DNA of 32,284 bases from an uncultured Verrucomicrobiota bacterium. Its GTDB lineage: Bacteria; Verrucomicrobiota; Verrucomicrobiia; Limisphaerales; UBA9464. A model generated the notes under the pieces. It was given only the letters and a program-made list of their open reading frames with translations, was not told where the DNA came from and did no database searches. Location of the stretch: contig CAIMMI010000265.1 of the NCBI GenBank assembly GCA_903842505.1, forward strand, positions 1-32,284. The letters run 5' to 3'. Below, piece by piece: positions 1-32,284 of the stretch (position 1 is the first letter of the stretch; each line of letters starts with the position of its first letter). The translations under genes were made by a program, and so were the position numbers.

Positions 1-2
1 CA

Positions 3-27
3 CGCCGGGTGAGGGCACCCGGCCTAC
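3..27 (-). repeat. REP-like palindromic repeat, single copy
   Basis: This 25-base element, read on the minus strand, starts with GTAGG, followed by a perfect 7-bp stem (CCGGGTG / CACCCGG) around a 4-base loop and a terminal CG. The same 25-base layout occurs twice more at 8421-8482. A GTAG head next to an imperfect or perfect hairpin is the hallmark of REP elements mobilised by RAYT (TnpA-REP) transposases. No RAYT gene is in this window, so membership of that class rests on the sequence form alone. Confidence 0.7.
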
Positions 28-150
28 AGGCGAGGGCCCCGAGGTCTGGCGACTGGGAACTCCCCCTTGGCCCCGCCTCGTTACCTCGTTGGCTACGGAA
101 TTTTTTGGAAGACGATGGTTTGTGTCGCGGGGCAGGATGGCGTCTTACAG

Positions 151-1185
151 GTGAAGCGGGTTCTCATCATCAAGACGTCGTCGATGGGCGATGTCGTCCA
201 CACGTTGCCGGCATTGACGGACGCAGTCCGGGCGATGCCGGGTGTGACGTTCGACTGGGTCGTTGAGGAAGGATTGGCCGAGGTGCCGCGATGGCATCCT
301 TCGGTGGACCGGGTCTTGAAGGTGGCGATACGGCGATGGCGTCGCAGTTGGTGGTCGGGGGAGACGAGGGGGGAGCGGCGTCGGTTCCGGGCCGAGTTGC
401 GGGAGCGCGAGTATGACGCGGTGATCGATGCGCAAGGATTGATCAAGAGTGCCTGGCTCTCGATGCAGGCGCGGGGGCGAAGGCACGGGCTTTCCTGGGG
501 TTCGGCGCGGGAGGGGATTTCCTCATTGGCCTGCCACGAGCGGCATGCGGTGGCGCGTTCCCAGCATGCCATCCTCCGGGTGAGGCAATTGTTTGCGGCG
601 AGCCTCGGATATGGCTTGGGCGCGACCGAACCGGACTACGGGATTGATCGCAACCGGTTGGCCGAAGGCGCGCTGAGTCGGGCGTCGGTCGTGCTGCTGC
701 ATGGGACGACGTGGGAGACGAAGCATTGGCCAGAGGCCTATTGGTTGGCGCTGGCCAAGCAGGCGGGTGCCGCAGGTTTCGAGGTCCTGATGCCCTGGGG
801 CAATGATCGGGAACGCGATCGCGCGGCCCGGATCGCATCGGGGTGCGGATCGGTCCGTGTCCTGGACCGGTTGGGACTGGGCCAGATCGCCGGGTTGCTG
901 GCGGCATCGAGCGGCGTGGTGGCGGTGGACACGGGTTTGGCGCACGTGGCGGCGGCGTTGGGCGTGCCGGCGGTCACGTTGTATGGGGCGACGGAGCCGG
1001 GCCTGACGGGAACCGTGGGCGCGAACCAGGTTCAGATGCGTGCGGAGTTCGCGTGCGCACCGTGCCTGCAACGGCGCTGTTCCTTCACGGGACCTTCTGA
1101 GGTTCAACCGGCATGTTATGGGACGTTGCCGCCGACGGCGGTGTGGGCACGATTGAGTGGTTTGATGGGAGGAATCCGGTTGTGA
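151..1185 (+). CDS. waaC: Lipopolysaccharide heptosyltransferase I (WaaC/RfaC-like, GT9)
   Basis: Transfers L-glycero-D-manno-heptose from ADP-heptose to Kdo of the LPS inner core, in the cytoplasm at the inner membrane. The 344-residue product opens with VKRVLIIKTSSMGDVVHTLP, the WaaC N-terminal signature whose Asp is catalytic in E. coli WaaC (here about residue 14). It ends with the nucleotide-sugar-binding segment VDTGLAHVAAALGVP followed by TLYGATEP. GTG 151 is chosen because family homology begins exactly there. An in-frame ATG at 115, or 67, would add residues with no family resemblance. The stop overlaps the next heptosyltransferase start by four bases (GTGA), so the two are translationally coupled. 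Confident as a family 9 heptosyltransferase; the position-I assignment rests on the N-terminal motif and is slightly less sure. Confidence 0.88.
   Translation: MKRVLIIKTSSMGDVVHTLPALTDAVRAMPGVTFDWVVEEGLAEVPRWHPSVDRVLKVAIRRWRRSWWSGETRGERRRFRAELREREYDAVIDAQGLIKSAWLSMQARGRRHGLSWGSAREGISSLACHERHAVARSQHAILRVRQLFAASLGYGLGATEPDYGIDRNRLAEGALSRASVVLLHGTTWETKHWPEAYWLALAKQAGAAGFEVLMPWGNDRERDRAARIASGCGSVRVLDRLGLGQIAGLLAASSGVVAVDTGLAHVAAALGVPAVTLYGATEPGLTGTVGANQVQMRAEFACAPCLQRRCSFTGPSEVQPACYGTLPPTAVWARLSGLMGGIRL
1167..1174 (+). promoter_or_regulatory. Shine-Dalgarno site fixing a GTG start
   Basis: GGGAGGAA lies 7 bases upstream of GTG 1182 and inside the end of waaC. It supports GTG 1182, not the upstream ATG 1113, as the start of the second heptosyltransferase. 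Confidence 0.75.
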
Positions 1186-2147
1186 AAGAAATCCTGGTCA
1201 TCCGATGGAAGTCGATTGGGGACGTCGCCTTCACGCTGCCGGCCGTGAACCGGATCCGGGACAACTTTCCCGATGCCCGGTTGACGTTCCTGGTCTCGAA
1301 GGAGAACGCCTTCGTCGTCGAGGGGTTCGAGGTTGTGGACCGGATCTGGACGGTGGATCGGGGAGCGTTGAAGGAGGGGCGGTACCTGGCGGGCGTGGCA
1401 TCGTTCCTGGGGTTGCTCCGACAGATCCGTCGGGAGCGGTTCGATCTGGTGGTGGACTTCCAGGCGTATGGTGAGACGGCGTTGATGGCGCGGATCAGTG
1501 GTGCGAAGGAACGGTGGGGGAACGCCAAGCCGTCCCTCCGGAGTCGGGCCTATACGAGGAATTATACGGAAGGCAGGAGGATTCACCCGGCGTCGCGACA
1601 TCTGGCGATGTTGGAGGCTTTCGGGCTTCAGGCGACCCCGGTGCGCAATGATCAGCGATTGGAGTCCCGTTTCCTCGACGAGGCCCGACGTCATCTGGAG
1701 TCGCAGGGAATCCGGGCGGGAACGCGGTTGGTCTATTTCCAGCCGTGCACGAGCGCGGTGGCGAAGAACTGGCCGATGGATCGTTACCTTGCTGTGGCGG
1801 GTTGGCTTCGTGAACGGGGTGTCGCCTCGGTTTTCGGGGGTGGACCTGCCGAGAGTGCGGTGCTCGGGCAGGCGAAGGCGGCGGGGTTTGCGGTGTCGAC
1901 CGGGCTGGGAGTGCGAGGGTGTGTTGGCCTGATGGCCGAGGCGGAGTTGGTTGTGGGAGGTGACACTGGGTTGGTGCACATCGCCAATGGTCTGGGACGT
2001 CCGGTGCTGATGTTGGCCCGGCCCTCGGCACCGCGTCCGATTGGTCGGGAAGAAAGCGTGTTGCTCTCGGAGGATACGGACGTGACGCGGATCACTGTGG
2101 AAAGGGTGATCCGTCGGGTGGGTGGGAGTTTGAAGTTGGAAGTTTGA
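1182..2147 (+). CDS. Second ADP-heptose:LPS heptosyltransferase family protein (GT9)
   Basis: A 321-residue family 9 glycosyltransferase, probably adding the second or a further heptose to the LPS core. It shows the family N-terminus VKEILVIRWKSIGDVAFTLP, with the conserved Gly-Asp, and the C-terminal donor-binding segment GGDTGLVHIANGLGRPVLML. GTG 1182 is preferred over ATG 1113 because a strong ribosome-binding site precedes it, it overlaps the waaC stop as GTGA, and homology starts there. The last codons (…SLKLEV) lie inside a dispersed TTTGAAGTT-type repeat, so the natural C-terminus may have been replaced by repeat sequence. WaaF and WaaQ are the obvious comparators, but I cannot choose between them from sequence alone. 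Confidence 0.85.
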   Translation: MKEILVIRWKSIGDVAFTLPAVNRIRDNFPDARLTFLVSKENAFVVEGFEVVDRIWTVDRGALKEGRYLAGVASFLGLLRQIRRERFDLVVDFQAYGETALMARISGAKERWGNAKPSLRSRAYTRNYTEGRRIHPASRHLAMLEAFGLQATPVRNDQRLESRFLDEARRHLESQGIRAGTRLVYFQPCTSAVAKNWPMDRYLAVAGWLRERGVASVFGGGPAESAVLGQAKAAGFAVSTGLGVRGCVGLMAEAELVVGGDTGLVHIANGLGRPVLMLARPSAPRPIGREESVLLSEDTDVTRITVERVIRRVGGSLKLEV

Positions 2148-2310
2148 AGTGAAGCCAGGTGTTTCCGGGGGGCGCATCCTGACCCAGCCACTACCAAAGG
2201 GTGGGGCGAGTGGCCTCACGAGGCGTTCAAGAGTTCCAGGATTCAGGATTCAAGTTTCAAGGCCGGTCGGGTGCTTCAAACTTGAAACTGAAAGCTTCAA
2301 ACTCTGGAAC
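2127..2310. repeat. Dispersed inverted element rich in TTCAAACTT, copy 1
   Basis: The left arm (2127-2150) is built of AGTTTGAAGT-type words. The right arm (2224-2310) contains CAAGTTTCAAGG, CTTCAAACTTGAAACTG and CTTCAAACT, so the arms can pair imperfectly. A second copy with the same arm words lies at 10011-10137. The element fills the gap between two convergent genes, where a hairpin could also end transcription from both sides. Its left arm supplies the 3' end of the heptosyltransferase gene. Confidence 0.7.
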
Positions 2311-2360
2311 GGCTCGACAGAGTCTCGCCCCACCCCTCTGCATTCAGTGACCAAGCGCGT

Positions 2361-3116
2361 TTACTTCGGCGCACCGAGGGAGCGCAGGAGCGAGTACTTG
2401 AGGTGGGTTTCCCAGGCGCAGATGCGGGCGACGCGCCAGCCGTGGGTACCGTCCAGAAAGCCGGCCTTGAGGAAGTACCCGCGGACCCACCGGAAGGCCG
2501 CGTGCGAAATCGGTGCGAGCGCGCCAGCCCGTTTTCCGGCCTCCCATTTCGACTCGGCCCAGAGCCGAGCGTAATGGCGGGCGCGGGCCCGATGATCTGC
2601 TTCGTCGCGGAAGGAGTAGTGGTGGAGGTCGCCCTTCAACGGGATCACACGGCCGGAGATCTCGAGTCGTTCGTGGACCTTCGCTCCGGCGTACCGGGCG
2701 GAACCGGATCGGAAGAGACGTGTGAGTCGGTCCGGATACCAGTCGCCGTGCCGGATCCAGCGTCCGTCATAGAGGACGCACCGCGGCATCGAGTAGCCTA
2801 TGGCGTCGGGAGCGGGGCCGTTCGCACGGAGTTGGCGGATCTCCTCCTTCAAGACGGGGGACAGTTCCTCGTCGGCGTCCAGGACGAGGATCCAATCGTG
2901 TCGGGCGTGGGAGAGTGCGAGGTTGCGTTGGCCGACGTAGCCCAGCCAGTCCTGGTGGAACCATCGGGCGCCGAAGCCGGCCGCGATTTCGCGGGTCGAG
3001 TCCCGGCTGCCGGAATCGACGATGACGATCTCGTCGACCAGTCCCACCGTGCTCTGGAGGCCGCGCGCGAGGTTGGCCTCCTCGTTCTTTGTGATGAGGA
3101 CGCAGGAGATCTTCAT
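2361..3116 (-). CDS. Family 2 glycosyltransferase, WaaE/KdtX-like
   Basis: A 251-residue GT-A fold glycosyltransferase of the type that adds a glucose or related sugar to the LPS inner core. The N-terminus MKISCVLITKNEEANLARGL and the VDSGSRDST segment (about residues 33-41) are typical of the nucleotide-binding half. LVLDADEEL (about 78-86) holds the DxD motif that binds metal and sugar nucleotide. The start at 3116 is chosen because homology begins at MKIS; an upstream ATG at 3194 would translate through a repeat. It lies downstream of, and in the same direction as, another core glycosyltransferase, separated by a 178-base gap that carries an inverted repeat. The exact sugar and acceptor are unknown. 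Confidence 0.85.
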   Translation of the reverse strand: MKISCVLITKNEEANLARGLQSTVGLVDEIVIVDSGSRDSTREIAAGFGARWFHQDWLGYVGQRNLALSHARHDWILVLDADEELSPVLKEEIRQLRANGPAPDAIGYSMPRCVLYDGRWIRHGDWYPDRLTRLFRSGSARYAGAKVHERLEISGRVIPLKGDLHHYSFRDEADHRARARHYARLWAESKWEAGKRAGALAPISHAAFRWVRGYFLKAGFLDGTHGWRVARICAWETHLKYSLLRSLGAPK

Positions 3117-3133
3117 CCTGAAAACGGTGGTTG

Positions 3134-3273
3134 GATCCGCAGATGACGCAGATGGCGCAGATGGGCAGGGACTTGGACCGGGATGACCGCGCACCCTGGG
3201 AGTGAGGGCTGGCCATGGTTGAATCCGAGCCTTTCTGCCTCTCTATCTGCGCAATCTGCGCAATCTGCGGATA
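3134..3273. repeat. Inverted element with arms of three CGCAGAT units
   Basis: The left arm, 3134-3162, has three CGCAGAT words spaced nine bases apart. The right arm, 3245-3273, is its reverse complement at 25 of 29 positions by eye. About 80 bases lie between the arms. The arms translate into low-complexity ADCADCAD or ICAICVICG peptides that could be mistaken for small genes. The left arm starts 18 bases upstream of the family 2 glycosyltransferase start, so folding of the transcript could affect its translation. Confidence 0.75.
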
Positions 3274-3294
3274 GATGAACTGCCGGTTCTAGGT

Positions 3295-4380
3295 TCATGG
3301 TTTTCCGGTCACGGCGGCCATCTCGAGGATGCGGACGGTCTCGGCGACGTTGCGGTCGAGGTCGATGGTTGCGGTTGGGAATGGGATGCGGCCTGGCTTC
3401 GCGCGCCAGGTTTGGATCGCGTGTTCGAGGGCGTTCGCGTCGGCGGGATCGGAGAGGATCGTCCCGTGGATGCCTGGGGTGAGGACTTCACCGGCGCCGT
3501 TGAAGACGGTGGTGATGACGGGGAGTCCAGCGGCGAGCGCCTCGAAGACCACGTTGGCGGAAGGTTCGTAGATCGGCGGGAAGGTGAAGAGATCCGCGGC
3601 GGCGTAGTAGTCCTGAACGGAGTCCGTGGTTCCCGCGAAGATCACGTTGGGCGGCGCTCCGCGGAGGCGGCCTTTGCCCACGACGATCAGCTTCACCGGA
3701 TCGCGTCGGGCGTGGAACCGCTTGAGGACGTCGACCAGCACGGGCAGGCCTTTGCGGACCCATCCGCTGCCAACGAAGAGGAGGACGTATTCGTCGGGCC
3801 GGATCCCGAGCCGGGCTCGGGTGGCGACGCGTTGGCCGGACTGGAAGCGCTCGGTGCGGACGCCGTTCCGGACGAGGTGGATCCGGTCAGCGGGAAAGCC
3901 GAAGCAGCGGACGATCTCATCGCGGACCATCGTCGAGTTGACGATGACGTGGCGGGTGCGGGTGGGATCGAAGGTCTGGCGTTCGAGGTTCAGGACGTTG
4001 CGATGGAATGCGCCCAGCCCGATGAACGGGCGGCGCCACCAAGGGGAGAACCGTCGGTATTGTTCGAGCCAGATCCGGTGGACGCCGTCGCCGGCGCGAT
4101 AGACGTGCTGGCAAGCCGTGCGCTCGAGGCTGAGGACGCACTGGAAGCGTTCGCGGGCGACGGTCGCCGCCGCCGCCTCGGCGAGTCGGACGGGACGTTG
4201 GGCGCGGGAGCCGTTCACCTCCAACGGGTGGAGTTCGACCCGGGCGGGCAGGTTGTCCCACCGCTCGGCGAGTAGATGCACATCGTGCCCGCCCGCGACC
4301 AGTGCCGTCATCAGGCGCGTCGCGTACAGCTCGGCACCTCCGGTGGAGGAGCCTCGGGATCGGATCAGGGCAATCTGCAT
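3295..4380 (-). CDS. Family 4 glycosyltransferase, WaaG-like
   Basis: A 361-residue GT-B retaining glycosyltransferase, probably adding a hexose to the heptose region of the LPS core. It begins MQIALIRSRGSSTGGAELYA, a glycine-rich acceptor-domain loop. The middle contains IVNSTMVRDEIVRCFGFPADRIHLVRNGV, cited here by its position at about residues 170-200, which resembles WaaG-type enzymes. The C-terminal half has the E-x7-E donor motif EPSANVVFE. ATG 4380 is chosen over the upstream ATG 4596 because homology begins there and an AGGAAC ribosome-binding site lies about nine bases before it. The longer frame would also overlap the divergent methyltransferase. WaaG is the best guess, but sugar and linkage cannot be read from the sequence. 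Confidence 0.85.
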   Translation of the reverse strand: MQIALIRSRGSSTGGAELYATRLMTALVAGGHDVHLLAERWDNLPARVELHPLEVNGSRAQRPVRLAEAAAATVARERFQCVLSLERTACQHVYRAGDGVHRIWLEQYRRFSPWWRRPFIGLGAFHRNVLNLERQTFDPTRTRHVIVNSTMVRDEIVRCFGFPADRIHLVRNGVRTERFQSGQRVATRARLGIRPDEYVLLFVGSGWVRKGLPVLVDVLKRFHARRDPVKLIVVGKGRLRGAPPNVIFAGTTDSVQDYYAAADLFTFPPIYEPSANVVFEALAAGLPVITTVFNGAGEVLTPGIHGTILSDPADANALEHAIQTWRAKPGRIPFPTATIDLDRNVAETVRILEMAAVTGKP

Positions 4381-4519
4381 TCGGGACGTTCCTGTGATCG
4401 GGCGGACCACTGACGGGAACCGGCTCTGAGGTTGGCATGGCCACTCGCCAAGGACCAGTTCCGTCAGTAGCCTATGCCCTCCCAGGCCTCGAAAACCTAA
4501 GTGGTCCGGGTTACCCATC

Positions 4520-5152
4520 ATGCATTGTGAAATTGTTTCGATCGAGAATCGGGAGGCTCGCTCCCGTTTCATCGCGGACCGCTTCCGGCCCTTCATCCGG
4601 GGACGGGTCCTCGACGTTGGGTGTGACCGCGCCCACCTGAAAAGGCTGGTTCCGGGTCTGGACTACGTCGGTGTCGATGTAGGTGGCACGCCGGATCTGG
4701 TTGTGAATCTGGAGAAGCAGCGCTTGCCGTTCCCGGATCGGGACTTCGACTTTGTGCTGTGTTCGGACGTGCTCGAACACATCGACAACCTGCACCAGAC
4801 GTTCGCCGAACTGGTCCGGGTCGCGCGTGGGCACATCGTGGTGTCGCTTCCCAACAACTACGCGAATGCGCGACGGCCGGTGGAGAAGGGGCGTGGGTCG
4901 ATCGGCCACTACGGACTCCCGCTGGATGCGCCGGTAGATCGGCACAAATGGTTCTTTTCGCTGAGCGAGGCAGCGGCGTTTCTCGGTGGGCAGGTCGGCC
5001 GGCACCCGGTTGAGCTGGTGGAATTGTTTGCGATCGAGAAGCCCCGCCCAGGGTTGGTTCGGATGCTTCGTCACCTTCGTTACAGCGAAGAGTCGTACCA
5101 GAACCGGTACGCCCACTCCGCGTGGGTTGTGCTCCGGCGGAAGGCGGGTTGA
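4520..5152 (+). CDS. Class I SAM-dependent methyltransferase
   Basis: A 210-residue methyltransferase of the Methyltransf_11 type. Motif I is RGRVLDVGCDRAHLKRL (about residues 27-43). The acidic end of strand 2 is YVGVDVGG, and motif IV is FDFVLCSDVLEHIDNLHQTF, leading into the post-motif ELVRVARGHIVVSLPN. It sits alone on the plus strand, divergent from the WaaG-like gene by 139 bases and surrounded by LPS glycosyltransferases, so it may methylate a sugar or lipid-linked glycan. The substrate is not recognisable. No strong ribosome-binding site precedes ATG 4520. Confidence 0.8.
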   Translation: MHCEIVSIENREARSRFIADRFRPFIRGRVLDVGCDRAHLKRLVPGLDYVGVDVGGTPDLVVNLEKQRLPFPDRDFDFVLCSDVLEHIDNLHQTFAELVRVARGHIVVSLPNNYANARRPVEKGRGSIGHYGLPLDAPVDRHKWFFSLSEAAAFLGGQVGRHPVELVELFAIEKPRPGLVRMLRHLRYSEESYQNRYAHSAWVVLRRKAG

Positions 5153-5164
5153 GTGGGACAGCGG

Positions 5165-5212
5165 AGGGAGACCTCAGAGGAGGGACACAACAGAGCAGCG
5201 GAGACGCAGAAT
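5165..5212. repeat. Possible purine-rich dispersed repeat
   Basis: The gap between convergent genes contains GAGG, ACAACAGAGC and GCGGAGACGCAGA words. Part of it resembles the purine-rich block at 25465-25492. Repeat character is inferred from this partial likeness only. No clear terminator hairpin was found in the rest of the 164-base gap. Confidence 0.35.
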
Positions 5213-5316
5213 CCTCTTAAGGGAGAGGGAACCTTCGGTTGGTTATCCGCTGCAACCCCTCCGGCGTAGGCGACGAAGCCACGACAGGAAACAACGCCTT
5301 GCCGGATGGGCACTCC

Positions 5317-6465
5317 CTACTTCTTGACCTTCCGGTCGAGGAGGTAGCGGTAGAAGTCCTCCGTCTTGCGGGCCATGATGTCGTCGGTGTAGCCGGCGAG
5401 GACGTGTTCGCGGGCGGCATTGCCGAGCGTGGAACGAAGCGCGGGATCGGCGGCGAGGCGGCCAATCTGTTGGGCGAAGGAGTCGGCGGAACCGGTTTCA
5501 GCGAGGAGGCCGGTTTGCCCGTGGAGGACCAGTTCCCGGATGCTTCCGACAGGGGCGGCAACGACCGGGCGCGCCATGGCCATGGCTTGGGACAGGGATT
5601 GCGGGACGCCTTCGAATCGATCGGAAGTCAGCGCAACGATGTCGGAAGCGGCCAGGATGTCGGGGACGTCATCGCGATAGCCGGCGAGGATGCAGTCGGA
5701 GGTGAGGCCGGAGCTTTGGATGAGTTCTTCAATGCCGGCGCGGCCGGGGCCTTCGCCGACGAGGAGAAAACGGATTCCGGGGAACTGCTGCTTGAGTTGG
5801 ATGGCGGCTCGGATGAAGAGGTCGTGGCGCTTCATGCTGCGCAGCACGGCGACCATGGTGACGACGAGGGCGTCGGCGGGGATCCCGAACTCGGCCCGGA
5901 TGCGGGCGCCGTTGGCGAGGGCTGGATCGAATCGGCCGAGGGAAACGCCGGTGGCGATCGAGACGATCTTGGCCGGGTCCATGGCGTTGGTGCGGATCAT
6001 CGTGTCCCGGATGGCCTCGCCGGTGGTGATGATCCCGTCCGTCATGGCGTAGACGAAGTTCAGCGGGTTGTTGGAGATGGCGACCGAGAGGTGACGTGAG
6101 CGGACGAGCAGGTCGGCTCCGGCGAGCTTGGCTGCAAATCCGCCGACCCAGCTGTCCTTCCCGCTGTGGGTGTTGACGACCTGGATGCGTTCACGGCGGA
6201 TGAGGCGTCGCAGGGCGAGGATGGCGCGTGGATCGAAGCTCCCGCGGATGACGACTTCCTCGGTGCGGAGCTTGCGGCTCCGCGCCTTTTCCAGGATCCC
6301 GCTGCCCGGTTGGCAGGCGATGAGCAACTGGTGTCCGCGCTCCTCCATCTTCCGGCATTCGAGCAGGATCCTCTGCTCCTGTCCGCCCCATCCCATGGAC
6401 CACTCTGTGTGGAGGATTCGGAAGGGGGACGCGCTGGCGTTGTTGGGCTGGGTTCCTGGGTTCAT
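5317..6465 (-). CDS. Family 4 glycosyltransferase of an LPS locus
   Basis: A 382-residue GT-B enzyme. The N-terminal domain contains EWSMGWGGQEQRILLE (about residues 21-36), the acceptor-side glycine loop, and VNTHSGKDSWVGG (about 97-109). The C-terminal domain contains FLLVGEGPGR and EGVPQSLSQAMAMARPVV. In the last segment the second Glu of the usual E-x7-E motif is Gln (E285, Q293). I believe this form is common in the EWS-GWGGQE group, so it need not be inactive. The gene begins nine bases after the MsbA-like exporter stop on the same strand, so the two form an operon. Donor and acceptor are unknown; a role in core or O-chain assembly follows from the context. Confidence 0.85.
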   Translation of the reverse strand: MNPGTQPNNASASPFRILHTEWSMGWGGQEQRILLECRKMEERGHQLLIACQPGSGILEKARSRKLRTEEVVIRGSFDPRAILALRRLIRRERIQVVNTHSGKDSWVGGFAAKLAGADLLVRSRHLSVAISNNPLNFVYAMTDGIITTGEAIRDTMIRTNAMDPAKIVSIATGVSLGRFDPALANGARIRAEFGIPADALVVTMVAVLRSMKRHDLFIRAAIQLKQQFPGIRFLLVGEGPGRAGIEELIQSSGLTSDCILAGYRDDVPDILAASDIVALTSDRFEGVPQSLSQAMAMARPVVAAPVGSIRELVLHGQTGLLAETGSADSFAQQIGRLAADPALRSTLGNAAREHVLAGYTDDIMARKTEDFYRYLLDRKVKK

Positions 6466-6474
6466 CCGATGATC

Positions 6475-8367
6475 TCAGATTCCGACGCCCTGGCGGCGGG
6501 CCATGTCGGCGAAGCGGCCGCCGCTCTGGACGAGTCCGGTGAAGGTGCCGTCCTCCACGATCCGTCCGGCGGAGAGGACGATGATGCGGTCCATGTTGCG
6601 GAGGGTGGAAAGGCGGTGGGCGACACAGATGACGGTACGGTTCTCCTCGAGACGTTCGATGGCGACCTGGACCTCGGCCTCGGACTGGGCGTCGAGAGCG
6701 GCGGTGGCTTCGTCGAGGACGAGGATGGGTGCGTTGCGGACGAAGGCGCGGGCGATGGCGAGTCGTTGGCGCTGGCCGCCGGAAAGGTTCAGACCGCGTT
6801 CGGCCACGCGCGTGTCATAGCCCTCGGGCAGGCGTTGGATGAAGTCATGGGCGAAGGCTGCTTTGGCCGCAGCTTCGATCTCGGCGCGGGTCGCGCCCGG
6901 GCGGCCGCAACCGATGTTCTCGGCGACCGTCATGTCGAAGAGCACCACCTCCTGGCTGACGAGGGCCATGCGCTCGCGAAGGTCGTGCAGGGAAAGTTCC
7001 CGGAGGTCCTTTCCGTCGATGCGGATCGCGCCGGAGGTTGGGTCGTAGAATCGGAAGAGCAGGTTGACGAGCGTGCTCTTGCCGGAACCACTTTCACCGG
7101 CGATGCCGAGCTTCGTGCCGCGGGGCAGTTCGATCGAGACGTCGGCCAGGACGGTCTCGTGGCCGTAGCTGAATCCGACGCGGTCGAGGGCAAGGCCGGA
7201 CTGGAACCCGGAGAGGCGGACGGGATGGGGAGTTTCCTCGACGCTGGGTTTCTCGCGCAGGACCTGCATGAGGCGGTCGATGCCCGAGTGGGTCTGCTGG
7301 ATGAGATTGTGGACGCCGGCGAGCTTCTTGATGGGCGTGTAGATGAAGGCGACGCCGGTGAGGAGGGTGACCATGTCCTCGATCTTCACCTGTCGGAGGA
7401 CGATCACCACGACGAGCAATCCGAAGCCGAGGGTGCCGATCGATTCGATGATCGGGTTGGTGATCTCCTTGGCGCGGGTGGTGCGCATCGAGTGGGCAAC
7501 GAGGTCCTTCGACATCCGCTGGAAGCGTTCGACCTGCTGTTCCTCGAGGTTGAAGGCCTTGACCACGCGGATCCCGGACAGGACCTCCACGATGAGGCTG
7601 GCCTGGGTGATCGTGGTGTTGAGACCGGCCTTGGCCGAGCGGCGGACCTTCTTTCCGAGGACGACGATCGGGACGATGACGAGGGGGAAGAAGACGAGGA
7701 CCATCAACGTCAGCTTCCAGTCGATGGCGAAGAGCATGGCCACGAGTCCAATGACCGTGACGGGTTCCTTGATGAGGTCGGAGAGGCCGCCGTTGAGGCA
7801 GCGCTGGAGCATGGCGGTGTCGCCGTTGACGCGGGTGATGAGGTCGCCGGTGGTCGCCTTGTTGAAGTAGTCGAGCGAAAGGGAGCTCAGCTTGCGGAGG
7901 ACTTCGACGCGGAGGTCGTTGACGACGCGTTCACTGACCCAGGCGAGGCAATAGCTGCTGCCGTATCCGACGAAGCCGCGGAGGGCGGCCAGCAAGGGGA
8001 AGAGGAGGAGACCCCCGACGATCTGGCGCCAGTCGGCTTGGCGGCCGGCGCGGGGAAGCCATTGGTCGACGACGGCTTCGCTGCCCTTCTGCAAGTCGGC
8101 CTTCCATTGCTCGACGCGGCCGAGGGTGTGGGTGGCGCCGGCGGACTGGGTAATGGAGGCAGGGGCCTCCGGCGACATCCGGATCAGGATGGTGTTGATC
8201 GCCCAGAGGAGGATGGCGTTGGTCAGGCCAAAAAGGACGGCGAGCATTACCCCGGAAGCGAAGCGTCCCAGGTAACGCCGGAGGTACGGCCACCCGAAGC
8301 GCAGCACTTTGGCGAGATCTTGCATCTTGAAGTCGCGCATTGTCCCGATGGAACGGGGGTTTGTCAT
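6475..8367 (-). CDS. msbA: MsbA-type lipid A / LPS-core ABC exporter
   Basis: A 630-residue half-transporter with a fused membrane domain (six predicted helices, residues about 30-365) and an ATPase domain. It would flip lipid A-core across the inner membrane. Walker A is GESGSGKST (about 424-432), the signature LSGGQRQR (528-535), Walker B ILVLDEATAALDAQSE, and the H-loop VAHRLSTL. The loop between the first two helices is long (about residues 62-115, rich in Ala, Gln and charged residues), roughly 50 residues more than I expect for MsbA. A GAGG ribosome-binding site lies about seven bases before ATG 8367. It is cotranscribed with the downstream glycosyltransferase. Other ABCB-type lipid exporters share these motifs; LPS neighbours favour MsbA. 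Confidence 0.82.
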   Translation of the reverse strand: MTNPRSIGTMRDFKMQDLAKVLRFGWPYLRRYLGRFASGVMLAVLFGLTNAILLWAINTILIRMSPEAPASITQSAGATHTLGRVEQWKADLQKGSEAVVDQWLPRAGRQADWRQIVGGLLLFPLLAALRGFVGYGSSYCLAWVSERVVNDLRVEVLRKLSSLSLDYFNKATTGDLITRVNGDTAMLQRCLNGGLSDLIKEPVTVIGLVAMLFAIDWKLTLMVLVFFPLVIVPIVVLGKKVRRSAKAGLNTTITQASLIVEVLSGIRVVKAFNLEEQQVERFQRMSKDLVAHSMRTTRAKEITNPIIESIGTLGFGLLVVVIVLRQVKIEDMVTLLTGVAFIYTPIKKLAGVHNLIQQTHSGIDRLMQVLREKPSVEETPHPVRLSGFQSGLALDRVGFSYGHETVLADVSIELPRGTKLGIAGESGSGKSTLVNLLFRFYDPTSGAIRIDGKDLRELSLHDLRERMALVSQEVVLFDMTVAENIGCGRPGATRAEIEAAAKAAFAHDFIQRLPEGYDTRVAERGLNLSGGQRQRLAIARAFVRNAPILVLDEATAALDAQSEAEVQVAIERLEENRTVICVAHRLSTLRNMDRIIVLSAGRIVEDGTFTGLVQSGGRFADMARRQGVGI

Positions 8368-8420
8368 GCGGAGACCTCACCAGGAGGTGAAGGGACGGGG
8401 CTTGGGGTGCTCCGCGTTCT

Positions 8421-8482
8421 GTAGGCCGCGTGCCCCTACGCGGCGCATCGCGATCACCGCCGGGTGGGGGCACCCGGCCTAC
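8421..8482. repeat. Inverted pair of REP-like repeats (BIME-like)
   Basis: Two 25-base units face each other. Unit one, 8421-8445 on the plus strand, is a GTAGG head plus a CCGCGT / ACGCGG stem and terminal CG. Unit two, 8458-8482 on the minus strand, is a GTAGG head plus a CCGGGTG / CACCCGG stem and terminal CG. Twelve bases separate them. The pair lies in the 196-base divergent gap between msbA and the aldehyde-dehydrogenase-like gene. Paired REPs of this kind are called BIMEs in enterobacteria. The rest of the gap shows no further clear site. Confidence 0.75.
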
Positions 8483-8563
8483 GTGCGCCTGGGGTGGGGC
8501 TGAACTTTCAGTTGGCATTCGTACGCAGGCGTATCAATTTCCGACGCGCACAAGCGCGATACC

Positions 8564-10003
8564 ATGTCTGATTCCATTCCCCATATCCCAGCCTTGCGCC
8601 TCGGCCGAACCTACGAGTCTTTGGAGAAGATCGAGGTCAAGGATCACCGCACCGGAGAGGTCAAGGCGGTGGTCTCGACCGTCAATGGCGGGATCGTCCG
8701 GCGTGATCTGGCGAAGATCGGGGCTTCGAGGGAGGCGCTTGCGCGGTTCACGGTCGCGGAGTTGATGGAACTGTCGGCGAAGGCGGGTGAATTCTTCATG
8801 AATGGCACCCTGCGGCTGGGCGACCGCGGGCACACGCAGTCGGCGCAACAGTACGTCGAGACGCTGAGCGTCACGAGCGGGCTGCCGCACGTGATGGTGC
8901 GACGCAACATGGCGAAGATCCACTATGCGCTGACGCATCTGCAGGAGGTTTTGAACGGGCTTTCGCGCGGGTTGGACTTCTCGATCATCGACCACGGCTA
9001 CGGCGAGCAGTTCGGGACGAAGCTGGCCTTCTGCCCGGCTTCCGCGGCGCTGGGTCTGGTGATGCCGAGCAACTCGCCGGCGGTGAATTCGCTGTGGTTG
9101 CCGGCGGTAGCGTTGAAGACGCCGGTGGTGATCAAGCCGGGCAAGGAGGAACCCTGGACGCCGTACCGCCTGATCGAGGCGTTCATCGCGGCAGGTGTTC
9201 CTGCGGAAGCCTTCGGATTCTACGCCACCGACCACGACGGGGCGGCGACGATCCTGAACACCTGCGGCCGTGCGTTGATCTTCGGCGACAAGTCGACGAC
9301 GCAGCAGTACGCCAGCAATCCCGCGATCCAGATCCATGGCCCGGGTTGGTCCAAGTTCGTCATCGGCGAGGATTGCATCGAGCAGTGGCCGGACTTCATC
9401 GACGTCATCGCGGGCGCGATCTCGGACAATGGTGGCAGGTCCTGCATCAATGCGTCGGCGGTGGTTGTGCCGCGTCACGCGGACCTGATCGCGGACGCGT
9501 TGGCGAAGAAGTTGGGTCCGATCCAGCCGACGCGTCCGGAGGATGAGGCCGCCCGGTTGTCCGGATTTGCGAACCCGAAGATGGCAGAGTTCATCGATGT
9601 GCAGATCGAGGAGGGATTGAAGACGCCGGGAGCGGAGGATGTGACCGCGCGGTACCGCGGAGGGTCGCGCAAGGCGATCTTCGAGGGCGGGACGTACATG
9701 CGTCCGACGATCGTCCGGTGCGATGACTTCTCGCATCCGTTGGCGAATCGCGAGTTCCTGTGTCCGTACGCGAGCGTGGTGACGTGCCCGCAGTCGGAGG
9801 TGTTATCGAAGATCGGTTACACGCTGGCGTGTTCGGTGATCACGAAGGACCCGGAGTTCATCCGTCAGGTTGAGGCGTTCGGAGAGATCGACCGGTTGAA
9901 CATCGGGCCGGTGTCGACGATGAAGATTTCGTGGGACCAGCCGCACGAGGGCAACATGTTCGAGTTCCTGTGGAAGCGCCGCTCGATCGAGAGGGGTTGG
10001 TAG
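8564..10003 (+). CDS. Aldehyde dehydrogenase superfamily protein with no usual general-base Glu
   Basis: A 479-residue protein with the superfamily fold. VMPSNSPAVNSLWLPAVALK leads into VVIKPGKEEPW, where Lys191 matches the cofactor-binding lysine. GGRSCINAS contains the candidate catalytic Cys294. Where classical enzymes have E-L-G-G-K with the general-base Glu, this protein reads IQIHGPGWSK (about 255-264), with no Glu. Loss of that Glu is known in CoA-acylating members such as EutE/PduP and in some non-oxidising relatives, so the product may form an acyl-thioester rather than a free acid. The gene stands alone, divergent from msbA and followed by a dispersed repeat. No strong ribosome-binding site precedes ATG 8564. 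The substrate is unknown. Confidence 0.85.
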   Translation: MSDSIPHIPALRLGRTYESLEKIEVKDHRTGEVKAVVSTVNGGIVRRDLAKIGASREALARFTVAELMELSAKAGEFFMNGTLRLGDRGHTQSAQQYVETLSVTSGLPHVMVRRNMAKIHYALTHLQEVLNGLSRGLDFSIIDHGYGEQFGTKLAFCPASAALGLVMPSNSPAVNSLWLPAVALKTPVVIKPGKEEPWTPYRLIEAFIAAGVPAEAFGFYATDHDGAATILNTCGRALIFGDKSTTQQYASNPAIQIHGPGWSKFVIGEDCIEQWPDFIDVIAGAISDNGGRSCINASAVVVPRHADLIADALAKKLGPIQPTRPEDEAARLSGFANPKMAEFIDVQIEEGLKTPGAEDVTARYRGGSRKAIFEGGTYMRPTIVRCDDFSHPLANREFLCPYASVVTCPQSEVLSKIGYTLACSVITKDPEFIRQVEAFGEIDRLNIGPVSTMKISWDQPHEGNMFEFLWKRRSIERGW

Positions 10004-10010
10004 GAAGAGG

Positions 10011-10137
10011 AGTTTCAAGGTGCAAGATTCAAGTTTGAAGTCGGGGCGGGCCTTCTCGGGTTGGCCAGCGTTCTGACGTCCGCTGCTACGGTCCTGCGAG
10101 GCTTCAAACTTGAAACTTCCAACTGAAAACTTGGAAT
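10011..10137. repeat. Dispersed inverted element rich in TTCAAACTT, copy 2
   Basis: The left arm, 10011-10041, reads AGTTTCAAGG then ATTCAAGTTTGAAGT. The right arm, 10101-10137, reads GCTTCAAACTTGAAACTTCC then AACTGAAAACTTGG. These are the same words as in 2127-2310, around an unrelated centre. It occupies most of the gap after the aldehyde-dehydrogenase-like gene. Confidence 0.7.
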
Positions 10138-10176
10138 CCCGCCTCGTTGACGCTTCACGGGGCGGCCCATAGGTTC

Positions 10177-10572
10177 ATGGCCATGATTGCGGGAAAAATC
10201 GGAGCGGGAGTCGCGGCGGCGCCGTCGGTCCGGGTGGGCGACGAGCGGCTGATCAAGCTGACGGCCTCGGCGGCGACGAAGGTCAGCGGGTTGCTGACCA
10301 AGCAGGGGCGGCCGCAGGGTGTGTTGCGCGTGGCGGTGGTGGGTGGCGGTTGCTCGGGGCTCCAGTACAAGATGGACCTGCAGGATTCGCCCCAGAACCG
10401 GGACATCCTGGTGGAAAGCGCGGGAGTCCGGGTGGTGGTGGATCCGAAGAGTGCGTTGTACGTCACGGGTTCGGAACTCGACTACGTGGATGCCCTGCAG
10501 GAGGGCGGGTTCAAGGTGAAGAACCCGAATGCCGCGACGAGCTGCTCGTGCGGTGAGAGCTTCAGCGCGTGA
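10177..10572 (+). CDS. iscA: A-type iron-sulfur carrier protein (IscA/ErpA/SufA-like)
   Basis: A 131-residue HesB/IscA-family protein that carries or delivers Fe-S clusters to apo-proteins. The three cluster-binding cysteines are visible: Cys59 in GGGCSGLQY, and Cys123 and Cys125 in SCSCGESF, with the usual spacing of about 64 residues and C-x-C near the end. An N-terminal extension of about 25 residues precedes the family core, which starts near IKLTASAATKV. ATG 10177 is used; ATG 10183 is equally possible, and a TTG at 10147 gives a longer form without support. The stop overlaps a GTG (10569) and lies eight bases before the hscB ATG, so the two genes form a Fe-S operon. IscA is favoured over SufA or ErpA by the hscB neighbour only. 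Confidence 0.88.
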   Translation: MAMIAGKIGAGVAAAPSVRVGDERLIKLTASAATKVSGLLTKQGRPQGVLRVAVVGGGCSGLQYKMDLQDSPQNRDILVESAGVRVVVDPKSALYVTGSELDYVDALQEGGFKVKNPNAATSCSCGESFSA

Positions 10573-10580
10573 GCCCGGCG

Positions 10581-11201
10581 ATGACCGATGCCTTTGAACT
10601 GCTCGGGGAGGAGCGTCGGCCCTGGCTGGATGTGGAGGCCTTGAAGGACCGGTTCCAGGCGATGTCGGGTCCGCTGCATCCGGATCGGTTTCATGGGGCT
10701 GCGGAGGCTGAGAAGGCGGCGGCGGGAGAGCGTTACTCCGGGTTGAACACGGCGTACCAGCTGTTGAAGGAGCCGCGGGATCGACTGCTGCACCTGCTGG
10801 AGCTGGAGTTGGGGGGCAAGCCCAAGGACATCCAGCGCATCCCGCCGGGGACGATGGACCTGTTCGTCGAGGTGGGGCAGATGTGTCGGGACTGCGATGA
10901 GTTTTTGAAGAAGAAGGCCACGGCGACCTCTCCCATCCTCAAGCTGCAGCTGATGCAGGCGGGGATGGAATGGATGGACCGGCTGATTGACCTGCAGGGT
11001 CGGGTGCGGGCGATGGGGGATTCGTTGTCCGCCGAGTTGACGGCGATGAATGCGGTGTGGGCAGCAGCGCCGAGCGTGGGAGATCCGGCGCGGGTTTCAG
11101 CTTTGCCGCTGGAGCGGTTGGAGCAGGTGTACCGTGCGATGAGCTACGTGGCGCGTTGGACGGGGCAGATCCAGGAGCGGGTCGTGCAGTTGGCGGTGTA
11201 A
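10581..11201 (+). CDS. hscB: Fe-S cluster co-chaperone HscB (J-domain protein)
   Basis: A 206-residue protein that delivers the scaffold IscU to the Hsp70 HscA and stimulates its ATPase. It starts MTDAFELLGEERRPWLDVEALKDRF, described by its match to the HscB opening. The J-domain HPD triad is at about residues 33-35 (LHPDRF). A helical C-terminal domain (about 95-200) would bind the scaffold. ATG 10581 is preferred because HscB homology begins there. GTG 10569, which overlaps the iscA stop as GTGA, would add four residues. No hscA, iscS or iscU lies in the window, so partners must be elsewhere or a general DnaK may serve. Confidence 0.85.
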   Translation: MTDAFELLGEERRPWLDVEALKDRFQAMSGPLHPDRFHGAAEAEKAAAGERYSGLNTAYQLLKEPRDRLLHLLELELGGKPKDIQRIPPGTMDLFVEVGQMCRDCDEFLKKKATATSPILKLQLMQAGMEWMDRLIDLQGRVRAMGDSLSAELTAMNAVWAAAPSVGDPARVSALPLERLEQVYRAMSYVARWTGQIQERVVQLAV

Positions 11202-11218
11202 GGCGGGAGAGGGTGCGC

Positions 11219-11548
11219 ATGACGACGATTCCATCCAGCACGGTTCGAACGATGCAGTTCGGGAATGGCGTGGCGCTCGGGTCGAGCCAGCGTTGGGAAG
11301 GTGGGCAATTCTGTTCGATCCTGACCGGCCGCGGCTTGGTTGGGTGCGGGATCTACGACGTGAAGACCGCGGAGCGTTTTGGTCAGGCGTTGGCGATTGC
11401 CCGGGGAACTCCGCAACTGCCGCTGGCGGAGCCGGAAGATCTGCTGGAGGCCCGGATCGTGGAGTTGACCCCGCAGGCGGCTGCCTTGGGCGTTACTGCT
11501 GGAATGACTGGGCGGGAAGCGGTGGAACGGATGTTGGGCTCGGCTTGA
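11219..11548 (+). CDS. DUF1805 / YunC-family protein
   Basis: A 109-residue protein whose core GRGLVGCGIYDVKTAERFGQ, followed by the ARGT and EDLLEARIVELTPQAAALG segments and GMTGREAVERM, matches DUF1805, the fold of B. subtilis YunC. The biochemical role of the family is unknown to me. ATG 11219 is chosen because a GGGAGAGGG site lies five bases before it; an upstream ATG at 11057 would overlap hscB almost fully. It begins 17 bases after the hscB stop and is probably the last gene of the iscA-hscB operon. A hairpin-forming repeat follows 23 bases after its stop. Confidence 0.8.
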   Translation: MTTIPSSTVRTMQFGNGVALGSSQRWEGGQFCSILTGRGLVGCGIYDVKTAERFGQALAIARGTPQLPLAEPEDLLEARIVELTPQAAALGVTAGMTGREAVERMLGSA

Positions 11549-11571
11549 CCGCGGCTGAGTCGAGCCGGGGT

Positions 11572-11629
11572 GGCGACGTCCTCGTCGCCTTTGGAAAGTG
11601 CATTGGAGGGCAACGAGGACGTTGTCGCC
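11572..11629 (+). repeat. Long hairpin, candidate terminator or palindromic repeat
   Basis: GGCGACGTCCTCGTCGCC (11572-11589) can pair with the segment at 11609-11629, with a three-base bulge and a 19-base loop. The left arm is also self-complementary at its ends (GGCGAC / GTCGCC). It follows the DUF1805 gene and precedes the transporter. No T-run follows, so a classical intrinsic terminator is not certain; a mobile palindrome is equally likely. The rest of the 170-base gap shows nothing further. Confidence 0.5.
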
Positions 11630-11718
11630 GCGATGGAGAACGGACGCATTCGGGCGCTTGCAGGATGGGCGTTGGGTCCGTTGACTGCGCCGTTCCCGGT
11701 TGGGCCGGGGTCATCAAC

Positions 11719-12984
11719 GTGCGAACAGGACCTGGAAAGAACGGCTACTACGTGCTGGAGGGGTTGAACTCCTTCGCGACGGCGTATTTTTTCAACTACG
11801 TGCTGCAGCGGTTGCGGCGGGAGTCGGGTTTCAGCGACATGGATACGCTGTTGCTGTGTGTGTTGCACGGGTTCCTGTACATCCCGGGGTCGGTCTACGG
11901 CGGAAAGTTTGGTCAACGGTTCGGGTACTTCCGGTCGTTGCATGTGGGTTTTGGAGGTCAGTTCGCCGGGGTGGTGCTGGCGGGGTTGGTGCCGGCGGCC
12001 TGGGCGCAGGTCGCGGGCGTGGCGATCTGGACGACGTCGATGTGCTTTGTTTGGCCGATGCTCGAGGCCTTGGTGAGCGAGCATGAGTCGAAGGAGCGGT
12101 TGCCGGATCGGGTGGGGATTTACAACGTCACGTGGGCGGCGACGGCGGCGGTGGGAGTGTTCGCGGGCGGGACGCTCTACAAGGTTCTGGGGGCGGCCAG
12201 CCTGTATTGGCTGCCGGCGCTGGTGCATCTGGGGCAGTGGGTGGCGTTGCCGGGGTTGGCGAGGAAGCATGATCGATGGGTGGGGGGACAGCGCCTTGTG
12301 ACGGCTACGGGGGGTGGTGGGGAGAAGGATCGCCTCCTGACGTCGTCGACTACGGAGGCGGTGGGGAGGGAGCAGCGCCTCCTGACGTCGTCGACTACGG
12401 AGGGGGTGGGGTATTTCAAGCAGTTGGCGTGGCTGGGGAATCCGTTCAATTACATGGCGATCAACACGGTGCTGGCGATCGTGCCGGCGCTGTCGGTGCG
12501 GTTGGGGCAGGACGTGGAACGGATGGGGCAGTTGATGTCGGTGTGGTTCGTGGCACGGGCGGTGGCGTTCGCGGTGCTGTGGAAGTGGACCGGTTGGCAC
12601 TATCGGTTCGGCTGGTTTGCCAGTGCCCTGCTGCTGCTGTTGGCGGGCTTTGTGGGAGTGGTGCTGGCGCCGTCGACGTGGGTGTTGGTGGTGGCGCAGG
12701 TGGCGTTGGGATGGGCGAGTGCGGTGCTCTACTACTCCTCGCTGTTCTACACGATGGATGGGTCGGAGGCGAAAGGGGAGCACGGTGGGCTGCACGAGGC
12801 GTTCATCGGGTGCGGCATCTTTGGTGGGCCGGCGGTGAGTGCGCTGGCGATCTGGGCGACCGGGAGCGAACTGGCGCCCGCCTGGGCCGTTGGGCCGTTC
12901 CTGTTCGCGGGCTTTGTGATTTCGGTGGCGTTGAAGTTGAGGGGGACGACGAAGAAGGTTCTCCGCGATGACAAGGTCGGGTAA
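11719..12984 (+). CDS. Major facilitator superfamily (MFS) transporter
   Basis: A 421-residue membrane protein with two blocks of hydrophobic helices, separated by a polar central loop of about 60 residues. The N-terminal block includes YVLEGLNSFATAYFFNYVLQ and a loop SVYGGKFGQRFGYFRSLHVG, which resembles the MFS signature between helices 2 and 3. The C-terminal block includes FNYMAINTVLAIVPALSVRL and VAQVALGWASAVLYYSSLFY. GTG 11719 is a judgement: upstream codons in the same frame read through the DUF1805 gene in another frame and make no protein sense. The central loop carries two and a half in-frame copies of a 45-base repeat. It lies 18 bases before the ABC-F gene. Substrate unknown. Confidence 0.78.
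   Translation: MRTGPGKNGYYVLEGLNSFATAYFFNYVLQRLRRESGFSDMDTLLLCVLHGFLYIPGSVYGGKFGQRFGYFRSLHVGFGGQFAGVVLAGLVPAAWAQVAGVAIWTTSMCFVWPMLEALVSEHESKERLPDRVGIYNVTWAATAAVGVFAGGTLYKVLGAASLYWLPALVHLGQWVALPGLARKHDRWVGGQRLVTATGGGGEKDRLLTSSTTEAVGREQRLLTSSTTEGVGYFKQLAWLGNPFNYMAINTVLAIVPALSVRLGQDVERMGQLMSVWFVARAVAFAVLWKWTGWHYRFGWFASALLLLLAGFVGVVLAPSTWVLVVAQVALGWASAVLYYSSLFYTMDGSEAKGEHGGLHEAFIGCGIFGGPAVSALAIWATGSELAPAWAVGPFLFAGFVISVALKLRGTTKKVLRDDKVG
12292..12414 (+). repeat. In-frame 45-base tandem repeats inside the transporter gene
   Basis: Two near-identical 36-base units, at 12331-12366 and 12376-12411, repeat with a period of 45 bases; a degenerate third starts at 12292. Each full unit begins CGCCTCC and carries GGAGG near the end; in the first unit CGCCTCC and GGAGGCG are perfect inverted ends. 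GACGTC and GTCGAC are palindromes in between. Translation gives RLLTSSTTEAVGREQ then RLLTSSTTEGVGYFK. The reading frame is kept and the insertion falls in the cytoplasmic loop between the two halves. Confidence 0.8.
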
Positions 12985-13002
12985 GATCGGCGCCCTTAGG
13001 TC

Positions 13003-14922
13003 ATGGCTGAATCACTCATTGCGGCGCGCGAGATCGTCCTGAAGCACAATACCCGGGTCCTGTTGGACCGGGCATCGCTGGCCCTGTGCACGGGGGATCG
13101 GGTGGGGTTGGTGGGCCGCAATGGCTCGGGCAAGTCGACGTTTCTCAAGATCCTGTTCGGGTCGGTGCAGGCGGATTCGGGCGAGGTGATCCGGGCGCGG
13201 GATCTGGTGGTGGGGTACCTGCCGCAGGAGTTCACCCTGGACCCGGAATTGACGGTGGGTGAGAACGTGAGGCTGGGAGCGCAGCACGTGCTGAAGCTGA
13301 TTGAGGAGTTCGAGAACCTGCCCGGTCACACGTCGCGGCATGATTATCTGGAAGACCGGATCAACCACTTCGACGGATGGAACCTGGACCACCGGCTGAA
13401 GGCGGCGATCAGCGAGTTGGGCTGCCCGCCAGCGGATGCACCGGTGACGAATCTGTCGGGTGGCGAGAAGCGTCGCGTGGCACTGGCCCGGGCACTGGTC
13501 TCGCAACCGGACCTGCTGATCCTCGATGAGCCGACGAACCATCTCGACACGGAGAGCATCGGTTGGCTGACGGATTACCTGCGGACGTATCCCGGCGCGA
13601 TGCTGGTGGTGACGCACGACCGGCACTTCCTGGACGAGGTGGCGACGGGAATCGTGGAGCTGCGGAACGGGGTGTTTGAGCGGTACGAAGGTGGCTACAC
13701 GGATTACCTGCTGGCGCGGGCGGAGAAGCTGGCGACGGAGGAGTTGGTGGAGCACAAGCGCCAGATGTTCCTGCGCAAGGAGCTGGACTGGGTGCGTCGG
13801 CGCCCGAAGGCGCAGACGAGCAAGTCGAAGGTCCGGGTGGACAAGTTTTACGAGGTTCAGGAGCAGGGGCCGCCGCCGGAAGAAGGCGAGATGGACCTGG
13901 TGGTTCCGCCGCCTCCGCAGTTGGGGAACCGGGTGGTCGAGCTGGAGGACGTGGGGTTGCAATACGGCGGCCGACGCCTGTTCTCCGGGATCTCGCTGCA
14001 GTTTGCCGGTGGGACACGCGTGGGCGTGACGGGTCGGAACGGGCTTGGGAAGACCTCGTTGCTGCGGGTGATCCTGGGCCAGACGCCGCCGACGGAGGGC
14101 GAGGTTCGGATCGGGGCATTGACGAAGTTCAACTACGTTGACCAGAGCCGGCTGCAGTTGCGGGAGGACCGCACGGCGCTGGAGGAGTTGAGCGATGGTT
14201 CGGAATGGGTGCAGTGGGGCGAGGAGAAGCTGTCGCTTCGGGGATACCTGCGTCGGTTCCTGTTCACGGACGACCGGCTGACGACGCCGGTGAAGCTGAT
14301 GAGCGGTGGGGAGCGGAGCCGGTTGCTGCTGGCGCGGATCCTGAAGAAGGGCGGCAACTTCCTGGTGCTGGACGAGCCGACGAACGATCTCGACCTGCCG
14401 ACGTTGCGGGTGCTGGAGGAGGCGCTGGTTTCTTTCCCGGGCTGCGTGCTGGTGGTGAGCCACGATCGGTATTTCCTGAATCGCGTCTGCACGAACATCG
14501 TGGCCTTCGAGGGCGAGGGCCGGGTGGCGACGAGCACGGGCAATTACGACTATTACCTCGAGAAGAAGCGCCGTGCGGCGGCCGAGGAGGCCGCGTGGGT
14601 GGCGGCACAGAAGGCGGCGGCGAAGAGCGGCGCGAAGCCAGCACCCAAGGCGGCACCGGTGGCCGCGCCCACCCCGGTTGCGGCCGCGCCGGCAGCCAAG
14701 GCGCGGAAGCTGAGTTACAAGGAGCAGCGCGAGTTGGACGGCATGGAAGCCGCGATCGGCGTGGCGGAGGGCAAGGTGGCGGAGATGGAGGGGCGCCTGG
14801 CTTCACCCGATTTCCACAAGTCGATCGGGGCAAAGGCTCCGCAGTTCATGTCGGAACTGGAGGCGGCGCGCGCGGAGGTGGCGCGGTTGTACGCGCGTTG
14901 GGAGGAGTTGGCGGGAGGCTGA
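13003..14922 (+). CDS. uup: ABC-F family ATPase, Uup-like
   Basis: A 639-residue soluble protein with two ABC ATPase domains and no membrane helices; ABC-F proteins act on the ribosome and Uup also affects DNA transposon excision in E. coli. Domain one has Walker A GRNGSGKST (about 38-46), signature NLSGGEKRR and Walker B LLILDEPTNHLD. Domain two has GRNGLGKTS, MSGGERSR and FLVLDEPTNDLD. The linker between them contains VEHKRQMFLRKELDWVRR. The C-terminus has an Ala/Pro/Lys-rich stretch and then a charged coiled coil of about 75 residues, the Uup DNA-binding extension. Length agrees with Uup (about 635). It begins 18 bases after the transporter stop and converges on the RND operon. Confidence 0.88.
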   Translation: MAESLIAAREIVLKHNTRVLLDRASLALCTGDRVGLVGRNGSGKSTFLKILFGSVQADSGEVIRARDLVVGYLPQEFTLDPELTVGENVRLGAQHVLKLIEEFENLPGHTSRHDYLEDRINHFDGWNLDHRLKAAISELGCPPADAPVTNLSGGEKRRVALARALVSQPDLLILDEPTNHLDTESIGWLTDYLRTYPGAMLVVTHDRHFLDEVATGIVELRNGVFERYEGGYTDYLLARAEKLATEELVEHKRQMFLRKELDWVRRRPKAQTSKSKVRVDKFYEVQEQGPPPEEGEMDLVVPPPPQLGNRVVELEDVGLQYGGRRLFSGISLQFAGGTRVGVTGRNGLGKTSLLRVILGQTPPTEGEVRIGALTKFNYVDQSRLQLREDRTALEELSDGSEWVQWGEEKLSLRGYLRRFLFTDDRLTTPVKLMSGGERSRLLLARILKKGGNFLVLDEPTNDLDLPTLRVLEEALVSFPGCVLVVSHDRYFLNRVCTNIVAFEGEGRVATSTGNYDYYLEKKRRAAAEEAAWVAAQKAAAKSGAKPAPKAAPVAAPTPVAAAPAAKARKLSYKEQRELDGMEAAIGVAEGKVAEMEGRLASPDFHKSIGAKAPQFMSELEAARAEVARLYARWEELAGG

Positions 14923-14971
14923 GGGAAGGCGGCGCCGCGGGATGAGTGGTGGCGGGATGCCGACGGCTGGG

Positions 14972-17900
14972 TCAAGGCGCCGGGGTGCCGGCCGGGCGGG
15001 GGCTGGATCCGAAGCGAAGGTAGAGCGCGGGCAGCAGGAAAAGGTTGAGGAGTGTGGAGGTGGCCAGTCCGCCGAGGATGACGACGGCCATGGGATACTC
15101 GATCTCGTGGCCCGGAATGTCGCCGCGCCAGACCAGGGGAACGAGTGCGAGGCCGGCGGTTGCGGCGGTCATGAGGATCGGGGTGAGCCGCTCCTCGGCA
15201 CCCCTTTGGACCAAACCGGGTCCGAAGGGAACGGACTCGTTCGCTTCGAGGTGGCGGAAGTGGCTGACGAGCATGATGCCGTTTCGGGCCGCGATGCCGA
15301 TGACCGCGACGAATCCGACGAGGGATCCGAGGGAGAGGACTCCACCCTGGATCCAGGCGGCAAGGACGCCTCCGATCAGGGCGAACGGCAGGGTTCCGCC
15401 TACGAGGAGGGCCAACCGGAGCCGTTGGAAGTCGGCCAGGAGGAGAACAAAGATTCCAAGGACGGCGAGGGCTGACATCCAGGCGAGGCGTTGGCTGGAT
15501 TGCTGGCGTTCCCGGTACTCGCCGAGGATCTCGGGGTGATGGCCGGCGGGGAATCGGATCTGGGCGAGTCGTTGCTCCAGTTCCCGGGCGACCGCGCCCA
15601 GGTCCCGTCCCGACACATTGCAGGTCACGTCGAGCCGGCGGGAGCCACCCTCGCGCTTGATCTCGTTTGGGGTTGGGACGATGGCCAGATCGGCGACGTC
15701 GCCGAGCCGGACTGCTGCGACGGCGCCGACGGCTCCCGGGAGGACGGAATCGATCAGGAGTCGGCGGAGGGCTTCGACATCGGTACGGGCCGAAGGTTTG
15801 CTCCAGACGGCGACGTTGTGGATCTTCTGATCCTCGAAGACTTCTCCCACGCGGCGGCCGCGCACGAGGGTGGAGACGGCGCGGAGGATCTGGGCTTCGG
15901 TGATGCCCCGGATGGCTGCCTGTTCGCGCAGCGGGGTGATCACGATCTGGGGCACGAGGGCCTGTTGCTCGACCTTGAGTGCGGAGATGCCGGGTACCGA
16001 CTTGAACGATTCGGCCACCTCGGCGCCCTTGGCCCGCAATGTGGCCAGGTCCGGGCCGAAGATCCGCACGACGATGCTGGCGCCCTGTCCGGTCAGCACT
16101 TCCTTGATGCGCTCGCGGAGGTAGGTCAGCAGGTCGCGCTGGAGTCCGGGGTATCCATCCACGACGGACTGGACCTTCTTCACGGTGGAGGTGTAGTCGA
16201 CGGAGGGGTCGATGGAGATCCAGAGCTCGGTGAAGTTGGGGCCCACGACCTCGTCGGCGACCTCGGCCCGTCCGATGTGTGCGCCGAGGTTTCGGACTCC
16301 GGGGATGGAGCGCAATTCCTTGCTGGCGGCGATGCTGATGCGGGTCATGGCCTCGAGGGAGGTGGCGGGTTTCTCGACCCAGTGCATGAGGAAATCGCGT
16401 TCCTTGAAGTTGGGGAGCAATTCCTCACCCATCCGGCGGGAGAGCCCCCAGGTGCCGGCCAGGGCGAGTGCCAGCGCGGTCAGCGCGGCGATCGGGTGGC
16501 CGAGCGGGAAGGGCAGGATCCTCCGGTAAGCCGACTTCAGGAGGCGGGCGACGGGCGGGTCGGTGTGGTGCCGGGTGGAATGGCCCGGGAGCATCAGGAG
16601 GGAGAGGGCGGGTGTGAGCGTCAGCGCGACGGCGAGAGACGCCAGGATGCAGAGGATGTAGCTGAAGGCGAGCGGCCTGAAGAAGGTGCCCATCAGGCCG
16701 TCGAGGAAGAACACCGGCAGGAAGACCATCACGACGATGGCGCTCGCGAAGACCACGGAACTCCGGACTTCGAGGGAGGCCTTGAGCACGACCTTGAACG
16801 CGGGGATCGGCTTGGGCAGCGACTGGTTGAGGCGCAGTCGGCGGAGGATGTTTTCGACGTCGATGATGGCGTCGTCGACGACTTCACCGAGGGCGATGAC
16901 GAGTCCGGCGAGGACCATGGTGTTGAGGCTCTCGCCTCGGGCCCGGAGCACGAGGATGGCCGCGACGAGGGAGACGGGAATGGCCGTGATGCTGATGAAC
17001 GCGGTTCGCCAGTCGTGGAGGAAGACTGCCAGGACCAGGATGACCAGGATGCATCCGAGCCAGAGGGCTTCGCCGAGGTTGTGGAGGCTGAGTTCGATGA
17101 ACGTGGCAGGGCGGAAGATGGTGGAGTCGAGTTCGACGTCCGGCAGGGCGGGACGGAGTTCGGTGAGGATCCGTTCGACGCCGCGAGTGACGTCCAGGGT
17201 GTTGCCCCAGGGCTGCTTTTCCACGATGAGGAGCAGGCCGGGGCCGTCATTGATGACGCCATTGCCGATCGGTGCGGGGTTGCCGATGACGACGTCGGCG
17301 ACGTCGCCAAGGCGGAGGGGAACACCGTTGCGGAACTCGAGGACACTCCGGGCCAGGTCGTCGGCTCCGGTAATGGTCCCGGCCTGACGGACGCCGAGGC
17401 GTTGGTTGGGCGTATCGACGAAGCCGCCGGCGCCGACGACGGTGGCTTCCCCAGCGGCGCGCACGACGGCGTCGAGGGAGACGTTGGCTGCGAGGAGTCG
17501 TTCCGGGTCGACGAGCACCTGGTACTCCCGGTCCCGCTGTCCCCAGATGGCGACGTTGGCGACGCCGGGAACCGACATGAGGCGCGGACGGATCGTCCAC
17601 ACGGCGAGTTCGCTCAGCTCGGTTTGCGACAGGACCTTCGAAGTGGCTCCGATCTTGAGAGCGCGGCTGAGCGACGAATAGGGCGACATCAGCACGGGGG
17701 TTCGTGCGACGAGCGGGAGCCGGGTCTGGGCGAGGCTCAGGCGTTCCTGAACGAGTTGGCGGGCCCGGAGCAGATCCGAGCCCTCCTGGAAGATCATGAC
17801 CACGGAAGAGAGTCCCAGGACGGACTTCGACCGGATCGTCTTGAGCCAGGGGAGGCCGTTGAGGGCGTTTTCCAGAGGGACGGTCACCAGGGCGTCCACC

Positions 17901-18079
17901 TGTTCGGTCGAGAGCCCCGGAGCTTCGGTCTGGATTTCGGCCATGGGCGGCGCGAACTCGGGAAAGACGTCGAGGGGCGCCTTCCGGATGGCGGCGATGC
18001 CGGCCAGGACCAGGACGGTTGCGAGGGCGAGAACGAGAACGCGCATCTCGAGGGCCCAGGTGACGATCGATTTCAGCAT
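14972..18079 (-). CDS. Heavy-metal-type RND efflux permease (CusA/CzcA-like)
   Basis: A 1035-residue inner-membrane proton-driven pump of the HME-RND class, exporting through a tripartite complex. The N-terminus [20 protein letters not shown] gives helix 1, then [20 protein letters not shown] and two porter regions with the internal RND duplication. Helix 4 reads [13 protein letters not shown] (about 398-410). The Asp and Glu that match CzcA D408 and E415 are kept, while the site matching CzcA D402 is Ala as in CusA, and an extra Asp pair is present. I could not align the CusA methionine triad, so copper/silver specificity is not supported. ATG 18079 is used because family homology starts there; it is two bases beyond the adaptor stop. 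Confidence 0.85.
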
Positions 18080-18081
18080 GG

Positions 18082-19095
18082 CTACTTCCCGGGACCGAAT
18101 TCGACTCCGAAGAGCTCTGCGGCGCCGTCCGTCACCACCCGGCTTCCGACCGGTGGGCCCGAGTCGAGTACGGCATTGGACCCGGTAACCTGGGCGACGC
18201 GGACCCGCGACCGGGTGAAGGTGTTGCTCCCCTTCATCAGGTAGACCCACTGCCCGCCGTGGAAATCATGCAGGACGGCGGACCACGGGGCGGTGAGGCG
18301 TTCGGTTGTGGAACCGAGTGCGGGGATGCGCACCTCGACCCGTTCGCCGGGTCGGCGGTCGCGCCCGGGATCATCGACGACGTAGTACCAGTCGAGAGTC
18401 AACGTGGCGGCGTTTGCCGTTGGCGGGGCATTGGTGACCCGATGGACCGGAATGCGGCGCTGGTTGCCGAGGATGGTCACCGTTGCCGCGGACACGGGAT
18501 CGAGGCCCGGGACGTCGGAGGCGAGGACCGGGACGCGGATCCACCAGCGGCTTCCGGCTGCGCTGGCATCGAGGGCGGGACCGAGGAGGGCGCGGCGCGA
18601 TGCGGATTGGTCGCGAGCTGCTCTGGCGATGCGGTGGGCGGCCTGGGCTTCCTCGACGGCGCGATCGCTTCCGGTCCGGGCGGCGAGCAAGCGCTCCGCG
18701 CGTTTGAGGGCAAGTTCAGCGGCGTCGAGTCGGGCCTGGGCCTGGGCGACGTCGCCTTCCGCGGTTGCCTGGAGGTCGGCGATCCGGATGAGTTCGGCCA
18801 GCGTCTGCGGTGGCGCGAGCAGTTGGAGTCCGCCGGACGGGGAACTGGCGGCCAACGGCGGGGTGATCTCGCCTCCGTAGAGGCGTTCTTCGGCGATGAC
18901 CTGCCGACGGACTTCAGCCGTGGCGATGCCGAGCCGCCGGACGGCATCGGGCGTGAGCGACACGGTGGTCAGGTCGGCCTCACGGCGGGGATTGGTGACG
19001 GAGGCCTGGGGAGTACCGGTTGTCGGGGTGCCGCCCCCGTCGGCGGCCCAGGCAGCGAGGGAGGACAGGCAGAGGAGCCATCGGGCTTTGTTCAT
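18082..19095 (-). CDS. RND efflux periplasmic adaptor (membrane fusion protein)
   Basis: A 337-residue exported protein that would bridge the RND permease and the outer-membrane factor. The N-terminus [17 protein letters not shown] is a signal peptide with likely cleavage after Ala-Trp-Ala. A charged alpha-hairpin (about residues 95-170: [20 protein letters not shown] and following) is typical of adaptors. The C-terminal part holds beta-barrel-like segments such as [13 protein letters not shown] and a membrane-proximal segment with [15 protein letters not shown]. It is shorter and less conserved than CusB. Its ATG overlaps the stop of the upstream outer-membrane gene (ATGA), and its stop lies two bases before the permease. 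Confidence 0.8.
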
Positions 19096-20495
19096 TTCCA
19101 GAGGGGCATTGGGGTTTGCAGGGCATCTTCGAGGGTGCTGGCGGCTGCGGCCGCCTGGAGCAGCGCCTGCTGGGCCGAGAGTTCGGCGACGAATTGCTCG
19201 GCGCGGCGTTGCAGGACTTCGAGTTCCGAGACTTCACCTGCGGCGAGCATGGACTCGGTCGCGGATGCCAAGGTCCGAAGTTCGTCCCGGATCCGCCCAG
19301 CGGAGTCCGCGCGCGACCGGGCGGCCCGGAACGATTCGTGCGCGAGGTCGATTTCGGCGATGGCCCGCGCCTGGACGGAATGGAATCGGGCGGATGCCTC
19401 AGCGCGGCGTCCCTCGGCTTCGGCGATGGGGCCGCGGCGTTGGTTGAGGATCGGCAGTTCAAACCCGATTCCCAGCATCCAGCGCTGGATGCTCTGGTCG
19501 AGCTTGTATCCCGGCCCGAGCCGGAGGTCGGGGTACTGGCGGGTGACTTCGAGTCGGAGTCGCTCCTCGTTGGCGGCGTAGTCTGCCAATGCAGCGAGGA
19601 TGTCGACGCGGCGGGAGAGAGCCTTGCGACGAAGCTCCGCTGGCGGAGGAGCCTCCGGCATCCGGAGTGCATCCGAGAGGTTCAGGGGCACGCCCTCCAG
19701 AGCGGCGACAGGGATGCCAATGGCGGCCGCCAGGAGCGCCCGGGCGCGGACGGCCTGAAGATCCGCATCCAGGACGGCCAGTCGGGCCTGTTCGACACCG
19801 ATCCGGGCCGTGGAAGCGTCCTGATCCGGAATGGCGCCGACCGCGACGCGGTCCTGCACGCGCTGCTGGATGACGGTGAGGTTGCTTGCCTGGGCGGTGG
19901 CAACCGACGTGATGGCAGTGGTGCTGGCGATGGCAATCAGGGCCCGGCGGATCTCGCCGCGGATCCGCCAAACCGCGGCCTCTCGTTCCAGTACGACCGT
20001 CCGAAGCCGTGCCGTGGCCTCGGCGATCCGGACGTCGCGCTTGCCTCCGGTCTCGATGGTTATGTCGACCCATGGCTCTATGATCCAGGGCGAGGCGCCC
20101 CGGAGGGAGCTGTTGTAGGCAGGCCGCAGCCACAGGACCGGGTTGGGGCGTTCGCCGGCAGTGACCATGCCAGAAGCGACGGTCTCGACGCGGGCGCGCA
20201 GCAGGGTGAGTTCAGGATTCAGCCAGCAAGCAGCTTCAGTGAGCTGCGCCAGATTCCAGGCGCCCTCCAGAGGGATGCCAGCCGCGTCCAGCCGAGCCAG
20301 CATCTCGGGGTCGTCGAGACGTCGCGCATCGAATGATTCGGCTGAAGTCGTTGCCGACAACGGGCGCGGTGAGTAGCGAGCGCAGGCGGTGAATCCGGCG
20401 AGTGCAAGGAGCGCCAGAAGGGACCGCCCAGACCGGTGTCGCGAGTCGTATCGGCGTGGAGCGGGCGGCGTCATCAATGGTACGGGAGCGATCAT
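19092..20495 (-). CDS. TolC-like outer-membrane efflux lipoprotein
   Basis: A 467-residue outer-membrane factor of the OEP family, giving the pump its exit duct. A signal sequence (about 22-38) ends in GFTAC with Cys38, a probable lipoprotein cleavage site, although Phe at the -3 position is unusual. Two long alpha-helical repeats follow, with Ala-rich coiled stretches (for example RARVETVASGMV, ILAALADYAANEERLRLEV, and the closing LEVLQRRAEQFVAELSAQQA). ATG 20495 is used; ATG 20474 (MTPPAPRRYD) gives a shorter signal region and is equally plausible. First gene of the three-gene efflux operon. No ribosome-binding site is clear. The 136 bases upstream show nothing else I can name. Confidence 0.82.
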   Translation of the reverse strand: MIAPVPLMTPPAPRRYDSRHRSGRSLLALLALAGFTACARYSPRPLSATTSAESFDARRLDDPEMLARLDAAGIPLEGAWNLAQLTEAACWLNPELTLLRARVETVASGMVTAGERPNPVLWLRPAYNSSLRGASPWIIEPWVDITIETGGKRDVRIAEATARLRTVVLEREAAVWRIRGEIRRALIAIASTTAITSVATAQASNLTVIQQRVQDRVAVGAIPDQDASTARIGVEQARLAVLDADLQAVRARALLAAAIGIPVAALEGVPLNLSDALRMPEAPPPAELRRKALSRRVDILAALADYAANEERLRLEVTRQYPDLRLGPGYKLDQSIQRWMLGIGFELPILNQRRGPIAEAEGRRAEASARFHSVQARAIAEIDLAHESFRAARSRADSAGRIRDELRTLASATESMLAAGEVSELEVLQRRAEQFVAELSAQQALLQAAAAASTLEDALQTPMPLWK

Positions 20496-20631
20496 GGAGC
20501 AACGAATCAGCTGACCGTGCTACCTCTCAGGCTGAGCAGAGCCTATCGGCGGTTGATGAGCGTCCAAGCAGCATTTCGGGGAATGTCCGTTGAGCGCGAC
20601 CGCGGGGCTGCAGGGCCGAAATTGGCCGGCG

Positions 20632-21477
20632 TCATTCCGGCACGGACGCGTGGACCGCGACGAAGTGACCGGTGCTGGAGGCGGTGGGCCAGTCTTGCAT
20701 CCGTTCTGCGGCGAGCATCCAGCGGAGAAGGCGCTGGGCGGCGCCTTCGCGGAGGCGGAGGCATCGGCAGAGATGGAGCGTGAGGATTCGGGGCAGGTGC
20801 ATGAGGTGGGCCATGTTGTGAACCTTCAGACCGAGCGCTTCGAGGGCCTGTCGAAGTTCGCGGGCGTTCATCGAGGGACCCACGCGGTACGGGAGCACCT
20901 GGGAATGTCCGAATGCTCCCGGTGGGAGGAGTCCACGAACGGCGATCAGTGGATTCGCTGGATTGTCGAGGGTGAGGAAGAGGTGCCCGCCCGGGGCGAG
21001 GACCCGCACGAGTTCGCGAAGCCCGAGCTAGAGTTCAGCCCGGGATTCGAAGTGGTCGAGCGTCGAGATGGAGACGATCCGATCGAAGGATTGATCCGGA
21101 AACGGGAGCGCGCGGGTATCGGCGATGCGCGCCTGCAGGGCGGGATGCCGGAGTGACGCGCGGGAAACGATGGAAGGCGAGACATCGATGCCGACGACGT
21201 GCTCCGAGGACCGGAGCAGATCGTCGGCGAGTCCATTGCCGAGCGCTTCCTCGAAGAGATCGGTCTTCAAGGTGCGCGCGAACCGGATCGGGCCGGTGCG
21301 GCGCAGGATCCAGGCTTGGTGGATGCGATCGCAGTAAGTCCGCCACAGCGGGATCTCGAAGGATGGGAGCCGTGCCTCGGCGAGGCTTTCCCAGTAAGTG
21401 GCTCCGGAAGCCTCCCGCATTCCGGCATCCGCCGCGCCGAGGGCGGGCTTGTCCGGGATGCGGGCGGGGTGGATCAT
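20632..21477 (-). pseudogene. Methyltransferase gene broken by an in-frame TAG
   Basis: A class I SAM-dependent methyltransferase reading frame of 281 codons, interrupted by one TAG at 21028-21030 with no frameshift. The upstream part begins MIHPARIPDKPALGAADAGM and includes LKTDLFEEALGNG, HVVGIDVSPS and FDRIVSISTLDHFESRAEL. After the TAG the frame continues LGLRELVRVLAPGGHLFLTL, the usual post-motif segment, so the stop falls in the middle of a conserved helix, where GAG (Glu) would fit. Start 21477 is supported by an AAAGG site about ten bases upstream. TAG ends other genes here (the 5317 glycosyltransferase, the adaptor, the aldehyde-dehydrogenase-like gene), which argues against a reassigned codon. 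A sequencing error is the main alternative. Confidence 0.8.
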
Positions 21478-21533
21478 CGAGGGAGGATCCTTTCGGAAAC
21501 ATGGTTCACGAGCAACCACGCGGGCATGCAGGT

Positions 21534-21565
21534 GTAGGGGCGACGCGAGGCTCGCGTTCGGCGCC
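21534..21565 (+). repeat. Variant REP-like palindrome
   Basis: A GTAGG head is followed by GGCG, then a perfect stem ACGCGAG / CTCGCGT around a single G, then TCGG and CGCC closing on GGCG. This is the same head-plus-hairpin plan as the REP-like units, but with a different stem. It lies just upstream of the acetyltransferase and argues against placing that gene's start at ATG 21501. Confidence 0.5.
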
Positions 21566-21578
21566 GGGGAACTGGGAT

Positions 21579-22238
21579 TTGCGGTGGCTGGCGGTCCGGA
21601 TTTTGGGACGGACGATCCATCGTCGGCTGCTGTTGCTGGAGCGGTCCACGCTGGCTTCGGATGCGGCACCAGTGACGGGAGTGGGCGTGGCTCATGGCCG
21701 GTTGGGCGTGGCTCATGGCCGGTTGGGCGGAACGGAGGTCGATGAGTATGTCGCGATGCGGTTGGAGGAGGGGATGGGTGGTTGGCCCGGCACACAGGGA
21801 TGGAATGGAGAAGGTGGAGAATTGGTGCGGCGACGAATGGCCGAGGGGGCGGAGTGTTTCGTAATCCGGAGCGGCGGGAAGATCGTCGCTTCCTGTTGGG
21901 CGATGCGGGAGGAGGGGAGGCTTGGATACCTCGGTTGCTGGTTGCGGGTGGGATCGAGGGGAGCCTGCCTGATCGACCTTCATACACAGCCCGAGTTCAG
22001 GAACCGGGGACTGGCACGCGGGCTGATTCCGGTGATCGCTTCCCACCTCCGGGGCCGCGGCATGGAGAGGTTTGTCGCGGCGATCCTGCCCGAGAACACC
22101 GCCAGTCTTCGGGCGATGCAGGCCGCCGGGTTCCGGGTGATGGGCCGGGCGGGGTACGTGGGTGTCGGGCGCTGGCGGCGCTATTTCTGTGAAGGGCGTG
22201 ACGTCGGCGTGAGGCGCTTCAAGCGTGAGGAGAAGTGA
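21579..22238 (+). CDS. GNAT-family N-acetyltransferase
   Basis: A protein of about 219 residues with the GNAT acetyl-CoA site: CLIDLHTQPEFRNRGLARGL, in which R-N-R-G-L-A is the pyrophosphate-binding loop, followed by ENTASLRAMQAAGFRVMGRA, the usual helix that packs on the cofactor. The N-terminus RWLAVRILGRTIHRRLLLLE is basic and amphipathic. TTG 21579 is chosen because the preceding sequence is a palindromic repeat and ATG 21501 would leave only 23 bases to the divergent methyltransferase; 21501 remains possible. An in-frame 21-base duplication (VAHGRLG twice) lies at 21682-21723. The 3' end overlaps the convergent ligase gene by 20 bases. The substrate is unknown. Confidence 0.72.
   Translation: MRWLAVRILGRTIHRRLLLLERSTLASDAAPVTGVGVAHGRLGVAHGRLGGTEVDEYVAMRLEEGMGGWPGTQGWNGEGGELVRRRMAEGAECFVIRSGGKIVASCWAMREEGRLGYLGCWLRVGSRGACLIDLHTQPEFRNRGLARGLIPVIASHLRGRGMERFVAAILPENTASLRAMQAAGFRVMGRAGYVGVGRWRRYFCEGRDVGVRRFKREEK
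21682..21730 (+). repeat. 21-base tandem duplication inside the acetyltransferase gene
   Basis: Two exact 21-base copies (21682-21702 and 21703-21723) and seven bases of a third. The unit is a multiple of three, so the frame is kept, and the protein repeats VAHGRLG. Likely a recent slippage product. Confidence 0.85.
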
Positions 22239-23541
22239 GCGGCAGGGCCACGAACGGGATCGGCTTCCCGGAAGGGGATGGTTCGATGTGGTGGGTGAGT
22301 TCGATCGAGATCCGGGCCCGGTTGCCGACGGCCGATGTGGCGGCTGTTTCCAGAAGGTTGAGTTCCTGCCCGGTGGGCGGTTGCAGGGCAACGATGCGAA
22401 GCACCAGGAGTCGTCGGGCGCTCTGCACCAGTTGGACCTGTCGGATCCAGCGGAACTGGGGGCGGATGGCGTTGATGATTTCCCATGGATGAAGCCACGC
22501 GTCGTGACCGAGCGGGAAACGGTCGATCGTGCGTCCCTGCACGGACAGCAGTGTCGAGAACGGCGCGCCGCACGGGCACCGGTCCGGGCCACGGACGGCC
22601 AGGTCCCCAATCCGGTATCGGATGAAGGGCATGGCGTAGGAAAAGAGACTGGTGGCGACGACCTCGCCGGACTCGCCCGGTGCGGCGGGGGTGTTGTCCG
22701 GCCGGAGGACCTCGATCCGATGGGCATCGTCGCAGACGTGGTAGGTGTCGGCTCCGGCGGGGCAGCGCGAGGCGAGGAGGTTCAGTTCGTTGGCTCCGTA
22801 GAGGTCGAGGATCGGGGCGCCGAGGGTGCTGATGCGGGCGCGGAGCGGTTCGGTCAGGAGTTCGCCGCCCGTGGCGACGAAGCGGAGCGGGATGTGGATT
22901 CCCTGCTTCGCCCATTGGTCGGCGAGCAGCGCGATGGCGCTCGACATGCCGGCGATGGCCTGTGGGCGGAAGTCGAGGGTGGCGCGGGCCATGCCGGGAT
23001 CTCCGACGGCATCGAACACCTGCTGCCGGCACAGACCAAGACGTGCGGCGAGGCGCTGGAGGAATTGGTTGTCGCTTGGGTCCTGGGCGCGATGGAAGTA
23101 GAGGATGGCGAGGCGATCTGAGGTGCGGAGTCCGAACTCCCTCCAGGCGCGCCAACGGAAGGCGTTGAGGAGTCGTTCCTCGAACCAGGTCCGCTTGACG
23201 GTCAGGCGCTCGCCGGTCGAGCCGCTGGTCGAGCGGTCGAGCAGCCAGCGTGGGTTGGCGTTCTGGGCGATCCGATCCGTGGCATCCACCTGCTGGCAGT
23301 CGCGGCGACTGAAGATCGGCACGCGTTGGAAGTCCTCGGAGCACTGGATCGAAGCCGGGTCGATGCCGGCGCGGGCAAAGGCATCGCGGAAGAAGGGAAC
23401 CTGGGTCTGGGCGTGATGCAGCAGTCGGGTCAGGTGGGACTGCTGGTGCCGGGCGAGGTTTTCCGGCGTGAACGGTGTCGTGCGGAATCCGGGGTGAGCG
23501 AACATCCGGCCGAGGTCGAAACCGTGCAGGAGGCCGCTCAT
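22219..23541 (-). CDS. PaaK/CapK-like adenylate-forming ligase
   Basis: A 440-residue member of the phenylacetate-CoA ligase/CapK branch of adenylate-forming enzymes, which activate a carboxylate with ATP and pass it to a thiol or other acceptor. The ATP loop is RSTSGSTGERL (about 103-113). The adenine-side motif is DLYGANELNLLA (about 247-257). YRIGDLAV (309-316) is followed by CPCG (322-325) and QGRTIDRF, all in the family order. Its ATG overlaps the bshA stop by four bases (ATGA), so it is the third gene of a bshB1-bshA-ligase operon and must be coupled to BshA output. No substrate can be read. CapK proteins also occur in polysaccharide loci, a plausible alternative role. Confidence 0.85.
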   Translation of the reverse strand: MSGLLHGFDLGRMFAHPGFRTTPFTPENLARHQQSHLTRLLHHAQTQVPFFRDAFARAGIDPASIQCSEDFQRVPIFSRRDCQQVDATDRIAQNANPRWLLDRSTSGSTGERLTVKRTWFEERLLNAFRWRAWREFGLRTSDRLAILYFHRAQDPSDNQFLQRLAARLGLCRQQVFDAVGDPGMARATLDFRPQAIAGMSSAIALLADQWAKQGIHIPLRFVATGGELLTEPLRARISTLGAPILDLYGANELNLLASRCPAGADTYHVCDDAHRIEVLRPDNTPAAPGESGEVVATSLFSYAMPFIRYRIGDLAVRGPDRCPCGAPFSTLLSVQGRTIDRFPLGHDAWLHPWEIINAIRPQFRWIRQVQLVQSARRLLVLRIVALQPPTGQELNLLETAATSAVGNRARISIELTHHIEPSPSGKPIPFVALPLTSPHA

Positions 23542-24689
23542 CGGACAGGAGGCGGGCTTCGGAACCGGGTGAGGGTTTGCTCGTAGAGGTCCAGGTAGCG
23601 GGGCACGACGTGGTCGGGCGAGAACAGATCGCGGGCCCGACGCCGCCCCTTCTCCGCGAGGGCGTCCGCGAGGTCGGGGTTCTTCAGCAGTTCGAGGATT
23701 GCGTCGGTCATGGCGTGAAGATCACCGACGGGGAGGAGTCGTCCGGTGACACCGTCCTCGACGACTTCGGGGAGACCGCCGGCGTGACTGGCGACCACGG
23801 CAAGTCCAGTGGCCATGGCTTCTAGGGCCGCCATTCCGAAGGCCTCCGTCTGGCTCGGAAGCAGCAGGATGTCAGCTGCCGCCAACCAGCCTGCCACGTC
23901 GTGCTGCTCGCCGACGAAGTCGACGCGGGATGCGAGTCCCAGGGATCGGGCGAGTTCCCGTGCGGCGGGTAGGTCCGGGCCTTGACCGACCATGAGGAGT
24001 CGGCAGGGGTGACGGTGACGGACCAGGTCGAGGATGCGGATGCAGTCCGTCGCACGCTTCACGGGGCGGAAGTTCGATACGTGAACCAGCACGGCCTCTT
24101 GGCGGTCGTTGTTGGATCGAGGGCGCCTTTGGGCGGTGTGGGTGGGTGGGAGGAACGTCGGGTCGATGAAGTTGGGGATGACCGGTACCGGAGGGAGACT
24201 GAACAGGGAGGAGGCTTCGTGGGCGAGCGAGTGGGAGACGGCGGTGACGGCGTCGCTGCCAGTGATGGCGAGTCGGGCAATGGCGCTGAATTCGGGATCG
24301 CGGCCGAGCGTGGTGACGTCGGTGCCGTGGAGGGTTGTGATGACTGGAAGTGGTTTTTGGCAGCGGACCATTTCGCGGGCGAGTTGCGCGCTGATGGCGT
24401 GGGGCACCGAGTAGTGGGCGTGGAGGAGGTCGAGGCCTTCCTCCAGGCTGATGCGCGCCACGGCGGCGGCGAATTCGAGGGTCGGGAGCCGTTCGCTGGC
24501 GACGGGCAGGGCCAGCGGAGGGACCGCGTGAAACCGGACGTTGGCGGGAGCAGGGTTGAGTCTCGCTGGCTGGGAGCGGCCGATGACGTGGACGGCATGG
24601 CCCCGGGCTCCGAGTTGGCGCGCCAGTTCGCAGGCGACGGTCGCGCTCCCGCCGATCCCGGTGTGGCAGATGATTCCGATCCGGATCAC
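23538..24689 (-). CDS. bshA: BshA, N-acetyl-alpha-D-glucosaminyl L-malate synthase
   Basis: Makes GlcNAc-malate from UDP-GlcNAc and L-malate, the first step of bacillithiol synthesis. The 383-residue GT4 protein follows B. subtilis BshA closely: MIRIGIICHTGIGGSATVAC at the start, DLLHAHYSVPHAISAQLA (about 87-104), ITTLHGTDVTTLGRDPEF (about 117-134), VPVIPNFID, VHVSNFRPVKRATD, and the E-x7-E donor motif E282 to E290 in TEAFGMAALEAM. The ATG overlaps the bshB1 stop (ATGA) and the stop overlaps the ligase start (ATGA). The HAHY and LHGTDVT segments separate BshA from general family 4 enzymes, so the assignment is firm. Confidence 0.9.
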   Translation of the reverse strand: MIRIGIICHTGIGGSATVACELARQLGARGHAVHVIGRSQPARLNPAPANVRFHAVPPLALPVASERLPTLEFAAAVARISLEEGLDLLHAHYSVPHAISAQLAREMVRCQKPLPVITTLHGTDVTTLGRDPEFSAIARLAITGSDAVTAVSHSLAHEASSLFSLPPVPVIPNFIDPTFLPPTHTAQRRPRSNNDRQEAVLVHVSNFRPVKRATDCIRILDLVRHRHPCRLLMVGQGPDLPAARELARSLGLASRVDFVGEQHDVAGWLAAADILLLPSQTEAFGMAALEAMATGLAVVASHAGGLPEVVEDGVTGRLLPVGDLHAMTDAILELLKNPDLADALAEKGRRRARDLFSPDHVVPRYLDLYEQTLTRFRSPPPVR

Positions 24690-25429
24690 GGCAGGATGTC
24701 CATGGGGCCTGAGAGCAACCGGACAGGATCCTCAACGGACAGGATTCCGCGGGTCACGAAGGCTTCGCCGTAACGGGCCTGGATGAGTGTGCCGTAGTAG
24801 CGGTGGATTGCGTCCAGGCGATCGAGGTGGTCTGGCGAGGAAACAGCCGAGGCTGGGGCTGCCGAGGCGGCATCGTGGAGTTGGGAGCGATGGCAGCGGA
24901 TGGCTTCGTCCTTCTTCGAGGCCCATGCCGAGATGTCGACGATGAAGGTCGGTTGGACGGAGTGAGGGAGGCCGAAGTGGGCGACGCGGCCGGGGCGGTG
25001 CCGTAACAGGGATGGGACGGGTTGCCAGTTGGCAAGGCCGGCGAGATAGGCGGCGGCGGTGACGATCCGGGCCGTGGCGACGTGGTCCGGGTGGGGTTGG
25101 TCCCAGTGGTGGGTCAGGACGAGTCGGGGCTGAAGACGGCGGAAGGCGAGGGCGACGGCAGTGCGGGTTGCGAGCGTGTCGGCGAGTTGGCCGTCCCCGA
25201 GGTCGAGGCAGGATCGATGGCGGAGTCCGAGGACGCGGGCGGCGGCCTCGGCTTCGGCGGCACGGATTTCCGGGGTTCCCCGGGTGGCCGACTCGCCGCG
25301 GGTCAGGTCCAGGATTCCCGTGGAATATCCGAGGGATGCGAGGTGAAGGAGGGTGCCGCCGGCGTGGAATTCCACGTCATCCGGGTGGGCGCCCACCGCG
25401 AGGACATCCACCGTGGTAGTCGGTTGCAT
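24686..25429 (-). CDS. bshB1: BshB1, GlcNAc-malate deacetylase
   Basis: A 247-residue PIG-L/LmbE-fold zinc hydrolase that removes acetate from GlcNAc-malate to give GlcN-malate, the second step of bacillithiol synthesis. Zinc ligands lie in AHPDDVE (residues 14-20) and HPDH (113-116). DLTRGESATRGTPEIRAAEA (about 41-60), FIVDISAWASKKDEAI and YGEAF near the C-terminus match BshB1. ATG 25429 is chosen because the family starts there; an ATG at 25522 would add a Pro/Arg-rich tail of 31 residues read from a repeat. First gene of the bsh operon; its stop overlaps bshA by four bases. No clear ribosome-binding site was seen. Confidence 0.9.
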   Translation of the reverse strand: MQPTTTVDVLAVGAHPDDVEFHAGGTLLHLASLGYSTGILDLTRGESATRGTPEIRAAEAEAAARVLGLRHRSCLDLGDGQLADTLATRTAVALAFRRLQPRLVLTHHWDQPHPDHVATARIVTAAAYLAGLANWQPVPSLLRHRPGRVAHFGLPHSVQPTFIVDISAWASKKDEAIRCHRSQLHDAASAAPASAVSSPDHLDRLDAIHRYYGTLIQARYGEAFVTRGILSVEDPVRLLSGPMDILP

Positions 25430-25464
25430 GCGGAGAGTATTGGACGGAGGCAGGGGGTGATGTC

Positions 25465-25492
25465 GACGCGCGGAGACGCGGAGGCGCGGAGG
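25465..25492. repeat. Purine-rich repeat of GCGGAG units
   Basis: GCGCGGAGAC, GCGGAG and GCGCGGAGG words follow each other upstream of bshB1. A related block occurs at 5165-5212. It lies in the 431-base gap 25430-25860, whose remainder holds only the doubtful ORF on the minus strand. Confidence 0.45.
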
Positions 25493-25546
25493 TGATCGGG
25501 GTAGATCGCGAACGACGCCCATGGGACAGGGCGCGACGGAGACGTT

Positions 25547-25867
25547 TCAAGCCTGAGTCAGTGCCATCAGAAAGTCGCGGAGCGCCGAGACCATTTGGGA
25601 CAAGGGCAGCTTGAACCAGTCGTCACTTTCGAGGGTTGCTTGCGTTGGTTTGCCTGGTCTGAGCACGGAACCCATGGCGTGGAGAAGCGACTGCCGAAGG
25701 ATAAACAGGTGCAAGCGCTGCGGGCGGGATTTATGATCGCGTTCGATTTGCGGTACCAAATGCCAAGCCAACAACCCATTGCCGGCGGGTCGGATCGTTC
25801 CCAACAGGCGAGTTCGATCGTGGCCGATTCTGGGGTGGGTGGCATGCGAAGGGGCTGAAGATGCCAA
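25547..25867 (-). CDS. Doubtful small ORF or gene remnant at the edge of the restriction island
   Basis: An open frame of up to 106 codons with a TTG at its 5' end, overlapping the hsdR start by seven bases. I do not recognise it. The last third, including ESDDWFKLPLSQMVSALRDF, looks like real protein and has mostly G or C in third positions. The middle (LLAWHLVPQIERDHKSRPQR) is plausible too, while the start is poor. It could be the remains of a gene cut when the restriction island inserted, or chance. No ribosome-binding site was found. Confidence 0.3.
   Translation of the reverse strand: MASSAPSHATHPRIGHDRTRLLGTIRPAGNGLLAWHLVPQIERDHKSRPQRLHLFILRQSLLHAMGSVLRPGKPTQATLESDDWFKLPLSQMVSALRDFLMALTQA
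25848..25854 (+). promoter_or_regulatory. Ribosome-binding site of hsdR
   Basis: GAAGGGG lies six bases before ATG 25861 and decides that start. Confidence 0.65.
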
Positions 25868-28248
25868 CGGAAGCGGATACCTGCCGACTCCTGGTCACAC
25901 CCAAGCTTCAATCAGCTGGGTGGGACAACGCTCCGCACTCCATTGCGGAGCAGCGGACGTTCACCGATGGACGGATAGTGGTTCGAGGTACTCGGGCCAG
26001 TCGTCGGCCCGCGAAGCGCGCTGATTACCTGCTCCGGTACACGCGGGATTTCCCGATTGCGGTGGTGGAGGCCAAGGCCGAGCACCTGCCGGCGGCCACG
26101 GGGATGCAGCAGGCAAAGGACTACGCGCAGATCCTTGGACTCCAGTTTGCCTATGCCACGAACGGTCAGGAGATCCTGGAGTTCGACTTCCTTACGGGGT
26201 GCGAGCGCTCCATCGCCGGCTTCCCTACCCCGAGGGAGTTGTGGGCGCGTCTTCCGGTTCCGGCCGGGCTCAGTTCTGCCACGGCGGATCATCTGCTGGC
26301 GCCGTTCAACCTGAGTGCAGGGAAGGAACCGAGGTACTATCAGGTCATCGCGATCGATCGGTCGATCGAGGCCATCCTGCAGGGACGGAGGCGCGTCCTG
26401 CTGACCATGGCGACCGGCACAGGCAAGACTGTGGTGGCATTCCAGATCTGCTGGAAGCTTTGGTCCTCCCGGTGGAACGCGAAAGGTGACCCCACCCGCA
26501 AACCCCGGATCCTTTACCTGGCTGACCGCAACTTCCTGGTGGACGATCCGAAGGACAAGACCTTCTCCGTGTTTGGTGATGCCCGCTACAAGATCGAGGG
26601 AGGTGAGGTCACTCATGGCAGGGAGGTCTACTTCGCGACCTACCAGTCGATCGCCGAGGACAAGAACCGCCCCGGGCTCTACAGGCAGTTCGCTCCCGAT
26701 TTCTTCGACCTGATCATCGTGGACGAGTGCCATCGGGGAAGTGCGAAGGATGGATCCAACTGGCGTGAGATCCTTGAGTACTTCTCTCCGGCTTATCAGT
26801 TGGGGATGACGGCGACGCCAAAGCGGGACGAAAACCGCGACACCTACCTGTACTTCGGCAACCCGGTCTATCAGTACAGCCTCAAGCAGGGCATCGATGA
26901 TGGCTTCCTCGCGCCGTATCGGGTGCATCGTATTGTCACCCAGTGGGACGCCGCGGGCTGGCGTCCCAGCAAGGATGACCTCGACCGCTACGGCAGGCAG
27001 ATTCCAGACGAGGTCTACGTTACGGGTGACTTCGAACGTAGGGTGGCGCTCCGTGCGCGGACGCAGGCTGTGGCGCGTCACCTGACCGACTTCCTCAAGA
27101 AGTCCGATCGCTTCGCCAAGACGATTGTCTTCTGTGTCGACCAGGAGCACGCCTCGGAAATGCGTATCGCCCTCAACAACCTGAATGCCGACCTGGTCCG
27201 AAGCCATCCGGACTACGTGTGCCGTGTGACTGCGGACGAGGGCGACGTAGGGCGCGGGCACATGCAGCGGTTCCAGGATCCCGAAACGCGGACGCCCGTT
27301 ATCCTCACCACGTCCCAGTTGCTGACCACCGGACTTGACGCGCCGACGTGTCGGAATGTCGTGCTCGTGCGGTTGGTCAACTCGATGGTCGAGTTCAAGC
27401 AGATCATCGGGCGGGGCACCCGGGTGCGGGACGAGTACGGCAAGCTGTGGTTCAACATCCTCGACTACACGGGGACGGCCACGAGGAACTTTGCGGACAC
27501 CGCCTTCGATGGGGATCCCGCCTTCGCGACGCAGGAAGAGATCGATGAGCACGGCAGGACCCGAGACACCGAGGTGGTCACTCCCGAGGAGCGGGATGAT
27601 GACGATGCCAGTGCAAACGATCCTTCCCATGGCCAGGGTGGAGGTGGGCGGCTGGTTGATGGACCGTCGACCGCGGCTCGCAAGTTCTACTTCGACGGCG
27701 GTCATGTGGAGATTGCTGCCGAGCTCGTCCACGAACTGGACGCGGACGGCAATCAGCTCCGAGTGGTGAAGCTGACGGAGTACACCGCGGAAAAGGTCCG
27801 GACCCTCTGCACGGGTGCGGAAGACCTGCGTGCCCGGTGGGCTGATGCCGGGCAACGAGGAGAGATCCTCCAGCAGTTGGCCGAGCGCGGGATCGACTTT
27901 GCCTCGGTGGCTGCGCAGGCCGGCCAACCCGATGCCGATCCCTTCGATCTCCTCTGTCATTGCGCCTTCCAGGCACCGCTCCTCACGCGGCGGCAGCGCG
28001 CGAATCGGGCGAAGGCAAGGCAGGCGGCGATGTTTGATTACCTGCGGCCGGAAGCCCGGGAGATCCTGAGTGAACTCGTTGAGAAGTATGCTGCCGACGG
28101 CGAATTGCAGTTTGTCCTGCCGGATGTCCTGAAGATTTCCCCGATCTCGCGTCACGGATCGGTGGGCGAGATCGTGAACGTGTTCGGCGGGCCGGACGAG
28201 TTGCGAACGGCAGTCCACCGGTTGCAGGAGCTGTTGTATGCCCCCTGA
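25861..28248 (+). CDS. hsdR: Type I restriction enzyme, restriction/translocase subunit HsdR
   Basis: A 795-residue subunit that cuts foreign DNA after ATP-driven translocation. The nuclease centre is Asp55 in KRADYLL and E70-x-K72 in VVEAKAE. The helicase part shows Walker A MATGTGKT (183-190), motif II VDECHRGS (DECH at 288-291), motif III GMTATP (about 315-320) and motif VI QIIGRGTRVR (514-523). An acidic, low-complexity stretch (RDDDDASANDPSHGQGGGGR) lies near residue 585, before the C-terminal domain that holds the complex together. It is the first gene of the island, and its last 11 bases overlap the zeta-like kinase gene. All motifs are intact, so the enzyme is probably active. Confidence 0.92.
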   Translation: MPTEADTCRLLVTPKLQSAGWDNAPHSIAEQRTFTDGRIVVRGTRASRRPAKRADYLLRYTRDFPIAVVEAKAEHLPAATGMQQAKDYAQILGLQFAYATNGQEILEFDFLTGCERSIAGFPTPRELWARLPVPAGLSSATADHLLAPFNLSAGKEPRYYQVIAIDRSIEAILQGRRRVLLTMATGTGKTVVAFQICWKLWSSRWNAKGDPTRKPRILYLADRNFLVDDPKDKTFSVFGDARYKIEGGEVTHGREVYFATYQSIAEDKNRPGLYRQFAPDFFDLIIVDECHRGSAKDGSNWREILEYFSPAYQLGMTATPKRDENRDTYLYFGNPVYQYSLKQGIDDGFLAPYRVHRIVTQWDAAGWRPSKDDLDRYGRQIPDEVYVTGDFERRVALRARTQAVARHLTDFLKKSDRFAKTIVFCVDQEHASEMRIALNNLNADLVRSHPDYVCRVTADEGDVGRGHMQRFQDPETRTPVILTTSQLLTTGLDAPTCRNVVLVRLVNSMVEFKQIIGRGTRVRDEYGKLWFNILDYTGTATRNFADTAFDGDPAFATQEEIDEHGRTRDTEVVTPEERDDDDASANDPSHGQGGGGRLVDGPSTAARKFYFDGGHVEIAAELVHELDADGNQLRVVKLTEYTAEKVRTLCTGAEDLRARWADAGQRGEILQQLAERGIDFASVAAQAGQPDADPFDLLCHCAFQAPLLTRRQRANRAKARQAAMFDYLRPEAREILSELVEKYAADGELQFVLPDVLKISPISRHGSVGEIVNVFGGPDELRTAVHRLQELLYAP

Positions 28249-28822
28249 TTGCGGGCGGTGCTACATCATCGCCGGACCCAACGGGGCGGGGAAGACCACC
28301 TTCGCCATGGAGTTCCTGCCGCTGTATGCGCAGTGCCGGAACTTCATCAATCCGGACCTCCTGGCCCGGGCCTATTCGCCCTTCGACCCGGATGCTGGGC
28401 TCTTTCGTGCCGGGCGGACGGTGCTGGAACGGATCGCAGAGTTCACGGAGGCGCAGAAGGATTTTGCCTTCGAGACGACGCTGTCGGGGCGTGGCTATGT
28501 ACCCGTGCTGCGGCGAGTCAAGGAGGCGGGCTTCCAACTTCACCTGTTCTACCTGTGGCTGCCCAGTCCGGAGCTGGCGCTGATGCGGATCCGCGACCGG
28601 GTTGAGGCCGGAGGACACAACGTGCCGGAACGCGATGTCCGGAGACGCTTCGAGCGGACGATCGGCAATCTGTTCTCGCTGTACCACCCGTTGCTCGACA
28701 CCCTTCATTTCTTCGATAACTCCTCTTCGAGACCGCGGTTGATTTTCAAGGAGGAGGCGGGCCGGTTGACCATTCTGGAACCCGTCCTTTACGAGACCCT
28801 GCGAAAGCACATTGCGCCATGA
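28238..28822 (+). CDS. Zeta-toxin-like P-loop kinase
   Basis: A 194-residue AAA/P-loop protein related to zeta toxins, which phosphorylate UDP-GlcNAc and block cell-wall synthesis. Walker A is AGPNGAGKTT (12-21). FINPDLLARAY (36-46) follows, then FETTLSGRGY (78-87), which resembles the zeta substrate segment, and RVEAGGHNVPERDVRRRF (121-138), a conserved Arg-rich lid of this group. The gene overlaps the end of hsdR by 11 bases and its stop overlaps the following small gene (ATGA). Whether it is toxic, and on which substrate, cannot be told. The position inside the hsd operon suggests a plasmid- or island-maintenance role. Confidence 0.78.
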   Translation: MPPDCGRCYIIAGPNGAGKTTFAMEFLPLYAQCRNFINPDLLARAYSPFDPDAGLFRAGRTVLERIAEFTEAQKDFAFETTLSGRGYVPVLRRVKEAGFQLHLFYLWLPSPELALMRIRDRVEAGGHNVPERDVRRRFERTIGNLFSLYHPLLDTLHFFDNSSSRPRLIFKEEAGRLTILEPVLYETLRKHIAP

Positions 28823-29031
28823 GCACCCCGGAAACGCCCAGCCTGACGGATCAGGCGATGGAAGCCCTCGCCAATGCGGTGGCCAAGGTCGTCGACGAAC
28901 ATCGGCGTCAGGGCAGACCCTTGGCGGTCTGGCATGAGGGAAAGGCCGTCTGGGTTGCTGCTCCAGAGTTGGGTGCGTTGCAGGAAGCCGCCGTACCCTG
29001 GCGGCCGTCTGGCGTGGAACCGCGGCCCTGA
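28819..29031 (+). CDS. Small protein paired with the zeta-like kinase, candidate antitoxin
   Basis: A 70-residue protein. The core ALANAVAKVVDEHRRQGRPL, followed by AVWHEGKAVWVAAPE, has a helix-turn-strand pattern. I have the impression that similar short proteins occur beside zeta-like ATPases, but I cannot name a family. Its ATG overlaps the kinase stop by four bases (ATGA), so the two are made together. It ends 17 bases before hsdM. Antitoxin function is an inference from size, coupling and partner. Confidence 0.65.
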   Translation: MSTPETPSLTDQAMEALANAVAKVVDEHRRQGRPLAVWHEGKAVWVAAPELGALQEAAVPWRPSGVEPRP

Positions 29032-29048
29032 AGCTCTTCACCCCGTTC

Positions 29049-30578
29049 ATGTCCTCCCCCACCACTGCCCAATCCCTCGGCGCCCTTCTCAAGTCCGCAC
29101 GCGACATCATGCGGAAGGACAAGGGGCTGAACGGCGACCTCGACCGGTTGCCGATGCTGACCTGGATCATGTTCCTGAAGTTCCTCGACGATCTGGAGCT
29201 CCAGCGGGAAGGCGAGGCAAAGCTGGCCGGGAAGAAGTTCAAGCCAGCCATCGAGCCTCCTTACCGATGGCGGGACTGGGCCGCCCGTTCCGACGGGATC
29301 ACTGGCGATGAATTGTTGAGCTTCATCAACAACGAGGAGGCCACACGGCCGGACGGTACGCGCGGCGCAGGCCTGTTCCGATACCTCCGGACGCTGGCCA
29401 GCGTCACCGGCGATGACCGCCGCGATGTCATCGCCACCGTGTTCAAGGGTGTCGACAGCCGCATGAGGAGTGGTTACCTGCTGCGCGATGTCATCAACAA
29501 GATCGCCGGCATCCATTTCACCGCGAGTGAGGAGTTGCACACCTTGGGTGCGCTGTACGAGTCGATGCTCCGCGAGATGCGGGATGCGGCGGGTGATTCG
29601 GGTGAGTTCTACACCCCGCGGCCCGTGGTCCGGTTCATGGTGACGGTCACCGACCCGCGACTCGGGGAAGTGCTTCTGGATCCGGCCGGTGGCACCGGAG
29701 GCTTCCTGGTCGAGGGCTACCAGCATCTGGCGAAGCAGGTGAAGACAGTCGCGGATCGCCGGGTGCTCCAGGAACGATCGATCCTCGGATGCGAGCCCAA
29801 GCCCCTGCCGTACCTGCTGTGCCAGATGAACCTGCTCCTGCACGGGCTCGACGCGCCGCAGATCGATCCCGGCAATGCCCTCCGGCACAAGCTGACGGAT
29901 ATCGGTGAGCGCGACCGCGTGGATGTGATCGTCACCAACCCACCGTTTGGCGGGGAGGAGGAGAAGGGAATCCAGGGCAACTTCCCGGGCGACCGGCAGA
30001 CGGCCGAGACCGCCCTGCTGTTCCTTCAGTTGATCATGCGGAAGCTGCGCCGATCCCCCACCGCCGCCGGCAGGACCGCACGGGCGGCTGTCGTGGTTCC
30101 CAACGGCACCCTGTTCGGGGACGGCGTCTGCGCTCGGATCAAGGAGGACCTGCTCCGCGAGTTCAACCTGCACACCATCGTGCGGCTCCCCAACGGCGTC
30201 TTCGCCCCCTACACCAGCATTCCCACCAATCTTCTCTTCTTCGATCGCTCGGGTCCGACCCGCGAGGTCTGGTACTATGAGCAACCGCTCCCGGAGGGAC
30301 GGAAGAACTACACCAAGACCGCTCCCATCCAGTTCGAGGAGTTCGCCGGGCTCCTCGACTGGTGGAACCAACGGACGGAGAACGAACGCGCCTGGAAGGT
30401 CCCTGCTGCCGACCTCCTCGCCAACGGCTGCAACCTCGACCGCAAGAACCCGCACGCCAAGGAGGACATCGCCCACCTGCCTCCCGAACAGATCGCCGCC
30501 GGCATCCTCCTGAAGGAACGCCGCATCGCGGAGATCATGGGCAACATCCAGAAACTCCTCGCGAAGACCGGCAAATGA
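29049..30578 (+). CDS. hsdM: Type I restriction-modification N6-adenine methyltransferase HsdM
   Basis: A 509-residue modification subunit that methylates adenine in the target site so that the host DNA is not cut. An N-terminal helical domain (about 1-160, LTWIMFLKFLDDLELQRE) is followed by GEFYTPRPVVRFM (about 185-197). The SAM-binding motif I is LLDPAGGTGGFLVEGY (about 209-224) and the catalytic motif IV is VTNPPFGG (295-302). The C-terminal region contacts HsdS. Its stop overlaps the hsdS ATG (ATGA). The ribosome-binding site is weak. Confidence 0.92.
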   Translation: MSSPTTAQSLGALLKSARDIMRKDKGLNGDLDRLPMLTWIMFLKFLDDLELQREGEAKLAGKKFKPAIEPPYRWRDWAARSDGITGDELLSFINNEEATRPDGTRGAGLFRYLRTLASVTGDDRRDVIATVFKGVDSRMRSGYLLRDVINKIAGIHFTASEELHTLGALYESMLREMRDAAGDSGEFYTPRPVVRFMVTVTDPRLGEVLLDPAGGTGGFLVEGYQHLAKQVKTVADRRVLQERSILGCEPKPLPYLLCQMNLLLHGLDAPQIDPGNALRHKLTDIGERDRVDVIVTNPPFGGEEEKGIQGNFPGDRQTAETALLFLQLIMRKLRRSPTAAGRTARAAVVVPNGTLFGDGVCARIKEDLLREFNLHTIVRLPNGVFAPYTSIPTNLLFFDRSGPTREVWYYEQPLPEGRKNYTKTAPIQFEEFAGLLDWWNQRTENERAWKVPAADLLANGCNLDRKNPHAKEDIAHLPPEQIAAGILLKERRIAEIMGNIQKLLAKTGK

Positions 30579-31777
30579 ACTCGTGGCCAAGGGTTAGGCT
30601 GGGGGAGGTGCTGGAGCACCGGAAGCAGTTTGTTACTATCGATGATCTAACAATCTACAGGCGGCCACGGGTCCAGTTGCATGCACAAGGCATCGTCTTA
30701 AGGGATGAGGTGCCTGGTGCGCTCATTAAGACCAAGGCTCAGCAGGTTTGCCGATACGGTGAATTCCTGGTCGCTGAGATCGACGCCAAGGTTGGTGGTT
30801 TTGGTATCGTGCCGGAGTCGATGGACGGATCCATCGTGAGCAGCCACTACTTCCTTTTCGTGGTGGACGAATCGAAGCTCGATCGCCGCTTCCTGAGCTA
30901 TTTCATCCGGACCCGTTTTTTTCGCGACCAAGTGTCGGCTAAGGGCTCTACCAACTACTCGGCGATTCGTCCGGCCCATGTCCTGGCCTACCAAATCCCC
31001 CTCCCCCCCCTGGCGGAGCAGCGGCGGGTGGTGGCTCGGATCGAGGAGTTGGCCGCCCAGATCGAGGAGGCGAGACGTCTTCGTCTGGAAGCCGTGGAGG
31101 AGGGGGAGGGGTTGATGGTCGCTTACACCACAAGAGCGATTGGGAGATTGCTCGACGGTGGGTGTCAACCGCTGGAGACCCTCGGTATCGGGGGAGCCAA
31201 TCCAATCCAGATCGGGCCCTTTGGAGCTCAGCTGCAAAGTGCCGAATTCGTAGCGGAAGGGGTTCCGGTCTTGAATGTCGGAAACGTGTGGCCCGATGGC
31301 CTTCGTTTAGATCGCCTGACCTTCGTCACTGAGGAGAAGGCGCATCAACTTCGTCGCTACTCTGTTAAGGCAGGGGACCTCTTGTTCGCTCGGTCTGGCG
31401 CGACGCTTGGCAAAGTTTGCCTGGTCCCAGTTCGATGTGAATCATGGCTGATGACTGGCCATCTCTTTCGTGTGCGATTCGATCCCGCGAGGGTTTTCAA
31501 CAGATTTGCTTTTGGGGCGCTTCGCGGATCTCTCCAGATTCAAGAGCAAGTCTTTGGGCAGATTCGAGGAGCCACGCGCCCTGGGTACAACACGACGCTA
31601 CTTGGGAATGTGCGACTACCCATCCCCCCACTCCCTGAACAGCGCCGAATCGTCGCTGAGTTGGATGCGTTGCAGTCCCAAGTCGACTCCCTGAAGCGGT
31701 TGCAGGGGGAGACGGAAGCGGAGTTGGAGGCGTTGCTTCCTGCGATCTTGGACCGGGCATTTCGTGGGGAGTTGTGA
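30575..31777 (+). CDS. hsdS: Type I restriction-modification specificity subunit HsdS
   Basis: A 400-residue subunit that sets the DNA target of the complex. Two target-recognition domains (about 1-140 and 195-345) alternate with conserved helical repeats. The first conserved region is IPLPPLAEQRRVVARIEEL (141-159), continuing to about 180. The second is LPIPPLPEQRRIVAELDAL (348-366), continuing to about 390. The two target-recognition domains are unlike each other, so the site is bipartite. Translation starts by overlap with the hsdM stop (ATGA). Base composition is lower in GC than the neighbours, especially in domain one and the second half, as expected for exchangeable recognition domains. 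A C8 run sits in the first conserved region. Confidence 0.9.
   Translation: MNSWPRVRLGEVLEHRKQFVTIDDLTIYRRPRVQLHAQGIVLRDEVPGALIKTKAQQVCRYGEFLVAEIDAKVGGFGIVPESMDGSIVSSHYFLFVVDESKLDRRFLSYFIRTRFFRDQVSAKGSTNYSAIRPAHVLAYQIPLPPLAEQRRVVARIEELAAQIEEARRLRLEAVEEGEGLMVAYTTRAIGRLLDGGCQPLETLGIGGANPIQIGPFGAQLQSAEFVAEGVPVLNVGNVWPDGLRLDRLTFVTEEKAHQLRRYSVKAGDLLFARSGATLGKVCLVPVRCESWLMTGHLFRVRFDPARVFNRFAFGALRGSLQIQEQVFGQIRGATRPGYNTTLLGNVRLPIPPLPEQRRIVAELDALQSQVDSLKRLQGETEAELEALLPAILDRAFRGEL
31003..31010 (+). repeat. C8 homopolymer inside hsdS
   Basis: A run of eight C residues, preceded by five C and a T, encodes the Leu-Pro-Pro-Leu of the conserved PLPPLAEQ segment between the two target-recognition domains. 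A change of one base would stop or garble the protein after domain one. Confidence 0.85.
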
Positions 31778-31828
31778 AATCCCCGCGCAGGCGTTGCCGA
31801 AGGGTGATGCCCGTGGTTGCCTTGTGGG

Positions 31829-32284
31829 ATGATTGGGATTCGGCCTGGGCGCGGGTTGGTCGTGTGCGGGATGCTGCTGCTTGGGGTGGCTGGTGCCGCT
31901 CCGGCGCAGGCACAGGTCGACGTCGTTGCTGGACCTGTCGTGAATCCGGCGAACGAACATGAGTACTTCCTGCTTTCGCCGGGTGGCTGGCGTGAGTCGG
32001 AGGCGCTTGCGATCGCCTTGGGCGGGCATCTGGTGACGATTGATGACGCCGCGGAGCAGGCATGGGTCTTCGACACGTTCGGTGCGTGGGGCGGGATCCG
32101 GCGAAGTCTGTGGATCGGGCTGAATGACTCGGCGCAGGAGGGAGAGTTCGTCTGGGCGGATGGATCTTTGACGGGCTATTCGAACTGGCTGCCCGGGCAG
32201 CCGGACAACAGCCCGGTCACCAACGGCGAGGACTACGTTCACCTGCTGAACACCGGGAACGAGTATGGGCATCCCGGCGGATTC
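31829..32284 (+). CDS. Secreted C-type-lectin-like domain protein, 3' end missing
   Basis: The frame is open to the last base (152 codons). MIGIRPGRGLVVCGMLLLGV followed by AGAAPAQAQ is a signal peptide with an Ala-Gln-Ala cleavage site. The mature part starts a C-type-lectin-like fold: GHLVTIDDAAEQAWV, then LWIGLND, FVWADG, YSNWLPGQPDN and NGEDYVHL. The QPD triplet with the following N and ED matches the calcium and sugar site of galactose-type C-type lectins; in animal proteins EPN would mean mannose type. No disulfide-forming Cys pair is visible up to the end. The ribosome-binding site is weak; ATG 31871 is an alternative. Fifty-one bases separate it from hsdS, which may be the right edge of the island. 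Confidence 0.75.
   Translation, partial: MIGIRPGRGLVVCGMLLLGVAGAAPAQAQVDVVAGPVVNPANEHEYFLLSPGGWRESEALAIALGGHLVTIDDAAEQAWVFDTFGAWGGIRRSLWIGLNDSAQEGEFVWADGSLTGYSNWLPGQPDNSPVTNGEDYVHLLNTGNEYGHPGGF

What the first reader, a model, noticed from the sequence alone, without database searches (positions are those of the whole stretch)
28238..29031. Zeta-like kinase and small protein nested in a type I restriction operon
Between hsdR and hsdM sit a P-loop kinase with zeta-toxin features and a 70-residue protein, joined by overlaps (11 bases to hsdR, 4 bases to each other). Such tight coupling implies joint control. The pair could punish loss of the restriction island, act as a back-up abortive defence when restriction fails, or regulate restriction. 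The small protein belongs to no family I can name.
Basis: partly seen in the sequence, partly recalled or inferred. Interest (0 to 1): 0.66.

Follow-up and report, generated by a model that had tools for sequence, protein, structure and literature searches.

The report
Kinase pair embedded in restriction operons
Between two genes of a bacterial DNA-defence operon sits a two-gene module that looks like a toxin and its inhibitor; the same module recurs inside other kinds of restriction operon, in a spot where related bacteria often swap extra defence-like genes.

Summary
hsdR (25861-28248), a 194-aa zeta-like kinase (28238-28822), a 70-aa protein (28819-29031), hsdM (29049-30578) and hsdS (30575-31777) form one tight operon. 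The kinase passes Pfam Zeta_toxin; its confident model is nearest to PezT, AvrRxo1 and zeta. The small protein matches no usable family but goes with the kinase: 69 of 80 homologous loci carry it just downstream, and 3 more have it clearly fused to the kinase C-terminus. The pair is common (kinase in 98 of 288 genomes of the phylum) and mostly NOT beside hsd genes. Still, the same order occurs in one more genome (L050) and, rearranged, in L035; type III mod|res (L045) and SNF2-helicase|IIG-like-methylase (L042) loci carry it too. In 15 of 34 hsdR-hsdM operons, cargo genes sit in this slot, differing between close relatives. Best reading: a toxin-first, toxin-antitoxin-like module carried as cargo in restriction operons. 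Toxicity, neutralisation and target are inferred. A new variant of known embedded TA/RM arrangements.

The parts
25861..28248 (+). hsdR, EcoAI/FtnUII-type restriction subunit, 795 aa, full length
   Evidence: NF046051 1016.7 bits over profile positions 2-767 of 768; PADLOC REase_I 714.9 bits
28226..28230 (+). AGGAG inside the hsdR 3' end, 7 bases before the kinase ATG: possible ribosome-binding site
   Evidence: sequence; function inferred
28238..28822 (+). zeta-like P-loop kinase, 194 aa; Walker A residues 13-20; D40, E79-T80-T81, R117, R121, R136, R137 invariant in an alignment of 14 sequences, the window's included
   Evidence: Pfam Zeta_toxin over cut-off; alignment A1; model pLDDT 90.4, pTM 0.87; Foldseek/VIA matches
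28819..29031 (+). small partner protein, 70 aa, predicted long helix, beta hairpin, short helix; candidate antitoxin/inhibitor
   Evidence: partner profile, 69 of 80 loci; natural C-terminal fusions; model pLDDT 73.5
29049..30578 (+). hsdM, type I methylase subunit, 509 aa
   Evidence: N6_Mtase 195.3 bits, HsdM_N 32.4 bits; PADLOC MTase_I 639.6 bits
30575..31777 (+). hsdS, type I specificity subunit, 4-base overlap with hsdM
   Evidence: Methylase_S 69 bits, two stretches (the scanned stretch began five codons upstream, at 30560)

Best explanation
A two-gene toxin-antitoxin-like module sits as cargo in the hsdR|hsdM junction of a type I restriction operon. Shown: kinase and small protein are a conserved, usually overlapping, sometimes fused pair; the kinase is predicted to have the zeta/PezT/AvrRxo1-like fold with an intact P-loop and conserved acidic and basic residues; homologous pairs occur without detected Hsd genes and, repeatedly, inside restriction operons; the slot carries other, often defence-like cargo in related operons. 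Inferred: the kinase, when free, phosphorylates a small molecule (possibly not UDP-GlcNAc) and stops growth; the small protein, made from the next overlapping frame, binds and silences it; the pair, transcribed with hsd, both penalises loss of the operon and can act as second-line abortive defence when phage disturbs host expression.
For: Pair: 69 of 80 loci have a separate downstream partner (66 of those 69 longest frames start before the end of the kinase stop; commonest overlaps 4, 8, 11 bases); 3 have it fused at E<1e-3 (L065, L094, L100) and 3 weakly (L096, L098, L101); of the 5 left, 4 hold a partner-like stretch downstream when frames are read through (L037, L056, L104, L044), 1 none (L107). 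Searching with the small family alone, 57 of 70 matches in the same 288 genomes lie within 1.5 kb of a kinase match. In one Paenibacillus plasmid a partner-like gene lies upstream of the kinase (E 1e-7), as if order were free. Fold: Foldseek ranks PezT, AvrRxo1 and zeta first (E 2.6e-8 to 9.7e-7). Recurrent embedding: type I hsdR|hsdM (window, L050, and rearranged L035); after hsdS and a nucleotidyltransferase gene on pSYSG (L031, followed by DarT and a macro-domain gene); type III mod|res with three 4-base ATGA junctions (L045); SNF2-PLD helicase|IIG-like methylase (L042). In L035 kinase and partner frames are intact while hsdR lacks the stretch matching residues 451-587.
Against: No experiment shows toxicity or neutralisation for this family; I found none in the searched library. 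The small-protein model is of middling confidence and resembles no known antitoxin. 13 of 70 small matches have no kinase hit nearby; of 9 of these 13 fetched, 2 hold kinase remnants and 7 none. Among more distant zeta-family kinases on plasmids the partner profile matched a tested neighbour in 6 of 14 records opened, Agrobacterium borderline besides. Most pairs show no Hsd genes, so the link may be passive, and I ran no enrichment control. Bacterial polynucleotide kinases score at least as high as zeta in VIA-align.
Confidence: 0.62

Rival explanations
1. Guardian of restriction: the pair senses inhibition or loss of the Hsd complex (as PrrC does for EcoprrI) and then arrests the cell; contact with HsdR or HsdM keeps it silent.
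For: Embedding in three kinds of restriction operon with overlapping or nearly overlapping junctions. Precedents: PrrC embedded in ecoprrI and DarTG2 embedded between hsdS and hsdR (passages of PMC12707154 and PMC12255303).
Against: The pair occurs without detected Hsd genes in most loci, so it need not depend on Hsd to stay silent; close hsd relatives carry other cargo or none.
Confidence: 0.15
2. Nucleic-acid end-healing kinase with a small accessory subunit, repairing breaks made by restriction or phage.
For: Bacterial polynucleotide kinases lead VIA-align (Z 16.6, rmsd 2.9, 158 aligned, against Z 15.4, rmsd 2.9, 177 aligned for zeta); among the PDB profile matches Pnkp1 spans most of the kinase (positions 5-137, E 5e-4).
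Against: Foldseek ranks PezT, AvrRxo1 and zeta above PNK, and the zeta, PezT and AvrRxo1 alignments reach the C-terminal helix while the bacterial PNK ones end near residue 170; occurrence on plasmids and chromosomes with a free or fused small partner looks TA-like.
Confidence: 0.13
3. Regulator of restriction: the pair sets the level of HsdR against HsdM/HsdS by translation coupling or by acting on Hsd proteins.
For: It sits where hsdM otherwise starts: in operons without cargo the estimated hsdR-hsdM gap is -22 to 111 bases.
Against: Unrelated cargo fills the same slot in other operons and most pairs show no Hsd genes.
Confidence: 0.06

Closest known systems
epsilon/zeta and PezAT toxin-antitoxin systems
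   Same: predicted kinase fold, P-loop, small partner in the same operon
   Different: partner is downstream and not recognised as epsilon; zeta signature weak (29.7 bits); substrate unknown
AvrRxo1:Arc1 (zeta-like kinase, partner gene downstream)
   Same: toxin-first order (passages of PMC4938570), kinase fold over the model's whole length (VIA Z 14.3, rmsd 3.5, 191 aligned), small downstream partner
   Different: 194-aa kinase instead of a longer secreted effector; partner not matched to Arc1 by sequence profile; not compared further
EzeT (zeta fused to its inhibitor)
   Same: natural kinase-partner fusions in relatives
   Different: there the inhibitory domain is N-terminal (passage in PMC4963859); here it is C-terminal in relatives and a separate protein in the window
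DarTG2 embedded in a type I RM operon of E. coli (RptR island)
   Same: TA module embedded in hsd genes; authors speak of a potential hotspot for defence systems (passages, PMC12255303)
   Different: other toxin, slot between hsdS and hsdR; here a kinase pair between hsdR and hsdM, and homologous pairs in type III and IIG-like operons
Homologous pair on Synechocystis plasmid pSYSG (SGL_RS01145/SGL_RS01140)
   Same: pair downstream of hsdS and a nucleotidyltransferase gene; I take it to be sll8004/ssl8003 from gene order, which no call states
   Different: PMC4963859 lists sll8004 and ssl8003 only among five TA-related genes that missed the authors' criteria (passage)

Membership tests
zeta-toxin-like kinases | Pfam Zeta_toxin over gathering score | tested here: met
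   29.7 bits, cut-off 22.3
zeta-toxin-like kinases | fold of zeta/PezT with the P-loop and conserved acidic/basic residues | tested here: met
   on the predicted model:
zeta-toxin-like kinases | UDP-GlcNAc 3'-kinase activity | not testable with these tools
   UDP-GlcNAc contacts given for zeta in a passage of PMC4938570 include R120 and T121; by a motif alignment from memory these are S83 and G84 here, so another substrate is plausible
epsilon/zeta system | epsilon-type antitoxin encoded upstream | tested here: not met
   the upstream neighbour is hsdR and the partner is downstream; no epsilon chain among the 35 PDB matches of the partner profile up to E=10
type II toxin-antitoxin module | two small adjacent, co-conserved genes | tested here: met
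   69 of 80 loci plus fusions; co-transcription inferred from the overlaps
type II toxin-antitoxin module | toxicity and neutralisation | not testable with these tools
   needs expression
type I RM operon (EcoAI-like) | hsdR, hsdM, hsdS full-length, same strand | tested here: met
PrrC-type RM guardian | anticodon nuclease gated by the Hsd complex | not testable with these tools
   the kinase model has a zeta-like fold; gating needs experiments
AvrRxo1:Arc1 | Arc1-type partner | tested here: inconclusive
   no Arc1 chain among the profile matches of A2 up to E=10; no chain with Z>=5 among 471 aligned to the partner model

The most novel reading that the evidence does not exclude
A zeta-like kinase/inhibitor pair is a dedicated second line of several restriction systems: captured independently into type I, type III and IIG-like operons at overlapping or near-overlapping junctions, it is released when phage blocks or removes the restriction enzyme, and the hsdR|hsdM junction is a general loading bay for such back-up systems.
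Probability: 0.2. Interest if true: 0.75.

Novelty: new variant of a known kind. Interest (0 to 1): 0.5.

Why it matters
It gives a concrete, testable pair in which the candidate inhibitor belongs to a family unnamed in the libraries used, and a defined genomic slot (between hsdR and hsdM) where related operons carry different cargo: SIR2-HerA, a GajA/OLD-like ATPase, RhuM-Fic, FRG, DUF3800 and this pair. If the pair proves toxic and neutralised, many proteins now annotated only as 'zeta toxin family protein' or 'AAA family ATPase' gain a partner and a context.

Tried and rejected
Viral relatives: the single-sequence query found none in IMG/VR (a close-relative search) and 4 of 50,697 phage records, so a phage-borne origin has no support here.

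Specific hsd partnership: rejected as a general rule. tblastn with the window's Hsd proteins (E<=1e-4) hit 5 of 80 loci: window, L031, L035, L050, and L045, where the hit is a type III Res. Type II and III genes were not sought in all loci, so embedding in those is a lower bound. In one search, 17 of 71 loci with enough upstream sequence had a same-direction frame of 150 aa or more ending near the kinase start: 6 of the 17 rows are restriction genes (window, L035, L050, L045, and L042/L054, one sequence twice); of the others, L041 (membrane protein DUF2142), L055 (glycine cleavage P protein) and L078 (no match) were scanned, the remaining 8 not.

Partner in more distant zeta-family kinases on plasmids: of 14 records opened, a tested neighbour matched the profile in 6 (Synechocystis, Nostoc, Geminocystis, Parabacteroides and Persephonella downstream; Paenibacillus upstream), Agrobacterium was borderline (E 0.001), 7 gave none; mainly annotated neighbours were tested. 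The upstream small genes of the E. coli, Komagataeibacter and Lactiplantibacillus plasmids are not supported as relatives.

Partner-fold search: best Z 4.5, uninformative. Residue mapping from PMC3062530 failed: none of the residue numbers sought is in its text. NG86 dS is near saturation for four of five pairs; L038/L040 (dS 0.25 kinase, 0.51 small) is the best pair.

Counts and their limits: of 52 hsdR loci at or near the family cut-off that I looked at, 34 were counted as hsdR-then-hsdM; L127 had too little contig and 17 showed no match to the window's HsdM downstream in the fetched stretch (two of them with short stretches). One search scored at most 3 candidates a genome and at most 20, so their tallies are lower bounds. 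L125 has a 238-base gap without a clear gene and is not counted as cargo. The profile behind the 69-of-80 count was seeded with 14 partners and iterated on the same loci; its first pass gave 66 hits at E<1e-3, seeds and fused C-termini included. L042/L054 and L077/L081 have identical kinase cores and L078/L080 identical small proteins, so the 80 loci are slightly fewer independent ones.
Full report
OBSERVATION. The reading frames are as described: hsdR 25861-28248, kinase 28238-28822, small protein 28819-29031, hsdM 29049-30578 and hsdS 30575-31777, all on the + strand. The kinase start lies in the last codons of hsdR with AGGAG seven bases upstream; the small gene starts in an ATGA shared with the kinase stop. 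Pfam Zeta_toxin is reached at 29.7 bits against a cut-off of 22.3. The small protein matches nothing usable in Pfam, NCBIfam, PADLOC or PHROGs. The own genome holds one copy of the kinase at E<=0.001.

THE KINASE. An alignment of 14 sequences, the window's included, shows invariant A12 G13 N15 G16 G18 K19 T20 T21, D40, E79 T80 T81, R117, R121, G125 G126 H127, R136 and R137 among others. The AlphaFold2 model has mean pLDDT 90.4 and pTM 0.87. Foldseek ranks PezT, AvrRxo1 and zeta first. VIA-align gives bacterial polynucleotide kinase Z 16.6 (rmsd 2.9, 158 aligned), zeta 15.4 (2.9, 177) and AvrRxo1 14.3 (3.5, 191). A shared fold shows no function; the substrate is open.

THE PARTNER. A separate downstream partner reaches E<0.01 in 69 of 80. 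Of these 69 longest frames, 66 start before the end of the kinase stop, most often 4 (26), 8 (14) or 11 (8) bases before. Three loci carry it as a C-terminal domain of the kinase at E<1e-3 (L065, L094, L100) and three more weakly (L096, L098, L101; E 0.003-0.015). Of the other five, four hold a partner-like stretch when the frames are read through (L037 where the contig ends, L056 and L104 with interrupted kinases, L044 weakly) and L107 holds none. In the reverse direction, the partner profile alone found 70 matches in 67 of 288 genomes, 57 of them within 1.5 kb of a kinase match. Of the 13 others I fetched 9: 2 hold kinase remnants and 7 none. The partner model (pLDDT 73.5) is a long helix, a beta hairpin and a short helix with no convincing known fold. 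dN/dS is about 0.13-0.33 for the small gene over five pairs. Natural fusion and overlapping genes argue for a physical pair; that is inference.

DISTRIBUTION. 98 of 288 genomes of the phylum match the kinase. On plasmids 579 of 72,556 records match, all below 60% identity. Of 14 such records opened, a tested neighbour matches the partner profile in 6: downstream in Synechocystis, Nostoc, Geminocystis, Parabacteroides and Persephonella, upstream in Paenibacillus. Only 4 of 50,697 phage records match the kinase.

LINK WITH RESTRICTION. Two other loci hold the pair at an EcoAI-type hsdR end, each with an 11-base overlap. L050 (kinase 63% identical in tblastn, HsdR 64%, HsdM 81%, HsdS 39%) has the full order hsdR-kinase-small-hsdM-hsdS. 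L035 (kinase 81%) has hsdR-kinase-small, then a second copy of the last stretch of hsdR (57 of 84 bases alike), a helicase and a DprA-like gene, a 23S_rRNA_IVP gene and hsdM pieces. The repeated hsdR tail looks like a footprint of insertion at the hsdR 3' end; misassembly of this metagenome contig is not excluded. L036 (kinase 76%) has the pair with no Hsd match. On pSYSG the order is hsdS, nucleotidyltransferase, kinase, small, DarT, macro-domain gene. Two further embeddings lie in other systems. In L045 a type III methylase (MTase_III, 748 bits), the kinase, the small gene and a type III restriction subunit (REase_III, 687 bits) are joined by three 4-base overlaps. In L042 (kinase core identical to L054) the pair lies 1 base after a PLD-SNF2 helicase gene and 11 bases before a IIG-like methylase (582 bits). 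Against this, in the 60 genomes with the best kinase matches only G000 and G169 show a listed N6_Mtase gene within 10 kb of a kinase, by my reading; one search does not list the IIG-like methylase beside the G118 pair, looks for no type III methylase, and short contigs hide some. The link is recurrent but uncommon, and I have no enrichment control.

THE SLOT. Of 288 genomes, at least 49 have an EcoAI-type hsdR over the cut-off (at most 3 candidates a genome were scored). Among 52 hsdR loci examined, 34 run hsdR then hsdM. In 18 the estimated gap is 111 bases or less; in 16 it is 238 bases or more, and 15 of these hold at least one gene of 120 aa or more in the gap (13 of the 15 other than this pair; the window is one of the 34). 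Cargo found: RhuM-Fic, FRG, AAA_14-DUF4143, a sub-cut-off DUF6308 match, DUF3800, 23S_rRNA_IVP, Schlafen-AlbA_2/Fic-like, SIR2 with HerA, an OLD/GajA-like ATPase, a PDDEXK_3 protein, and three operons whose cargo had no Pfam match at E<=0.001. In an HsdR tree the window's HsdR is sister to that of L136, which carries the OLD/GajA-like gene instead (support 98/84); kinase-bearing L035 is outside these two, and L131 and L135 of the same six-row clade carry no cargo. The cargo thus seems to change faster than the hsd genes.

MECHANISM. Most likely the kinase is a toxin held by the small protein, and the module gains expression and transmission by riding in a restriction operon. Which role dominates (addiction, back-up abortive defence, guardian of restriction) is not resolved. 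Autonomy is favoured by pairs without Hsd genes and by L035, where both frames of the pair are intact in an operon whose HsdR lacks the stretch matching residues 451-587.

PRIOR WORK (passages seen in each paper, none read whole). DarTG2 embedded between hsdS and hsdR, with the remark that the site may be a hotspot for defence systems, is in PMC12255303. PrrC embedded in ecoprrI is in PMC12707154. TA-related genes of the pSYSG island that missed the criteria are in PMC4963859. AvrRxo1:Arc1 as a toxin-first pair is in PMC4938570. I found no report of a zeta-like pair embedded between hsdR and hsdM in ten library searches, but did not open most of the listed papers, among them the one and the 5. 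Most subscription papers and all bioRxiv preprints are outside the library.

Noticed in passing
L160 (G259:C228), between hsdR and hsdM: A SIR2-HerA pair (PADLOC 447 and 721 bits) sits in the hsdR|hsdM slot of a related operon.
   Followed up: partly
L161 (G238:C92), between hsdR and hsdM: An OLD/GajA-like ATPase-TOPRIM gene stands where the window has the kinase pair, in the operon whose HsdR (L136) is sister to the window's.
   Followed up: partly
L035:6323-6412: The last stretch of hsdR is repeated downstream of the kinase-small pair, and hsdM there appears in pieces around a 23S_rRNA_IVP gene.
   Followed up: partly
L147:552-2302: Two cargo genes (329 and 256 aa) between hsdR and hsdM with no Pfam match.
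   Followed up: no
L171:3790-3987: In a Paenibacillus plasmid a partner-like small gene (E 1e-7) lies upstream of the zeta-family kinase, the reverse order.
   Followed up: partly
L177, L179-L183, L185: Small-family matches with no kinase detected in the fetched stretch: possible solitary partners; some lie near contig ends.
   Followed up: partly
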